A stretch of DNA of 64,000 nt from Geothrix sp. 21YS21S-4 (lineage in GTDB: Bacteria > Acidobacteriota > Holophagae > Holophagales > Holophagaceae), in contig NZ_CP132719.1 in assembly GCF_030845995.1 (NCBI RefSeq), forward strand, positions 62,001 to 126,000, given 5' to 3'. The notes beneath the pieces are model-generated. The model ran no database searches and was not told the DNA's origin. It saw only the letters and a list, made by a program, of their open reading frames with translations. Positions 1-64,000 of the stretch are shown here, in pieces. A program made the position numbers and the translations under genes. Positions within the stretch are counted from its first letter, which is position 1. Each line of letters starts with the position of its first letter.

Positions 1-1773
1 GATGTTGGTGAAGACCTGGGGATTGCGGTCCATCAGGGGGAACCAGGTGCTCTGGAGCTGGACCATGACGCGGTGGCCCTTCCGGAAGGTGTGGAACACG
101 TCGTTCATGCTCCAGGCGACGCGGGTCGGCTGCCCGGGGGTGAAGGGCGTGGGCTTTTCCAGGCTGTCGCGGTACTTGCCGCGCATGACCTCCCCGCGCA
201 CCAGCTGCTGGTAGCCGCCCATGGGGTTGGCCGTCCGGTACCAGGGGGAGCCAGGGTTGAAGCCCGGATTCGTGAATCCGTCGGGATAGACGTCGATCAG
301 CTTCACCACCCAGTCCGCGTCGGTGCCCGTGACGGCTACGAACAGCTCGGGCCGGAGCGGCCCCGCCACGGTCAGGTCCGCCTCCAGGGGCACGGTCTGG
401 AAGACGAGGACGTCGGGGCGGCGGCTCGCGAAGCGCTGGTCGGCGGTCATGTATTCGCGCGGCATCCCGATGGCCACCTCTTCGATGAAGGGCACGGGCT
501 TGGCGGGATCCGACACGAAGGCGTCCGCGCCGCCGTCCTTCCCGGGCGGGGCGAAGCCGAGCCCGCCGCCGGGCTGAAAATAGAGCTTGGCTTCCTTCGC
601 CTGGGGCGGCGGCCAGGCGTCGAACCGGCGCCAGCGGTTGGCGCCCGTCTCGAAGACCGTGGCTTTGGACAGGGCGGGATCCGGCGCGCCCTTGAGGTAG
701 TGCATGAAGAAGGGGAACAGGATTTCCGCTTGGAACCAGTCGGAGGTGTCCGATCCGAATTGCACCAAGCCGAGGTGGTCGCCCTTGCTCCGCTCCCATC
801 CGCCGTGGAACCAGGGGCCCATCACCAGCCGGCTGTCCGTGGCGGGGCTCTGGCGCCCCAGCGCCTGGAAGACCTGGAGGGAACCGAACAGGTTCTCGGC
901 GTCGAACCAGCCGCCCACGGTGAGCACTGCGGGCTTCACGCCCTTCAGCCGGGGGCGCAGGTCCCGGGCCCGCCAGAAGGCGTCGTAGTCCGGGTGGTCC
1001 AGCATCTCGTTCCAGAAGGCGACGTCCTTCGCGTAGCCGCGGGTGGCGCCGGTGGAGCCCAGCCGCAGGAACCACGCGTAGCCGTCGGAGGTGCCGTGGT
1101 CCAGGGGCGTCGGCCACATCGGGGTGGGCGCGGGCCGGGGCTTGCCGAAGCTGATCATGAAATTGAAGGCGTGGGGCAGCCACAGCGCCCCGTTGCGGTG
1201 GAAGTCGTCCCCCTGGAACCAGTCCGCGACGGGCGCCTGGGGCGAGACGGCCTTGAGCGCCGGGTGGCCGGACAGGGCGCCCAGGGCGGTGTAGAAGCCG
1301 GGGTAGCTGATCCCCCATTGGCCCGCGCGGCCGTTGTGGCCGGGGACGTGGGCCAGCACCCACTCCAGGGTGTCGAAGGTGTCCGTGCCCTCGTCCGTCG
1401 CCGCGCCGCTGGCCGCGCGGTCGGGGCGCATGTTCTCGAAGCTCCCTTCGGACATCATCCGGCCCCGCACGTCCTGGTACACGAAGATGAAGCCCTCGTC
1501 CTCGAATCGGGACGACGGCCCCAGGTGGGAGGGAAACGCGTCGGGACCGTAGGGCCGCACGCCATAGGGCGTCCGCTCCATCAGGACGGGATAGGCGCGG
1601 GTCGCATCTTTGGGAGCGTAGATGGCGGTGAACAGCTTCACCCCGTCGCGCATGGGAATCAGGACCTCGCGCTTGGTGTAGTGGTCCTGGGGCGCGGCGC
1701 CCAGGTCCGTTCCCGCGGCGGCGAGCAGGCCCAGGGACAGGAACGCGACGCGCAGGGCGCGGCTCAACGTCAT
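1..1773 (-). CDS. CocE/NonD-family serine hydrolase (partial, runs off left edge)
   Basis: Reading from an ATG at 1773, 591 codons stay open to base 1, so the C-terminus lies outside the window. An N-terminal signal peptide (about residues 1-27) predicts export. The core is an alpha/beta hydrolase of the CocE/X-Pro dipeptidyl-peptidase type: the segment MRDGVKLFTAIYAP (41-54) is typical of the family, and GISYPGF carries the probable nucleophile Ser156. From about residue 470 the start of the C-terminal jelly-roll domain can be read. Families like this hydrolyse esters, beta-lactam side chains or proline dipeptides; the substrate cannot be told. A GGAG sits about 8 nt upstream of the chosen ATG; an in-frame ATG at 1797 would add eight residues. 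It is divergent from the agmatine genes. Confidence 0.87.
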   Translation of the reverse strand, partial: MTLSRALRVAFLSLGLLAAAGTDLGAAPQDHYTKREVLIPMRDGVKLFTAIYAPKDATRAYPVLMERTPYGVRPYGPDAFPSHLGPSSRFEDEGFIFVYQDVRGRMMSEGSFENMRPDRAASGAATDEGTDTFDTLEWVLAHVPGHNGRAGQWGISYPGFYTALGALSGHPALKAVSPQAPVADWFQGDDFHRNGALWLPHAFNFMISFGKPRPAPTPMWPTPLDHGTSDGYAWFLRLGSTGATRGYAKDVAFWNEMLDHPDYDAFWRARDLRPRLKGVKPAVLTVGGWFDAENLFGSLQVFQALGRQSPATDSRLVMGPWFHGGWERSKGDHLGLVQFGSDTSDWFQAEILFPFFMHYLKGAPDPALSKATVFETGANRWRRFDAWPPPQAKEAKLYFQPGGGLGFAPPGKDGGADAFVSDPAKPVPFIEEVAIGMPREYMTADQRFASRRPDVLVFQTVPLEADLTVAGPLRPELFVAVTGTDADWVVKLIDVYPDGFTNPGFNPGSPWYRTANPMGGYQQLVRGEVMRGKYRDSLEKPTPFTPGQPTRVAWSMNDVFHTFRKGHRVMVQLQSTWFPLMDRNPQVFTNI

Positions 1774-1916
1774 GACGAACTCCGGAGGAAGCCTCATGAT
1801 ACGCGGCATTCCTTCGAGGAGACCTCCGCCGGATTCGCGCTCGACGGGACGGAAGCCTTTTGATGAACTGGATGTTGGCTCGCTCCGGAGCCGCGCCTGC
1901 CTGGGGTTTCCGAACC

Positions 1917-2938
1917 ATGTCCCGACCGTCTTTCCGCCAACCCGCCGAATGGGACCGCCACGCCGCCTGCTGGCTGGCCTGGCCCGGCCACGGCCACCTG
2001 TGGCAGGAGAACCTGGCGCCCGCCCAGGCGGAGTGGGCGGGCCTCGCCCGCGCCATCGCGGAGGACGGCGGGGAGACCCTGGAGATTCTCGTGGAGGGCG
2101 CCGGCGAGGAGGCCGCCGCCCGCGAGGCCCTGGGCGGGCTGGCCGGCGCGGCGCGGTTCCACCACGTTCCCGTCGGCGACATCTGGCTGCGGGACACGGC
2201 CCCGATCTTCGTTCGCGACGCGGCCGGGGCGCTGCACGCCGCCTGCTTCCTGTTCAACGGATGGGGCGGGAAGTACGTCCTCCCCAACGACGAGCACGTC
2301 GCGGATCGCGTGGCGACCCTCAGCGGCGCCCCGGCCGTGGATCGCGGGCTGATCCTCGAAGGCGGTTCCGTGGACGTGGACGGCGAAGGCACCGTCCTCA
2401 CCACGCGGCAGTGCCTGCTGAATCCCAACCGCAATCCCGGCCTGGACCAGGCCCAGATCGAAACGGCCCTGCGCGAAGGACTGGGCGCGGAGAAGGTCCT
2501 GTGGCTCGACGAGGGCCTGCTCAACGACCACACGGACGGCCACATCGACACCCTGGCCCGGTTTGTGGCGCCCGGCGTGGTGGTGTGCATGGAGGCCCGC
2601 GATCCGGCGGATCCCAACGCCGCGGTCCTGGACCGCCTCGCGGCGGATCTGGCGGACTTTACCGACGCGCGCGGTCGGAAGCTCCAGGTGGTCCGCATCC
2701 CCTCTCCGGGCCTTGTGGCGGACGAGGATGGGAAGCCCATGCCCGCCAGCTACGTGAACTTCTACATCGGCAACTGGACCGTGGTCGTGCCCACCTACGG
2801 CACCCCCTGGGACGAGGCGGCTGTGGCCGCCCTGGCGCCGCTGTTTCCGGGCCGCCGCGTAGTGGGCCGCTCGGCCCGCGCCATCCTCAGCGGCGGCGGA
2901 GCCTTCCACTGCATCACCCAGCAGCAGCCGGAGGCCCG

Positions 2939-2942
<4 letters not shown>
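1917..2942 (+). CDS. aguA: agmatine deiminase
   Basis: 341 residues of the peptidyl-arginine-deiminase fold. The enzyme hydrolyses agmatine to N-carbamoylputrescine and ammonia in the cytoplasm. Visible family motifs are DIWLRDTAPIF, NGWGGKY, LEGGSVDVDG, HIDTLARF and the C-terminal GGGAFHCITQQQP with the catalytic Cys at about residue 332. The ATG at 1917 places the first residues (MSRPSFRQPAEW) where the family normally begins; upstream in-frame ATGs would add about 20 unlikely residues. The stop overlaps the start of the next gene (ATGA), so the two are co-translated and form a two-step agmatine-to-putrescine pathway. Confidence 0.93.
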
Positions 2943-3793
<851 letters not shown>

Positions 3794-3862
3794 TGGACTC
3801 CGCAAGGGCAGAGATATGCTGAGGAGACCTCTGTCTCTTCGCCCGTTTCTTCGGAATCTGCC

Positions 3863-5338
3863 ATGACGAATCTTTTGCGTTCTGCCTTCCTGTTGGCCGG
3901 GGGCCTTTGTCTGCTTCAGGCCCAGAATCCCGCCATGAACGGCAACATGGCGTGGCAAATGCAGCAACAGCAGATGCAGGCTCAGCAGATGTTCCAGATG
4001 CAGCAGCAGATGCAGCGAACCATGCAGCGACAACAGATGCAGATGCAACAGCAGCAACAGGCCAACCAGCAGATGGCCCAGATGGCTGCGCAGGCGAACG
4101 CCCAGCGCCTTAAGCGGGAAGCCCTGGCGGAATCCACCGCGCGCAAACAAGCGGGATCCCCGTCTTCTCTTCTGGAGCGGCCTTCCCGCGAAGCCTGGAA
4201 ATTGGGGCTTGATGCTTCAAAGTCCTTCCCCGCCTTCGACGGCGTCCGACTGGCCTATTGCGTGAACGGCGGGCGGATTCTTCAAGTGTTGGAGGCCGCC
4301 ACCGGCAAGGTTCTCTGCGAAGCGACCTTCCAGAAGCCCCCCGTCCTGGAGCCTCTATTCATCGGGGAAGACCTGGTCTATGGCACGCCGGAACGGGAAC
4401 TGGTGGTGCTGGATCCGGCCTCCGGCAAGGAAAAGCACCGCTTGGCGCTGGATGCGCTGGGATCGTTCTTCCTCTCGGAGAAGAGCGCCCATCCCAAGAT
4501 CCTGTATCCCGCCCAGGAGGGGAAAACGCTGGTGGTGGCGACCTACGGGAAGGAGCCGTCGAGCCCTCTGGGGGGAGCTACGGGATGGATCTATGCCATC
4601 GATCCTTCTTCCTGGACGATCCGCTGGAAACAGGCGTTCGAGGGTGGGCCGGACATGACTCCCCAGATTCAGGGGAATCGCGTTCTTGCGGGGGGCGCGG
4701 GTCGCATCGTCGCCTACGATCTGGCCACGGGCAAGCAGCTCTGGGAAAGCCGCGTGGCGAGAAGCGCGGAGATCAAGGATGGTCCCCTGCTTGGAGAACG
4801 GCTGGCCTTCGCGTGCGACGGCAAACTGGTTTCCGTGGATCTCGCGGATGGGAAGGTGTCGTGGACGCTCCCCTACAAGGGCTGGTTCATGCCGATGGGC
4901 GAGGGCGAAAGGATTCTGCTCGTCGAGGAGAGGGGATGGGTGATCCTCGATCAGTGGCTCGTCGCCGTGGATGCCGCCACCGGAAAGAAGGTGTGGGAGC
5001 AGAACCTGGGTGCCACGCGTCTGCCCTGGATCCAGAACGGCAAGGTGTTCTGCAATGGACGGGGAACGCTGTGGGCTCTCGACCTGTCCACGGGGAAGCA
5101 GCTCTGGTCCCATCCCTTCGGCGCCGCGCCCGCCATGCCAATCGTGGTATCGGGAGAAGGGCTCTATGCCGTTCACCGGGAGGGCGAGGGAAGCTGCTTG
5201 AGCGCCCTTCGCCTGAAGGACGGAACCACCGCCTGGGAATATGCCTATTCCCAGCGGCCGGAGGATGGCCTCCTCTTCTTCACGCCCGAGGGCTTTCTCG
5301 CTTTCGGGAGGCAGCCCGAGCTCCTCTTCCTTCGATAG
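3863..5338 (+). CDS. secreted PQQ-type beta-propeller protein with Gln/Met-rich segment
   Basis: 491 residues with an N-terminal signal peptide (MTNLLRSAFLLAGGLCLLQA). Residues about 25-85 are made almost wholly of Gln, Met and Ala in irregular MQQQ/MQAQQ units and are predicted extended or coiled. After about residue 110 come repeated strands of the PQQ-like (YWTD/BamB-type) propeller, for example DLATGKQLWESR, DAATGKKVWEQN and DLSTGKQLWSHP. No redox catalytic residues or transmembrane anchor were seen, so a binding or scaffold role in the envelope is more likely than quinoprotein dehydrogenase activity. Function is otherwise unknown. It follows aguB by about 70 nt. Confidence 0.85.
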   Translation: MTNLLRSAFLLAGGLCLLQAQNPAMNGNMAWQMQQQQMQAQQMFQMQQQMQRTMQRQQMQMQQQQQANQQMAQMAAQANAQRLKREALAESTARKQAGSPSSLLERPSREAWKLGLDASKSFPAFDGVRLAYCVNGGRILQVLEAATGKVLCEATFQKPPVLEPLFIGEDLVYGTPERELVVLDPASGKEKHRLALDALGSFFLSEKSAHPKILYPAQEGKTLVVATYGKEPSSPLGGATGWIYAIDPSSWTIRWKQAFEGGPDMTPQIQGNRVLAGGAGRIVAYDLATGKQLWESRVARSAEIKDGPLLGERLAFACDGKLVSVDLADGKVSWTLPYKGWFMPMGEGERILLVEERGWVILDQWLVAVDAATGKKVWEQNLGATRLPWIQNGKVFCNGRGTLWALDLSTGKQLWSHPFGAAPAMPIVVSGEGLYAVHREGEGSCLSALRLKDGTTAWEYAYSQRPEDGLLFFTPEGFLAFGRQPELLFLR

Positions 5339-5366
5339 CCCGCAAGGCTCTGGGCAAGGCTGTTCG

Positions 5367-6551
5367 CTAGACCTTGAACTGGCTCACCGCGTGGTGCTGG
5401 CTGTCGGCGATGCGGGCCAGTTCGCTGGCGGTGTTGGAGACTTCGGCGACGGTGCGGGCCATTTCACGGGTGGCGGTGGCGTTCTGGGCGATGCGGTCTA
5501 GGTTGGCGTCCACCTGCTCGGCGACCTCGGTGCTGGTGCGGGCCTGCTCGTCGGCGGCGGCGCCCACTTCCAGGATCACCGCGGCCAGGCCCTGGATGTT
5601 GGCTTCGATGGTGCCCAGGGCGCTGACGGTGGCGGCCACCATCTGCGCGCCCTGATCCACGGATGCATTGCTGCGCTCGATCAGCTCGCCGATCTCCCGG
5701 GCCGCGGCGCCGCTGCGCTCGGCCAGCTTGCGCACTTCCTCGGCGACCACGGCGAAGCCCTTGCCCATGGCGCCGGCCTTGGCGGCTTCGATGGCGGCGT
5801 TGAGGGACAGGAGGTTGGTCTGGCGGGCGATGTCCTGGATGAGGCGGACCGCGGCCACCATGCTGGAGGCGGCGCTGCGGATGTCCTCCATGGCGCTGGC
5901 GCTCTCCTGGCCCGCGTTCGCGCCCTGGTTCACGGCGGTCACCGCGGCTTCGGCTTCCCGCTGGGAGCGCCGGATGTTGCCCGAGACCTGCTCGATGGAG
6001 GCGGACAGCTGGGTGACGGCGGCGGCGACGCGCTCGAACGCGGCCCGCTGGCCTTCGGAATTCTCGGCGATGAGCCCGCTGCTGGAGGCCATCTGGACGC
6101 TGGAGGCGGAGAGCTGGGAAGCCCCGCTGGCCACGGATCCCGAGGTGCCCGCCAGCTGGGTGAAGATGGTCCGCAGGCGGCCGTTGTAGGTGTTGAAGGC
6201 CAGGGCGGCCTGGCCCACTTCATCCTGGCCGGTGATGGGCAACTGAAGCGTCAGGTCGCTCCGACGCAGGCCGTCGGCGAGTTCCTGGAGGGGCCGCGTG
6301 ATGCTCACGCTGAGCCGGTAGACCACGACGAAGGTCACCATCCACACCACGAACGATACGGCGATGTTGAAGGTGAATGCGCGCCACAGCGGCTGGGAGA
6401 GGTCGAAGCCCTGGGCGGTGAGGCCCGCCGCGCGGATCTCCTGGAAGCTGCCCCAGGTGTCGCGGAGGTTGAAGAACGCGTAGCCCAGCATGGGCATCAG
6501 GACCATCAGCACCAGCTTGCCCCGCACGTTCAGGCGTTCAAACATCGACAT
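5367..6551 (-). CDS. methyl-accepting chemotaxis protein with minimal sensor region
   Basis: 394 residues from the ATG at 6551, which is preceded by GGAGA. Two membrane helices (about residues 10-30 and 65-88) are separated by only about 35 residues, far too short for an ordinary ligand-binding domain. A HAMP segment follows ([20 protein letters not shown]), then a long helical signalling domain whose hairpin tip reads [18 protein letters not shown] and [15 protein letters not shown], the contact site for CheA and CheW. It may sense membrane state or an internal signal rather than a periplasmic ligand. The next gene upstream on the same strand codes a PilZ/receiver-like protein, suggesting a motility context. 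Confidence 0.93.
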
Positions 6552-6606
6552 GACGTCTCCGCAGACATATCCCTCCTTCTCGGGCAAAGCCCAAGCGGGC
6601 TCAAGT

Positions 6607-7797
6607 TCAAACGACGGGAGGGACGCTTGAGCTTCCGGCCCCCAGGGCCGCGTCGAGGGCGTGCAGAACGCCCAGGACATGGAAGGGTTCCACCGTCAGA
6701 TGGTCCGTCGCGCCGGCGGCCAGGGCCCGGTTCCGTTTGTGATCTGCGTCCTCCCCGCTGCCGGCGAGGAGGACGGGCAGGGGACAGGCCTCGCGCTTGA
6801 GGAGCCGCCGGCACAGTTCCGCCGGCGTGCCGCCGCGGACCTGGGCGTAGATGATCACCAGTTTCACCCGTCCCCATCCGGTGTCGTCGGCGCCGAGGGA
6901 CGTGAGGCAGGGCTTCACCAGCCCCGTGGGGCTGTCGAGCGCGGCCACGCCGTACTTGCGACCCACGCCTTCCGCCAGCCGCGCGGGGAAGGCTTCGCCT
7001 TCGGCCAGCACGAGGAGGAGAGGGTCCTTGTCCACCAGCACTCGCGGCGTCGCGGGGACCCGCGTCGGATCGGGCTTTCCCGGGATCCGGGAGGCCTCCA
7101 GCCCGCCGGGATTGAAGCGCGACCGGTCCTTCTGCTCCTGGTGGTGGCGGGCCTCCATCACCCATTGGCGGTAGCGCCCCACCAGCTTGGGATCGGCGTT
7201 GTCGAGGATCCGCAGGCCCCACACGCGCTCGCCGAAATAGGCCACGCGGACGGGCAGGGGAAGGGTCTCGCCGACGGCGGCGCGGAGATCCACGGTGGTG
7301 ACGGCATTGAGCCGCAGCATGTCGCCGAGGATCCGCGTGCCCTCCGGCGGCGCCAGTTCGAGCCCATCCTCGCCGAAGGCCGTAGCCAGGCCGTCCCGCA
7401 CGTTGTTCTGCTGGTCGCCGAAGGGGCAGGGGACGGGCCGATCCGGGGCGAAGTCCGCCAGGCGGTGGGTGTCCAGCGCCCTCAGCAGGCGCGGCATCGT
7501 GATGTGGCAGGCTTCGGCCCCGTGGATCCGGCCATGGCCCTGGAAATCCACCACCGCCTCGAAGGGAAGGCCGCGGTCCAGCAGGCGCAGGGTCAGGCGC
7601 GAGCCCATCTTCAGCCGCCACTGGCCCCGCTCCACCTCCGAGATGGCGAGGATGACCCGGTCGGCGGCCTCCGCCAGCACCCGGAACTCGCCGCGGAAGG
7701 CCCCGAACTGCAGCTCCACCTTGTCCTCGCCCTCGCACAGGCGCTGGAACACCATCCGGATGGCCTCGTGCGTGTCCTTGTTCAGACTGCGGCGCAT
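6607..7797 (-). CDS. PilZ-like protein with C-terminal degenerate receiver domain
   Basis: 396 residues. The N-terminal about 240 residues resemble a YcgR-like two-part layout (a beta domain followed by a PilZ-like barrel), but the RxxxR and DxSxxG motifs that bind cyclic-di-GMP are not visible, so this assignment is weak. The last about 125 residues have receiver-domain periodicity ([55 protein letters not shown]). The position of the phospho-acceptor Asp is occupied by Tyr (LVIIYAQV), and the acidic pair and conserved Lys are also absent, so it should not be phosphorylated. The start at 7797 is preferred over 7827. It lies 31 nt after meaB and 55 nt before the chemoreceptor, all on the same strand. 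Confidence 0.6.
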
Positions 7798-7827
7798 GTC
7801 CGGCCTATCGGGCCGGGGGCGAAACAC

Positions 7828-8766
7828 TCAAGAATGGTCGAGAATTTCCGCCACCGCCGAGTAGGGGTCAAGGGTTCGGGCGGCCACCGCCCCGATCGCG
7901 GCCTCGATCCGGGCCGCTCCGGCCGCCGCCCGCGCCCGCCGCAGGGCCTCCTCCGCCAGGAGGCTCTCCACCCGCAGTCGGGCGCGCTCCCGAGCCTTGA
8001 GGGCGAGGCCGTCCCCTTGGCGCAAGTATTGGCCGTGCTCGCGGATTCGCTCCAGGAGGGCGGACACGCCGGTGCCCTGCTGGGCCACCGTGCGGGCGAC
8101 GGGAGGATCCCAGGCCCGCGGCGGGGACAGGGATTTCATGGCCTCGATCTCGCGCTCGACCTGGTCCGCGCCGTCCCGGTCGGCCTTGTTGATCACGAAC
8201 AGGTCGGCCACTTCCATGATCCCGGCCTTGATGGCCTGGATCTCGTCGCCCATGCCCGGCACCAGCACCACGCAGCAGGTCTGGACGCAGGCCACCACGT
8301 CCACCTCGTCCTGGCCCACGCCCACGGTCTCCACGAGGATGGTGCCGAATCCGGCGGCGTCCAGCAGGTCGATGGCGTCCTGGGTGGCGCGGGCGAGGCC
8401 GCCCAGCGCCCCGCGGGTGGCCATGCTGCGAATGAAGATCCCCGGATCGCCGGCGACGCGGCCCATGCGGATGCGGTCGCCCAGGATCGCGCCCCCGGTG
8501 AAGGGGGACGTGGGATCCACCGCCAGGATGCCGACCTTCCGGCCCTCGGCCCGCAGCGCCCGGGCGAGCTGGTCCGTGAGCGTGCTCTTTCCCGCGCCGG
8601 GTGCGCCGGTGATGCCGATCACCTCGGCGCCTCCGAGAAACGGCCACAGTCCGGCCAGCAGTCCCCGCGCGGCGGGATGGCCGTTCTCCATCCAGGAGAT
8701 GGCCCGGCCCAGGGCGCGGGGATCGCCGCGGCGGAGGGACGCCAGCAGGTCGGCGGGAGAGGGCAT
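7828..8766 (-). CDS. meaB: MeaB/ArgK-family G3E-like P-loop GTPase
   Basis: 312 residues. MeaB-type GTPases load and protect the adenosylcobalamin cofactor of methylmalonyl-CoA mutase and related acyl-CoA mutases. Walker A is GAPGAGKST, followed by VDPTSPFTGGAILGDRIRM, the family's switch segment; VETVGVGQ is switch II and NKAD gives guanine specificity. Length is usual (about 310-330). The ATG at 8766 was chosen because it gives the normal N-terminus; upstream reading is low-complexity. No mutase gene is in the window, so the partner must be elsewhere; a role with propionate or methylmalonyl metabolism is inferred from family only. Confidence 0.9.
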   Translation of the reverse strand: MPSPADLLASLRRGDPRALGRAISWMENGHPAARGLLAGLWPFLGGAEVIGITGAPGAGKSTLTDQLARALRAEGRKVGILAVDPTSPFTGGAILGDRIRMGRVAGDPGIFIRSMATRGALGGLARATQDAIDLLDAAGFGTILVETVGVGQDEVDVVACVQTCCVVLVPGMGDEIQAIKAGIMEVADLFVINKADRDGADQVEREIEAMKSLSPPRAWDPPVARTVAQQGTGVSALLERIREHGQYLRQGDGLALKARERARLRVESLLAEEALRRARAAAGAARIEAAIGAVAARTLDPYSAVAEILDHS

Positions 8767-8869
8767 GGGCCCAGGATGCCAGCACCGCTTCGGGAGCGGA
8801 ACTCGCGGATCGAGGCGGGATGCGGTACCCTGGATGTTCGGCCCCGGTGCCGCTGCTGGACCCAACGCG

Positions 8870-9274
8870 ATGATCAAAGGGTTGAACCCCTCGAATGACC
8901 CCGATTCCGGGGAGGCGGCCGCCGAGGCCCCCCGGCCGAAGGTTCCGGTCCTGCTGACCAAGCGGGCGCCCGTGGCCCCGCCGGATCCCAAGGCTCCGCG
9001 GGAGAAGATCTGCTCCGAATGCGGCGTCCACTTCAAGGTGGAGACGGGGCAGAAGTTCTACCTCTGCCCGGACTGCTACCGCCGCTCCTTCGTCTACAAG
9101 CGGAAGGGCGGGAAGGAGGCCGCGCGGGTCCTGATCCACATCACCTGCTCCACCTGTGGGGCCCAGGAATACCTGCCCTTCGTGCCCGAGAATCCCGCCA
9201 AGGCCCTGTGCCGGACCTGCTTCGCCAAGGAGCGGCCGGAACCAAAGCCCGGCTCCGGGCATCCCCCTCGTTGA
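8870..9274 (+). CDS. small two-zinc-ribbon protein
   Basis: 134 residues. After a Pro/Ala-rich, probably disordered N-terminal third come two treble-clef or ribbon units: CSECG...CPDCY and CSTCG...CRTCF, eight cysteines in four CxxC pairs, enough for two zinc ions. Lys/Arg-rich residues (YKRKGGKEA) lie between them. Such proteins often bind RNA or DNA or act as adaptors; nothing more specific can be said. The ATG at 8870 is used; an in-frame ATG at 8834 would add 12 residues. It starts divergently from meaB across about 100 nt and is followed after 14 nt by the secreted protein gene. Confidence 0.75.
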   Translation: MIKGLNPSNDPDSGEAAAEAPRPKVPVLLTKRAPVAPPDPKAPREKICSECGVHFKVETGQKFYLCPDCYRRSFVYKRKGGKEAARVLIHITCSTCGAQEYLPFVPENPAKALCRTCFAKERPEPKPGSGHPPR

Positions 9275-9288
9275 TCTTGGAGTTCCCG

Positions 9289-10401
9289 ATGCGCATCTCG
9301 ATCCTGCCCCTTCTCTTCGCCGCCACCCTTCTTCCCGCGCAGGCCCCGGCCTCCGCGACGGCCAAGACGCCGCCGAAGGTCAACGCCGACGCCGAAGCGG
9401 CCCGCCAGGCCTTCCGCCAGGTGCTGGACGCGGTCGACGGCGGCTGGTTCGGGCAGCCCTACCAGGGCGTCACCTCCGTCCAGATGCAGGGCACCCTCGG
9501 CATCGCCCTCAGCGGCGCGGCCGTCAACCAGAAGGTGGATCAGCTCACCCAGGGCGCCGTGCAGGGCAACAGCACGGGCGGCCAGGCCAACCTCCGCGTC
9601 CGCGGGACCTACTTCGCCAACGGCGACTTCAAGACCGATCTGGCCGGCGACTTCGGGACGCTGCTCTACACCCGGCGCGGCAACCGCGGGTTCCTCTACA
9701 GCAAGGAGCAGAACGCCTACACCACCCGCGTGGACCTGCCTCCCTCCGACGCCCCCACCACCTATATGACCTGGTTCCGCCAGACCCTGAACGACATCCG
9801 CGCCGTCTACGTCGACGCGCCGACCTTCCGCGCCAGCCTCGGCGCCGAGGAGGCCAGCGGGGGCCGCACCCTGCAGCGGCTGGTGTTCCACGCCCCCACC
9901 CAGTCCTGGGACGCCAAGAAGCGCGAGCAGAGCGTGGCCCAGAGCCTGGGCTTCTGGAAGCGCGGCCGCCTGGAGGTGATGGTGGACAAGGCCACCAAGC
10001 TGCCCCAGCGCCTGGAGTTCCGCAACGACGAGCAGGGCGTCCAGACCCGCATGGATTTCAGCTACAACGCCGCCGGCAAGCTCCAGTCCGTCAACATCGG
10101 CAACAGCAGCCGCGGCTTCGAGGGCCCGGGCTGGCTGCGGCTCGGCTACGGCGGCGACGGCCTGATGTCCAACGTCGCGGGCGAGCTGTCCAGCCAGAGC
10201 AAGCGCGTGTCCTTCGCCATGGACCTGGCCTGGTCCAAGACCCGCACCGCCGCAGACATCACCGCCGTGCCTCCCGCCGGCGCCACCAAGCGCGGTCGTG
10301 AGGAGATGGAAACCCAGCTCCTGGTCGGCCTCGCCGGCCGGATCTTCGACCTCCAGCGCGCCGGCCTCAACCTCCGCAGCGTCGCGATCAGCGGCAAGTA
10401 G
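9289..10401 (+). CDS. secreted protein of unknown function, LolA-like pattern
   Basis: 370 residues with a clear signal peptide (MRISILPLLFAATLLPAQA). The mature part has alternating strands and phrases such as GDFGTLLYTRRGNRGFLYSKE and LEVMVDKATKLPQRLEFRND, reminiscent of LolA/LolB-like outer-membrane-lipoprotein-carrier folds that test a lipid-derived substrate, but no diagnostic residue is visible. Likely periplasmic. It sits 14 nt after the zinc-ribbon gene and ends 18 nt before tRNA-Pro. Confidence 0.7.
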   Translation: MRISILPLLFAATLLPAQAPASATAKTPPKVNADAEAARQAFRQVLDAVDGGWFGQPYQGVTSVQMQGTLGIALSGAAVNQKVDQLTQGAVQGNSTGGQANLRVRGTYFANGDFKTDLAGDFGTLLYTRRGNRGFLYSKEQNAYTTRVDLPPSDAPTTYMTWFRQTLNDIRAVYVDAPTFRASLGAEEASGGRTLQRLVFHAPTQSWDAKKREQSVAQSLGFWKRGRLEVMVDKATKLPQRLEFRNDEQGVQTRMDFSYNAAGKLQSVNIGNSSRGFEGPGWLRLGYGGDGLMSNVAGELSSQSKRVSFAMDLAWSKTRTAADITAVPPAGATKRGREEMETQLLVGLAGRIFDLQRAGLNLRSVAISGK

Positions 10402-10419
10402 CGGTTACACTGGCCTCAT

Positions 10420-10496
10420 CGGAGCGTGGCGCAGCCTGGTAGCGCATCTGCTTTGGGAGCAGAGGGTCGCGAGTTCGAATCTCGCCGCTCCGACCA
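10420..10496 (+). tRNA. tRNA-Pro (anticodon TGG)
   Basis: A 77-nt cloverleaf including encoded CCA. Acceptor CGGAGCG pairs with CGCTCCG; the anticodon stem TCTGC/GCAGA encloses loop TTTGGGA with anticodon TGG at 10454-10456; the T-arm GCGAG-TTCGAAT-CTCGC is intact. Its T-arm reappears in inverted orientation 21 nt past the CCA end, and an AT-rich foreign tract begins about 180 nt further on, so this tRNA marks an insertion-prone site. Confidence 0.96.
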
Positions 10497-10516
10497 ATGG
10501 ATTTCCCCTCGCCGAC

Positions 10517-10668
10517 GAGGCGAGATTCGAACTCGCGAGTGGGATCGCGGAGACAGTGCGGGGCACTGCCGGGAGCGAGATCGGCGGTTTGTACAGTTAA
10601 GACACAGTTCAAACGCCCTCGCCCCGCCGACGAATGGGGTTCCATTTCGTCGACGGGTCGAATTTCGC
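10517..10668 (+). repeat. T-arm-bounded repeat, copy A
   Basis: Begins with an exact inverted copy (19 nt, about 10518-10536) of the adjacent tRNA-Pro T-arm. It continues with a 43-nt core at 10535-10577: a GCGAGTGGGATCGCGGAG block, a hairpin (10553-10559 with 10563-10569, loop GGG) and CGGGAGCG. The same core with identical spacing occurs at 24998-25040 on the other strand beside tRNA-Arg. A degenerate sense-strand T-arm (TCGAATTTCGC, 10658-10668) closes the element. It is not a tRNA: no acceptor stem or anticodon arm can be formed. Confidence 0.6.
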
Positions 10669-10772
10669 AGCAGGGCGCATTACCTCGATCAAATCATCAA
10701 CATCGACTACAACGCCCTGAGGAAGCGACCTGCCCGGGGGTACGACGCTTCCTCATTAGGTATTGAGGGTTG

Positions 10773-12149
10773 CTAGAACTCCCAAATGGGGATGGGGGTT
10801 CCATACATTGATATCAGCTCCTCAATGTAGCTCCCAGACTGGGGGCTTGGGTTCAATACTCCCGCACTGCCGGAAACATGCGGATCCCTGACCCGATAGG
10901 CCATAACGCAATGAGGGTTTCCATCATAAAGACGCAAAATGGTGCTGTTAGGATGGTCAACATTCCACGACCCATAGGAATTTGCTCCAAAGTCTGCCAA
11001 GGCATCCCGCACACAAAGGGGATACAATGTAGAATTGGCATCAAAAGTCCACAAATACATGAGATCTCGTTCGGATCCGGAGGGCTCATTAATGATTGGA
11101 TTGCCGGCAATAAATGGGATTCCGTTTAAGGAAATTCCAATGCTCATGGGACCACTGCGAACTTTATCCACATGCAAGACGTGTTTCCATGTCATGCCAC
11201 CGTTGGTGGAGCGCCACGCATTGAGATCCTGCTCGCGAGCAGTTCCTATTCCAGGTAATTGCTGGCCATCATCCCGCGCTGCAAATAGCAATGCACCATT
11301 GCCTTCCCTAACCAAACTGGGCTCATAGTAGTTGTGAGATCCCGCCTCGCTATAGGCAATTGGAATGAACGATGCCACTTGCCAGGAGCCGGAGGCATGA
11401 CTCTAGCGACTGATTCCAGAGCATTCGTTCGCTCCATTCCATGCCCATACAGGGAGCAATAGATCCAATCCATCGGGAATTGCCATCGATATTCCTCCCG
11501 ACAGGATGATCCATGGGCTATTCGGGACTCTTAAGGGATCTGTCTCGCTTTTTATGGAAGTGGATAGGACTCGAAAATCATCTCCTTGATAAGAAAACTG
11601 AAAAACCTGAACTTGCCGAGAAATAGGCGCAGAATCCCAAGAAAAGGTACCATCCGGGGCTACGGGAAAAATGAGTGCTTGTGATATCCCAAAGCCCGTT
11701 CCCGCATAAGGGTGGGTCACTGCGCTTCCCACTTTTGCGCCATAAGGAACAAAACCGCCAACGACAGGAAATTGGTTAAAATAATGAGAATTTCCGGCAT
11801 CATCAGTGCTGGCTCCACTGCGATTCAAGTTAATTGTATTGATGGAATCAATTTCTTCAAGATTATCGAACAAAATTACATCATTGCCATCTTGGGAATC
11901 GTAATTCCAGTTGGCTGTGTACACTTCCCGATTGATGAATGCAGCTGCGGTGGTTGGACCAACCTGAAAAGGGAAAACCACGCCATAGCGAAGATTGTCA
12001 TTATTCGGAGCTTTCTTTTCCGTAATGGGACCTAATCGCAAGGAGTTTGTTAACACACTGCTTAAGCGGGGAGATTCTTGCGCGCTCCCTGGGATGCTTA
12101 GCAAGATGGAGAATAGAGTGCTTATTAATCTGGAATGGGTTGAATTCAT
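10773..12149 (-). pseudogene. secreted BNR/sialidase-like protein gene interrupted by an in-frame TAG
   Basis: One reading frame of 459 codons, starting at the ATG at 12149 (preceded by GGAGG) with a signal peptide (MNSTHSRLISTLFSILLSIPG, cut near AQES), is interrupted only by TAG at 11405-11403. The frame is unchanged on both sides, ending ...NECSGISR before the stop and resuming SHASGSWQVASFIP after it. The downstream part contains EPSLVREGNGALLFAARDD and AWRSTNGGMTWKHVL, the pattern of BNR/Asp-box propeller repeats (S-x-D/N-G-G-x-T-W). Base composition is far more AT-rich than neighbouring genes and codon use differs, so it was probably acquired. It could be a recent nonsense pseudogene or, less likely, read through. 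The ligand or enzyme activity is unknown. Confidence 0.7.
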
Positions 12150-12528
12150 GAAAGGCCTCCTCCGGAACATGATTACAGAATCTAGACCTTGAAATCTATT
12201 TTCAAGTTTAACAGAGTTCTTGTGCCGAACTTCTACCATGGGTGGAATACAGTCTTTTCTCTCTCCTCGAAAGAAGACACAAAATGTAGTGCTTTCTGGA
12301 GGCGGGGCTTAGATCGAGGGGGCCTCGACCGGACACCTGATTGATCCTGCAAGGACGTTGGCGAGTGGCGTTGTCCCTTCAATGCACTCAAGTAGGAAAT
12401 GGGAGGCTGTCCTCTGTCCCACCACTGGGATGAACTCCCATTCGGTGCTAATTGTCATGAGGAGATAATCAAATAGACAGAGGGATGCTCTGCGCCCATT
12501 AACTGACCCTGTGGTACGCTTCAAAATC
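12150..12528. other. AT-rich gene-free stretch
   Basis: This 380-nt stretch is AT-rich like the interrupted gene before it and belongs to the same foreign tract. An open frame of 78 codons on the minus strand (12309-12545) has no ribosome-binding site, recognisable domain or signal sequence and overlaps the hemerythrin start, so it is not called. Composition returns to GC-rich at about 12540. Confidence 0.5.
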
Positions 12529-12942
12529 ATGGGAAATCCAAACACTTTTCTGCGTTGGCGCAGGCAGTTCGAGCTGGGGCTGGAGCCGATCGACGCTCAA
12601 CACCGGGAGCTGGTCGATGCGTTGCAGCGGCTGGAAGGGCTGTTGGCGGGCGAGGGCGGCGCAGCGGTGGATGAGGAGCTGGCTTCCGTCGCGCGGCATC
12701 TGGTGCGGCATTGCCAGACGGAGGAGTCCCTGATGAAGGAGATGGGGTTCCCGGACCGCGTCGCCCATGCGGAAGAGCATCAGAGCCTGATCCGCGCGGT
12801 GCGCGACCTGCAGTACCGGCGATTGCGAGGTGCCGCGGTCGGGCGGGAGGAGATCGTCCTGCTCGGAGAGGCGCTGGACTGCCACATCTGCGAGTGGGAC
12901 CGAGCCTACGCCGACCAACTGAAGGCGGTCCAGCACGTCTGA
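12529..12942 (+). CDS. bacteriohemerythrin
   Basis: 137 residues with the single-domain hemerythrin fold, which binds dioxygen reversibly at a non-haem di-iron site in the cytoplasm. All ligands can be placed: His25 (IDAQHREL), His61 and Glu65 (HLVRHCQTEE), His80 and His84 (VAHAEEHQS), His119 (LDCHICEWD) and Asp124. In anaerobes such proteins scavenge or deliver oxygen. The ATG at 12529 gives the usual N-terminus. It lies alone between the foreign tract and the 4-hydroxybutyrate operon, followed by a hairpin terminator. Oxygen removal would protect the oxygen-sensitive 4-hydroxybutyryl-CoA dehydratase next door, but this link is inference from position only. Confidence 0.93.
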   Translation: MGNPNTFLRWRRQFELGLEPIDAQHRELVDALQRLEGLLAGEGGAAVDEELASVARHLVRHCQTEESLMKEMGFPDRVAHAEEHQSLIRAVRDLQYRRLRGAAVGREEIVLLGEALDCHICEWDRAYADQLKAVQHV

Positions 12943-13030
12943 GTGCGAGGGTGTCCGGCCCGCGCCGTGACGAAACAATGATGATGCTGTGGTCATTTAT
13001 GGTGATCTTCAGCACAACTACTGGAGGTCA

Positions 13031-13050
13031 AGGGGGAAGATATTCCCCCT
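13031..13050 (+). terminator. hairpin after the hemerythrin gene
   Basis: A perfect 8-bp stem AGGGGGAA/TTCCCCCT with loop GATA, followed by TTTAT. It lies about 90 nt after the hemerythrin stop and separates that gene from the operon promoter region. Confidence 0.55.
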
Positions 13051-13146
13051 TTATGGCCACGTAGACCCGCATGGATGCTTGATATCGATTTTAAAAAACA
13101 TGCCATTCGTAATGCGATGTATCCCTCTGGGAGGGCAGAATCCCGG

Positions 13147-13175
13147 TTGACGCGTTGAGGGATGTGGCCTTTATT
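13147..13175 (+). promoter_or_regulatory. possible sigma-70 promoter of the 4-hydroxybutyrate operon
   Basis: TTGACG (13147-13152) and TTTATT (13170-13175) are spaced by 17 nt, matching -35 and -10 elements at 5/6 and 4/6 positions, about 160 nt upstream of the dehydratase start. The remaining leader (13176-13335) has no obvious riboswitch. The assignment is by eye and weak. Confidence 0.3.
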
Positions 13176-13335
13176 GTTTACCAGTCGGTAGAGATTTCCC
13201 GACCCCGACTTTTCGATCCATCAACGCCGGGTTGAAGAGGCATGGGAGGCAAGCCGCGGCACTGCGTCCGCGGTCAGGAGCGGTCTGCGTCGCCTTTCAT
13301 TGAAAAACATCCGGCCCTTTCCGAACGGTGCTGAC

Positions 13336-14793
13336 ATGAACAAAGACCAGTACATCGAAAGCCTGCGGCGGCTGAACCTGAAGGTGTACCTCTTCGGGGA
13401 GCTGGTGGAGAATCCGGTGGATCACCCGATGATCCGGCCGTCCCTCAACTCCGTGGCGATGACGTACGAGCTGGCGGAGCAGGAGGAATACAAGGACCTG
13501 ATGACGGCCACGTCGCAGCTGACCGGGAAGACGGTGAACCGGTTCTGCCACCTCCACGCGAGCACCGAGGACCTGGTGAAGAAGGTCAAGATGCAGCGCC
13601 TGCTGGGCCAGAAGACCGCGGCCTGCTTCCAGCGCTGCGTGGGGATGGACGCCTTCAATGCGATCTACTCGACCACGTTCGAGATCGACGCGAAGTGCGG
13701 CACGACCTATCACCAGCGCTTCGTCGAGTACATGAAGTTCGTCCAGGAGAACGACCTGACGGTGGACGGCGCCATGACCGATCCCAAGGGCGACCGCTCC
13801 CTGGCCCCCTCCAAGCAGGAGGACCCGGACCTCTACCTCCACATCGTCGAGGAGCGGCCCGACGGGATCGTGGTGCGCGGCGCCAAGGCGCACCAGACGG
13901 GGGCGCTGAACTCCCACGAGCACCTGATCATGCCCACCCAGGCCATGCGCGAAGAGGACAAGGACTACGCCGTGTCCTTCGCGGTGCCGTCGGATGCCGA
14001 GGGCGTCTTCATGATCTACGGCCGCCAGTCCTGCGACAGCCGCAAGCTGGAGCCGGGCGCGGACATCGACCTCGGCAATTCCGAGTTCGGCGGCCACGAG
14101 GCCCTGGTGGTCTTCGAGGACGTGTTCGTGCCCTGGGACCGGGTGTTCCTGTGCCGCGAGTGGGAGTTCGCCGGAATGATGGTGGAGCGCTTTGCGGGCT
14201 ACCACCGGCAGTCCTACGGCGGGTGCAAGGTGGGTGTGGGCGACGTGCTGATCGGCGCCGCGGCCCTGGCCGCCGACTACAACGGCGCGGCCAAGGCGAA
14301 CCACATCAAGGACAAGATCATTGAGATGACCCATCTCAACGAGACGCTGTACGCCTGCGGGATCGCCTGCTCGGCGGAGGGCTGCAAGACGAAGGCGGGC
14401 AACTACCAGATCGACCTGCTGCTGGCCAACGTCTGCAAGCAGAACGTCACGCGCTTCCCCTACGAGATCGCCCGCCTCGCCGAGGACATCGCCGGCGGCC
14501 TGATGGTGACCATGCCTTCCGAAGCGGACTACAAGCACCCCAAGGTCGGGCGCTACGTGAAGAAGTACCTCAAGGGCGCCGTGGGAATGGGTACCGAGAA
14601 CCGGATGCGCATCCTCCGCCTCATCGAGAACCTCACCCTGGGCGCCGCGGCGGTGGGCTACCGCACGGAATCCATGCACGGCGCGGGGTCGCCCCAGGCC
14701 CAGCGGATCATGATCGCCCGCCAGGCCAACGTGGAAGCCAAGAAGGCCCTGGCTCGGAAGATCGCAAAGGTGAAAGACAGCGAGAACAAGTAG
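13336..14793 (+). CDS. abfD: 4-hydroxybutyryl-CoA dehydratase / vinylacetyl-CoA delta-isomerase
   Basis: 485 residues, close to the 490 of the Clostridium aminobutyricum enzyme. It dehydrates 4-hydroxybutyryl-CoA to crotonyl-CoA by a radical mechanism, using FAD and a [4Fe-4S] cluster, and is oxygen-sensitive. The four unusual cluster ligands are all present: Cys97 and Cys101 (AACFQRC), His290 and Cys297 (GYHRQSYGGC), the same spacing as Cys99/Cys103/His292/Cys299 in the known enzyme. The start ATG at 13336 gives the family N-terminus MNKDQYIESL. First gene of an eight-gene operon; the CoA-transferase follows after 71 nt. Confidence 0.96.
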   Translation: MNKDQYIESLRRLNLKVYLFGELVENPVDHPMIRPSLNSVAMTYELAEQEEYKDLMTATSQLTGKTVNRFCHLHASTEDLVKKVKMQRLLGQKTAACFQRCVGMDAFNAIYSTTFEIDAKCGTTYHQRFVEYMKFVQENDLTVDGAMTDPKGDRSLAPSKQEDPDLYLHIVEERPDGIVVRGAKAHQTGALNSHEHLIMPTQAMREEDKDYAVSFAVPSDAEGVFMIYGRQSCDSRKLEPGADIDLGNSEFGGHEALVVFEDVFVPWDRVFLCREWEFAGMMVERFAGYHRQSYGGCKVGVGDVLIGAAALAADYNGAAKANHIKDKIIEMTHLNETLYACGIACSAEGCKTKAGNYQIDLLLANVCKQNVTRFPYEIARLAEDIAGGLMVTMPSEADYKHPKVGRYVKKYLKGAVGMGTENRMRILRLIENLTLGAAAVGYRTESMHGAGSPQAQRIMIARQANVEAKKALARKIAKVKDSENK

Positions 14794-14864
14794 CGCGCGG
14801 CGCAACCAGGGGCCGGGCGCGAGCCCGGCGGAACGCGGCCGTCCTGGGGACGGGAGGAGAAGTC

Positions 14865-16178
14865 ATGGATTGGCGAGACGACTACCGGCAGAAGCTGATG
14901 CCCGCGGACGCGGCCGTGACGGCCGTGCAGAGCGGCGACCGGGTGGTGGTGGGCCACGCGGCGGGCGTGCCCTCGGACCTGCTGAAGGCGATGGTCGCCC
15001 AGCGGGACCGGCTGCGGGACGTGGAGATGGTCCACATGCTGTGCCTGGGCGACGGCGGCTATCTGGACGAGGGGATGGAATCCCACTTCCGCTTCAACGG
15101 GATTTTCGTCGGGAGCAACGCCCGCAAGGCGGTGGAAGAGGGCCGCGGCGACTACACGCCCTGCTACTTCCACCAGTTCCCCGGGCTGTTCAAGGAGCAG
15201 CTCCCCGTGGACGTCGCGGTGATCCAGGTGACGCACCCCGATGCGGACGGCTTCTGCAGCTTCGGCGTCTCCTGCGACTACACCAAGCCCGCCGCCCACC
15301 TCGCCCGGACCGTCGTCGCCGAGGTCAACGATCGGATGCCGTGGGTCGGCGGCGACAACCTGATCCATGTGTCCGAACTGGACCGCGTGGTGGAGGTCTC
15401 CCATCCCCTCTTCGAGCTGCCTTTGCCGAAGATCGGCGAGACGGAGCGGCTGATCGGGGGCTACTGCGCGGACCTGGTGGAGGACGGCTCCACGCTCCAA
15501 CTGGGCATCGGCGCCATCCCCGACGCCGTCCTCATGTTCCTCAAGGACAAGAAGGACCTGGGCATCCACTCGGAGATGTTCTCGGACGGCCTCATCGACC
15601 TGGTGAACCTGGGCGTGGTGAACGGCAGCCGCAAGTCCATCCACAAGGGCGAGCTGGTCTCCACGTTCCTCATGGGCAGCCAGCGGCTCTACGATTTCGT
15701 GGACCGCAACGCGCAGGTGAAGCTCTACCCGGTGGACTACGTGAACCATCCCACGGTCGTCATGCAGAACAGCCGGATGGTCTCCATCAACTCCTGCATC
15801 GAAGTGGACCTCATGGGCCAGGTGGGATCCGAATCCATCGGGCTCAAGCAGTTCAGCGGCGTGGGCGGCCAGGTGGACTTCGTGCGCGGGACGGCCATGG
15901 CGCAGGGCGGCCGGTCCATCATCGCCGTGCCCTCCACCGCCTCGGGCGGCAAGCTCTCCCGGATCGTCCCCTTCCTCGCGCAGGGCGCGGCGGTCTCCAC
16001 GCCGCGCAACGATGTGGACTTCGTGGTCACTGAATTCGGGATCGCCCACCTGCGGGGCCGGACCCTCCGGCAGCGCGCCCAGAGCCTGATCGCCATCGCC
16101 CATCCCGCCTTCCGGGACGGCCTGGCGGAGGAATTCGACCGCCGCTTCGCTCCTTCCACCTGCGCCATCGGGGTCTGA
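14865..16178 (+). CDS. abfT: 4-hydroxybutyrate CoA-transferase
   Basis: 437 residues of the acetyl-CoA hydrolase/transferase family. It moves CoA from acetyl-CoA or butyryl-CoA to 4-hydroxybutyrate in the cytoplasm. The catalytic glutamate that forms the CoA thioester intermediate is Glu237 in GIHSEMFSDGL, matching Glu238 of the clostridial enzyme; the glycine-rich GVGGQVDFVRG and AVPSTASGGKLSRIVP are family signatures. A GGGAGGAG ribosome-binding site precedes the ATG. It sits between the dehydratase and the alcohol dehydrogenase, which fixes its substrate as 4-hydroxybutyrate rather than acetate or succinate alone. Confidence 0.93.
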   Translation: MDWRDDYRQKLMPADAAVTAVQSGDRVVVGHAAGVPSDLLKAMVAQRDRLRDVEMVHMLCLGDGGYLDEGMESHFRFNGIFVGSNARKAVEEGRGDYTPCYFHQFPGLFKEQLPVDVAVIQVTHPDADGFCSFGVSCDYTKPAAHLARTVVAEVNDRMPWVGGDNLIHVSELDRVVEVSHPLFELPLPKIGETERLIGGYCADLVEDGSTLQLGIGAIPDAVLMFLKDKKDLGIHSEMFSDGLIDLVNLGVVNGSRKSIHKGELVSTFLMGSQRLYDFVDRNAQVKLYPVDYVNHPTVVMQNSRMVSINSCIEVDLMGQVGSESIGLKQFSGVGGQVDFVRGTAMAQGGRSIIAVPSTASGGKLSRIVPFLAQGAAVSTPRNDVDFVVTEFGIAHLRGRTLRQRAQSLIAIAHPAFRDGLAEEFDRRFAPSTCAIGV

Positions 16179-16179
16179 C

Positions 16180-17289
16180 ATGCAGCTGTTCTCGCTCAAG
16201 ACGCGCCTGAGCCGGTTCGATTCGTTCGCGGCCTTCGCCGAGGCCTTCCAGCTCTCCAGCCGGGACCTCGTCCTCACCCACGGCTTCCTCCATGAACCCT
16301 TCATGCGGGAGCTTCCCTGCCACTTCGTGATGCAGGAGCGCTACGGCGCCGGCGAGCCGTCCGACGTGATGATGAACCGCATCCTCCAGGACGTGAAAGG
16401 CCTCGCCTTCGACCGCGTGATCGCCGTGGGCGGAGGCACGGTCATCGATATCGCCAAGCTCTTCGTTCTGGAAGGCCTGGATGACGTGGTGGCGGCCTTC
16501 GAGCGGACCATCCCCATCGTCAAGGCCAAGCAGCTGGTCATCGTGCCCACCACCTGCGGGACCGGAAGCGAGGTCACCAACCTCTCCATCGCCGAGATCA
16601 CGTCCAAGCACACCAAGATGGGCCTCGCGGACGACGCGATCCTCGCGGACGACGCGGTGATCATCCCCGAGCTGCTCCGCGGGCTGCCCTTCCAGTTCTA
16701 CGCCACCAGCGCCATCGACGCGCTGATCCACGCGATGGAGTCCTACGTCTCCCCCAAGTCGAACCCCTACACGCGCCTCTACTGCAAAGCGGCCATCGAG
16801 CTGATCCTCGACGTGTTCACCCGGATCGTCGAGGAGGGGCCGAATTACCGTTTCCAGCGCCTGGAGGACATGCTGATGGCGAGCAATTTCGCCGGCATCG
16901 CCTTCGGCAACACCGGCGTGGGCGCGGTCCACGCCCTTTCCTATCCCCTGGGCGGGACCTATCACGTCCCCCACGGGGAAGCGAACTACCAGTTCCTTAC
17001 GGCGGTGTTCCAGCGCTACCAGGCCAAGCAGCCCCAGGGGCGCATCGAGGAGCTCAACGCGCTGCTCGCGGGCCTGCTCCACACCGGGCCGTCCGCGGTG
17101 TACGACCGGCTGGACCTGCTCCTCGGCCAGCTCTGCGCCAAGAACAGGCTGCGTTCCTACGGCATGCAGCGCGTGGAAATCGAGGCCTTCGCCGACACCG
17201 TGATCCAGAAGCAGGGTCGGCTCCTGGCCAACAATTACGTCGCCCTCTCGAGGGACGAGATCCGCGACGTCTACCAATCCCTCTATTAA
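16180..17289 (+). CDS. NAD-dependent 4-hydroxybutyrate dehydrogenase (iron-type alcohol dehydrogenase)
   Basis: 369 residues, group III (iron-dependent) alcohol dehydrogenase. It interconverts succinate semialdehyde and 4-hydroxybutyrate. GGGTVIDIAK is the nucleotide-binding turn, TTCGTGSEVTN the second signature, and the metal site is read in SAIDALIHAMESY and HALSYPLGGTYHVPHGEAN. It starts one base after the stop of abfT, so translation is coupled. Family members vary in substrate; the context (dehydratase and CoA-transferase upstream, CoA-acylating semialdehyde dehydrogenase downstream) supports 4-hydroxybutyrate. Confidence 0.92.
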   Translation: MQLFSLKTRLSRFDSFAAFAEAFQLSSRDLVLTHGFLHEPFMRELPCHFVMQERYGAGEPSDVMMNRILQDVKGLAFDRVIAVGGGTVIDIAKLFVLEGLDDVVAAFERTIPIVKAKQLVIVPTTCGTGSEVTNLSIAEITSKHTKMGLADDAILADDAVIIPELLRGLPFQFYATSAIDALIHAMESYVSPKSNPYTRLYCKAAIELILDVFTRIVEEGPNYRFQRLEDMLMASNFAGIAFGNTGVGAVHALSYPLGGTYHVPHGEANYQFLTAVFQRYQAKQPQGRIEELNALLAGLLHTGPSAVYDRLDLLLGQLCAKNRLRSYGMQRVEIEAFADTVIQKQGRLLANNYVALSRDEIRDVYQSLY

Positions 17290-17319
17290 TCCATCCCGCA
17301 CCTCGAGGAGGTTGAATCC

Positions 17320-18669
17320 GTGGACATCAAGAGCATGGTCGCCAAGGCCCGCAAGGCGCAGGCGATTTTCGAGAAGAACTTCAGCCAGGAGCAGGTGGAC
17401 GAGATGGTCCGCCTCGCCGGACAGACGGTCTACGACAACGCCCACATGCTGTCGAAGCTCGCCGTGGAAGAGACGGGCATGGGCGTCCTGGAGGACAAGA
17501 TCGCCAAGTGCCAGGGCAAGTCGATGGGCGTGTGGCATGACCTCAAGGACAAGAAGTCCATGGGCGTCCTGCGCGTGGACGAGAAGACGAAGCTCATCGA
17601 GATCGGCAAGGCCATCGGCGTCATCGCCGGGATCACGCCGGTGACCAATCCCGTGGTCACGCCGATGTCCAAGATCATGTTCTCGCTCAAGACGAAGAAC
17701 GCGATCATCATCGCCCCCCACCCCAAGGCCCGCATCTGCTCCGGTCTCACCGTGGACCTGATCCTCAAGGCCCTGGAGCCCCTGGGCCTGCCGGACGGGA
17801 TGGTCCAGATCGTCACCGAGCCCTCCGTCGAGAAGACCCAGGAACTGATGAAGGCCTGCGACCTCGTGGTGGCCACGGGCGGGATGGCCATGGTCAAGGC
17901 CGCCTATTCGTCGGGCAAGCCCTCCTACGGCGTGGGCGCCGGCAACGTCCAGGTGATCCTGGACCGGGAGATCGACTTCGCCGACGCGGCCGGAAAGGTG
18001 ATCGCCGGCCGGAAGTTCGACAACGGGATCATCTGCTCCGGCGAACAGTCCTTCATCTACCACCAGGACGACCGCGCGGAGGTGATGGCCGCCTTCGCCG
18101 CTCACGGCGCCTACCTGGTGCCGGAGGGCGAGCGCGAGCAGGTGGTGAAGGCGGTTTTCGAGAACGGCAACCTCGCCCGCGACACCGTGGGCCAGTCAGT
18201 GGCCTTCATCGCGCGGAAGGCGGGCATCTCCATTCCCGCGGGGACGAAGGTGCTGGTGCTGGAAGCCAAGGGCATCGGCGAGGAGGACATCATCTGCAAG
18301 GAGAAGATGTGCCCCGTGCTGGCGGCCTTCTCCTACGCTACGTTCGACGAGGCCATCCGCATCGCCACCGCCAACCTGCTGCTGGAAGGCACCGGCCACA
18401 CGGCGGGGATCCACTCCAACAACCAGGAGCACATCGCCCAGGCCGGCACCCAGATCCCCGTATCGCGGGTGATCGTGAATGCCCCCTGCGCCACCACCGC
18501 CGGCGGTTCCGTGGAGGGCGGGCTGGCCTTCACCAACACCCTGGGCTGCGGGAGTTGGGGCGGCAATTCCATCTCCGAGAACTTCACCTACAAGCACCTT
18601 CTGAACATCACCCGCATCGCCTCCACCGCGAAGAAGAAGACCGCCGAGCGCGCCCCGGCCTTCGTCTAG
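17320..18669 (+). CDS. CoA-acylating succinate-semialdehyde dehydrogenase (SucD-like)
   Basis: 449 residues of the CoA-dependent aldehyde dehydrogenase branch (EutE/PduP/AdhE N-terminal type). It should interconvert succinyl-CoA and succinate semialdehyde with NAD(P)H. The catalytic Cys lies in NGIICSGEQS; GITPVTNPVVTPM and HPKARICS are family signatures. Translation begins at a GTG (17320) behind GAGGAGG. By sequence alone acetaldehyde or butyraldehyde could also be substrates; assignment to succinate semialdehyde rests on the operon. It links the C4 pathway to the TCA cycle. Confidence 0.88.
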   Translation: MDIKSMVAKARKAQAIFEKNFSQEQVDEMVRLAGQTVYDNAHMLSKLAVEETGMGVLEDKIAKCQGKSMGVWHDLKDKKSMGVLRVDEKTKLIEIGKAIGVIAGITPVTNPVVTPMSKIMFSLKTKNAIIIAPHPKARICSGLTVDLILKALEPLGLPDGMVQIVTEPSVEKTQELMKACDLVVATGGMAMVKAAYSSGKPSYGVGAGNVQVILDREIDFADAAGKVIAGRKFDNGIICSGEQSFIYHQDDRAEVMAAFAAHGAYLVPEGEREQVVKAVFENGNLARDTVGQSVAFIARKAGISIPAGTKVLVLEAKGIGEEDIICKEKMCPVLAAFSYATFDEAIRIATANLLLEGTGHTAGIHSNNQEHIAQAGTQIPVSRVIVNAPCATTAGGSVEGGLAFTNTLGCGSWGGNSISENFTYKHLLNITRIASTAKKKTAERAPAFV

Positions 18670-18748
18670 ACGGCAGTTCCCACCTCCGATCCCTTCCTGC
18701 GCGGGCCGGCCGGTCCGGCCCGCGCTCCGCACCTCTCAGGAGCCCTCC

Positions 18749-20563
18749 ATGGCCCAGATCCTCGCCGACCGCCGGGACGTCGACTTCGTCCTCCACGAAC
18801 AGCTGAAGGTCGAAGCGCTCGCCAAGCACGAGCGGTTCGCCGACTTCAACCGCAAGGCCGTGGACCTGATCGTGTCGGAGGCGAGGAACCTCGCCCTCAA
18901 GGAGATCCTGCCCACGCAGGTGGACGGCGACCGGATCGGCGCCCAGTTCGCTGGCGGCAAGGTCACCATGCCGCCCTCCTTCCACAAGGCCTGGAAGGCC
19001 CTGACCGACGGCGAGTGGCTGGCCATGAGCGACGATCCGGAATGGGGCGGCCAGGGGATGCCCCACACCGTGGCCAGCGCGGCGACGGACTACCTCATGG
19101 GCGCCAACTTCGCCTTCATGCTGACCGCCGGGCTCACCCACGGCGCAGGCAAGCTGGTGGAGCGCCTCGGCACGGACCAGCAGAAGGACCTCTACCTCAA
19201 GAAGCTCTACAGCGGCGAATGGACCGGCACCATGCTCCTCACGGAGGCCGAGGCCGGCTCCGATGTGGGCGCCCTCACCACCACGGCCACGCCCAATCCC
19301 GACGGCACCTACAGCATCACCGGGAACAAGATCTTCATCTCCGCCGGCGAGCATGATCTCGCTCCCAACATCGTCCATCCGGTCCTGGCCCGCCTGGAAG
19401 GGGCCCCCGCCGGCACCGGCGGCATCTCCATGTTCCTGGTGCCCAAGTACCGCGTGAACGACGACGGCAGCCTCGGCGCGTTCAACGACGTGGTCTGCAC
19501 GGGCATCGAGGAGAAGATGGGCATCCACGGCAACGCCACCTGCTCCCTCGCGCTGGGCAGCAAGGGGCAGTGCGTGGGCACCCTCCTGGGCGAAGCCAAC
19601 AAGGGCATGCGCGGGATGTTCATGATGATGAACGAGGCCCGCCTCATGGTCGGCAGCGAGGGCTTGGCCTGCGCCAGCGCGTCGTACCTGTACGCCGTGA
19701 ACTACGCCCGCACCCGCGTCCAGAGCCGCCACCTGCTGAAGGGCGCGGACAAGAGCGCCCCGTCCGTGCCCATCATCCAGCACCCGGACGTGCGCCGGAT
19801 GCTGGCGACCATGAAGGTCTACGTGGAGGGCCTCCGCAGCCTGGGCTATTTCGTCTCCTTCTGCATGGACCGCCAGGCGGTGGCTCCCGCGGGCGAGGAC
19901 AAGGCCCGGACCCAGGCCCTGATCGACCTGCTGATCCCCATCGCCAAGGGCTACGCCACGGAGAAGGCCTTCGAGGTCTGCAGCCTCGGCGTCCAGGTCT
20001 ACGGCGGCTACGGCTACATCCGCGAGTTTCCGGTGGAGCAGCTTCTCCGGGACGTCCGCATCACCGGCATCTACGAGGGCACCAACGGCATCCAGGCCAT
20101 GGACCTGATCGGCCGCAAGCTCACCCAGAACAACGGCCAGGCCATCCAGGACCTGTTCGCGGAAATCCGGAAGACCCTCGGCGCCGCCGAGGCCCAGGGC
20201 CGCACCGCCCCCGCGGCGGCCCGCCTCGCGCCTGCCCTCGCGCGGCTGGAAGCGACCGCCGCCCACATGGCGACCACCGGCCAGGCGGATCCGATGACCG
20301 CGGCGGCCCACGCCTTCCCCTTCATGGAAGCGGTGGGGGACCTGGTCATGGGCTGGATGCTCCTGTGGCGCGCCCACACGGCGGCCCAGGCGCTCGAAGC
20401 GGGCGCCAAGGAGAAGGACGCCGCCTTCTACGAGGGCCAGATCCTGGGCGCGGACTTCTTCACCCGGAACCTGCTCCCCGTGACCCTGGGGCGGATGGAA
20501 TCCATCCTCGCCGGCAGCTCCGTCGCCAACGACATCCCCGAAGACGCCTTCGGCGGGAAATAG
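18749..20563 (+). CDS. acyl-CoA dehydrogenase (probable butyryl-CoA/crotonyl-CoA step)
   Basis: 604 residues, the long acyl-CoA dehydrogenase class with an extra C-terminal domain of about 130 residues. FAD-dependent, it reduces or forms the alpha-beta double bond of acyl-CoA. Signatures: MLLTEAEAGSDVGAL, GNKIFISAGEHD, and YGGYGYIREFPVEQLLRDVRI; the catalytic base is the Glu of IYEGTNGIQAMDL. It is followed by a membrane Fe-S oxidoreductase and EtfBA, so electrons go through ETF to quinone and not to NAD. Operon position implies crotonyl-CoA/butyryl-CoA, though the long class also includes medium-chain and aromatic-derived substrates. Confidence 0.9.
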   Translation: MAQILADRRDVDFVLHEQLKVEALAKHERFADFNRKAVDLIVSEARNLALKEILPTQVDGDRIGAQFAGGKVTMPPSFHKAWKALTDGEWLAMSDDPEWGGQGMPHTVASAATDYLMGANFAFMLTAGLTHGAGKLVERLGTDQQKDLYLKKLYSGEWTGTMLLTEAEAGSDVGALTTTATPNPDGTYSITGNKIFISAGEHDLAPNIVHPVLARLEGAPAGTGGISMFLVPKYRVNDDGSLGAFNDVVCTGIEEKMGIHGNATCSLALGSKGQCVGTLLGEANKGMRGMFMMMNEARLMVGSEGLACASASYLYAVNYARTRVQSRHLLKGADKSAPSVPIIQHPDVRRMLATMKVYVEGLRSLGYFVSFCMDRQAVAPAGEDKARTQALIDLLIPIAKGYATEKAFEVCSLGVQVYGGYGYIREFPVEQLLRDVRITGIYEGTNGIQAMDLIGRKLTQNNGQAIQDLFAEIRKTLGAAEAQGRTAPAAARLAPALARLEATAAHMATTGQADPMTAAAHAFPFMEAVGDLVMGWMLLWRAHTAAQALEAGAKEKDAAFYEGQILGADFFTRNLLPVTLGRMESILAGSSVANDIPEDAFGGK

Positions 20564-20587
20564 TCCGCCCGTTTCCCGGAGATCGTC

Positions 20588-22624
20588 ATGGTTTCGGTTC
20601 CCTTTTCCCCCGCCTCCGCGGTCCTGGCGGGCGTCCCGGCCCGGCTGCTGTTCCTCCTGATCCCGCTGGCGGGCCTGGCCTGCTTCGGCTGGATGATCGC
20701 CCGCCGGGTGGCGCCCCTTCTGAAGGCTGCGCCCGACCCGCGCTTCGGTGATCTGCCGAAGCGTGCGGTATTGGTTCTCAAGCTCTGGCTGGCCCAGTCC
20801 CGCCAGCCGCGCTACCTGGTGGCGGGCGTGCTGCACATCGTCCTGTTCTTCGGGTTCCTGGTGCTGGCGCTGCGCTCCTTCCAGCTGGTGTTCCTGGGCT
20901 TCATGGAGACCTTCGACCTGCCGGGACTGGGCGCCGTCTACACGGTGTGCAAGGACTACGCGGCCACGGCGGTGCTCCTCTCGGCGATCGTCCTGGCTGT
21001 CCGCCGCGGGATCGTGCGCCCCGCCCGGTACGCGGTGCCGGAAAAGCTGGGCAAGGACCACACGGGCGAGGCCCTGGCGGTCCTCGGGCTCATCGCCGTG
21101 CTCCTCCTGTCCGAGGGCGCCTTCGAGGGCAGCCTCCTGGCGGCCGGAGCCCACGGCGGCGCCGCGCCCCTCACCGTGGCCTGGGCCTTCCAGCACCTGC
21201 TGTCGGGCCTGTCCGTTCCGGCGCTGGCAAAGGTCAACCTGGCCAGCTACGCGATCCACGACGTCACGTTCTTCTACTTCCTGTGCCTGCTGCCCACGGG
21301 CAAGCACTTCCACGTGGTCACGTCGCTGTTCAACGTCTTCTTCATGCGGCTGAAGCCGGGGACCGTGAAGCCCGTGCGGCACGGCGTGGACGACAAGGGC
21401 CTCGACGGGCTGACCTCCTTCGGCGTGAAGAAGCTGGAGGACTTCACCTGGAAGCATGTCCTCGACTTCTACAGCTGCGCCGACTGCGGCCGCTGCTCCG
21501 ACCAGTGCCCCGCCAACCGCGTGAAGCGGCCGCTGTCGCCGCGGTTCCTCAGCATCAAGGGGCGGGACCACGCCTACCGCCGGCATCCCCTCCTCGGGAA
21601 GGCGGAAGGGGAAGAGTCCCTCGTCGGCGGCGTCTATGGGGAGGACGAGATCTGGTCCTGCACCACCTGTGGCGCCTGCGAGGAGGAGTGCCCCATCGGG
21701 ATCGAGTACATCGACAAGATCGTGGACCTGCGGCGCGGCATGGTGGAGGAGGGCCTGGTGCCTCAGTCCCTCCAGAAGCCGCTCAGCGCCCTGGAGAAGC
21801 GTGGGAACCCGTGGGGCAAGCTGGAGAAGAAGCGCGCGGAGTGGGTGGCGGGCACGGGCGAGGATTTCCCCGTGAAGCTGGTCGAGAAGGGCGAAACGGC
21901 GGACACCCTCTACTTCGTGGACAGCATGACGTCCTACGACGACCGGATGCAGAAGATCGCCCAGGCCACCGCCCGGATCCTGGTGCGGTCCGGCGCGGAC
22001 GTGGCAGTGCTCGGCAAGGACGAGAAGGACAGCGGCCACGAGGTGCGCCGCTACGGCGAGGAGATGCTGTTCCAGAACCTGAAAGAGCAGAACACCGAGG
22101 CCATCCGGGAGTCCGGCGCGACGCGCATCGTCGCCAGCGATCCCCACGCCTACAACGCCCTCAAGAACGACTACGCCGGCCTGCCGCCCGTGGAGCACGT
22201 GAGCGAGGTCATCGCCACGGGCGTGGACAGCGGGAAGCTCGCGTTCAAGCCTGTGGACGATCCGTCCCGCGTCTACGCCTACCACGACCCCTGCTACCTG
22301 GGCCGCCACAACGGGCTGTACGACGCCCCGCGCCGGGCGCTGGACGCCATTCCCGGGCTCCGCCGGGTGGAGATGACCGCCTGCCGCGACCGGGCCTTCT
22401 GCTGCGGCGGGGGCGGGCTGGGCCTCTTCTACGAGCCGGAGGAGGAGCAGCGCATGGGCGTGGTGCGGGTGGGCATGGCGGAGGCGGCGGGCGCCAACGT
22501 CATCGTCACCGCCTGTCCCTTCTGCCTCACCAACGTCGAGGACGCCATCAAGGTGGCGGGCCTTGAAGGTCGGATGCAGGCCATCGACCTGTGCGAGCTG
22601 GTCGACGGCCAACTCCAGAACTGA
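20588..22624 (+). CDS. membrane-bound ETF:quinone oxidoreductase of the Fe-S/CCG type
   Basis: 678 residues. About five or six hydrophobic helices occupy residues 10-265 and resemble a NarI-like cytochrome b membrane part. Two ferredoxin-type motifs follow, CADCGRCSDQCPAN and CTTCGACEEECPIG, then HdrB-like CCG-domain sequence: DPCYLGRHNGLYDAPR and CRDRAFCCGGGGLG, which can bind a non-cubane [4Fe-4S] cluster. This fusion is the electron link between EtfAB and menaquinone described in butyrate-oxidising syntrophs and many anaerobes. Lying between the acyl-CoA dehydrogenase and etfBA, it completes a membrane-coupled crotonyl-CoA/butyryl-CoA redox module. Confidence 0.9.
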   Translation: MVSVPFSPASAVLAGVPARLLFLLIPLAGLACFGWMIARRVAPLLKAAPDPRFGDLPKRAVLVLKLWLAQSRQPRYLVAGVLHIVLFFGFLVLALRSFQLVFLGFMETFDLPGLGAVYTVCKDYAATAVLLSAIVLAVRRGIVRPARYAVPEKLGKDHTGEALAVLGLIAVLLLSEGAFEGSLLAAGAHGGAAPLTVAWAFQHLLSGLSVPALAKVNLASYAIHDVTFFYFLCLLPTGKHFHVVTSLFNVFFMRLKPGTVKPVRHGVDDKGLDGLTSFGVKKLEDFTWKHVLDFYSCADCGRCSDQCPANRVKRPLSPRFLSIKGRDHAYRRHPLLGKAEGEESLVGGVYGEDEIWSCTTCGACEEECPIGIEYIDKIVDLRRGMVEEGLVPQSLQKPLSALEKRGNPWGKLEKKRAEWVAGTGEDFPVKLVEKGETADTLYFVDSMTSYDDRMQKIAQATARILVRSGADVAVLGKDEKDSGHEVRRYGEEMLFQNLKEQNTEAIRESGATRIVASDPHAYNALKNDYAGLPPVEHVSEVIATGVDSGKLAFKPVDDPSRVYAYHDPCYLGRHNGLYDAPRRALDAIPGLRRVEMTACRDRAFCCGGGGLGLFYEPEEEQRMGVVRVGMAEAAGANVIVTACPFCLTNVEDAIKVAGLEGRMQAIDLCELVDGQLQN

Positions 22625-22658
22625 TCCCCAACCACGACCCCAATCACGGAGAGTGCCC

Positions 22659-23432
22659 ATGGAAATCCTGGTGTGTGTGAAGCGCGTTCCCGATCCGGCG
22701 GAGAACGAGATCGGCGTGGCCGCCGGAGGCGCGGACATCGGCCGCGAGGACCTGGTGTACGCGGTCAATGAGTGGGACAACTACGCCGTGGAGGAAGCCC
22801 TCCAGATCGTCGAGCGGGAGGGCGGCAGCGTGACCGTCGTGTCCCTGGGCGACGCCGACATCGAGGAGGCGGTGCGCCGCGAAATGGCCATGGGGGCCGA
22901 GAAGGGCCTGATGGTGGTGGACGACCGCTTCACCGGCGCCGACGGACTGGGCGTCGCCTCCGTCCTGAAGGCCGTGGCGGAAAAGGACAGCTACGACCTC
23001 ATCCTCACGGGGGCCCAGGCCGACGACGGCGCCGCCCAGGTGGGCGGGATGCTGGCGGCGCTGCTGGACCGGCCCTTCGCGTCCCTCGTCAACCGCATCG
23101 AGGTGAAGGGCGAAACCCTGCGCATCGGCCGCGAGATCGAAGGCGGCTGCCAGGAAGTCAGCGACATCGACACGCCGTGCGTCCTCTCGGTCCAGACGGG
23201 CATCAACGAGCCCCGCTACGTGGGCATCCGGGGCATCCGCAAGGTGGCCTCCGTGGAAATCCCCTGCCTGGACGCGGCCGCCCTGGCGATCGAACCGGCG
23301 GCTCCCAAGGTCCGCCGCGTGGACTACTTCGTGCCCGCCGCCGGAGCCGGCGCGGACATGCTGACGGGCAGCACCAAAGACGTGGCCGCCCAGCTGGTGG
23401 ATCTCCTCAAGCTCAAGGGAGGGCTCAACTGA
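22659..23432 (+). CDS. etfB: electron transfer flavoprotein beta subunit
   Basis: 257 residues. The beta subunit binds AMP (or a second FAD in bifurcating forms) and docks to the acyl-CoA dehydrogenase. MEILVCVKRVPDP is the family start; NEWDNYAVEEAL, LTGAQADDG and the recognition-loop region are present. The ATG at 22659 is preceded by GGAGAG. It overlaps etfA by one base (TGATG). Whether this ETF bifurcates cannot be told by eye. Confidence 0.95.
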   Translation: MEILVCVKRVPDPAENEIGVAAGGADIGREDLVYAVNEWDNYAVEEALQIVEREGGSVTVVSLGDADIEEAVRREMAMGAEKGLMVVDDRFTGADGLGVASVLKAVAEKDSYDLILTGAQADDGAAQVGGMLAALLDRPFASLVNRIEVKGETLRIGREIEGGCQEVSDIDTPCVLSVQTGINEPRYVGIRGIRKVASVEIPCLDAAALAIEPAAPKVRRVDYFVPAAGAGADMLTGSTKDVAAQLVDLLKLKGGLN

Positions 23433-24403
23433 TGGCCGCCGAAGTCTTCGCCCTCATCGCCCACGCCGAAGGCCGGCTGGACGATTCCGCCCTGGAACTG
23501 CTGGGCGCCGCCCGCGCCCTTTTCCCCGGCTGCGCCCCCACCGCCCTCGTCCTGGGAGCGGGTTCCTCCATGGCCGCCGTAGGCCAAGAGGCTGCCGCGG
23601 CTTTCGGCCGAGCCTGGACCTTCGACCAGGAGACTCTGGCCTATCCCAACGCCGAACTGATCCGCCCCCTCCTGGGGAAGGTCCTCCCTGCCGGCGCCAT
23701 GGTCCTCCTTCCCCACAGCACCCTCGGCCTCGACCTGGGCCCGGGCCTCTCCGTGAAGCTGGGGGCCGCCTACCTTCCGGACGTGGTGGGCGGCGAGGGA
23801 TGGGCGGGCGACTGCCTGCGCGTGGTGCGCCAGGAGTTCGCCGGTCAGGTGAGCGCCCACGTGGAGGGCGACGTGTCCCGGGGAGCCGTCGTCACGGTGC
23901 GCTCCGGCGCCTTCGCGCCCGCCGTTCCCGTGGGCTCGGGCGAGGTGGTGGATAAGTCCGCCGAAGCCGCGGGCCTGGTCGCCCGCCGCCGCTTCGTGGA
24001 GGTGATTCCCGCCGAAGCCGGCGACGTGGACATCACCCGGGAAGAGGTCCTGGTGGCCGTGGGCCGGGGCATCGGCGAGCAGGAGAACCTGTCGCTGGTG
24101 GAGGAACTGGCCGGCGCCATGGGGGCCACCATGTGCTGCTCCCGCCCCATCGTCGACGCCAAGTGGCTCGACAAGGGGCGCCAAGTCGGCACCTCGGGCC
24201 AGACGGTCAAGCCCAAGGTCTATCTGGCTCTGGGCATCAGCGGCGCGTTCCAGCACCTGGGCGGCCTGAAGGGGAGCCCCTTCATCGTCGCCGTGAACAA
24301 GAACCCCAAGGCGCCCATCTTCCAGTCCGCCCAGGTGGGCGTGGTGGCCGACCTGATGGACCTCCTCCCCGAACTCACGGCCCAGATCGAAAAGAACCGC
24401 TAG
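23432..24403 (+). CDS. etfA: electron transfer flavoprotein alpha subunit
   Basis: 323 residues. The C-terminal FAD-binding domain is clear: VGRGIGEQENLSLVEELAG, VDAKWLDKGRQVGTSGQTVKP, and LALGISGAFQHLGGL with NKNPKAPIFQSAQVGVV. The N-terminal half is more divergent and Ala/Gly-rich. It is the last gene of the 4-hydroxybutyrate operon and is followed by a strong hairpin at 24421-24453. With EtfB it shuttles electrons between the acyl-CoA dehydrogenase and the membrane Fe-S protein. Confidence 0.95.
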   Translation: MAAEVFALIAHAEGRLDDSALELLGAARALFPGCAPTALVLGAGSSMAAVGQEAAAAFGRAWTFDQETLAYPNAELIRPLLGKVLPAGAMVLLPHSTLGLDLGPGLSVKLGAAYLPDVVGGEGWAGDCLRVVRQEFAGQVSAHVEGDVSRGAVVTVRSGAFAPAVPVGSGEVVDKSAEAAGLVARRRFVEVIPAEAGDVDITREEVLVAVGRGIGEQENLSLVEELAGAMGATMCCSRPIVDAKWLDKGRQVGTSGQTVKPKVYLALGISGAFQHLGGLKGSPFIVAVNKNPKAPIFQSAQVGVVADLMDLLPELTAQIEKNR

Positions 24404-24420
24404 CGATCCGCTTTTCCCCT

Positions 24421-24453
24421 TTCGGAGGCCCGGGTTCGTCCCGGACCTCCGAA
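24421..24453 (+). terminator. strong hairpin closing the etfA operon
   Basis: TTCGGAGG-C-CCGGG pairs with CCCGG-A-CCTCCGAA around loop TTCGT, giving 13 pairs with one internal mismatch. It starts 17 nt after the etfA stop. No T-run follows on the plus strand, so termination may be Rho-assisted or the hairpin may stabilise the 3' end. Confidence 0.6.
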
Positions 24454-24527
24454 AAACGTATGGAATTTGAAGGCATGTCGGCGAGAGGAGCCTATATTTT
24501 GAAAGGCGTCTCCTTTTGGAGCCGGAC

Positions 24528-24872
24528 ATGCAAGTGGGAAGCGTTCAGAGCGGAGTGGTGGCCCAGGCGTTCAAGGCCTGGTCGTCCGCTTTCTACGATC
24601 CCAAGGACACCAACCAGGATGGGATCGTTTCCGTCTCGGAAGACTTGGCTTACATCCTGGAGCACCCGCTTCAGCAGGCGCTCGGGAGCCCCGCATCGGC
24701 GGAAGTCGCACAAAACACCTCCACGGGGAATGAAATCAGCGGAGGAACTCCCCTGGGCGTCGGCTACTACGATCCCGAGGATGCGAACCGGGATGGGCGG
24801 GTGTCCCCGAGCGAATCCAACCTCTATGCCCTGATGCATCCCAAGGAAAGCACGTTCGAGGTCTACGCCTGA
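24528..24872 (+). CDS. small EF-hand calcium-binding protein
   Basis: 114 residues with no signal peptide. Two EF-hand/dockerin-like loops can be read: DPKDTNQDGIVSVSED and DPEDANRDGRVSPSES, each with Asp/Asn at the oxygen-ligand positions, the central Gly and the acidic end. Each loop is followed by a short helix containing LxHP (LEHPLQ, LMHPKE), so the protein is an internal duplication. It is a stand-alone gene after the etfA hairpin. Dockerin pairs also look like this, but no cohesin is present in the window. Function unknown. Confidence 0.72.
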   Translation: MQVGSVQSGVVAQAFKAWSSAFYDPKDTNQDGIVSVSEDLAYILEHPLQQALGSPASAEVAQNTSTGNEISGGTPLGVGYYDPEDANRDGRVSPSESNLYALMHPKESTFEVYA

Positions 24873-24951
24873 GGGGGGTCTGGGTTTCGTTGGTTGGATG
24901 TGGCGAATTTTGCCGCTCGTTGATCGTAATCCTTGATACGGGCTGGCGGAG

Positions 24952-25054
24952 CAGGGACTCGAACGCGTCCGGCCTTGCCGTCCGCCGGTCCCGGTGCCGC
25001 TCCCGGCCCTCCCCCGGAGGGCCTCCGCGGTCCCACTCGCTGGTTCGAGTCCAG
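24952..25054 (-). repeat. T-arm-bounded repeat, copy B
   Basis: Read on the minus strand, it starts with an antisense T-arm (CTGG-ACTCGAA-CCAG, the inverse of the neighbouring tRNA-Arg T-arm). The 43-nt core at 25040-24998 follows: GCGAGTGGGACCGCGGAG, a hairpin with stem GCCCTCC/GGAGGGC and loop GGG, and CGGGAGCG. It ends with a sense T-arm (CGTTCGAGTCCCTG). The core aligns without gaps to 10535-10577; the hairpin stems differ in sequence but both pair. GGACTCGAA/TTCGAGTCC at the two ends are exact inverted repeats. Confidence 0.6.
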
Positions 25055-25072
25055 TCGAGTGGTGATGCAACC

Positions 25073-25136
25073 ATGGACTCGAACCGCCACCTGATGGCCT
25101 ACCGGGCCGCAGGTGTTTCTCGCCGATTCGAGTCCA
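25073..25136 (-). repeat. T-arm-bounded repeat, copy C (short form)
   Basis: Lies between copy B and tRNA-Arg. On the minus strand it runs from CTGGACTCGAATCG to CGGTTCGAGTCCAT, so its ends TGGACTCGAA/TTCGAGTCCA are perfect 10-nt inverted repeats. The middle holds a different hairpin (CCTGCGGCC/GGCCATCAGG). It lacks the 43-nt core of copies A and B but has the same kind of ends. Confidence 0.5.
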
Positions 25137-25145
25137 GCCGGGCGC

Positions 25146-25222
25146 TGGTGCGCCCAGCTGGACTCGAACCAGCGACCTACGGCTTAGAAGGCCGTTGCTC
25201 TATCCGCCTGAGCTATGGGCGC
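25146..25222 (-). tRNA. tRNA-Arg (anticodon TCT)
   Basis: A 77-nt cloverleaf on the minus strand including encoded CCA (25148-25146). Acceptor GCGCCCA/TGGGCGC pairs fully, the anticodon stem ACGGC/GCCGT encloses CTTCTAA with anticodon TCT, and the T-arm is GCTGG-TTCGAGT-CCAGC. Its T-arm recurs in both orientations in copies B and C just beyond its 3' end. Confidence 0.96.
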
Positions 25223-25244
25223 GCGGATTCCAGTCTAGCGGGTC

Positions 25245-26078
25245 CTAGAAGTGGATCTGCAGCTGGGCCATGGGGGCGGTGACGCGCTTGTTGGTGAGGG
25301 GGGCGGGGCCGTCGTGGTTGGCGCCGCCGAACTTGTTGTTCCAGTACTCGAACCCGGCGCCAGCGTAGACTTTGCCCTTTCCGCCGAAGATCGGGGTGAC
25401 GTCCACCAGGACCGACAGATTGGCCAGGGTCTCGGGTTTGGTGTCGACGCCGAAGCCGTCCTTGCCCTTGGCGCCGATGTAGTTGGCGTAGCCCTTGAAC
25501 TCCGCGCCCACGGGGCCCATCTGGAAGGGGATGCCCCAGGCGGCGGCCACCATCCAGGTGGTCTTGAAGTCCACGGCCTGGCCCACGATGCCGTTGTAGT
25601 TCTGCTCGTGGGAGGCCCACAGGCCGAGGTCGAAGAACCCGGCGGGCACCTTGAAGTTCAGCGTGGGGCCCAGGACCAGGAGCCGCTTCCGGGAGGCGAA
25701 GGTGTTGTCCTTCGAGTTGAAGTCGAACCCGGCGGTCACGGAGACGTCGCGGACGGGGCCGAAGCTGAAGTCCTTCTTGTGGATCTTGCCCATGCTCAGG
25801 GAGCCGCGGTAGACGGCGTAGACCTCGTGGGCGCCGGTGGTTCCGTTGGCGGCGGGATCGTTGGGGGCGGACATCAGCATGTCCACGTTGAAGAAGTTGG
25901 AGCCGTAGGCCCAGCCGCTGGCGTGGGTGAGCTGCAGGATGTTCTTCTCCACCGTGCCGTCGATGCCGGGCTCCCGGAACTGGGTGCCGTAGCGGTAGCC
26001 GAGGTAGGTGTCGCTCCAGTCGGCGGCGGCGAGGGGCAGGGCCGCGGCGGCCAGGAGGGCGAGGGCGAGCTTGGTCAT
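25245..26078 (-). CDS. outer-membrane channel, Tsx/nucleoside-porin-like
   Basis: 277 residues with a signal peptide (MTKLALALLAAAALPLAAA). The mature part alternates short amphipathic strands, begins WSDTYLGYRYGTQFREPG and ends with the aromatic C-terminal residue expected for a BAM-inserted barrel (QLQIHF). WSDTYLGYRYG near the N-terminus is typical of Tsx-like nucleoside channels and related outer-envelope proteins. Two nucleobase permease genes lie upstream on the same strand, so a role in letting nucleosides or bases cross the outer membrane is likely. A GGAGACG motif precedes the ATG at 26078. Confidence 0.78.
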   Translation of the reverse strand: MTKLALALLAAAALPLAAADWSDTYLGYRYGTQFREPGIDGTVEKNILQLTHASGWAYGSNFFNVDMLMSAPNDPAANGTTGAHEVYAVYRGSLSMGKIHKKDFSFGPVRDVSVTAGFDFNSKDNTFASRKRLLVLGPTLNFKVPAGFFDLGLWASHEQNYNGIVGQAVDFKTTWMVAAAWGIPFQMGPVGAEFKGYANYIGAKGKDGFGVDTKPETLANLSVLVDVTPIFGGKGKVYAGAGFEYWNNKFGGANHDGPAPLTNKRVTAPMAQLQIHF

Positions 26079-26103
26079 GGGGGCGTCTCCAGGAGGAAGG
26101 GGG

Positions 26104-26378
26104 CTAGGAGTGTGTCCAGGCAATGGGTGGGGGCTGCACAGAGGTGTCAGCCGAGGGAGGCAAGGAAAGCGACGAAGGCGATGGTGGGACCATTGACGAG
26201 GAGCTTGACGCGGCATCCCGACGGCTGCCGCCTCTGCCCGAAGGGTTGATGGCAAAGGGCATCCATGCGGCGTCATTGGTCTTGAACGGTGAACCCGCAC
26301 CGCTCTGCGCCCACTTCCTTGCCTGAACGCCCTTTGCCATCAATGCAGCCCCTATCGATTGCCTGGACCCGCTCCTAG
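26104..26378. mobile_element. 275-bp inverted-repeat element (MITE-like) between channel and permease genes
   Basis: Terminal inverted repeats at 26104-26138 and 26344-26378 match at 30 of 35 positions. Both outer ends are CTAG, which could be a 4-bp YTAR target duplication of the kind made by IS5-group transposases. A second, perfect 15-bp inverted repeat lies inside (26246-26260 with 26329-26343) and abuts the right terminal repeat. No transposase is encoded. The right CTAG supplies the TAG stop codon of the azgA-like gene, so insertion probably set that protein's end. It would separate the permease and channel transcripts or add a large hairpin between them. Confidence 0.55.
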
Positions 26379-27793
26379 GCAGACAGGAACAGCAGCTTCA
26401 GCAGGAAGATTCCCGAGAGCGCGAGGATGATCGGGTTGATCTCCTTGAAGCGCCCCGTGGCGGCCTTCAGCACGGTGTAGGCGATCATTCCCAGGGCGAT
26501 CCCGTTGACGATGGAAAAGGTGAACGGCATCACCACCACCGCGAGGTAAGCCGGGATGGCTTCGGTGATGTCGTCGAACCGGACTTCCTTGATTTCCGAC
26601 AGCATGAAGAAGCCGATCATCATCAGCGCGGGCGCGGTGGCCTGGAGCGGCACCATCAGGAACAGGGGCGACAGGAACAGGGCCAGCGCCAGCCAGCCCG
26701 CCACGACCAGCGCCGTCAGGCCCGTGCGCCCGCCCTCGGCCACGCCCGAGGCGCTCTCGATGTAGGCGGTGACGGCCGTGGTGCCGAACATGGACGCGAA
26801 GGTGGTGCCCACGGCGTCGGCCATGAAGGCCTTCGACGCGCCGGGGAAGCGGCCCTCCTTGTCCAGCAGCTTGCCCTGGGCGCCGATGCCCATCAGGGTG
26901 CCGATGGTGTCGAACATGTCCACGAACAGCAGGGTGAACAGGATGATGAAGATGTTGATCATCCCGCCCAGGGACTTCGTCCAGCTCCAGTCGTACTGGA
27001 ACAGCTTCGGCCAGCTGGGGATCTGGAACAGCGCGCCCTTGGGCAGGTGCGTGAATCCGCCGCCCAGGGAGATGGGCAGCAGGCCCGCCAGGGTGATGGC
27101 CAGGATCCCGAGCAGGATGGCGCCCTTGACGCGGCGGGCGACGAGGACGGCGATGAGGAACAGGCCCACCACGGACCAGAAGGCGGGCGTGAGGTGGCCG
27201 TGGTCCCAGAACTTCGCGATGAACAGGTTGTTCACGTCATGCAGCCCGAAGAGTGCCGAGGGATCGTTCTTCAGGACCGGGAAGATCGCGTCCGCATCGA
27301 ACTTCAGGCCCACCTGGGTGACGCCGGAATCCACGAATCCGATGATGGCGATGAACAGCCCGATGCCCACGGAGATGCCCTTCTTCAGGGAGAAGGGGAT
27401 GGCGTCCATGAAGGCTTCGCGCACCTTCATGGCGCTGAGGGCGATGAACACGAGGCCTTCCAGCAGCAGCGCCGTGAGGGCCACCTGGATGGTGTAGCCC
27501 ATCCCGCCCTGGTTGGCCGGGGCGCAGACCGTGAACGCGAAGAAGGCCGACAGCCCGATGCCCGAGGCGAAGGCGATGGGCAGGTTGGCGTAGAGGGCGC
27601 CGATCAGGGTCGACAGGATGGCGCACACCACGAAGGCGGTGAACCCCACGTTCGGCGCGATGCCCGCCACTTTGAGGAAGGCGTTGGGGATCAGCGAGAT
27701 CACGTACGCCATCGAGATGAAGGTGGTGGTGCCCGCGAGCACCTCCGTGGCCACCGTCGTGCCCTTCGCCTTCAGGTTGAAGATCCGTTCCAT
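26375..27793 (-). CDS. NCS2-type purine (adenine/guanine/hypoxanthine) permease
   Basis: 472 residues with about 12-14 hydrophobic helices. The N-terminus (ATEVLAGTTTFISMAYVI) and the helix-10 region (DMFDTIGTLMGIGAQ, with GTTAVTAYIESASGVAEGGRTG) are diagnostic of the AzgA/PbuG/PurP branch, which carries adenine, guanine or hypoxanthine with protons. The stop codon TAG lies in the CTAG that ends the adjacent inverted-repeat element. It is 28 nt downstream of the uracil/xanthine permease gene and probably co-transcribed with it. Confidence 0.92.
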   Translation of the reverse strand: MERIFNLKAKGTTVATEVLAGTTTFISMAYVISLIPNAFLKVAGIAPNVGFTAFVVCAILSTLIGALYANLPIAFASGIGLSAFFAFTVCAPANQGGMGYTIQVALTALLLEGLVFIALSAMKVREAFMDAIPFSLKKGISVGIGLFIAIIGFVDSGVTQVGLKFDADAIFPVLKNDPSALFGLHDVNNLFIAKFWDHGHLTPAFWSVVGLFLIAVLVARRVKGAILLGILAITLAGLLPISLGGGFTHLPKGALFQIPSWPKLFQYDWSWTKSLGGMINIFIILFTLLFVDMFDTIGTLMGIGAQGKLLDKEGRFPGASKAFMADAVGTTFASMFGTTAVTAYIESASGVAEGGRTGLTALVVAGWLALALFLSPLFLMVPLQATAPALMMIGFFMLSEIKEVRFDDITEAIPAYLAVVVMPFTFSIVNGIALGMIAYTVLKAATGRFKEINPIILALSGIFLLKLLFLSA

Positions 27794-27821
27794 GCCGCCC
27801 CCTGGGAAAGAAAGTGGAAGT

Positions 27822-29150
27822 TCAGTGCTGGGAACCGCCGTCGTTGCTGAAGCCCAGGCGATCGAAGGCCCAGAAGAGGAGGCTCAGGACGATGGCCACC
27901 ACCGTGCCGAGCGCCATCCCCCGCAGTTCCACCGCGCCCAGCCGGATGGCCGCGCCGCTGATTCCGCTGATGAGCACCACGCTGGTGAGGACCAGGTTGC
28001 GCGGCCGCGCGTAGTCCACCCGCTTCTCCACCAGCATCCGGATGCCCGCGGCGGCAATCACGCCGAACAGCAGGAGGCAGACGCCGCCCATGACCGGCAC
28101 GGGGATGGCGCGGATGGCCGCCGCGGCCTTGCCCACGAAGCTCACGAGGATGGCGATGAGCGCCGCGCCGCCGATCACCTGCACGCTGTAGACCTTGGTG
28201 ATGGCCATCACGCCGATGTTCTCGCCGTAGGTGGTGTTGGGCGTGGCGCCGGCGAAGCCCGACAGGATGTTGGACAACCCGTCCCCCAGCAGCGAGCGGT
28301 GCAGCCCGGGATCCTTCACCAGGTCGCGGTCCATGATGTTGCCCGTCACCACCAGGTGGCCGATGTGCTCCGCCAGGACCACGAGGGCCGCGGGCAGGAT
28401 CATGAGGATGGCCTGCAGGTTGAAGGTGGGGCGGTAGAGCGCGGGCGTCTGGAACCAGGGCGCCGCTGCGATGGCGGCCAGATCCACCTTGCCGAGCAGG
28501 AGGGACAGCGCCGTTCCGCCCACCACGCCGAGCAGGATCGGAATCACGCCCCAGAAGCCGCGCAGGAGCACCGAGCAGAGGATGGTGAGTCCCAGGGTGA
28601 ACAGGGAGACCGCCATCGCCGAGCCCGCCGTGAAGGGCGCAGAGGCCTTGCCCGTGAGCCCGGCCATGTCCGCAGCGACGGGGGCCAGCTCCAATCCGAT
28701 GACCGCCACGATGGCGCCCATGGCCGCCGTGGGGAAGATGATGTCGATCCAGCGCGTGCCCGCCACCCGCACCACCTGGCTGATGAGCACGAAGAACAGG
28801 CCGAAGGCGATGAACCCGCCCTGGGCGGCGGCGTATCCACCCAGTTCCGGCCGGGCCAGCACCGCCAGGACCGGCGCGATGAAGGCGAAGCTCGATCCCA
28901 GGTAGGCGGGAATGCGCCCCTTGCAGATCCAGAGGTAGAGCAGGGTCCCCACGCCGTTCAGCAGCAGGCTGGTGGCCGGATTGACGTGGAGGAGAAAGGG
29001 CACCAGCACCGTCGCCCCGAACATGGCGAACAGGTGCTGGAGACTCAGGGGTGCGGCCTGCAGCAAGGGCAGGCGCTCGTCGACGTCGATGGGGCGGCGC
29101 AGCATGGGAGCCTCGGCGATGGACCCCGGCCGACGCTGCGAAAGCAGCAC
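27822..29150 (-). CDS. uraA: UraA-type uracil/xanthine:proton symporter
   Basis: 442 residues, about 14 membrane helices, nucleobase-ascorbate (NAT/UraA) branch. Signatures: LQHLFAMFGATVLVPFL, ISQVVRVAGTRWIDIIFP, ALVVLAEHIGHLVVTGN (acidic substrate residue in AEHIGH), and ATPNTTYGENIGVMAITKV. These match uracil permeases more than xanthine permeases. First gene of a minus-strand group uraA-like, azgA-like, Tsx-like. The upstream 130 nt were searched for a purine riboswitch and none was recognised. Confidence 0.9.
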   Translation of the reverse strand: MLLSQRRPGSIAEAPMLRRPIDVDERLPLLQAAPLSLQHLFAMFGATVLVPFLLHVNPATSLLLNGVGTLLYLWICKGRIPAYLGSSFAFIAPVLAVLARPELGGYAAAQGGFIAFGLFFVLISQVVRVAGTRWIDIIFPTAAMGAIVAVIGLELAPVAADMAGLTGKASAPFTAGSAMAVSLFTLGLTILCSVLLRGFWGVIPILLGVVGGTALSLLLGKVDLAAIAAAPWFQTPALYRPTFNLQAILMILPAALVVLAEHIGHLVVTGNIMDRDLVKDPGLHRSLLGDGLSNILSGFAGATPNTTYGENIGVMAITKVYSVQVIGGAALIAILVSFVGKAAAAIRAIPVPVMGGVCLLLFGVIAAAGIRMLVEKRVDYARPRNLVLTSVVLISGISGAAIRLGAVELRGMALGTVVAIVLSLLFWAFDRLGFSNDGGSQH

Positions 29151-29285
29151 CGTCCCCTAGGCCGGAGGCGGCCGCGGGAAGCGGTAAGGAACAGGGCGCA
29201 CCCCCATTCTTGCCGAAAACAAGCGATGCATGGGTCGTTTTATGCGTTGCCGGAAACGGCGGGGCCGGTTTTTGGGGTCATGCAA

Positions 29286-29310
29286 CCAGGGCCTCATTGA
29301 GGGGCCCTGG
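29286..29310. terminator. hairpin at left end of the tRNA-His element
   Basis: CCAGGGCC (29286-29293) pairs exactly with GGCCCTGG (29303-29310). It lies just past the 3' end of the truncated tRNA-His copy (read on the minus strand), so it was probably the tRNA's own terminator before integration displaced it. The rest of 29151-29461 holds the tRNA fragment at 29317-29359 and no gene. Confidence 0.5.
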
Positions 29311-29316
29311 CTTACT

Positions 29317-29359
29317 CTGGGGCGGCTGACCGGACTCGAACCGGCAACACCTGGAATCA
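29317..29359 (-). repeat. truncated tRNA-His 3' end (attachment-site copy)
   Basis: This 43-bp stretch repeats 31218-31260, the 3' part of the intact tRNA-His including T-arm and CCA, with one mismatch (29346). The anticodon stem and 5' half are absent. Same orientation as the intact gene and 1901 bp away, which is the classic footprint of site-specific integration at a tRNA 3' end. Confidence 0.85.
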
Positions 29360-29461
29360 TAAAGATGTGGCTTTGTCGGATAACGGGTCTTTTAGATCAG
29401 TAGTTGACTACCAACCAGACCACTGGAAACCACCGACAGCCATTCTCTGTAAAATGGCGAG

Positions 29462-30316
29462 ATGAAACAGATCCTCGTTACCGGGGCCACGGGTACCGTC
29501 GGAAGGGAAGTCGTCGCCCAACTCCTGCCCAAGGGCGCCAAGGTTAAAGCGCTTACGCGCAACCCGGAGTTGGCCGCCCTTCCCCCTGGGGTTGAAGTCG
29601 TGCGCGGTGACCTTACCGATGTCGCCTCGTTAGATGCCTGCCTGGAAGGCGTCGACACGGTGTTCCTGGTGTGGACGGCTTCGCCCGCCTCAGCGGCGGC
29701 AGCCGTCCAAAGGATCTCGCAGCAAGCCCGGCGGATCATCCTGCTGACCTCCCCCCACAAAACAGCCCACCCCTTCTTCCAGCAGCCCAACCCCATGAGG
29801 GGGGTGTTTGAGGGTATCGAGCGGTTGATCGAGGAATCGTCGGTTGAATGGACGTTCATTCGACCAGGGATGTTCGCGGCCAATGGCTTGTCTTGGTGGG
29901 GCCCGCAAGTCCGTGGTGGCGAGGTCGTGCGTTGGCCCTATGGTGCTGCTCCTACGGCGCCGATCCACGAGAAGGACATAGCGGCGGTGGCGGTCCACAC
30001 CCTGATAGAGGATGGCCACCATGGGGCCGAATATGTGCTGACCGGGCCTGCGTCACTGAGCCAGTTCCAGCAGGTGGAGATCATCGGCGAAGTGCTAGGC
30101 AGGCCGCTGTTTTACGACGAAATGACCCCTGAGGAAGTGCGGCGAGAGTGGGCTGCACCTGCCCAGGTGGTGAATATGTTGCTCGATGCCTGGGCCGCCG
30201 CCATGGGGCAGCCAGCCTATCTCACCTCCACGGTCGCCGACCTAACAGGTCGGCCTGCGCGAACGTATCGTGAGTGGGTGACCGACCACATCGAAGCTTT
30301 TCACTTACGAGGGTAG
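29462..30316 (+). CDS. NmrA/atypical SDR-family NAD(P)-binding protein
   Basis: 284 residues. The N-terminal Rossmann motif is VTGATGTVGREVV, followed by RGDLTD and the typical NmrA-like active region without the Tyr-x-x-x-Lys pair (the LLTSPH and FIRPGMFAANGLSWW segments are seen instead). Such proteins act as redox sensors or as quinone or flavonoid reductases; the substrate is unknown. It is the only intact gene in the tRNA-His element. Composition is somewhat lower in GC than the core genes. Confidence 0.85.
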   Translation: MKQILVTGATGTVGREVVAQLLPKGAKVKALTRNPELAALPPGVEVVRGDLTDVASLDACLEGVDTVFLVWTASPASAAAAVQRISQQARRIILLTSPHKTAHPFFQQPNPMRGVFEGIERLIEESSVEWTFIRPGMFAANGLSWWGPQVRGGEVVRWPYGAAPTAPIHEKDIAAVAVHTLIEDGHHGAEYVLTGPASLSQFQQVEIIGEVLGRPLFYDEMTPEEVRREWAAPAQVVNMLLDAWAAAMGQPAYLTSTVADLTGRPARTYREWVTDHIEAFHLRG

Positions 30317-30383
30317 TCAAGGCACAGGGCTCGATCGGAGTTAGGTGTGACGGAGGTGCCTCCACTCCACCCAACCGTGAGTT

Positions 30384-30545
30384 CTACCGCCTCGGGTCGA
30401 TGGAAAACTGTTGGGGTCCTCCTGCTGTTACTTCTAGCCACTCCGACGGGTAGAGCCTAAGTAGGGCCTGGAGATCCGCCACCGGTGTAGCCGGGTCCAG
30501 CCACGTGGTCCAATCCGACGGGGCCAAGATCGCAGGCCGGGGATG
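30384..30545 (-). pseudogene. C-terminal fragment of an SRAP (YedK/HMCES-like) peptidase gene
   Basis: About 53 codons on the minus strand ending at 30384 read RPAILAPSDWTTWLDP and LQALLRLYPSEWLEV, the usual C-terminal region of SOS-response-associated peptidases that crosslink to abasic DNA (RMPVIL, W..WL, LLRPYP.E). The catalytic N-terminal Cys half is missing: homology stops at about 30545, where sequence resembling DNA polymerase begins on the other strand. This is a truncated remnant. Confidence 0.55.
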
Positions 30546-31025
30546 GCGGGCTTCACCTACAAGCAGGCGGACAGGCTGCGGAAGGCCCTGGGGAAGAAAG
30601 ACCACGCCGCCCGCGTGCCGGGCTACAAGACCGCGTTCATGGACGGCTGCCGAACCAACGGGATTCCCGAGAAGGGGGCCGAGGAGGTCTGGTCGATGAT
30701 CGAGACCTTCATGGGCTACTCATTCTGCAAGCCGCACTCCGCCAGCTACGCCCGCGTGAGCTACGAGAGCGGTTGGACAAGGCCCATCACCCCGCGCCGT
30801 TCTACGCCTCGGTGATCAACAACCAAGGCGGGTTCTACCCGGCGATCGCCTACCGCGGGGACGCTCGACGCCACGGGGTGAAGGTCCTGGGCCCGGACGT
30901 GAATGAGAGCGACGCCGGGTATGCTCCGGACGGCGACCACGTCCTCCGCGTCGGCCTCAGCTTCATCAAGGGGCTCCCAAAGGCGGACCTGGAGAGGCTG
31001 CTGGCGCCCGAGTGGAGGGCGGCAC
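30540..31025 (+). pseudogene. fragment of DNA polymerase III alpha / DnaE2-type gene
   Basis: Residues AGFTYKQADRLRKALGKKD, ETFMGYSFCKPHSASYARVSY and, after a frame change at about 30770, HHPAPFYASVINNQGGFYP and LGPDVNESD are read in order. They match the helix-hairpin and C-terminal palm/fingers end of DnaE-type polymerases, especially the short error-prone DnaE2/ImuC-like form. Only about 160 of more than 1000 residues remain, and the frame is broken, so it is not functional. Together with the SRAP fragment it suggests the element once carried an SOS mutagenesis or repair cassette. Confidence 0.7.
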
Positions 31026-31180
31026 CTACCAGGACCCCCAGCACCACCAGGGGTGGTGGGCCCTTGGAAGCCGTCCACTTCTTGTTACCGTTTGACCCCT
31101 CCAGTAGCTACTTTCGATGCTCTTGATGGCCGTTTTTGCCCTCAGACCCCCACCTCCGGGCCTGCGTCATCAAACTAAAG

Positions 31181-31214
31181 GAAAGCCCCGGAGCTAGTGG
31201 CTATCGGGGCTTTC
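31181..31214. terminator. hairpin next to tRNA-His 3' end
   Basis: GAAAGCCCCG (31181-31190) pairs exactly with CGGGGCTTTC (31205-31214). On the minus strand it lies 4 nt past the tRNA-His CCA end and ends in CTTTC. It was probably brought by the element to terminate the tRNA transcript. Confidence 0.6.
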
Positions 31215-31218
31215 GATC

Positions 31219-31296
31219 TGGGGCGGCTGACCGGACTCGAACCGGCGACACCTGGAATCACAATCCAGTACTCTAACCAACTGAGCTACAGCCGCC
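31219..31296 (-). tRNA. tRNA-His (anticodon GTG)
   Basis: A 78-nt cloverleaf on the minus strand with the extra G at position -1 paired to C73, as all tRNA-His require, and encoded CCA. The anticodon stem CTGGA/TCCAG encloses TTGTGAT (anticodon GTG); the T-arm is GCCGG-TTCGAGT-CCGGT. Its 3' 43 bp are duplicated at 29317-29359. Confidence 0.95.
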
Positions 31297-31403
31297 GTTG
31301 GACCATCCAGGGTATCCGGGGCGGCGCGGGAAGGCCAGCGGGAACCTTCGGGGAGCTGCGGTCATCACAAAAACGGCCGGGGATCCGGCTCATGAGGAGT
31401 TCC

Positions 31404-32909
31404 ATGAATCGTCAGGTGAAGCAGGTTCTGGGGTTGTCGGTTTTCGCCGCCGGCTGCATGGCCCTGGGGATGGGGCTCAGCCACGGTTGGGTGGCCCGGG
31501 CTCAGGAAGAGCGGCCCGTGGTGGTGGATGCGAAGGGGCTGGACCGCCTCCCGCCCATCGCGGAGGTGGCGGAGAAGCTGAATCCCACCGTCGTCGCCAT
31601 CACCAACACCAGTTTCGTGAAGAATCGCCGGTTCGAGCATCCCCAGGTCGGGGGCCAGGACTTCTTCGACTTCTTCTTCGGCCCCGGCGGACCCCAGCAG
31701 CGGCGGACGCCCCGGAACGGCGGCGACGACGAGCAGCGGGCGGTCTCCGGCGGGTCCGGCGTGATCATCAGCCCCCAGGGCGAAATCCTCACCAACTACC
31801 ACGTCATCGCCAGCATGGGCGGCAGCGACAACTCCTTGGAGGTGAAGACCTCCGACAACAAGAGCTACAAGGCCACGGTCCTCGGGAAGGACAAGGAGCT
31901 GGACATCGCCCTCATCAAGATCGACGGCGCGCACCTGCCCTTCGCCAAGCTGGGCGATTCCGATTCCCTCAAGATCGGCGAGTGGGTGGTGGCCATCGGC
32001 AACCCCTTCGGGCTGGAGCACACCGTCACCCAGGGGATCATCAGCGCCAAGGGCCGCAAGCTCGACACGGGCGTCAGCTCCTTCCTCCAGACCGACGCCG
32101 CCATCAACCGCGGCAATTCCGGCGGGCCGCTGCTGAACCTCCGGGGCGAAGTGGTGGGCATCAACACCGCCATCAATCCCGCGGGCCAGAACATCGGCTT
32201 CGCCGTGCCCATCAGCCAGGTGAACCGCATCCTCAAGGACCTCCGCAGCGGCAAGCCCGTCAGCCGCGGCTACCTGGGCGTGACCCCCTTCGACCTCGAC
32301 CAGGCCTACCAGGACGCCCTGGGCGTGAAGGAGGGCGTGGTGGTCAACAGCGTGGAGAAGGGCCAGGCCGCCGACAAGGCCGGCGTCCAGCGCCTCGACG
32401 TGATCACCTCCGTGGACGGCCAGCCGGTGCGCGGGCAGGACGAGCTGGTGAGCGCCATCTCCAGCCGCCGCGCGGGCGAGAGCGTGAAGCTCACCATCTG
32501 GCGCGACGGGAAGACCCTCACCCTCACCGTGACCCTCGGCGACCGGAAGGCCATCGAGGACCAGCGGCGCCGCGATTCGGGCGAGGAGTCCGAGGACGAG
32601 GACGGCGCCAAGGCCCCCGGCGACGCCAAGGGCGTGAATCTGGAGAAGGCCTACGGATTCTCCGTGGAAGCCGCCGACCCCAAGAACCGGCTGAAGGGCG
32701 TGGTGGTGACCTCCGTGGATCCCCGCTCCCCCGCCGCCGAGCGCGGCATGGCGCCCGGGATGATCATCAGCGAAGTGGGCCGCCAGCCCGTGAACAACCT
32801 GGCCGAGTTCAACGCCCAGGTGAAGAAGGCGGGCGGACGCACCCTCCTGCTGTTCGTCCAGTTCCCCAACGGGCCGCAGAAGGTCACCCTGGCCATTCCG
32901 CCCCGCTGA
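31404..32909 (+). CDS. degP: HtrA/DegP-type periplasmic serine protease
   Basis: 501 residues from the ATG at 31404, chosen because GAGGAG lies 4-9 nt before it; an ATG at 31392 is also in frame. An N-terminal signal or anchor helix (about 8-25) is followed by a trypsin-like domain with triad His133 (TNYHV), Asp167 (ELDIALIKI) and Ser239 (NRGNSGGPL). Two PDZ domains follow (about 290-385 and 425-500), separated by an acidic linker rich in Asp and Glu. It degrades or refolds damaged envelope proteins. The gene stands alone and ends in a perfect 10-bp hairpin. Confidence 0.95.
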   Translation: MNRQVKQVLGLSVFAAGCMALGMGLSHGWVARAQEERPVVVDAKGLDRLPPIAEVAEKLNPTVVAITNTSFVKNRRFEHPQVGGQDFFDFFFGPGGPQQRRTPRNGGDDEQRAVSGGSGVIISPQGEILTNYHVIASMGGSDNSLEVKTSDNKSYKATVLGKDKELDIALIKIDGAHLPFAKLGDSDSLKIGEWVVAIGNPFGLEHTVTQGIISAKGRKLDTGVSSFLQTDAAINRGNSGGPLLNLRGEVVGINTAINPAGQNIGFAVPISQVNRILKDLRSGKPVSRGYLGVTPFDLDQAYQDALGVKEGVVVNSVEKGQAADKAGVQRLDVITSVDGQPVRGQDELVSAISSRRAGESVKLTIWRDGKTLTLTVTLGDRKAIEDQRRRDSGEESEDEDGAKAPGDAKGVNLEKAYGFSVEAADPKNRLKGVVVTSVDPRSPAAERGMAPGMIISEVGRQPVNNLAEFNAQVKKAGGRTLLLFVQFPNGPQKVTLAIPPR

Positions 32910-32927
32910 TCGCCCGGATCCTCCGCC

Positions 32928-32951
32928 GAAGCCCCGGTCCGCCGGGGCTTC
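32928..32951 (+). terminator. hairpin terminator of the htrA-type gene
   Basis: GAAGCCCCGG pairs exactly with CCGGGGCTTC around TCCG, starting 19 nt after the stop. The T-run is weak (GCGCGTTCG). Confidence 0.65.
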
Positions 32952-32999
32952 GCGCGTTCGGGTTAGACTGGAAGGCTCAACCCGGGCTAAGGATCGATC

Positions 33000-34577
33000 A
33001 TGGGCCAGCGCCTTCTCCTCGTGGATAGCGATCGCGGCTTCCTGAAGGAGCAGCAGGTCAGCCTGGAGGCGGCCTTCGACCTGGAAGTGGCGCCCTCACC
33101 GGACGGAGTGGTGGCGCGGCTGCAGCGCGGCGGCTTCGCGGCCGTGCTCATCTGCGTCGAGGTGGCTGACAACAAGGGCTACGCTCTCTGCTCCGCCATC
33201 CGCAAGGACCCGCTGCTGGAGGATCTCAAGATCGCGCTGATCAGCGCCAAGGCGACGGAGGAGGAATACCGCCGCCACCAGAGCCTGCGTGGCCGCGCCG
33301 ATTTGTACCTCCACAAGCCCATCACGCCCAGCACGCTGGTGGCCGCGCTGACGCCCCTGGTGCCCGGCCGAGTCCTCGATCCCGACAATCCGCTGGGCGA
33401 ACTGGTGGACACGGAACTGGGCGACGACTGGCTGGACGGCCTGCGCGGCGCCCTGGAAGCGCCGGCGTCCGCCGCGCCTCCCATCGCCGTTCCGCCTCCC
33501 GTGGAAGCCCCGCGGGTGGCCGAGCTGGAGGCGCAGGTGGCCGCCCTCCAGGAAGAGTTGCGCGGGCGCGATCGACGGCTTCGGGACCTGGAGACGGACT
33601 ACCAGCGCCACCTGGGCTCCGTGACCCTGAACCTCGACGAGGCGGGCCGGCGGGAGCAGGAGACGGGCATCCTCAAGACCCAGCTCAAGGAGGCCCTCGA
33701 AGAGCGGGCCGGGCTGATCGCCCAGGCCGAGAGCCTGCACCAGCAGGTGGGCGAGAAGGCCCAGCGCGTCATCGACCTCCTCAAGGAGCGGGATCGCCTT
33801 CTGCACGACACCCTGGACCTGGAGTCCTTCCGCACCAAGGTGCAGGGGTTGGAAGCGGCCCTGGTCGCCAAGGAGGAAGCCCTGGCTTCCATGGACGAGG
33901 CCCTGTGCGCCCGGGACGAGTCCATCGCCGAACTGGACGAGAGCCTGTTCGCCAAGCAGCAGGTGCTGGAATCCGCCTTGGAGGCCCAGGGACACTTGAA
34001 CACCACCCTCGAAGGATTGGTGGCCCAGCAGGCTGCCCTGGAGAACGTCCACCAGGGGGCCCTCCTGGAAGTGACCAGCTACAAGGAAAAGGTCCACCTC
34101 CTCCAGCTCGAGACGGTGGGACTGGAGGCCACCATGCGCGGCCAGGCCCGCGATCTGGCCGAGCTGGGCGCGCGCGTCCAGAAGGCGGACGAGGATCTGG
34201 AAGCGGGACGTGCCGACATGCAGGCCCTGGAGCGGCAGTTGGAGGAGCAGCAGAAGGAACTGGAGGCCGCGCGGGGCGAGGCGCTCGAAGCCGGCAGCCA
34301 GATCGCGGAGCTGCGCCAGTCCCTGGGAGACGCGGCGGCCCAGCACGACGCCGAGCGGCTGGAGCTGATGAACGGCCTGGACCGGAAGGAGGCCGAACTG
34401 GGCCGCCTGACGCAGGCTCTGGACGAGCAGGCGCGCGCCCAGGAAGCCGCGGAAGCGGAGCGGGAGGCCCTCCGTACCGAGTTGGCCGCCGCGCGGACCC
34501 GCTTCGGATCCCTGGCGGCCCTGGTGCAGGAAGCGCAGGACGCGCTGGGCCGCGGCGCCGATCTGGCGAGGGACTGA
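33000..34577 (+). CDS. FrzS-like pseudo-receiver with long coiled coil
   Basis: 525 residues. Residues 1-120 form a receiver fold: LLLVDSD (acidic pair), then AAVLICVEVADNKGYALCSAI, and a conserved Lys in YLHKPI. The phospho-acceptor position is Cys52 in place of Asp, so phosphorylation should not occur. This resembles FrzS of Myxococcus xanthus, whose receiver is also non-phosphorylatable and whose coiled coil directs pole-to-pole movement. From about residue 165 to the end there is an almost unbroken heptad-rich coiled coil with few Pro. A role in cell polarity or surface motility is inferred from architecture only. It precedes a CorC-type gene by 33 nt. Confidence 0.72.
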   Translation: MGQRLLLVDSDRGFLKEQQVSLEAAFDLEVAPSPDGVVARLQRGGFAAVLICVEVADNKGYALCSAIRKDPLLEDLKIALISAKATEEEYRRHQSLRGRADLYLHKPITPSTLVAALTPLVPGRVLDPDNPLGELVDTELGDDWLDGLRGALEAPASAAPPIAVPPPVEAPRVAELEAQVAALQEELRGRDRRLRDLETDYQRHLGSVTLNLDEAGRREQETGILKTQLKEALEERAGLIAQAESLHQQVGEKAQRVIDLLKERDRLLHDTLDLESFRTKVQGLEAALVAKEEALASMDEALCARDESIAELDESLFAKQQVLESALEAQGHLNTTLEGLVAQQAALENVHQGALLEVTSYKEKVHLLQLETVGLEATMRGQARDLAELGARVQKADEDLEAGRADMQALERQLEEQQKELEAARGEALEAGSQIAELRQSLGDAAAQHDAERLELMNGLDRKEAELGRLTQALDEQARAQEAAEAEREALRTELAAARTRFGSLAALVQEAQDALGRGADLARD

Positions 34578-34610
34578 GGTGTCTCTGATGCCCTCCGGAA
34601 GGCCCCGCCC

Positions 34611-35930
34611 GTGACCTTAGCCGCAGCTCTGATCTGCCTGGCCCTCATCCTCGTGAGCGCCTTCTTCGTGATGGCCGAGTTCGCCGCGGTCCGCGTGCGC
34701 CCGACCCAGCTGGAAGCCCTGGCGGAGGCCGATTCGCGGGCCGCCTCGGCTTTGGAAATCCATCGGAACCTGGGCCACCACCTCTCCTCCATCCAGGCGG
34801 GGATCGTCCTGTGCGCCCTGGCCCTCGGCGCCGTGGGCGAGGAGCTGTTCAGCCACGGATTCCGCGCAGTGTTCGGCCACCTGCCGTGGCCGCGGCTGGT
34901 GGGGCCGCTCAGTTCCGGCGTGGCGCTGCTGGTGATGACCACCCTTCACGTGGTGCTCGCCGAACTGGTGCCCCGCAGCCTGGCCATCCGGTCCGCCGTC
35001 CCCTGGGCTTTGCGAACCGCCGCGCCGCTCCTCGCCTGGTCCCGCTTCGCCCGCCCCCTCACCTGGGGCCTCACCCACCTCAGCCACCTGGTGCTGGGCC
35101 TGTTCGGCGTGCGCCCCGAGGCCGACGCGGAGGACCTGCTGCCTTCCGAAGCGGAGTTCCGACGGATGCTGGAGCGCAGCCAGGCGGAAGGTCGGTTGGA
35201 ACTGGATCGGAAGGAGCTGATCGAGAATCTGTTCGATTTCAGCCGCCGCACCGTGAAGGAGATCGCCGTTCCCCGCGCCCGGGTGGTCTGCTTCGACCTT
35301 CACCACGCGCTGGAGGAGAACCTGGCCCTCGCCCGCACCACGGTCCACACCCGCATCCCGCTGGTGGAGGGGGACCTCGACCGGGTGGTGGGCGTGATTC
35401 ACATGAAGGACCTGTTGTGGGCCCTGCAGGAGGCCGGTCCCGTGGACCTCCGCGCCCTGGCCCGCCCAGCCTTCTTCGTGCCGGAGATGAAGCTCATCCA
35501 GGGCCTGCTCCTCGAATTCCAGCAGCGGAAGCAGCACCTCGCGCTGGTGGTGAACGAGCACGGCGGGGTGGACGGGCTGGTGACCCTGGAGAACGTCCTG
35601 GAGGAACTGGTGGGCGAGATCCAGGACGAGTTCGACCGCGAGGCCATCCAGCTCCGGCGGACTCGGAGCGGCGGTTGGCTGGCCCAGGGCAACGTGATGC
35701 TGGAACAGCTCGTGGATCATCTGGACCTGGACCTCCAGGCCGAAGCGGGATCGGTCAGCCTGGGCGGCTTCTTCCAGGAGCGCCTGGGCCGCGTTCTTCG
35801 CCCCGGCGACGAGCTGCGCCTCCAGGGCTGGCGCATCCGGGTGCTGTCCATGCGGGGGCTCGCCCCCGGCCAGTTCCTCCTGAGGCCGCTCCCCACGGAA
35901 ACCGCCTTCGCCGCGGATGATGATGCCTGA
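34611..35930 (+). CDS. CorC/HlyC-type membrane protein (DUF21, CBS pair)
   Basis: 439 residues starting at GTG 34611. The DUF21 membrane domain has about four helices in residues 1-175 (start TLAAALICLALILVSAFFVMAEFAAV). Two CBS modules follow (about 205-325, with IPLVEGDLDRVVGVIHMKDLL and LALVVNEHGGVDGLVTLEN), then the small CorC C-terminal domain. The family is linked to magnesium or other divalent cation export and resistance; it was once called hemolysin. It overlaps the next gene by 14 nt. Confidence 0.9.
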   Translation: MTLAAALICLALILVSAFFVMAEFAAVRVRPTQLEALAEADSRAASALEIHRNLGHHLSSIQAGIVLCALALGAVGEELFSHGFRAVFGHLPWPRLVGPLSSGVALLVMTTLHVVLAELVPRSLAIRSAVPWALRTAAPLLAWSRFARPLTWGLTHLSHLVLGLFGVRPEADAEDLLPSEAEFRRMLERSQAEGRLELDRKELIENLFDFSRRTVKEIAVPRARVVCFDLHHALEENLALARTTVHTRIPLVEGDLDRVVGVIHMKDLLWALQEAGPVDLRALARPAFFVPEMKLIQGLLLEFQQRKQHLALVVNEHGGVDGLVTLENVLEELVGEIQDEFDREAIQLRRTRSGGWLAQGNVMLEQLVDHLDLDLQAEAGSVSLGGFFQERLGRVLRPGDELRLQGWRIRVLSMRGLAPGQFLLRPLPTETAFAADDDA

Positions 35931-36753
35931 GCCCCTCGACGGCTTCCTGCTGGCGGCGGGGCTGGGCACGCGGATGGGCGCCCTCAGCGCCTGCCTGCCC
36001 AAGCCCGCCTGGACGCTGCGGGGGAAGCCCCTCCTCCAGTGGGGCGCGGAGGCTCTCCGCCGGAGCGGGGCGGCGCGCCTGGGCTGCAACGCCCACCTCC
36101 TGCCGGAGCGCCTGAGGGCCGTGGCGGGCGGGATCGAGGTCTTCGACGAACCGCGGCTTCTGGGCAGCGCGGGCGGGCTCCTGCATGTTCGGGGCCGCGT
36201 GGCGTCGGAACTGCTCGTGTGGAACGCCGACATCTGGGCGGAGGATCCGCCCTTCGACCTGCTCCGCGAGCGCCACCGCGAGGCCCGCGCCACCCTGACG
36301 TGGCTGCTGATTCCCCATCCCGGCGGCCCCTGGAATCCCGTGTGGATGGACCACGAGGGCCGCGTGCTTCCCAAGGGTGTGAGCGGCCCGTGGGGGCCCT
36401 ACCACTTCACCGGCGCCGCCGCGTGGTCGCCCGAAGCCCTGGCGCTCCTTCCCGAGGGGCCCAGCGAGGTGAACGACCTCCGTCCCCGCCTGCCGTTCCA
36501 TCACGGCGTCGTGGTGGAGCCCTTCCCCTGGCGGGAAGTCGGCACGCCCCAGGCGCTCCTCGAGGCCGCCGCCGATCTGGCGCCCGACGCGGAGGGATGC
36601 CTTCCCGGCTGCTACCTCCACCCCACCGCCCGGCCCGCGGGGCGCCTGGCGCGCTGCGTGCTCGGCCCCCGCGCCGCGCCTCCGTCCGCCGTCACCGACG
36701 CCGACGCCCTCTGGTTCGAGGAGGGCGGAAACCAGGTGCGGCTGGGGCTCTGA
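35917..36753 (+). CDS. murU: sugar-1-phosphate nucleotidyltransferase, MurU-like
   Basis: 278 residues. The N-terminal motif LAAGLGTRMGALSACLPKPA is the NTP-transferase G-x-G-x-R-M...K-P signature, and LLVWNADIW carries the metal-binding Asp. In Pseudomonas, MurU makes UDP-MurNAc from MurNAc-1-phosphate in cell-wall recycling and is paired with the kinase AmgK; an AmgK-like gene lies 1.5 kb downstream, supporting this call. The protein is longer than MurU (about 223), with an extra C-terminal region after residue 225. Three consecutive ATG codons (35917, 35920, 35923) leave the start uncertain; it overlaps the CorC-type gene. Confidence 0.78.
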   Translation: MMMPEPLDGFLLAAGLGTRMGALSACLPKPAWTLRGKPLLQWGAEALRRSGAARLGCNAHLLPERLRAVAGGIEVFDEPRLLGSAGGLLHVRGRVASELLVWNADIWAEDPPFDLLRERHREARATLTWLLIPHPGGPWNPVWMDHEGRVLPKGVSGPWGPYHFTGAAAWSPEALALLPEGPSEVNDLRPRLPFHHGVVVEPFPWREVGTPQALLEAAADLAPDAEGCLPGCYLHPTARPAGRLARCVLGPRAAPPSAVTDADALWFEEGGNQVRLGL

Positions 36754-36756
36754 CCG

Positions 36757-38133
36757 TCATTCCTCTTTCAGGTCGAAATCGGCGACGCGGCCTTGGGCGT
36801 CCAACGTGAAGGTCCAGGTCACCACCACGCTCGAATTGTGGAGGGCCCGGTAGGTGCGAACGCGGCGGCCGCCGTCGGGGCGCTCCCCGCGAAAGGTCAC
36901 GCGCTGGAGCGCGCCATAGGGGAACAGCCGAAGGTCCAGCTCCCGCGCGGCTTCCGGCAGGGCCACGAGCGCCTCTCCGCTGAAGCCGGCTGCCTCTGCC
37001 CGGCCTCGGGCGAGAGCTTCCACCAGCGCGGCGTGGCGGGCGGTGAGCGCCGGATCGGGGTCCGCAGGCGCCGGTTCCGTCGCCAGGGGGCCGGGCTCCA
37101 CCAATTGCGCGGCGATGGCGCGGGCCAGGGTCGGCGCGAGCCGCTGCTGGTTGGTGAGGACGATCACCCCCAGGCGCTCCTTGGGAAGGTAAATCACGTC
37201 CGCCAGCGCGGGCCCGCCGCTGTGGCCGGTGCAGGGCCATCCGGCGAGGGTGCCCACGGTCCAGGCGACGCCGAAATCCGCGGGCCGGCCGTCGTTCAGG
37301 CGGAAGGGCGTCCACAGGTCCGCTCGGGCCGCGCCGAGGAGCTTCCCCTGGTCCACCGCGAGCAGGAAGGCGGCCATGTCCCGCAGGCTGGCGAAGGCGC
37401 CGCCCGCCGCGTAGGTGTGGGGCGGGTACCGAAACCAGTGGAGGCGCTGGCGCTCGCCCTGCCACTGGTACACCCGCACCCGCCCGGGAATCACCTCCGC
37501 GGTGCGCGCGAGGCCGGTTTCCGAGGCGTCCTCGAATAGGCTCCCGGCTCTCCCCAGCGGCTTCCAGATCCGCTCCCTCAGCAGGTCCGGAAAGGGGCGG
37601 CCGCCGACCTTCTCCAGGATCAGGGCGAGCACCGAGAAGTCGTCGGACCCGTAGGCCGACACCGCGCCGGGCGCGCTGGCCAGGGGCTGCGCCAGGGTCG
37701 CTTTCACCGCCTGCGCCAGGCTCGGTTGGGCACCCTCCAGCATGGTCGGCTTCAGGCCCGAGGCATGGGCCGCCAGCTGGCGCACCGTGATGGAGCGCCA
37801 GGCGGATGGGACCTCGCCGAGGTACGCGGAGACCGGCGCGTTGAGCTTCATCTGGCCCGCCTCCACCAGCTGCATGAGGAGGACGCCGGTGAACAGCTTG
37901 GTGCTGGAAGCGATCTGGAACGGCGAATCCGGCGTGACGGGGCTCCCCGATTCCAGGCTGGCGGTGCCGTAGGCGGCCAGCTTGTCGATCCGTCCGTTCC
38001 GGAGGATCGCCACCGCCGCGCCGGGAATGTGGGCGTGGGCCATATGGCGGCGCACCAGCGCATCCACGGCGTCCTCCGGCGCTGCGGCCGTCAGGGGGAG
38101 AAGGCACGCGAGCAGACAGGCGAACAGGCGCAT
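36757..38133 (-). CDS. beta-lactamase-family serine hydrolase (class C/PBP-like)
   Basis: 458 residues with a signal peptide (MRLFACLLACLLPLTAAA). The domain at about 20-330 carries SSTK (nucleophile Ser and Lys of S-x-x-K) and a Tyr in AYGSDDF in place of the usual Y-x-N; a glycine-rich segment GHSGGPALA corresponds to the third motif. The C-terminal about 110 residues form a separate lipocalin-like domain of strands. Such enzymes are D-aminopeptidases, esterases or DD-peptidases. It is inserted head-on between the MurU-like and AmgK-like genes, which suggests a cell-wall substrate, though this is inference. Start chosen at 38133, behind GGAG. Confidence 0.85.
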   Translation of the reverse strand: MRLFACLLACLLPLTAAAPEDAVDALVRRHMAHAHIPGAAVAILRNGRIDKLAAYGTASLESGSPVTPDSPFQIASSTKLFTGVLLMQLVEAGQMKLNAPVSAYLGEVPSAWRSITVRQLAAHASGLKPTMLEGAQPSLAQAVKATLAQPLASAPGAVSAYGSDDFSVLALILEKVGGRPFPDLLRERIWKPLGRAGSLFEDASETGLARTAEVIPGRVRVYQWQGERQRLHWFRYPPHTYAAGGAFASLRDMAAFLLAVDQGKLLGAARADLWTPFRLNDGRPADFGVAWTVGTLAGWPCTGHSGGPALADVIYLPKERLGVIVLTNQQRLAPTLARAIAAQLVEPGPLATEPAPADPDPALTARHAALVEALARGRAEAAGFSGEALVALPEAARELDLRLFPYGALQRVTFRGERPDGGRRVRTYRALHNSSVVVTWTFTLDAQGRVADFDLKEE

Positions 38134-38255
38134 GAGGACTCCGGGCATGAAAGCACTACGAGGTTTATCGTAATTAGGATTAGACGCATCCCCTGCCCGC
38201 GGGAGCGGGCGAGGAACCCCGTGCCCCCCGCCCCCGGCGGGAGTACCCTGGTCAG

Positions 38256-39239
38256 ATGGATCCCCGCCTGTCGCATGCCCTGGAGCGCTGGAATCTGTCC
38301 GATCCTCATCCCCTGGCGGGGGACGCGGGGGCGCGCCAGTACTACCGCGTGACCCACGGCCAGCTGGGCACCGCCATGGTCGTGCTCCACCCCCTGGATA
38401 CGCCGGAGCGGACGGACGACAGCTACTTCGAGTTTCGGGCGCTCCAGGCCTACCTCGACCCCGTCCTGCGGGTGCCCACCATCCTCCAGTGCGACGATGG
38501 CGACCGCTGCCTCCTGGTGGAGGACTTGGGCGACACCTCCCTGGAGCAGCGCCTGGTGGAGCATCCCGAGGAGGAGGCCCAGTGGGCCGAACACGCGGGC
38601 TGGCTGCTGGCCACCCTGGCGGGGCCCCTCACCCTGGGCGCGCCGCCCCACGCCTTCTTCATGGCGCGGGCCTTCGACGGGGCCAAGTTCCAGTTCGAGT
38701 GGGACTACTGCCGCGCCAACTTCTTCCGGGATTTCCTCCAGAAGGACCCGCCCCGCTGGCTGGACCGGATGATGGAGGAGGCCCACGCCAGCCTGGAGAC
38801 CCGGGCCCACTTCTTCGCCCACCGCGATTTCCACGTCCGCAACCTGATGGTCCGCGGCGACCGGCTGGTGGTGATCGATTTCCAGGACGCCCGCCGCGGC
38901 GCCGCCACCTACGACCTCGCCAGCATCCTCTACGACGGCTACTGGGACTGGTCCCGGGAAGCCGGCCGGCTGCTGACCCGCCCCCTCCAGGACGAGCTGG
39001 GCTGGAACCACGAGGCCCTCCTGGAGGAACTGAACCTCAGCGCCCTCCAGCGCAACCTCAAGGCCCTCGGTACCTTCGGCCACCAGATCGTCCACCGCCA
39101 CAAGGCCCACTTCGCCCCCGCCATCCCCCGCACCCTCCGCCACCTCAAGGGCCACTTCCAGCGCATGAACCACCAGGACGGCGTCCTCGCGGCGGAACAC
39201 CTGCTGAGGCTGGCCGAGGATCGGTTGCTGAAGGGGTAG
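38256..39239 (+). CDS. amgK: AmgK-like MurNAc/GlcNAc anomeric kinase (APH fold)
   Basis: 327 residues with the aminoglycoside-phosphotransferase fold. The catalytic loop FAHRDFHVRNLMV and the metal motif VIDFQDARRGAATYDLAS are the exact pattern of AmgK, distinct from true antibiotic kinases (HGD). AmgK phosphorylates MurNAc or GlcNAc at C1; MurU then makes the UDP sugar. Both genes are near one another with the serine hydrolase between, a plausible peptidoglycan recycling locus. It starts at ATG 38256, divergent from the hydrolase across about 120 nt. Confidence 0.88.
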   Translation: MDPRLSHALERWNLSDPHPLAGDAGARQYYRVTHGQLGTAMVVLHPLDTPERTDDSYFEFRALQAYLDPVLRVPTILQCDDGDRCLLVEDLGDTSLEQRLVEHPEEEAQWAEHAGWLLATLAGPLTLGAPPHAFFMARAFDGAKFQFEWDYCRANFFRDFLQKDPPRWLDRMMEEAHASLETRAHFFAHRDFHVRNLMVRGDRLVVIDFQDARRGAATYDLASILYDGYWDWSREAGRLLTRPLQDELGWNHEALLEELNLSALQRNLKALGTFGHQIVHRHKAHFAPAIPRTLRHLKGHFQRMNHQDGVLAAEHLLRLAEDRLLKG

Positions 39240-39321
39240 CGTCCTTGAAATTGCGTCCGACCCCCTCCTCAAGCCTTTCCGTGGCGGCGGAAGCGGTTGG
39301 CCTCATTCATCAGGCAACCCC

Positions 39322-39564
39322 ATGAAACGGGCCGTCACCGTCCTTTTCCATCTTTCGGGCACCGGCTTCGTGCTTTCGACGGGGCTTTGGGGCTACATCC
39401 GATATGTCCAAAGGGCCGTGCCTTTTCATCCCCTTGAGCCCGCCTGGGCCATTCGCGTCCTATCGACCCTGGTGGTGGTGTCGACGGTGCTTTCGATCCT
39501 GGCGACGCTCCTCAGCGCCGCATCGGGGTTCCGTTCATTCAGGCGGAAACCAGAGCGTGCCTAG
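39322..39564 (+). CDS. small membrane protein with two helices
   Basis: 80 residues, no recognised family. Two hydrophobic segments (about 5-27 and 45-68) are joined by a loop, with a basic tail (FRSFRRKPERA) that should be cytoplasmic. It is followed 45 nt later by another small secreted-protein gene; both may belong to one transcript. Confidence that it is a gene rests on the ATG after CAACCC and codon-like composition. Confidence 0.5.
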   Translation: MKRAVTVLFHLSGTGFVLSTGLWGYIRYVQRAVPFHPLEPAWAIRVLSTLVVVSTVLSILATLLSAASGFRSFRRKPERA

Positions 39565-39609
39565 ACCGTTCTGGCAGACGAATCCTGCTCGTCTTTCCCC
39601 GGAGATCCC

Positions 39610-39981
39610 ATGCGATGTCTTTCGTTCGTGATGACGGCGCTGCTGGTGGTGGCAGGCGGATCCACTCGCGCTGCAGAGGAAGGGCCTGGGCTGTCGGTGT
39701 CTGTGTCCGTGGAGCCCGCGCCTTCCAGGCCGGAGGCCTGCCTCTGCACAGCCGAAGTCAAGGATCTTGAAACCGGCCAGCTTCTCGCGGTGCCCCGACT
39801 GATGCTTCCGAAGGGCGAGGCGGGAAAGATGAGCGTCGGGGACCCGGCGGTTTTCGAGGTCCTTTTTGACATCACGATCGATCGAACGGGAGCCGCCGCG
39901 ACGTATGTCGTGACGTGCCGCCGGAAAGGCCGGGTGATGGGGATCCAGAAAGGGAGCCTTTCCCTTCGTCCGCCGGCCTGA
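39610..39981 (+). CDS. small secreted protein of unknown function
   Basis: 123 residues with a signal peptide (about 1-21, cut after TRAA). The mature part alternates strands (LSVSVSVEP, TYVVTCRRKGRVMG) and has a CLC pair plus a third Cys, compatible with a disulphide. It looks like a small beta-sandwich periplasmic protein. No family was recognised. It ends 8 nt before the convergent sirtuin gene. Confidence 0.55.
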   Translation: MRCLSFVMTALLVVAGGSTRAAEEGPGLSVSVSVEPAPSRPEACLCTAEVKDLETGQLLAVPRLMLPKGEAGKMSVGDPAVFEVLFDITIDRTGAAATYVVTCRRKGRVMGIQKGSLSLRPPA

Positions 39982-39989
39982 GGATCGAG

Positions 39990-40682
39990 TCAGCTCCTGC
40001 ACAGCTCCGCCACGAAGGCGGGCACCAGCTCCGTGGCCCTTCCCACGCGGTGCTCCTGGAAGGCGTCCGCCACGCGGCTGGGCTCCAGGTTGAGTTCCAG
40101 GGTGCGGGCGCGGGGGCCGACGGCCTCGACGAAACCGGCGGCGGGGTAGACATGGCCGCTGGTGCCGATGGCGACGAACAGGTCGCAGCGCTCCAGGGTC
40201 CGGTAGATGCGCTCCATCTCCAGGGGCATCTCGCCGAACCACACGATGTGGGGCCGCAGCCGCCCATGCGTGCAGGCGGGGCACGGGCTGCGGTCGTCCA
40301 GATCCTCCGTCCAGTCGGAGACGGCGCGGCAGGCGAGGCACCGCGCCTTCAGCAGCTCGCCGTGCATGTGCAGCGGGTTCCGCGAACCGGCGCGCTCATG
40401 CAGGTCGTCCACATTCTGGGTCACCAGCAGGAACTCGCCGGCCCACGCCCGCTCCAGCTCGGCCAGGGCCAGGTGGGCGGGGTTGGGCCGCACGGCGCCG
40501 AGGCTCCGGCGCCGCTCGTTGTAGAACCGGTAGACCAGGGCGGGATTGCGGGCGAAGGCCTCGGGCGTGGCCACGTCCTCCACGCGGTGGTCCTCCCACA
40601 GCCCGTCCGCGGCGCGGAAGGTGCGGAGCCCGCTTTCCGCGGAAATGCCCGCGCCGGTGAGGATCACGAGGGACGGAGGCAC
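39990..40682 (-). CDS. cobB: sirtuin-type NAD-dependent protein deacylase
   Basis: 230 residues, starting at GTG 40682, five bases after the stop of the upstream phosphatase gene. Signatures: [14 protein letters not shown] (NAD binding), [24 protein letters not shown] (catalytic His in HGE), zinc pairs CLAC and CPAC, and RPHIVWFGE. It removes acetyl or longer acyl groups from lysines. Acylation is coupled to acyl-CoA metabolism such as crotonyl- and succinyl-CoA, but no direct link to the operon is visible. Confidence 0.94.
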
Positions 40683-40687
40683 GAGGG

Positions 40688-42319
40688 CTACCGCGCGGGT
40701 TCGAGGTCGAGGGCCTTGCCGTCCACGGTGCCGGGCTTGAGGCCCAGCTCGCGGGCGAGGGTGGGGGCGAGGTCCACGGTGCGGACGGGTTCGGGGCGGT
40801 CGCCGGCCTTCCAGGGGCCCCAGAAGATCAGGGGCACGCGGCGGTCGTAGGCGTAGGGGGTGCCGTGGCCGGTGGGCCACTCCGTGGGCGGCACGCCGAA
40901 GATGGTCCAGGGCTTGAAGGCCACGAGCACGTCGCCGCTGCGCCCGGGGTGGAAGCTGCGGGCCAGGAGCACGCGCAGGCTGCTGTTCCGGGGACTGCCG
41001 GTGGCGGCGGGATCGGTGGTGGCCAGTTCCTCGGCGGTGAAGGCATCCGCCACTTCGGGCCGAGCCCGCAGCCAGGCCTGGACCTTGGCGACGACGGCCT
41101 TCCGGTCGAGCCCCGCGGCTTTCACGGCGGCGTTGCGGACGTAGAGGTTGTTGGGCTCGGGGCTCTCCACGAGCAGATCCGCGTCCACCTTGAAGGCGGT
41201 CTTGAGGTGGGCGCGGAGCTCGCGCAGGAAGGCGGGCGAATCCACGCGCCGGGTGGCGAAGCCCTGGTCGGCCAGGGCCTCGGGCAGGTCCATTCCGCCG
41301 TGGTCGGCGCTGAGGACCACCCACGCGCCGGGATCGCGCTGCCGGATGAGGTCGAGCAGGCGGCTCAGCGTGCGGTCCAGGCGGTGGATCTGGTCACGCA
41401 TCTCGGTGCCGAGGTTGCCGTAGCTGTGCCCGATGTAGTCCGTGGAGGAGAAGCTGACCGTCAGCAGGTCCGTAGTGGGCCCGCGGCCCAGGCGCTCCGC
41501 ATCCAGGAGGGCCTCGGTCGCTTCCAGGGTGACGTCGTCCAGGAACGGCGATTTGCGGAAGCGGGTCTCGAAGCCCTTGTCGAGCGGCATTCCCGCGCCC
41601 TGGATCAGCCGCGGCAGGGCGCCGTTGCGGATCACCTGGCCAGGGAAGGTCCAGGTGGCCACGCGGCCTTCGGGCGTGGCGGGATCCTTCGTCCACAGCC
41701 AGCTGCGGGTGAGGAAGCGCTGGTTCAGGCCGGCGTCGAACCGCACCAGCCACTCGGGGAGGCGCTCCGCGTAGGTGGAGGAGCTGGTGAATCCCGCGGC
41801 GCCCGTAAACCAGTAGGCGGCGGTGGGCTTCCGCCCCGCCATCAGGATCGCCGCGCGGTCCTTGCCGGAGACGGAAAACGCGCGGCTGCCCGGCACCTGG
41901 GCCTGGAGCCAGTCGCCCAGCGTGTCGCCGAGGAAGCGGAGGTTGGAGGAACCGGCCTGCCCGGCCATGTGCAGCGCGCGGGCGCCGCCGTCCTCCACGC
42001 AGTAGACCAGACGGTCCGTGCCGCGGTCGTACCAGCGGTTCTCCACGATCCCCGTGTGGGCGGGAAAGCGGCCGGACAGCAGTACGGAATGGCCGGGGCC
42101 CGTCTCCGTGAAGCCGTGGTCGTGGTACGCCTCGGTGAAGTAGGCGCCTTCGCGCATCAGCCGCGCCAGGCCGCCGGTGAGCTCGGGGCCGAAGGTCTGC
42201 ATCAGCTCGGCGGAGAGCTGGTCCACGGCGATGGCCACCACCAGCTTGGGCCGGGCCGCGGGGGCCTGGGCCTGGAGGAGGAGTGCGGCCGGAAGGAGGA
42301 GGAAGGGCAGGCGGCGCAT
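40688..42319 (-). CDS. PafA-like alkaline phosphatase/phosphodiesterase
   Basis: 543 residues with signal peptide ([17 protein letters not shown]). It belongs to the alkaline-phosphatase superfamily, PafA branch: VAIAVDQLS (metal Asp), [13 protein letters not shown] with the Thr nucleophile, [11 protein letters not shown] (Asp and His), [10 protein letters not shown] and [17 protein letters not shown]. The periplasmic enzyme releases phosphate from monoesters. Its ATG overlaps the stop of the barrel gene (ATGA), so the two are co-translated. Confidence 0.9.
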
Positions 42320-42960
42320 CAGAACGTCACTCCCACGCCGAAGGTCCACATCCGCTCGAATTCCTGGCCGTTGCCCTGGGCCGCGAAGTAGGCGGCGAGG
42401 TCCGACGCGCTGCCGAGCTTCACGGGCCGGTCCTTGGTGACGGGCTGCTGGTAGCTGGCGGCCACGTAGGGGCGGATCAGCGGGGCGGGGAACCGCCAGC
42501 GGGCGCCGACGCGGAGCCAGGTGCGGCTGAGGTCCTTGGCGCTGGAGGCGCCGGCGGTGTCCACGGTGTAGCGCTGGAAGCGCTGGATCAGGCCGATCTC
42601 GCCCGCCAGGCCCACGAAGGGCACCCACACCTGGGCGTTGATTCCCACGCCCGCACCCTGCTGCTTGAGGGCGGTGGTCTGGACCGCGCCGCCCGCCGCG
42701 AAGCCGCCGTCCGCCTTGAGCTGGGAGTATTCCAGGCCGCCCTCGAACTTGAGCAGCGGTCCCACCTGGAAGATCTGGCGGTGGACGGAGGCGATGAAGC
42801 CCTTGCCGGTGTCGAAGTCGCCGCCCACCAACTGGCCGGTGCCGCTGATCAGCGTCTGGGGCAGGTTCTGGCCGCTGGGCCGGGGCAGCTCCAGCCGCAG
42901 GTCCCACTGGGCGCAGAGGGGCAGGGCCGCGAGGTTTACGGCGAGGACGGCAAGGCGCAT
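42319..42960 (-). CDS. outer-membrane beta-barrel protein of unknown function
   Basis: 213 residues. A short signal peptide (MRLAVLAVNLAALPLCAQ) precedes alternating strands and ends in FGVGVTF, a C-terminal Phe typical of outer-membrane barrels. Strand count by eye is about 8-10. It is upstream of the phosphatase with overlapping stop/start. It may bring phosphorylated substrates or simply be an envelope structural protein. Confidence 0.65.
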   Translation of the reverse strand: MRLAVLAVNLAALPLCAQWDLRLELPRPSGQNLPQTLISGTGQLVGGDFDTGKGFIASVHRQIFQVGPLLKFEGGLEYSQLKADGGFAAGGAVQTTALKQQGAGVGINAQVWVPFVGLAGEIGLIQRFQRYTVDTAGASSAKDLSRTWLRVGARWRFPAPLIRPYVAASYQQPVTKDRPVKLGSASDLAAYFAAQGNGQEFERMWTFGVGVTF

Positions 42961-43021
42961 CGGAAGCTCCGTCGAAACTTCCGATGATACGCCCGCCGCT
43001 GGGACTGGACCTCGTCCCGGT

Positions 43022-43612
43022 CTACTTCCACTTGATGCTGCACCCTCGGCTGGGTACCTGGTCGGCGGCCACGGGCCGACCCGCGAGGAGCGCGTCGGTG
43101 GCGGCTTCCAGGTCGCGGGCCTTCACCTGCGAGGCGTCCTTCCAGTTGTCGTCCATGCGGCCGCGGTAGGCCAGCTTGCGCTGGGCGTCGAACAGGAAGA
43201 AGTCCGGCGTGCAGACGGCGCCGAAGGTCCGGGCGGTGGTCTGCGGTTCGTCCTTCAGGTAGGGGAAGACGAAGCTCTGTCCTTGGGCCTGGGCCTTCAT
43301 GTCGGCCAGGGATTCCTTGGCGTGGGTGTCCACGTCGTTGGCGTTGAGGGCGATCACCTGGACCTTCCCCTCGTAGTGCTTGGCGTAGGCGTTGATCCGC
43401 CCCTGGGTGGCCATCACGTAGGGGCATTCGGTGCTGAGGAAGACCACCAGCAACGGTTGCTTGCCGGGCTGGGGGGCGTGGGCCTTGCCGTCCGTGCCGG
43501 GAAGGCTGAAGGCGGGGCAGGGATCCCCGAGCTTCAGGCCGGCGGGCGCCTGGGCGACGAGGGCGCAGGCCGTGAAAGCGGAAAGGGCGAGGGAGCGGAA
43601 CGGGCGGTTCAT
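43022..43612 (-). CDS. periplasmic redoxin (thioredoxin-fold) lacking the first active-site Cys
   Basis: 196 residues with signal peptide (about 1-21). The AhpC/TSA/redoxin fold is clear: GDPCPAFSLPGTDG, then VVFLSTECPYVMA and FGAVCTPDFFLFD. The position of CxxC reads STEC, so only the second Cys remains, plus the conserved Cys of AVCTPDF. It overlaps the paralogue upstream by 4 nt (ATGA). Both proteins end with the same GCSIKWK/R tail. It could be a peroxiredoxin-like or non-catalytic chaperone-like protein. Confidence 0.8.
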   Translation of the reverse strand: MNRPFRSLALSAFTACALVAQAPAGLKLGDPCPAFSLPGTDGKAHAPQPGKQPLLVVFLSTECPYVMATQGRINAYAKHYEGKVQVIALNANDVDTHAKESLADMKAQAQGQSFVFPYLKDEPQTTARTFGAVCTPDFFLFDAQRKLAYRGRMDDNWKDASQVKARDLEAATDALLAGRPVAADQVPSRGCSIKWK

Positions 43613-44157
43613 CGGGACCTCCACTTGATGCTGCAGCCCATGCTGGGATGCTGGGTTTCGAGGGGCGCCTCGTGGGCGAGGACGCGGTCGAGGGCCTCCT
43701 TCAGGTCGTGCCGCGTGACGTGGGCGGCGTCCTTCCAGTTGTCGTCCAGGCGGCCCCGGTAGGCCAGGCGGCGGTGGGAGTCGAACAGGAAGAAGTCGGG
43801 CGTGCACACGGCGCCGAGGGCCTGCACTACTGTTTGCTCCTCGTCCCACAGGTAGGGGAAGACGTAGCCCTTCGCGGCCGCCCGCCGGCGCATGGCCTCG
43901 AAGCTGTCGTCGGGGTGGGTCACGGCGTCGTTGGCGTTGATGGCCGCCACGCCGCAGCGGCCCTTGTAGGCCTTCGCCAAGTCGTTCAGGCGGTCGTCGA
44001 CGGCGTGGACATAGGGACAGTGATTGCACATCACCACCACCAGCAGCGCGGGACAGTGGAAATCGTGCAGCGACCACAGGCGCCCGTCGACGCCGGGCAG
44101 GGTGAAGTCGGGGCAGGCGGCGCCGAGCGGGACCATGGTGGATTCCAGCAGTGCCAT
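43609..44157 (-). CDS. cytoplasmic redoxin (thioredoxin-fold) with CNHC motif
   Basis: 182 residues, no signal peptide. VVVMCNHCPYVHAV holds an intact CxxC; GAVCTPDFFLFD and LDDNWKDA follow. It is the cytoplasmic-looking paralogue of the next gene, with which it shares about half its residues in the central region and the C-terminal SxGCSIKW motif, so a tandem duplication followed by re-targeting is likely. First gene of the minus-strand group redoxin-redoxin-barrel-phosphatase-sirtuin. Confidence 0.82.
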   Translation of the reverse strand: MALLESTMVPLGAACPDFTLPGVDGRLWSLHDFHCPALLVVVMCNHCPYVHAVDDRLNDLAKAYKGRCGVAAINANDAVTHPDDSFEAMRRRAAAKGYVFPYLWDEEQTVVQALGAVCTPDFFLFDSHRRLAYRGRLDDNWKDAAHVTRHDLKEALDRVLAHEAPLETQHPSMGCSIKWRSR

Positions 44158-44277
44158 GGGACCTCCGGGGGAACGTGCTTCCATCGTACGCCCGGAAGCA
44201 AGGAAGGCCCCTCCGCCGTCATTTTTTTGACTTGACCCTCTCCTATGGTCCTCTAGGCTGAAATCAGTAAGGAGTTT

Positions 44278-45702
<1,425 letters not shown>

Positions 45703-45724
45703 GGCCGCCTGCTAATCTGGGACG

Positions 45725-46591
45725 ATGACGGACGCGACGCATCTGAGGTGGCGGCTGGAGGTCCCGGACCCCCAGGAAGAGGGCCTGTGCGCCTGGCTGG
45801 AGACGGTGGGATCCTCCGCCTTCTACCGCGAAGCCGATCCGCCCCGGGCCTGCTACGCCTATTTCCCGCCCGACCAGGCGCCGCCCGAAATCGCGGGCCT
45901 GGCGGCCTTCCCCGGCGTGCGCCTGCTGGAGGCCGAGGCCTTCGGCGACGAGGATTGGCTGGCCAAGAGCCGCGAAGGTTTCGGCGCCTTCGACGTGGGC
46001 GCGCGGTTCCACGTCCGCCCGCTGTGGGATCCGGCGCCCGGCGCCACCGATCGCATGGACCTCGTGGTGAACCCGGGCCTCGCCTTCGGCACCGGCGGGC
46101 ATGAGACCACGCGGCTGTGCATGGGCCTCCTGGAAGAGCTGGCGGCGGCGGATCGGCTCCAGGGGCCCATCCTCGACATCGGCGCCGGGACGGGCCTTCT
46201 GTCGCTGGCGGCCTTCCTACTCGGCGGGCGCGACATCACGGCCTTCGACATCGATCCCGACTGCGGCCCCGCCATGGACGAGCTGATCGAGCTGAACGCC
46301 CATCTGCTGGACGGGGCCCGGCCCTACGCCAGCTTCGTGGGCACGCTGGAGCATCCCGACGTGCGCGCTCCCTACGCGGGCCTGCTCGCCAACATCCTGC
46401 TGGAGACCATCCAGGAGCTGCTGCCCCGCATGGCGGAGATCGCCGCCCCCGGCGGTTGGCTCGTGGCCAGCGGCATCCTCGCCGAACGCACCGACGAGGC
46501 CCTTCTCAGCCTCGTGACCCACGGCTTCCGTCCCGAAAAGGTCGTGCGGGAGGGCGAGTGGATCGCGATTCTGGCGGTGCGGGAGCCATGA
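45725..46591 (+). CDS. prmA: ribosomal protein L11 methyltransferase
   Basis: 288 residues. The catalytic core shows NPGLAFGTGGHETT (the family motif is NPGMAFGTGTHPTT), DIGAGTGLLSLAA for S-adenosylmethionine, and LLANILLETIQELLP with the N-I/P-L motif. It trimethylates lysines of L11. The N-terminal substrate domain is shorter than in E. coli. It overlaps murI by 4 nt (ATGA). Confidence 0.92.
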   Translation: MTDATHLRWRLEVPDPQEEGLCAWLETVGSSAFYREADPPRACYAYFPPDQAPPEIAGLAAFPGVRLLEAEAFGDEDWLAKSREGFGAFDVGARFHVRPLWDPAPGATDRMDLVVNPGLAFGTGGHETTRLCMGLLEELAAADRLQGPILDIGAGTGLLSLAAFLLGGRDITAFDIDPDCGPAMDELIELNAHLLDGARPYASFVGTLEHPDVRAPYAGLLANILLETIQELLPRMAEIAAPGGWLVASGILAERTDEALLSLVTHGFRPEKVVREGEWIAILAVREP

Positions 46592-47379
46592 CCCGCGCGG
46601 ACCGGCCCATCGGGGTTTTCGACTCCGGCATCGGCGGGCTGACCGTCATCCATGCGCTGCGACAACTCCTGCCCCAGGAGGATCTGGTCTACCTCGGCGA
46701 TACGGCGCGGCTGCCCTACGGCACCAAGAGCCACCGCACCATCGAGCGGTACACCCTCCAGATGGGGGAACTGCTCCAGCGCCACGATCCCAAGCTGCTG
46801 GTCATCGCCTGCAACACCGCCAGCGCCCACGGCCTGCCGGCCCTTCAGGCCGTGAGTCCCTGCCCCGTGATCGGCGTGATCGAGCCCGGCGCGGAGTCCG
46901 CCGCGGAAGCGCCCGGTCCGGTGGGGATCATGGGCACCCTGGCCACCGTGGGGAGCGCGGCCTACGAAGAGGCCATCCGCCGCCGCGACCCGGGCAAGGT
47001 CATCCACAGCGTGGCCTGCCCGCTGCTGGTTCCGCTGGCGGAGGAGGGCTGGTTCGACGATCCCGTCACCGACAGCATCTGCCGCCGCTACCTGAACGAA
47101 CTGCCCTTCGAAGTGAAGACGGTGGTCCTGGGCTGCACGCACTATCCCACGCTGCTGGCCAGCCTCGAGCGCAGCCGCCCCGGCACCCGCTGGATCGACA
47201 GCGGCCGCGTCACCGCGAAGGCCGTGGATCGGCTGCTCCAAGGCAACCTCGGCTACCGCATCGCCGGCGCCCGCGGAGAGTTGCGGATCCTGCTCACCGA
47301 TGCCAGCAGTCGCCTGAAGGAAGTGGGGAGTCGCTTCCTGGAGGAGCCGCTGGCGGACGTGGAGGTCGTGGAGATCTGA
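46588..47379 (+). CDS. murI: glutamate racemase
   Basis: 263 residues. It makes D-glutamate for peptidoglycan. The two catalytic cysteines are in ACNTASAHG and LGCTHYP; IGVFDSGIGGLTV is the signature start, and GDTARLPYGTKS is the substrate loop. Length is standard. Co-translated with prmA and convergent with the sensor-kinase gene after 5 nt. Confidence 0.96.
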   Translation: MTRADRPIGVFDSGIGGLTVIHALRQLLPQEDLVYLGDTARLPYGTKSHRTIERYTLQMGELLQRHDPKLLVIACNTASAHGLPALQAVSPCPVIGVIEPGAESAAEAPGPVGIMGTLATVGSAAYEEAIRRRDPGKVIHSVACPLLVPLAEEGWFDDPVTDSICRRYLNELPFEVKTVVLGCTHYPTLLASLERSRPGTRWIDSGRVTAKAVDRLLQGNLGYRIAGARGELRILLTDASSRLKEVGSRFLEEPLADVEVVEI

Positions 47380-47384
47380 TCCGC

Positions 47385-49016
47385 TCAGCAGGCCGCGGGA
47401 TCGGCGCCGGGAAGCGTGAACTTGACGCAGGTGCCGTTCCCCTCGGCGCTGTCGATGCGGATCTCGCCGCCGTGGCCGCGCACGATCTCGCGGCAGATGC
47501 TGAGACCCAGGCCCGTGCCCTTGCCTTCCGGCTTGGTGGTGAACATGGGGCGGAACACCTGGCTGAGCAATTCGGCGGGGATGCCCTGGCCGGAATCCTG
47601 GAAGCGGATCTCCCACCAGGGGCCATCCGGCGTGCTGCCCTCGGCGGGTTGGACGGCGATGCGCACCGTGCCGCCCTCGGGCATGGCGTCCACGGCGTTG
47701 TTCATGAGGTTCAGGAACAGCTGCTCCATCTGCTTGCGGTCCACGTCGAGGCAGCATTCGGGAGGGGCGCCCGCGTCCACGGCCACGCCGTGGGCGGCGA
47801 GGGTGGGCGCCCACAGCAACTGGAGGTCGGCAAGGAGGGCGCTGAAGGGCTGGGGCTCGCGATGGAGCTGGGGGCGGCGGGTGAGGTCCAGCATCCGGCG
47901 GACGATGTCGCCCACGCGCCGGATCTGGCCCTGGATCACCCCCAGCCGTTCCCGGTGCTTGTCCGGCAGATCCTTCTGCCCGTCCAGGAGCTGGAGGTGG
48001 CCCGTCACCAGGTTCAGGGGCGTGCCCACCTCGTGGGCGAAGGTCGCCGTCAGTTGGCCCGCCACGGCCAATCGCTCTTGGGCGCCCAGCTCCTCCCGAA
48101 GAATCGCGTTCCGCTCCGCCATGGCGGCCAGCTCGGTGTTCTTGGTCTGGAGTTCCGACAGCGCGGAATCGATCCGGCTCTGGAGGTTGGCGTTGAGTCC
48201 CCGGATCTCGCGGATCAGGCCCTCCCGCTCCTCCCCCGCCCGCTGGAGTTGGATGGCCATGTCGTTGAACCGCGCGCCGATCAGGCCCAGCTCGTCGCTG
48301 CGCAGCACGGGGACACGGGCGTCGGATTCGCCCCGCTCCAGCCGCTGCATGGCGAGGACGATGCCCTCAATGGGATCGCTGATCAGCACGCGCAGGATCA
48401 GCCACAGCAAGATGAATTCTCCGAGGAGAACGCCGGGAAGCGTGCGGAGGGTGCGCTTGACGTTGTTGTCCCACACCACCTCCCACCGCTCCAGGTCGCA
48501 GTAGGCGCGGATCAGGCCGATGGGGGGCTGGCCCGGCCGGCGGCCTCGGATGGGGAGGTACACCTTCCAGGCCCGCCCTCCCGTGTTCAGGTCCACCAGT
48601 TCGGCTTGGGGCTGGGTCAGGGTCAGGTAGGAGCCGATCTCTGTGCCCCACTCGATGGTGTTCTCCTCGCCGGAGGAACGGACCAGTTCCACCTCCGTCC
48701 CGCGGCCCACCCGCTTGAACACGTCGATCTGGAAGATGCTGCGGTCCGGCCCCGCGATGCTCTCCAGCAACTGGTCCAGCTTGTCGCCGTCCTTGAAGGT
48801 GGGGTCGCGCTCCAGGATGTCGGTTTCCACGGTGCCCGCGGCTTCGATGGTCAGCTTGCGGGAGTAGCTCTCCAGTTCCCGCCGGCTGTTGCGGGTGATG
48901 GAGTAGGCCACCGCCACCGTGAGCAGGCTGGTCACCAGCCCGAGGAGGAGGAACAGCTTCGCGTGGAGGCTGGGCAGCCACGCCAAGGGGCGGATCCGCA
49001 TGTGCGGGAACTTCAT
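47385..49016 (-). CDS. membrane sensor histidine kinase
   Basis: 543 residues. Two membrane helices (about 18-40 and 200-218) bracket a periplasmic domain of about 160 residues. A HAMP segment (SDPIEGIVLAMQRLERGES) is followed by a coiled linker, then the phospho-acceptor box FAHEVGTPLNLVTGHL and catalytic boxes NLMNNAVDAMP, DSGQGIP and GKGTGLGLSI. The acceptor H-box is of the HE-x-G type common in sporulation- and NtrB-like kinases. No response regulator is adjacent; the sigma-54 activator on the other side of murI has no receiver Asp, so the partner is elsewhere. ATGA overlap with the upstream CHAD gene. Confidence 0.93.
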   Translation of the reverse strand: MKFPHMRIRPLAWLPSLHAKLFLLLGLVTSLLTVAVAYSITRNSRRELESYSRKLTIEAAGTVETDILERDPTFKDGDKLDQLLESIAGPDRSIFQIDVFKRVGRGTEVELVRSSGEENTIEWGTEIGSYLTLTQPQAELVDLNTGGRAWKVYLPIRGRRPGQPPIGLIRAYCDLERWEVVWDNNVKRTLRTLPGVLLGEFILLWLILRVLISDPIEGIVLAMQRLERGESDARVPVLRSDELGLIGARFNDMAIQLQRAGEEREGLIREIRGLNANLQSRIDSALSELQTKNTELAAMAERNAILREELGAQERLAVAGQLTATFAHEVGTPLNLVTGHLQLLDGQKDLPDKHRERLGVIQGQIRRVGDIVRRMLDLTRRPQLHREPQPFSALLADLQLLWAPTLAAHGVAVDAGAPPECCLDVDRKQMEQLFLNLMNNAVDAMPEGGTVRIAVQPAEGSTPDGPWWEIRFQDSGQGIPAELLSQVFRPMFTTKPEGKGTGLGLSICREIVRGHGGEIRIDSAEGNGTCVKFTLPGADPAAC

Positions 49017-49924
49017 GGCCGGGGCGCCTCCTCAAGGGGAAGCCCCAGGGCGGGCCGGATCGTCCGGGCGAAGGCGGCCGGCGTCTGGACGTACAGCAGA
49101 TCCGCGGCCCGGCCGAAGAGGGCGCGCCGGGATTCGGCCACTTCGCCCAGGAGGTCCAGGACCCCGGCGTGGAGGATCTTCCGGCCCCGCGCCCGGAGGC
49201 CTTCCTCCACCTCCCACAGATGGGCCTCCAGAACCGCCAGGTCGTGATGGTCGCCGAGGGCGGTCTGGAGGGCGCGCAGATCCTTGAGGAGCCCCTCCGG
49301 CACGTCGGCGAAGGCGGCTTCCAGGGCCTCCACGGCGTAGCGCAGCTTCTTGATCCGGACGCGGGCCTTGTGGAGGGCCGACGCGTCCTCCTGGATGGAG
49401 AGGGAGGCCAGGTCGCCCAGGGCGGCCTCGGCGCGGGTCGCGAGGCAGGCCCAGGCGCTCTCCTGGAGCGAGGCGTGCTGGAAGGGATGCGGAAGGGAAG
49501 GCACATCCAGGAGGCGGCGGAGGTCGGGAAGGCGCAGGTCCTCCAGCCCCCGGCGCATGGCGCGGCGGGCCTTGGCCCGAGCCCGTTCCAGGCCTTCCAG
49601 CAGGTGCTCCAGAACGGCGGCCTGGGTGGGCGTCTTCGCTTCGGCCAGCCTGGCTTCCAGCGTGGCTGCGTGGACGTCCAGTTCCCGCGGCAGCCCCAGC
49701 AGATCCACCAGGTTCTTGAGGGCCCGGCGCCGGCCCTTGAGGCCGGGATAGGCTTCGGGGTCCACCAGGTCGAGCACCGCCCCCAGGCGGCGGGCGGCGA
49801 CGCGCACCTGATGGAGCGCTTCCGTCTCCGTGGCCCAGTCGTCGTCGGCCAGCAGCCCCTGCAGCTTCGCCAATCGCGCTTCAAGGGCGCGATGAAGGAG
49901 GATCGCCAGCTCGGCTGGATGCAT
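49013..49924 (-). CDS. CHAD-domain protein
   Basis: 303 residues, all helical, with the basic His/Arg pattern of CHAD domains: LHQVRVAARRLGAVLDLV, LHKARVRIKKLRYAVEAL and LQTALGDHHDLAVLEAHL, the two halves of the duplicated fold. CHAD proteins bind inorganic polyphosphate. It is co-translated with the sensor kinase (stop/start overlap), an unusual pairing. Divergent from uvrA. Confidence 0.9.
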   Translation of the reverse strand: MHPAELAILLHRALEARLAKLQGLLADDDWATETEALHQVRVAARRLGAVLDLVDPEAYPGLKGRRRALKNLVDLLGLPRELDVHAATLEARLAEAKTPTQAAVLEHLLEGLERARAKARRAMRRGLEDLRLPDLRRLLDVPSLPHPFQHASLQESAWACLATRAEAALGDLASLSIQEDASALHKARVRIKKLRYAVEALEAAFADVPEGLLKDLRALQTALGDHHDLAVLEAHLWEVEEGLRARGRKILHAGVLDLLGEVAESRRALFGRAADLLYVQTPAAFARTIRPALGLPLEEAPRP

Positions 49925-49981
49925 CCCATGATTCTAGGCGCAGTTCGCAAAGGCGAAAAATTGACGTAACCTGGAAGGCCT

Positions 49982-52813
<2,832 letters not shown>

Positions 52814-52823
52814 GCCGTCGCCT

Positions 52824-52997
52824 TCAGGCGAACAGATCCACGCGCTGCCCGACGCCGCCGGCCTCGGCCACCATCTTGGCCAGGTCGGCGCCCTGCTGGG
52901 CCTGGATGTCGATGGTCTTCTTCAGCACGCCCACGGCCACCTGGTCCTGGAGTTGGACCTGCTTTTGGGCGGCGACGCTGGCGGCGGTAAGTTCCAC
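52824..52997 (-). CDS. YjfB-like putative motility protein
   Basis: 57 residues from GTG 52997, preceded by GAGGG. VELTAASVAAQKQVQLQDQ, VAVGVLKKTIDIQAQQGADL and VGQRVDLFA match the short YjfB family (start M-D-I-A-A-.-S, VxxxVLKKxxD, end GxxVDIxA). Family function is unknown but it is associated with flagellar genes. It is the last gene of an rnd-fliW-csrA-yjfB group, 18 nt after csrA. Confidence 0.7.
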   Translation of the reverse strand: MELTAASVAAQKQVQLQDQVAVGVLKKTIDIQAQQGADLAKMVAEAGGVGQRVDLFA

Positions 52998-53015
52998 GGG
53001 ACCCTCAGACCCGCT

Positions 53016-53267
53016 TCATCGGGGTCGGGGCTTGCGGACTTGAGCGGCCCGGAGGAGGGCGGCGGCGTCCTGCACAGGGACCTGGGCCGCTGTGGCCGCC
53101 TTGTTCTCGCTGGCGATCGCCTCGAAGACTTCCATCCGGTGGACTTGTACGCTCCGCGGGGCCTTGATCCCCAGGCGGACACCGTCCTTGGTGATGCCGA
53201 GGACGATGACCTCGACCTCATCCCCGATGACGATGGACTGGTCGGGCTTCCGCGTGATGACGAGCAT
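53016..53267 (-). CDS. csrA: carbon storage regulator CsrA
   Basis: 83 residues. The first 50 are standard: MLVITRKPDQSIVIGD, VLGITKDGVRLGIKAPRSVQVHR. It binds GGA motifs in mRNA leaders to block translation, including flagellin. The C-terminal tail of about 20 residues beyond the usual end is Ala/Pro/Arg-rich. fliW lies 12 nt upstream; FliW sequesters CsrA, so the pair is a complete switch. Confidence 0.96.
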   Translation of the reverse strand: MLVITRKPDQSIVIGDEVEVIVLGITKDGVRLGIKAPRSVQVHRMEVFEAIASENKAATAAQVPVQDAAALLRAAQVRKPRPR

Positions 53268-53279
53268 GCCCGAAGGGTA

Positions 53280-53681
53280 TCAGTCCTGCGAGAGGATCGG
53301 GAAACGCAGGGGATAGTTCTCGGCGTTGAGGGCGATCTGGTAGCCCATCCGGGTCTTCACGTTGATCACCAGGGGACCCGCGAGGTTGGTGGTCATCTTC
53401 CGCGGATCCTCCGGGATCACCACCAAGGTGAGGATCAGGGCGTCCGCTTCGGCTTCGAGGCCCAGGGCCTCGGCTTCCTCGTCGCCGAGGGGGACGGTGT
53501 AGTCCTCCTTCAGGCCCGCCGGATCGAGGCAGGTGAAGGAGACCTCGGGGGCCTCGACGGCCTGGAGGAACTTCAGGGGATACCCGTCCCGCGGTTCGAA
53601 GAGCCGGAAGGAGGTCAACTGGGGAAAGCCCAGGAGGCCCTTGGGGAAGCTTAGGAGGATGCCGTCGTCGGATGTCGTCAT
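53280..53681 (-). CDS. fliW: flagellar assembly factor FliW
   Basis: 133 residues. FliW binds CsrA (and flagellin), linking flagellin level to CsrA activity. FPKGLLGFPQLTSFRLFEP near the start, LILTLVVIPEDPRKMTTNLAGP and RMGYQIALNAENYPLRFPI are family signatures. Its ATG overlaps the stop of rnd. Confidence 0.95.
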   Translation of the reverse strand: MTTSDDGILLSFPKGLLGFPQLTSFRLFEPRDGYPLKFLQAVEAPEVSFTCLDPAGLKEDYTVPLGDEEAEALGLEAEADALILTLVVIPEDPRKMTTNLAGPLVINVKTRMGYQIALNAENYPLRFPILSQD

Positions 53682-54625
53682 GGCCGTCCAGGGTTGTTCC
53701 AGATCAGCCCATCGGACGAATCTTCGGTTTCCTGAGTTTCATGCGCGCCTTCGCTGAAGACCGCCCACAGGTCGTCCAGCCGCTTGCGGCGGAAGCGGGG
53801 ATTGGGGATGGTCCGCTCCAGGGCCTCCTTGGTGAGGGGAGGATGGGCCAAACGGGCCATGAGCCAGCGGTTGCCCAGCTCCATGACCGCGCCCACGTCG
53901 CCTTCGTTACCCCAGATCCAGCGGAGGGCGGTGAGCTTCCGGGCGCGTTCCACGGCCAGATCGCCCAGGTGCTTCACTTTCTCGACCACGGGATCGTGGC
54001 GGGGCGGTCCGTAGGCCCGGACCCGCTTGAGGAGGTGGCGGATTTCCTTGGGGAGGGCCGCCAGGCGCGGACCGATCTCGGGATGGTCGCGCTTCTCGTC
54101 GGCCTCCTCCGCCAGGGTGCGCAGGAGGGGCAGGAGCAGGGCCGCGTCGCGGCTGGCGTAGCTGATCTGGGTGTCGCGCAGGGGGCGCAGCATCCAGTTG
54201 GAATCCTGCTCCTCCTTGGGGATGTCGATCCCCAGCTTGAGCCGCGCCATGGTCTTGAGGCCGGGCTGGGGATAGCCCAGGGCCCGGGACAGCAGCATCG
54301 TGTCGAAGATGCTGGTGGGCACCACGTCGTACAGCCGCTTGAACACCACGCCGTCCCCGGAGAAGTCGTGGACGATCCACGGCACCTGCGCCATGGCCTC
54401 CAGGGCGGACCGCATCAGCCCCTGCAGCGGAATGGGATCCACCAGCCACGCGCGGTCGTGCGTGGCCACCTGCATGAGGGCGAGCACGCAGTGGTGGACG
54501 CCCGTGAGGCTGCATTCGATGTCCACCGCCAGCAGGCCCGCGGCGTGCCACAGGGGGAGCGCCTCCTGCAGGCTTTCGGGCGTGTCCACGTAGGTCGTGG
54601 GAAGGTCGAAGTGGTCGAGCGCCAT
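53678..54625 (-). CDS. rnd: ribonuclease D-type 3'-5' exonuclease
   Basis: 315 residues from ATG 54625. DEDD exonuclease motifs: LLAVDIECSL, IVHDFSGDGVVFKRLY, IFDTMLLSRALGYP and ISYASRDAALLLPLL (the Tyr variant DEDDy). One HRDC-like helical domain follows (about 205-290). It trims tRNA precursors and structured RNA 3' ends. An ATG at 54655 is possible but gives a longer, atypical N-terminus. Its place ahead of fliW-csrA is unusual. Confidence 0.9.
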   Translation of the reverse strand: MALDHFDLPTTYVDTPESLQEALPLWHAAGLLAVDIECSLTGVHHCVLALMQVATHDRAWLVDPIPLQGLMRSALEAMAQVPWIVHDFSGDGVVFKRLYDVVPTSIFDTMLLSRALGYPQPGLKTMARLKLGIDIPKEEQDSNWMLRPLRDTQISYASRDAALLLPLLRTLAEEADEKRDHPEIGPRLAALPKEIRHLLKRVRAYGPPRHDPVVEKVKHLGDLAVERARKLTALRWIWGNEGDVGAVMELGNRWLMARLAHPPLTKEALERTIPNPRFRRKRLDDLWAVFSEGAHETQETEDSSDGLIWNNPGRP

Positions 54626-54692
54626 CCGATCAGTGTGCCGCAGATGGCCGCCCATTACTCTGATGAAGGCCGCGGCCTTTCAAGGGAACGTC

Positions 54693-54962
54693 ATGAACCG
54701 ATCGCTCTTCTGGACCACCTTCGCCACGGTCTTCCTCGCGGAGGTGGGCGACAAGACCCAGCTCGCGGCCATGACGGCCACCGTGCGCAGCGGCCAGATC
54801 TGGACCGTCTTCCTCGCGGCCAGCGCGGCCCTGGTTTGCGCCACGGCCATCGGCGTGGCCGTGGGCGGCGTCCTGTTCCGCTACATCCCGGAGAGCGCCA
54901 TCAAGTGGGCTGCGGGCTGCGCCTTCATCGCGGTGGGGCTGTGGGTGCTGGTGAAGGGCTGA
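54693..54962 (+). CDS. Gdt1/TMEM165-family (half-size) manganese/calcium transporter
   Basis: 89 residues with three hydrophobic helices and the single family motif EVGDKTQ. Full-length members have two such units; half-size bacterial forms pair as dimers, and no second half is adjacent. The family exports Mn2+ or moves Ca2+/Mn2+ in exchange for H+. It overlaps the DCC gene by 22 nt. Confidence 0.85.
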   Translation: MNRSLFWTTFATVFLAEVGDKTQLAAMTATVRSGQIWTVFLAASAALVCATAIGVAVGGVLFRYIPESAIKWAAGCAFIAVGLWVLVKG

Positions 54963-55345
54963 CGCGCCTGTTCTACGACGGCGGCTGCGGCCTGTGCCAC
55001 GCCGCCGTGGCCTTCGTGGCCCGGCGCGACAGGAAAGGCCGCGTCCGATTCGCCCCCTTGGGAGGAATCACCTTCGAGCGGTTGGTCCATGGCCCGCTCC
55101 CGGACAGCCTGGCGGTTCTTACGCCCGACGGAAGGCTCCTCCTCCGCTCCGCCGCCGTTCTTCACGTCATCCGGCAACTCGGCGGCGTCTGGGCGCTGGT
55201 CGCCCTGTTCGGAGGAGTGGGGTCCCGCCCCCTGCTCGATCGCCTCTACGACTGGGTGGCCCGGCATCGCGCGCGCCTCTTTCCGCGGCCGGTCGGAACG
55301 TGTCCGGTGTTGCCCGCGGGGCTCCGGGAGCGGTTCGACCCCTAG
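54941..55345 (+). CDS. DCC-family thiol-disulphide protein (DUF393)
   Basis: 134 residues, proposed start GTG 54941, overlapping the transporter gene. FYDGGCGLCHAAVAFV holds the D-x-x-C-x-x-C signature of the DCC family, and RDRKGRVRFAPLGG follows. Such proteins are small thioredoxin-like oxidoreductases of unknown role. Ends four bases into the next, convergent gene. Confidence 0.82.
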   Translation: MGAGEGLTRLFYDGGCGLCHAAVAFVARRDRKGRVRFAPLGGITFERLVHGPLPDSLAVLTPDGRLLLRSAAVLHVIRQLGGVWALVALFGGVGSRPLLDRLYDWVARHRARLFPRPVGTCPVLPAGLRERFDP

Positions 55346-56526
55346 CCGCGCCGCAGGGTGAGGATGACGATCTCCGGCGGGGCGCCGATGCGGATGGGGA
55401 GGCCCACCACGCCCAGGCCGCGGCTCACGTACAGGAAGTCGTTCCCCTCGCGGTAGAGGCCGCCCGTGCGGGGGCCGATCAGGTTGGCGCTGTTGAAGCC
55501 GGGGATGGGGTTGATCTGGCCGCCGTGGGTGTGGCCCGACAGGGTGAGGCGGGCGCCCGCCTCCAGGGCGCGCTCCCATTCGCTGGGGCGGTGGTTCATG
55601 CAGACGCGGAAGGCGTCGGCGGGCAGGTCCCGGGAGGCCTCCAGGGGCCGGGGACCGGGGCCGAAGGCCAGCCGCCGGAACCGCCCGTTTCGGGCCATGG
55701 GATCCTGCAGCCCCAGCAGGGCGAGGGTTCCGCCGTCGCGCCGGATCAGGGTGGAGGCGTTCTCCAGGCACCGGATTCCCGCCATTTCCAGGTCCCGCCA
55801 GATGGGGCGGGGATCGTCGAAGTAGTCGTGGTTGCCCAGGACGGCGAAGGTCCCCAGCGGCGCGGCGAACCCGTCGAAGGCGTCCAGCAGGGGCGCCAGT
55901 TCCTCCGGTCGGCTGTCCACCAGGTCGCCGGTGAACAGGAGGAGGTCCGGCCGCTCCCGCTCGGTGAAGTCGCGCCACCGCCGGAGGATGGCGGGCCCCA
56001 CCAGGGGACCGGCGTGCAGATCGCTGAGTTGGGCGATGCGCAGGCCTTCCAGTCCCGCGGGGAAGTCCTGGAAGGCGAGCGTGAGGCGGGTGATTTCGGG
56101 ATCGCCATAGGCTTCGCGGGTGCCGCCCGCGCCGAGACCCACGGCCGCGCCGCCGCTGGCGAGGGCCGCCGTGCGGAGAAAGGTCCGGCGGCCCGGATCC
56201 TCCACCTGGTCCCCGCCCGCTTCCCGGGCTTCCCTCCGCCGGCTCCGGAGCCGCGCCAGCCCATCGGCCACCATGCCCGCGATCAGGTGCATCACCGTGA
56301 AGGCCTGGAAATAGATGGCCCCCCGCGCCAGGGTGCGGAGGAACGTGGGCGACCCGTGGCTGGCCAGCCCCAGCACCCGCAATCCTGCGTAGATGATCAG
56401 GGGCACGTGCAGGATCGCCAGCGCCCAGGGCAGCCAGCGGCGCAGGGCGGGCAGCTCCAGGCGCAGCAGCCGCAGATGCAGCCACTGCACCAGGAAGATG
56501 AGGATGAGGGCGATCAGGAAGGGCAT
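55342..56526 (-). CDS. membrane-anchored metallophosphoesterase with internal Tat-like motif
   Basis: 394 residues. The first about 100 hold three membrane helices. A twin-arginine-like sequence follows (RRTFLRTAALASGGAAVGLG, about 113-132), then the metallophosphoesterase domain of the YkuE/YaeI kind: AQLSDLHAGP (Asp, His), LLLFTGDLVDSRP (GDxxD), LGNHDYF (GNHD) and LSGHTHGGQINP (GHTHGG). YaeI-type enzymes hydrolyse UDP-diacylglucosamine or phosphodiesters. It is upstream of nothing on its strand and 21 nt after the giant metallopeptidase gene. Confidence 0.88.
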   Translation of the reverse strand: MPFLIALILIFLVQWLHLRLLRLELPALRRWLPWALAILHVPLIIYAGLRVLGLASHGSPTFLRTLARGAIYFQAFTVMHLIAGMVADGLARLRSRRREAREAGGDQVEDPGRRTFLRTAALASGGAAVGLGAGGTREAYGDPEITRLTLAFQDFPAGLEGLRIAQLSDLHAGPLVGPAILRRWRDFTERERPDLLLFTGDLVDSRPEELAPLLDAFDGFAAPLGTFAVLGNHDYFDDPRPIWRDLEMAGIRCLENASTLIRRDGGTLALLGLQDPMARNGRFRRLAFGPGPRPLEASRDLPADAFRVCMNHRPSEWERALEAGARLTLSGHTHGGQINPIPGFNSANLIGPRTGGLYREGNDFLYVSRGLGVVGLPIRIGAPPEIVILTLRRG

Positions 56527-56546
56527 CCGTTACTCGAGCGGGAACC

Positions 56547-59108
56547 TCAGGGGCGCACGATCACGCTGAGGGTCCCCACAGTACGCTGCTTCATCGGGCC
56601 GTCCAAGGGGCGGTGGATCCCCAGGGTGAACCGCAGGTTGCCCGCGACCCGGCGGATCAGGTCCGCGGGAAGGCCCAGGCGGCGGCTGTCCAGCTCCAGG
56701 CCCACCACCCGCGTCGCCGCCGGGCGGGGCGTTCCGCCGTCCCACACGGCGGTGTGCTCCACATAGGCGGCGAAGAGACCCAGTTCGGCCTCGCCCCGCA
56801 GGCGGACCAGCCGATCGCCGAGGGCCGTGTAGGCCGGGAGCGCCGCCTGGCCCACGCGGTTGGCGTCCAGGGCTTCGGGCACCAGGGACGTGGGCAGGCC
56901 GCCGAGATGGAAGCGGTCGAGGCTCGTGGGGTCGCCTTCGACGCGGCCACCCTCCATCCGAACCCGAAGGGGGACGGCGGGGTTGATCCAACCGAGGGTG
57001 AGGGCCGCGCGGCCCAGGCTCCAGGAGCGACCGTCGGTGGTGCCGCTCCCGCCCCGGAAGCCCAGGCCCAGGGCGAAGGCCTGGTCGCCGAGGCCCCAGT
57101 GCTCGCCCCAGCCGGCTTCCAGTCCGCCGAAGGCGCGGTTTCGGATCTCGCCGCCTTCCGTGGCCTCCACCCGCTCGACGGCGGCGAAGGGGCGCAGCCG
57201 CGCCTGGGGACGGCCTTCGGCTTCCCAGGTGAAGGCCAGTTCCCCGCCGCGCCGCTCGCGGTCGAAGCCGGCCACCGGGGCGAACTCCTGGCGGGACGGC
57301 CGCTCCAGCGAGGAGAAGACCTGGAGCGACGGCGCCCACCGCCAGCCGCGCCAGGCCGCGCCAAGCTGGGCGCCCCGGGGGCCCGCCCCGTCGCCGAAGC
57401 CCGCCAGGGCCTGCCAGTTCAGGCGGCCCAGGATGTCGTTGCCGCCGGCGCCCAGCTGGAACGCGGTTCCCGACGGCGACAACCCATAGCCCGCGACGGC
57501 GAAGGTGTCGTGGGTCTCGGCCACGCGGTAGGGATGGGGCTCCGTCGGCACTGGCGGAGGGAGGGCGGGCGGCGCGTCGGCGGGAGGGAGCACCTGCCGC
57601 GTCAAGGGCAGGGTGGGATCGGCGGGCGGGGCCGCGGCTTCCAGGGGCGGCAGCGTGGCGTCCAGCCGCCGGATCTCCACGCCGGACGCGGCGAGCCGCG
57701 TGAAGTAGATCCACTTTCCGTCCGGCGTGGCCACGGGATTCCACGCCGCGGCCAGGGTCCGGGTCAGCGGGCGCCCTTGGGCGTCCACCACGTTCCAGAT
57801 TCCGCCCATCTCTTTCCAGCTAGGTCCGCCGGAGGCCGCGGGCGGCGCCTGGTATTCGCCGGATCGCAGCCCCCGACCCAGGGACCAGCGGTAGGGATGG
57901 GGTTCCAGCACGCCTTCGCCATTGGGCAGGGGCAACTGGAATCCCACCTCGCGGGGGCCGATCCACACGGGGTTCCGGGGCAGCGCGCCGTGGACCCGGG
58001 GCAGCCGCCGGGCCGGAGGGAGCACCGGCACCTGCGGCGCCCGGTCCGGCGGCTCGCCGGGGAACGCGCGGGCGGCGGGGACGGGCGCCGTCAGGTCCCA
58101 CACGTACAGGCCCGGCCACTTGCGGTCCAGGACGCGGGCCAGGAGCTGGGTTCCGTCGGGGCTGAGGGACAGGCCGCTCACCCAGCCGTCCACGCGGGTG
58201 ACAACCTCGCCTTCCCGCAGGCCCTCCGCTTTGGCGCGCCGTTCCAGGTCGAGGGCGGCGTGGGTCAGTTCGGCGCAGAACCGCTGGTAGCCGTCGCGGG
58301 GCGCGTATCCGAAGGTGGCGATGAAGGCCGCGTCGAAATCCCGGCTGCCCGCAAGGCGCGTCCACAGCGTGCGGAAGATCGCCGGATCGCCGGCATTCGT
58401 CTCCAGCCACGCCAGGAAGGCGCTGCCCGCGAGATAGGCCTGGTTACCGGCGAGGAAGCCGCGGGTGCTGTTCAGCGATTCGTAGGGGGTCAGCTTCCCT
58501 TCGAGCGCCCACTGGCGCAGGACCGCGGCCCGGAAGGCGCTGTGGGGACGCCCGCTCCCCGTGAGTTGGCCCTCCAGCAGGGTGGCGTAGCCCTCCTTCA
58601 CCCAGCGGGGCGTCTTCTCGGCCACGGGACCCAGGGCCGCCGTCCAGCGCTGCCAGAGGGTGGGCTTTCGCGCGGGCCGCAGCAGGTGGTGCATGTGGCC
58701 GAGCTCGTGGGCGATCAGCAGCTCGGCCCAGCCCCGGTGGTGGGCCAGTTCCGAGTCCGGCTCGGGCTCCGTCCGCCACAGGACGACCTGGGGCCGCTGG
58801 AGGAAGGGGATCGCCATGCCGTTGGATTCCATCCGCGGATCCAGGATCAGGACGTCGATGGGCCCCGGATGGACGTAGCCCACCAGCTCCAGGTAGCGGG
58901 CGTGCAGCCCCTCCACGCGGCCGGCCATGTCGCGTCCGAACGGTTCGAAGGCCCGGGGGCAGTGGATCCGGTAGTGGGCCGTGGTGAAGGTGATCCACGG
59001 CGCGTCGGGGGCCTGGGTCCGCGGAGACGCTTCCAAGCGAGGCGCCAGCGGGAGCGCCACGAGGGCCAGGGCCAGCGCGAAGAGCCGGGAACGCGTGCAG
59101 GAGGGCAT
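56547..59108 (-). CDS. secreted metallopeptidase-propeller-outer-membrane-barrel fusion
   Basis: 853 residues with signal peptide (about 1-27). Residues about 35-290 form a gluzincin-like zinc peptidase: HELGH at 134-138 with a third ligand Glu172 in WVKEGYATLLEG. A propeller-like region follows (about 305-510; RVDGWVSGLSLSPDGTQLLARV and WNPVATPDGKWIYFTRL are WD/TolB-type strands). The last about 310 residues are strand-rich with GGL/GGS turns and end in IVRP, resembling an outer-membrane barrel of the BamA C-terminal (surface antigen) kind. It may be an anchored surface protease. No similar whole-length arrangement is known to me. Overlaps nothing; 21 nt to the metallophosphoesterase. Confidence 0.75.
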   Translation of the reverse strand: MPSCTRSRLFALALALVALPLAPRLEASPRTQAPDAPWITFTTAHYRIHCPRAFEPFGRDMAGRVEGLHARYLELVGYVHPGPIDVLILDPRMESNGMAIPFLQRPQVVLWRTEPEPDSELAHHRGWAELLIAHELGHMHHLLRPARKPTLWQRWTAALGPVAEKTPRWVKEGYATLLEGQLTGSGRPHSAFRAAVLRQWALEGKLTPYESLNSTRGFLAGNQAYLAGSAFLAWLETNAGDPAIFRTLWTRLAGSRDFDAAFIATFGYAPRDGYQRFCAELTHAALDLERRAKAEGLREGEVVTRVDGWVSGLSLSPDGTQLLARVLDRKWPGLYVWDLTAPVPAARAFPGEPPDRAPQVPVLPPARRLPRVHGALPRNPVWIGPREVGFQLPLPNGEGVLEPHPYRWSLGRGLRSGEYQAPPAASGGPSWKEMGGIWNVVDAQGRPLTRTLAAAWNPVATPDGKWIYFTRLAASGVEIRRLDATLPPLEAAAPPADPTLPLTRQVLPPADAPPALPPPVPTEPHPYRVAETHDTFAVAGYGLSPSGTAFQLGAGGNDILGRLNWQALAGFGDGAGPRGAQLGAAWRGWRWAPSLQVFSSLERPSRQEFAPVAGFDRERRGGELAFTWEAEGRPQARLRPFAAVERVEATEGGEIRNRAFGGLEAGWGEHWGLGDQAFALGLGFRGGSGTTDGRSWSLGRAALTLGWINPAVPLRVRMEGGRVEGDPTSLDRFHLGGLPTSLVPEALDANRVGQAALPAYTALGDRLVRLRGEAELGLFAAYVEHTAVWDGGTPRPAATRVVGLELDSRRLGLPADLIRRVAGNLRFTLGIHRPLDGPMKQRTVGTLSVIVRP

Positions 59109-59195
59109 GCCCCAGTGTGGCTTCGGGCCTGGCGGAGACCGGGGTGATGGGAGTCACGTCCGCGAGTCCTTCAAAAAAAGGCCTTGCCAGGCGGG

Positions 59196-60158
59196 TTGAG
59201 AAAGCTGAGACTCATTCTCATGTTGCTGTGTCCCCCTCCCGCCCTCGAAGCGTCGGCCGTTGCCGTCGCTCCGAGTCCGGTGCCCGCCCTTGACCGGACG
59301 GTGCTGTCGATGGGGACGGAGCTGCGTGTGCGCCTGGAAGGTCCCGGCGATCTGCTTCGGAAATCCGAGGCCGCCTTGGCCGAAGCCGCCCGCCTCGAAG
59401 CCGCGTGTTCGACCTGGAATCCCGCCTCCGCCTGGAGCCGCTTGAATGCCGCCGGGGGGCGGCCGGTGGCCCTGGACGCGGAATGGCTGGCCCTCCTCGC
59501 CGACATGAAGGCCTGGAGCGCGAAGACCGGAGGCGCGTTCGATCCGGCCCTGTTCCCCCTCATCCAGGCATGGGGCCTGCGCGAGGGCGGACGGACGCCG
59601 GAGCCCGCCGTCCTCGCCGAAGCTCGGCGGGCGGCGGGAGCCAAATGGCTGGAGCTGGACCCGCGGGCCGGCACAGCGCGATTTGTCCATCCCGCGGCTG
59701 GCGTGGAGGAGGGGGGCTTCCTCAAGGGCTATGCCCTGGACCGCATGCGTTCGGCTGCGGGCGCCGCCGTGGGTTTTTTGGACTTCGGGGGCCAGCTGCT
59801 GGCCTGGGGAAAGGCGGCACCCGTCTCCGTCGCCGATCCCCAGAACCGGCAGCGCCCCCGTCTTTGGTTCACGCTTGAGGACGCTTCCCTCTCGGGAAGC
59901 GGTACCTCCGAGCGGGGACGGCACATCCTGGATCCCAGGACGGGCGAACCCTGTCCCGCCTGGGGAAGCACCGCCGTGGTGACCTCCGACGCCCTGGTGG
60001 CGGATGTGCTGTCCACTGCCCTCTACGTGCTGGGTCCCGACGCGGGCCTGGCCTGGGCCGAGCGCCACGGGACGGCCGCGGCCTTCTTCCTGAACGACGG
60101 CACCATCCGAATGTCCGGGGCGTTCCGGGCCCTCCGCCCGACCGTCGAGCCCCGGTAG
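59196..60158 (+). CDS. apbE: ApbE-type FAD:protein FMN transferase
   Basis: 320 residues from TTG 59196, chosen because it gives a full signal peptide (MRKLRLILMLLCPPPALEASA); ATG 59220 would give a shorter one. The family attaches FMN to Thr of electron-transfer proteins such as RnfG/NqrC. SMGTELRVRL, VEEGGFLKGYALDR, FLDFGGQLLAWG and STAVVTSDALVADVLSTALYVLG are signatures (including the Asp that binds Mg). A Fur-box-like site covers the start. It is followed after 94 nt by a small cytochrome b-like membrane gene, suggesting a role in an iron-related respiratory system. Confidence 0.88.
   Translation: MRKLRLILMLLCPPPALEASAVAVAPSPVPALDRTVLSMGTELRVRLEGPGDLLRKSEAALAEAARLEAACSTWNPASAWSRLNAAGGRPVALDAEWLALLADMKAWSAKTGGAFDPALFPLIQAWGLREGGRTPEPAVLAEARRAAGAKWLELDPRAGTARFVHPAAGVEEGGFLKGYALDRMRSAAGAAVGFLDFGGQLLAWGKAAPVSVADPQNRQRPRLWFTLEDASLSGSGTSERGRHILDPRTGEPCPAWGSTAVVTSDALVADVLSTALYVLGPDAGLAWAERHGTAAAFFLNDGTIRMSGAFRALRPTVEPR
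59206..59220 (+). promoter_or_regulatory. Fur-box-like palindrome across the apbE start
   Basis: TGAGACTCATTCTCA differs at one position from the perfect inverted repeat TGAGAATCATTCTCA seen in Fur operators of many proteobacteria and Geobacter. It covers the ATG at 59220 and lies just inside the reading frame if translation begins at TTG 59196. Bound Fur would block transcription from a promoter just upstream. Confidence 0.5.
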
Positions 60159-60252
60159 GGATCGCGAGGATCCGCGGTTGCCGGCCCCGCTTGCCGGAGG
60201 GCGGCGGGGGATGCGATCGTGGCCTTCCGTCCCTTCTTTTCGGAAGCCCGCC

Positions 60253-60741
60253 ATGCCTCCCGTTGCGACCCGCCCCTTGCACCGCCGGTCCGGGCTCGTT
60301 CGAGACCGCGGGATGGGTCCCGCGGAGCGCTGGAGCTTTCACGCCGCGGCCCTCGCGACCGCGGGCAGCGGCTTGGCGAACGGCCTACTGCGCTGGTTCG
60401 GCGAGCGGGTGGGGCCCTTCGGTCCCGAGGCGCACCCCTGGCTTCCCTTCGTCCAGCGCGCACACGTCCTTGCCGCGCCGTTCCTGCTCTTCGCCCTGGG
60501 CGCCGCGGTCCGCGGGCACCTGCGGGTGCGCCTGAAGAAGGGGTCCGAAGGCCGCCGGACGGGCCTGTCGGCGGCCTTCCTCATCGCCCCCATGGCGCTT
60601 TCGGGCTACGCCGCGCAGGTGGCCGTGGATCCCGGTTGGCGGACGGGCCTGGGCTGGGCGCACGGGGCCTCCGCCGGGCTCTTCCTCCTGGCCTACTTGG
60701 GCCACCTCGCCGGCCATCTCCGGCGCGCGAGAGGAAACTGA
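60253..60741 (+). CDS. small cytochrome-b561-like membrane protein
   Basis: 162 residues with four hydrophobic helices. Histidines are placed near helix ends: RWSFHAAALATAG, FVQRAHVLAAPFLLF, AVRGHLRVRL, LGWAHGASAGLF and LGHLAGHL, the bis-His pattern of DUF4405/b561-type haem proteins. It follows apbE on the same strand and precedes mutL by 3 nt. It may pass electrons across the membrane to an FMN-bearing partner, but that partner is not in the window. Confidence 0.65.
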   Translation: MPPVATRPLHRRSGLVRDRGMGPAERWSFHAAALATAGSGLANGLLRWFGERVGPFGPEAHPWLPFVQRAHVLAAPFLLFALGAAVRGHLRVRLKKGSEGRRTGLSAAFLIAPMALSGYAAQVAVDPGWRTGLGWAHGASAGLFLLAYLGHLAGHLRRARGN

Positions 60742-60744
60742 GCC

Positions 60745-62523
60745 ATGGCGAAGATCCGGATCCTGTCCGACCAGGTGGCCAACCAGATCGCCGCGGGCGA
60801 AGTGGTGGAGCGGCCCGCGTCCGTGCTGAAGGAGCTGGTGGAGAATGCGCTGGACGCCGGCGCTCGCCGGGTCGAGGTGGCCTGGGAAGAGGGCGGCAAG
60901 CGGCTGCTGGAAGTGGCGGACGACGGTTCGGGCATGGCCCGGGATGACCTCTACTTGGCCCTGGAGCGCCACGCCACCAGCAAGGTCCGGACGGCCGACG
61001 ACCTGGGCCGGCTCGCCACCTTCGGCTTCCGGGGCGAAGCGCTGCCCAGCATCGCCAGCGTCACCCGGTTCGAGCTGACCAGCGCCGAATCCGATGGCGC
61101 GGGCCACCGCCTGCGCTCCGAGTTCGGGATCGTCAAGGAAGTGGTGCCCGCCCCGCGCAGCCGCGGGACCACCGTCACGGTGCGGGACCTCTTCGCCCAG
61201 CTGCCCGCCCGGAAGCGCTTCCTGAAGTCCACGGACACGGAGCACGCCCAGGTCTGGGGCGCCGTGGCGCGGCTGGCCCTCAGCTCGCCGGGCGTCCACT
61301 GGACCCTGCGGCCCGACCGCGGCGCGCCGCTGGTGCTGCCGCCCGTGGACGACGCCGGCCAGCGCTTGGCGCCGCTGCTCGGCGAGAAGTTGGGGCGCCT
61401 GGTACCCTTCGTGAACGGGGAACTCCCCTGGCGGATCCGGGGCTTCGTCTCCCCGCCGGACCTCAGCTTCCGCGATCGGAACCACCTCTACCTGTTCGTG
61501 AACGGCCGGGCCGTACGGGACCGCCTCCTATTGGCCGCCCTAGCCGAGGCCTGGTCAGGCACCTTCGCCAAGGGCTCATACCCGGCGGCCGTGCTGTTCC
61601 TTGAGCTGCCTCCCGAGGCGGTGGACGTGAACGTCCACCCCACCAAGGCGGAGGTCCGCTTCCGCGAGCCCCAGCGGATCTTCGCGTGGGTGCGCGCCGC
61701 GGCGGAAGAGGCCTGGTCCCAGCTTCGCGGCGGATTGGCCTCGGTATTGGAATTGCCGCCCAAGCCGGTGGACGCCGAGTTCGATCTGGATCCCTCCCGC
61801 CGCGCCGCCCCCCAGCATCCCCGCCTATGGGGCGAACCTTCCGCCGCCGGCGCCTATACGGCCCTGTCGGACGCCTTCGCCTCCCGTGCGGCGGAGCCGG
61901 CCTACGCCTACGACGCGCTGCCCCCGCAGGCTGCGGAGCCCGACGGCATCCGCTACCTGGGCGCCTTCCAGCGGACCTACCTGCTGGCGGAGATCGCCAC
62001 GGCCAGTGGTCCGGAGCTGTGGATCGTGGACCAGCACGTGGCCCACGAGCGCGTGCTGTACGAGCGTCTCTTCCTCCGCCGCCACGCTCCCGCGATCCAG
62101 CCGCTGATGCCGCCCCGCGTCGTGCAGGTGGGACCGGAAGCGCTCGCCCGGCTCGCGCCCTTCCTCGCGGAGCTGGAGGCGGCCGGTGTGGAGGCCGACC
62201 CCTTCGGCGGGGACGCCCTGGTGGTGCGGGGCCTCCCCGATTTCCTGGCCGATCGCGATCCCCAGGCCCTGCTGGAGGACCTCCTCGCCCGCCTGGAGCG
62301 GGAGGGGCGCGTGGATCTCGACGCCTTCCGCCGGGACCTGAACGCGGAGCTGGCCTGCCGCGCCGCGATCAAGAAGCATCACGCCCTGCCGCCGGAGCTG
62401 GCCCTGGGACTCATCCGGGACCTCCTCGCCTGCGAGGTCCCCAACACCTGCCCCCACGGCCGGCCCATCCTGAAAAAACTCACCCTGGAGGACCTGGAGC
62501 GGAGCTTCGGGCGGCGGCTGTAG
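60745..62523 (+). CDS. mutL: DNA mismatch repair protein MutL (endonuclease type)
   Basis: 592 residues. The N-terminal GHKL ATPase has NALDAGA, DDGSGM, ATFGFRGEALPSIASV and the Ser5-fold signature. The C-terminal domain carries DQHVAHERVLYE (the metal-binding DQHA-x2-E-x4-E motif), ACRAAIKKHHAL and CPHGRPI, so it is a nicking MutL of the kind found where MutH is absent. It matches partner MutS elsewhere. Confidence 0.95.
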   Translation: MAKIRILSDQVANQIAAGEVVERPASVLKELVENALDAGARRVEVAWEEGGKRLLEVADDGSGMARDDLYLALERHATSKVRTADDLGRLATFGFRGEALPSIASVTRFELTSAESDGAGHRLRSEFGIVKEVVPAPRSRGTTVTVRDLFAQLPARKRFLKSTDTEHAQVWGAVARLALSSPGVHWTLRPDRGAPLVLPPVDDAGQRLAPLLGEKLGRLVPFVNGELPWRIRGFVSPPDLSFRDRNHLYLFVNGRAVRDRLLLAALAEAWSGTFAKGSYPAAVLFLELPPEAVDVNVHPTKAEVRFREPQRIFAWVRAAAEEAWSQLRGGLASVLELPPKPVDAEFDLDPSRRAAPQHPRLWGEPSAAGAYTALSDAFASRAAEPAYAYDALPPQAAEPDGIRYLGAFQRTYLLAEIATASGPELWIVDQHVAHERVLYERLFLRRHAPAIQPLMPPRVVQVGPEALARLAPFLAELEAAGVEADPFGGDALVVRGLPDFLADRDPQALLEDLLARLEREGRVDLDAFRRDLNAELACRAAIKKHHALPPELALGLIRDLLACEVPNTCPHGRPILKKLTLEDLERSFGRRL

Positions 62524-62701
62524 CGACTCATACAAGAGGCGAGCACGACCCAAGTATTTTCTTTTCATCACCAAGAAAAGCTCTACCCACTGGGGATGTG
62601 GTTTCTTGGTGGCCTTCTCGACATCCGCTTTGCGGATGCGCGAGACGAAGGCGCATTTCGCGTCTTGGTGGTGATCCTTATCTTTTGAATGCAAAGGGGT
62701 A
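62524..62701. other. convergent intergenic stretch with three hairpins, lower GC
   Basis: Between the stops of mutL and the second sigma-54 activator. A perfect 10-bp stem CACCAAGAAA/TTTCTTGGTG (62569-62578 with 62602-62611) encloses 23 nt; next is the nested hairpin ATCCGC-TTT-GCGGAT flanked by TCTCG/CGAGA (about 62617-62646); then a weaker AGACG/CGTCT stem (62644-62664). The first may act as a bidirectional terminator. The lower GC and clustered hairpins suggest an inserted repeat; no protein is supported. Confidence 0.45.
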
Positions 62702-64000
62702 TCAGACGCCGGTGTCTTCGCCCCCCGCCGCCCGCTCGGCCACCAGATCCACCCCCAGCCGCTTGGCGGCGGCGTAGAGGGCGGGGCGGGCGAAGCCCAG
62801 GGTTTCGGCGGCCTCGGCCACGCGGAAGCGGGTGGCGCGGAGGGTGTCCAGGAGCAGGCGGCGCTGGAAGGCGCGGGTGGCGTCGTCCCAGGTGCGGGCC
62901 TGGAGAACGGGCATCTCCAATTCGGGAAAGTGGCGGGGCTTCAGCGTGTCGCCCTCGCAGCGCAGGACTGCGCGCTCCAGGGCGTGGAGCAGCTCCCGCA
63001 CGTTGCCCGGCCACGGGCGGCGGGCCAGGGCCTCCGGCAGTCCCGGCGCCAGCAGCGGGATGGGGCGGCGGGCGGATTGGGCGGCGCGGGGCAGGAGCCG
63101 CGGGACGAGGAAGGGGAATTCGTGGCGCCGAAGCGAAAGGGGCGGCAGGTCGAGCACCGCGCCCTGGAGGCGGAACAGCAGGTCCCGGCGGAACGCGCCC
63201 GCGGCGGCCAGGTCGTCCATGGGGCGGTGCGTGGCCGCGGCAAATCTCACGTCCACCTTCACGGCGTGATCGGAGCCCACCCGGCGGATCTCGCGCTCCT
63301 GCAGGACGCGGAGCAGCAGCGACTGGAGCCGTGGCGACAGGTCCGCCACTTCGTCCAGGAACAGGGTCCCGCCTCGGGCGGCCTCGATGGCCCCGCGCCG
63401 GTCCCGGTCGGCTCCGGTGAACGCGCCCTTCACGTGGCCGAACAGCTCGGATTCCAGCAGGCCCTCGGCGAAGGCGGAGCAGTTCACGGCCACCAGCGGA
63501 CCGGGGCGCCCCGAGCGGTGGTGGAGTTCGCGGACCGCCAGCTCCTTCCCGCTGCCCGTGGGGCCCAGGATCAGGACGGGCAGGTCCGACCCCGCGACGC
63601 GATCCAGCTCGCGCAGCACGCCGGCCATGGGCTCGCTGCCGTCCGTCAGGAGAAGTTCGCCTGCCACGGGGGGCTCCGGAGTCCGAGCGCCCCGCAGCCG
63701 CGCCACCCACGGGGCCAGCAGGAACGCCTCCGCGGGCGGTTCAGGCGGTGCGTCCGGTGGGTGCGCGAGGAGGATCGCGCCCACGGCCGCGCCTTCCCAC
63801 AGGAGGGGATGGCCCCGCCAGATCCAGCGCCCGTTGGCGAACGCGGCGAGGAAGCCCTCCTGGGCGAGGCGGCCGAGGGCGCCCTCCGGTGGCGCTTCCC
63901 CGCGCCCCAGGCTGCGGACGCGGCCTTCCTCCTCCCAGGCGATCCACGCCGGGGCGGCGCGCTGGGCCAGCCACGCGTCCAGCAGCGCCCGGGGCGCGGG
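62702..64000 (-). CDS. sigma-54-dependent transcriptional activator (partial, runs off right edge)
   Basis: 433 codons are open from 64000 to the stop at 62702; the start lies outside the window. The N-terminal part in view (about 100 residues, WLAQRAAPAWIAWEEEGR..., GRWIWRGHPLLWEGAAVGAILLAH) looks like a reduced GAF- or PAS-like sensor. The AAA+ domain has GPTGSGKELAVREL, ELFGHVKGAFTGA (canonical GAFTGA), GGTLFLDEVADL and WPGNVRELLHALERA. The C-terminal helix-turn-helix is RVAEAAETLGFARPALYAA. Target genes unknown. Its stop is about 180 nt from mutL's. Confidence 0.93.
   Translation of the reverse strand, partial: PAPRALLDAWLAQRAAPAWIAWEEEGRVRSLGRGEAPPEGALGRLAQEGFLAAFANGRWIWRGHPLLWEGAAVGAILLAHPPDAPPEPPAEAFLLAPWVARLRGARTPEPPVAGELLLTDGSEPMAGVLRELDRVAGSDLPVLILGPTGSGKELAVRELHHRSGRPGPLVAVNCSAFAEGLLESELFGHVKGAFTGADRDRRGAIEAARGGTLFLDEVADLSPRLQSLLLRVLQEREIRRVGSDHAVKVDVRFAAATHRPMDDLAAAGAFRRDLLFRLQGAVLDLPPLSLRRHEFPFLVPRLLPRAAQSARRPIPLLAPGLPEALARRPWPGNVRELLHALERAVLRCEGDTLKPRHFPELEMPVLQARTWDDATRAFQRRLLLDTLRATRFRVAEAAETLGFARPALYAAAKRLGVDLVAERAAGGEDTGV

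Follow-up and report, generated by a model that had tools for sequence, protein, structure and literature searches.

The window analysed is a stretch of 64,000 nucleotides, positions 62001-126000 of the 3.08-Mb single-contig genome of Geothrix sp. 21YS21S-4. Three tRNA genes were found in it with ARAGORN. Downstream of two of them, tRNA-Pro(TGG) and tRNA-Arg(TCT), lie two related units containing the exact sequence GCGAGTGGGAYCGCGGAG, at the places where a sequence-only reading of the window had put them (copies A and B; Table 1). As that reading had also claimed, the hairpin stems pair (6 of 7 positions in copy A, 7 of 7 in copy B), and each antisense T-arm matches the T-arm of its own neighbouring tRNA. 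Copy B is intact (fold z -3.9) and is the second unit of an array, a unit with a different core standing between it and tRNA-Arg. In copy A the right side has decayed, with the outer stem lost and a fold z of -0.6. Neither window copy showed a terminator-like hairpin between its tRNA and the unit. The exact 18-mer taken alone is mildly unusual in this GC-rich window, where 12 of 100 shuffles gave two matches within 3 mismatches; what takes the family beyond chance is its tRNA context, the existence of relatives and a second block at a constant distance.

Table 1. Features of the two window copies, their host tRNA genes and further loci of the same genome (window positions, or genome positions where prefixed G000:C1).
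Feature	Position	Strand	Evidence or remark
tRNA-Pro(TGG), host gene of copy A	10420..10496	+	ARAGORN, Rfam
Copy A, inverted T-arm (GCGAGATTCGAACTCGC)	10520..10536	+	17/17 complement of tRNA-Pro T-arm
Copy A, complete family-1 unit	10520..10616 (G000:C1:72520-72616)	+	covariance model, 70.1 bits
Copy A, helix P2, TCGC 10545-10548 / GCGA 10575-10578	10545..10578	+	encloses GGA / GGGA internal loop and hairpin 1
Copy A, hairpin 1, ACAGTGC GGG GCACTGC	10553..10569	+	sequence; covariation
Copy A, decayed sense T-half GTTCAAACGC (tRNA version GTTCGAATCT)	10607..10616	+	comparison with own tRNA
tRNA-Arg(TCT), host gene of copy B	25146..25222	-	ARAGORN, Rfam
First, shorter unit of Arg array, different core	25056..25145	-	sequence
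Arg-array first unit, inverted T-arm	25138-25122	-	
Arg-array first unit, hairpin CACCTG..CAGGTG		-	
Arg-array first unit, sense T-half GGTTCGAGTCC	25085-25075	-	
Copy B, inverted T-arm (ACTGGACTCGAACCAGC)	25039..25055	-	16/17 to own tRNA-Arg
Copy B, complete family-1 unit	24955..25055 (G000:C1:86955-87055)	-	covariance model, 76.5 bits
Copy B, hairpin 1, GCCCTCC GGG GGAGGGC	25006..25022	-	sequence; covariation
Copy B, sense T-half (GTTCGAGTCC)	24955..24964	-	exact repeat of tRNA-Arg T-loop and 3' T-stem
Second-family copy, Gly (L242)	G000:C1:2012707-2012766		
Second-family copy, Ser (L245)	G000:C1:2540094-2540153		
tRNA-Val(GAC) array (L166)	G000:C1:2372259-2372514		

The structure of the unit was written by hand from covarying blocks and was counted on 25 units and then on 96 model-aligned units (alignment A3). 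The shared core, given earlier as 43 nt, is real; the structured unit is longer, approximately 97-101 nt, and runs from the inverted T-arm to the sense T-half. It comprises, from the left, the inverted host T-arm, a single strand CGAG, a helix UGG/CCG, a tandem G-A motif, a helix YYGY/RYRR, a GGA/GGA internal loop, the variable hairpin 1, a second hairpin, and a sense copy of the T-loop and 3' T-stem. This sense copy extends in some units to CCA and is then followed by a repeated terminator.

In A3, 92.4% of cells were paired, compared with 79.8% after shuffling. Double changes numbered 417 against 128 in the shuffles (0/500), 23 of 33 pairs had changed on both sides, and slid controls were 31-41% paired. 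These counts lean towards structure because A3 was fitted to the model; an alignment made without structure (A2) agrees, with 91.2% paired and 100 double changes against 37. The 4-bp helix was seen as TCGC/GCGA, CCGC/GCGG, TTGC/GCAA, TCGT/ACGA and TTTC/GAAA, all of which pair. At locus L120 canonical Watson-Crick pairs stand in place of both the tandem G-A motif and the GGA/GGA loop, making one long hairpin. The compensatory change across the 96 units is strong and upholds the earlier claim of a covarying hairpin.

Fold z of the units ranged from -3.9 to -8.4, the decayed copy A excepted. The antisense strand folds approximately as well as the sense strand, and folding energies do not decide the strand. 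G-U outnumbered A-C by 12 to 1 in the 4-bp helix (first collection) and by 48:23 in the inner helices, read on the tRNA strand (A3). The tRNA strand is therefore favoured, and the excess suggests that this strand is transcribed.

Searches with a covariance model in this and related genomes gave further copies, nearly all 3' of tRNAs; the units are clearly neither limited to the window nor represented by non-pairing copies away from tRNA genes. The 18-mer search covered 46 same-genus genomes. With up to two mismatches, most of these contained the 18-mer, frequently as tandem copies, and some genomes of the same family had it too. A composite pattern matched 41 stretches among named GTDB genomes, all of them Geothrix, Holophagaceae or Acidobacteria bins. 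In a phylum sample of 247, covariance model R2 matched 18 of 18 Geothrix genomes, with 5-15 matches each, and two other Holophagaceae (G055, six matches; G050, one); the remaining approximately 225 Acidobacteriota of that sample gave no R2 match. A survey of the layout (an exact T-arm and an inverted copy 45-75 nt later) in a phylum sample of 297 returned 17 of 21 Geothrix genomes, G055 and three other Acidobacteriota. No Rfam family fits the Geothrix units at gathering or relaxed thresholds, and weak miRNA matches in the scan were discarded as chance.

Seventy of 78 collected units lay on the same strand as a tRNA gene and within 1 kb 3' of it, and most of the other eight were near contig ends. 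The host tRNAs of the 78 were Pro (three isoacceptors), Arg, Met, His, Asp and Thr. As a rule the first unit begins 60-75 nt past the tRNA end, with a terminator-like hairpin between the two at 32 of 41 loci, and loci hold 1-4 tandem copies spaced by approximately 120-200 nt.

The window's genome was examined as stretches around tRNAs. Further family-1 units were found with the covariance model at tRNA-Met and tRNA-Asp. The tRNAs Val(GAC), Ser(GCT) and Gly(CCC) are followed by cores that are related or different, and no other units rose above noise in this genome; its seven best model matches all lay 3' of tRNAs. When all 48 tRNA flanks were checked, the layout was present at Pro(TGG), Arg(TCT), Met, Asp, Val(GAC) and Ser(GCT), and more weakly at Gly(CCC). 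A core 16-mer with up to two mismatches retrieved both window copies and two unrelated sites only. Relaxation to 3 mismatches gave mostly chance matches, near the backward control, and was set aside.

A second core family, GGCAGRTAGG..RGCCGTGCC, has the same layout and stands at Ser and Gly tRNAs. Its pattern was found in seven copies in five Geothrix genomes, at Ser or Gly tRNAs only (L239-L241, L243 and L244, besides the two loci in Table 1). The tRNA-Val(GAC) array consists of two near-identical units, spaced by 174 nt, with exact 24-nt tRNA 3' ends and repeated terminators; its core has motifs in common with the second family and hairpin 1 in common with the first. A third core type (CGAGTGGC..CCGATGAGCG..) forms the last units behind tRNA-Met at L036 and L048, with a matching T-arm pair at the borders; in the L036 unit an altered T-loop base is compensated between both ends.

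The ends of the units follow the host tRNA. The left end matched the T-arm of its own tRNA at 14.8 of 17 positions and those of other tRNAs at 10.6 of 17, and the own tRNA was the best match at 39 of 41 first-unit loci; in the two exceptions a small hairpin is inserted between T-arm and core. Across Geothrix species the Pro(TGG) locus shows four T-stem states. At each of the 20 filled loci the inverted arm agrees with the state of its own tRNA, and at 19 of them with that state alone. The tRNA-Pro(TGG) gene (L107-L136) also varies between species in its acceptor stem (CGGAGCG or CGGGGCG), its changes compensating. Identity of the right T-half to the own tRNA was 0.96 in first and distal units alike. 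Mean identity of the left inverted T-arm was 0.87 in first units against 0.59 in distal units; because distal units often lose this arm, the outer stem is not essential everywhere. A>G accounted for 12 of 20 left-arm changes, an excess that could be transition bias. Conservation of the inverted T-arm as a hairpin of its own was dropped as an idea, since its 5' strand decays.

At the right end, the first 10 nt of the tRNA 3'-end copy are preserved at 9 or more positions in 64 of 68 units. Most family-1 units carry approximately 10 nt, and approximately nine carry 20-24 of 24 nt. The full 24 nt were present at L039, L114 (exact copies, 158-nt spacing), L136 and the tRNA-Val array of the window's genome (two exact copies).

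An empty site was available for the array at L136, which ends in an exact 24-nt tRNA 3' end. The sequence after this array aligned with the direct tRNA 3' flank of the unit-less loci L132 and L133 (scores 70 and 51), compared with shuffle maxima of 30 and 34 and a score of just 20 for the tRNA-proximal flank. An array of approximately 290 bp therefore lies exactly between two tRNA 3'-end copies, and at this one locus, followed in detail, direct repeats of the tRNA 3' end border it on both sides. Insertion and precise deletion would look identical at L136. Judged from the sequences, some insertion or duplication at a tRNA 3' end must have occurred.

The nearest unit in another genome stood at the same tRNA type for 54.6 of 92 units (permuted mean 15.1, maximum 31.5). 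Sixty-four units were nearer to the same tRNA type elsewhere and 5 nearer to another tRNA of their own genome. The cores thus group by tRNA type, so that inheritance was mainly vertical, and the nearest-unit counts indicate that movement between tRNAs was rare.

The earlier statement that no named family fits is not supported: the layout is that of the tRNA-linked repeats (TLRs) of E. coli, RtT RNA among them, though homology of the cores was not detected. PMC8144298 gives the class its name and describes these repeats (Egan and Landy 1978; Rudd 1999), with 22 copies at ten loci. Their criterion is a stretch of 18-19 bp at the 3' end of the unit that exactly repeats the end of the gene lying upstream. 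In the same paper, TLRs are described as transcribed and processed from the tRNA or rRNA transcript, those linked to rRNA lying between two terminators and being transcribed through read-through. A starvation role first claimed for the tyrT TLR was retracted, and the function of most TLRs is stated there as not known (PMC8144298). RtT is reported to carry a tandem G-A motif (PMC7657543).

The E. coli tyrV and proK loci, where Rfam finds RtT, have the same layout as the Geothrix units. The order at proK is tRNA, terminator, inverted T-arm, core, exact tRNA 3' end, terminator copy and truncated next unit. RtT at proK scored 14 for Pro against 12 for Tyr, and RtT at tyrV 14 for Tyr against 11 for Pro. 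Among the E. coli loci checked, 11 tRNA genes have an 18-19-nt copy of their own 3' end downstream. A left inverted own-T-arm above the shuffle maximum (14/17) was found in 4 of these 11 TLRs, at tyrV, proK, lysQ and lysV (K-12; L103, L106, and L255 and L257 for lysQ and lysV). No mention of this arm for these four was found in the portion of the TLR literature covered.

The Geothrix units are like TLRs in lying directly 3' of tRNA genes (in E. coli also rRNA genes), in their tandem arrangement (1-5 per locus in E. coli), in repeating the host tRNA 3' end at their own 3' end, in the two-terminator placement at some loci and in being structured. They differ in that most carry approximately 10 nt of the tRNA 3' end instead of 18-19 nt, and in that the inverted T-arm is nearly universal in first units. 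With RtT (Rfam RF00391; tyrT/V and proK loci) they share an outer stem from own tRNA T-arm sequences, three-base-loop hairpins, the tandem G-A motif and tandem copies, whereas helices and phylum are different. The Geothrix units gave no match to RF00391 at E up to 5, and the Geothrix covariance model gave none to the E. coli loci. They are termed TLR-like, and not full members, because the 18-19-nt rule holds in a minority of units and transcription of the Geothrix units is a prediction.

Placed at tRNA 3' ends, structured, matched to their own tRNA at both ends and found in tandem arrays with one empty site, the Geothrix units are probably TLR-like structured non-coding RNAs of approximately 95 nt that were inserted long ago at tRNA 3' ends and inherited with the tRNAs. 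The sequence-only reading had offered either a mobile element or an RNA from tRNA transcripts. The RNA alternative fits better because of the covariation, the G-U bias towards the tRNA strand, the clustering of units by tRNA type and the lack of an integrase adjacent to units in the window's genome; the mobile alternative came out weaker. RNA polymerase would read through the tRNA into the unit, at 32 of 41 loci past the terminator-like hairpin. The unit would fold with its ends paired and, by analogy with E. coli TLRs, might be excised by enzymes recognising tRNA 3' ends. Recombination between tRNA-3'-end repeats could lengthen and shorten the arrays. Two influences may jointly maintain the match of the inverted T-arm: selection acting on the outer stem, and sequence copied over from the neighbouring tRNA, through either quasi-palindrome template switching or conversion across the intervening hairpin. 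The closest functional precedent would be an sRNA that reports stable-RNA transcription, as proposed for RrB. An argument against a TLR-like RNA is that transcription would be curtailed by the terminator-like hairpins that precede most first units.

The same loci could be read as the work of a minimal mobile element made of DNA, with the T-loop of tRNA genes as its integration site. It would carry an attachment site and a folded strand that is recognised in trans by a recombinase or a hairpin transposase, would re-create the tRNA 3' end along with a terminator of its own, and would accumulate in tandem. The exact fit of the array between two 24-nt tRNA 3' ends and the downstream displacement of the ancestral terminator agree with this, as do arrays at nine tRNA types, the patchy presence at one locus and hairpin-1 types common to different tRNA types. 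Non-autonomous tRNA-targeting integrative elements are likewise flanked on either side by a direct repeat of the tRNA 3' end and show array accretion. We nevertheless regard such an element as unlikely. Deletion between the repeats would yield the same empty site, and ordinary elements have fixed ends, whereas the inverted ends of the units are specific to the host tRNA. The fold is conserved and RNA-like, inheritance was mainly vertical and the cores group by tRNA type. None of the six Phage_integrase matches in the window's genome adjoins a unit, for which reason an integrase-borne element was downgraded. Separately, integrase fragments at G000:C1:774250-774850, near tRNA-Arg(CCG), probably belong to a decayed genomic island.

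It is quite improbable that the units are passive by-products of replication, in which hairpin snap-back and slippage copied tRNA 3' ends that then drifted, with no RNA function. First units and the intervening hairpin do form long quasi-palindromes, and the match is best in the tRNA-adjacent unit and decays distally. The conserved core, however, is not derived from tRNA, compensatory change is strong over the 96 units, and non-canonical pairs have become canonical in L120. Covariation largely refutes this origin for the core; upkeep of the T-arm match may be owed to it. The two conserved GGA motifs opposite each other in the core are candidate sites for a CsrA-type protein, for which the units might act as a sponge, by analogy with the E. 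coli TLRs RrA/B/F. Such a role is reported for these three; in PMC8144298, RrB is described as binding CsrA and Hfq, and other E. coli TLRs are predicted not to bind CsrA. In the Geothrix units the GGAs lie in an internal loop and not in hairpin loops, and both are replaced by Watson-Crick pairs in L120, so that a sponge must be considered very unlikely indeed.

Known from E. coli since 1978, TLRs are for the most part without a settled function; the Geothrix units add an independent second set for comparison that is much larger (approximately 47 genomes, 5-15 units per genome sampled), with a covariation-backed structure and an inverted T-arm that tracks changes of the host tRNA. Given this structure, the T-arm tracking and the array at the tRNA 3' end, the origin, maintenance and function of TLR-like elements become testable. 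The unannotated RNA family, absent from Rfam, can enter genome annotation. A wider proposal, possible though doubtful, is a bacterial class of tRNA-tracking RNA elements with non-homologous cores, to which Geothrix families 1 and 2 and the E. coli TLRs would belong. Copying from the tRNA across a hairpin would rewrite their ends to fit the host, and they would survive either as parasites of tRNAs or by reporting the transcription of individual tRNAs.

Two kinds of insert were seen within the units. A REP-like repeat (approximately CTCCACCTGACGC..GGAGGCGGAGCC) is inserted in the hairpin 1 loop of several units at different tRNAs, in one orientation at L038, L048 and L095 and in the other at L046, L058, L101, L110 and L134. 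An optional small hairpin module (CCCCGGCC..GGCCGGGATCCAGCGT) stands between the inverted T-arm and the core at L039, L043, L068, L089, L097, L113, L118, L123 and L131.
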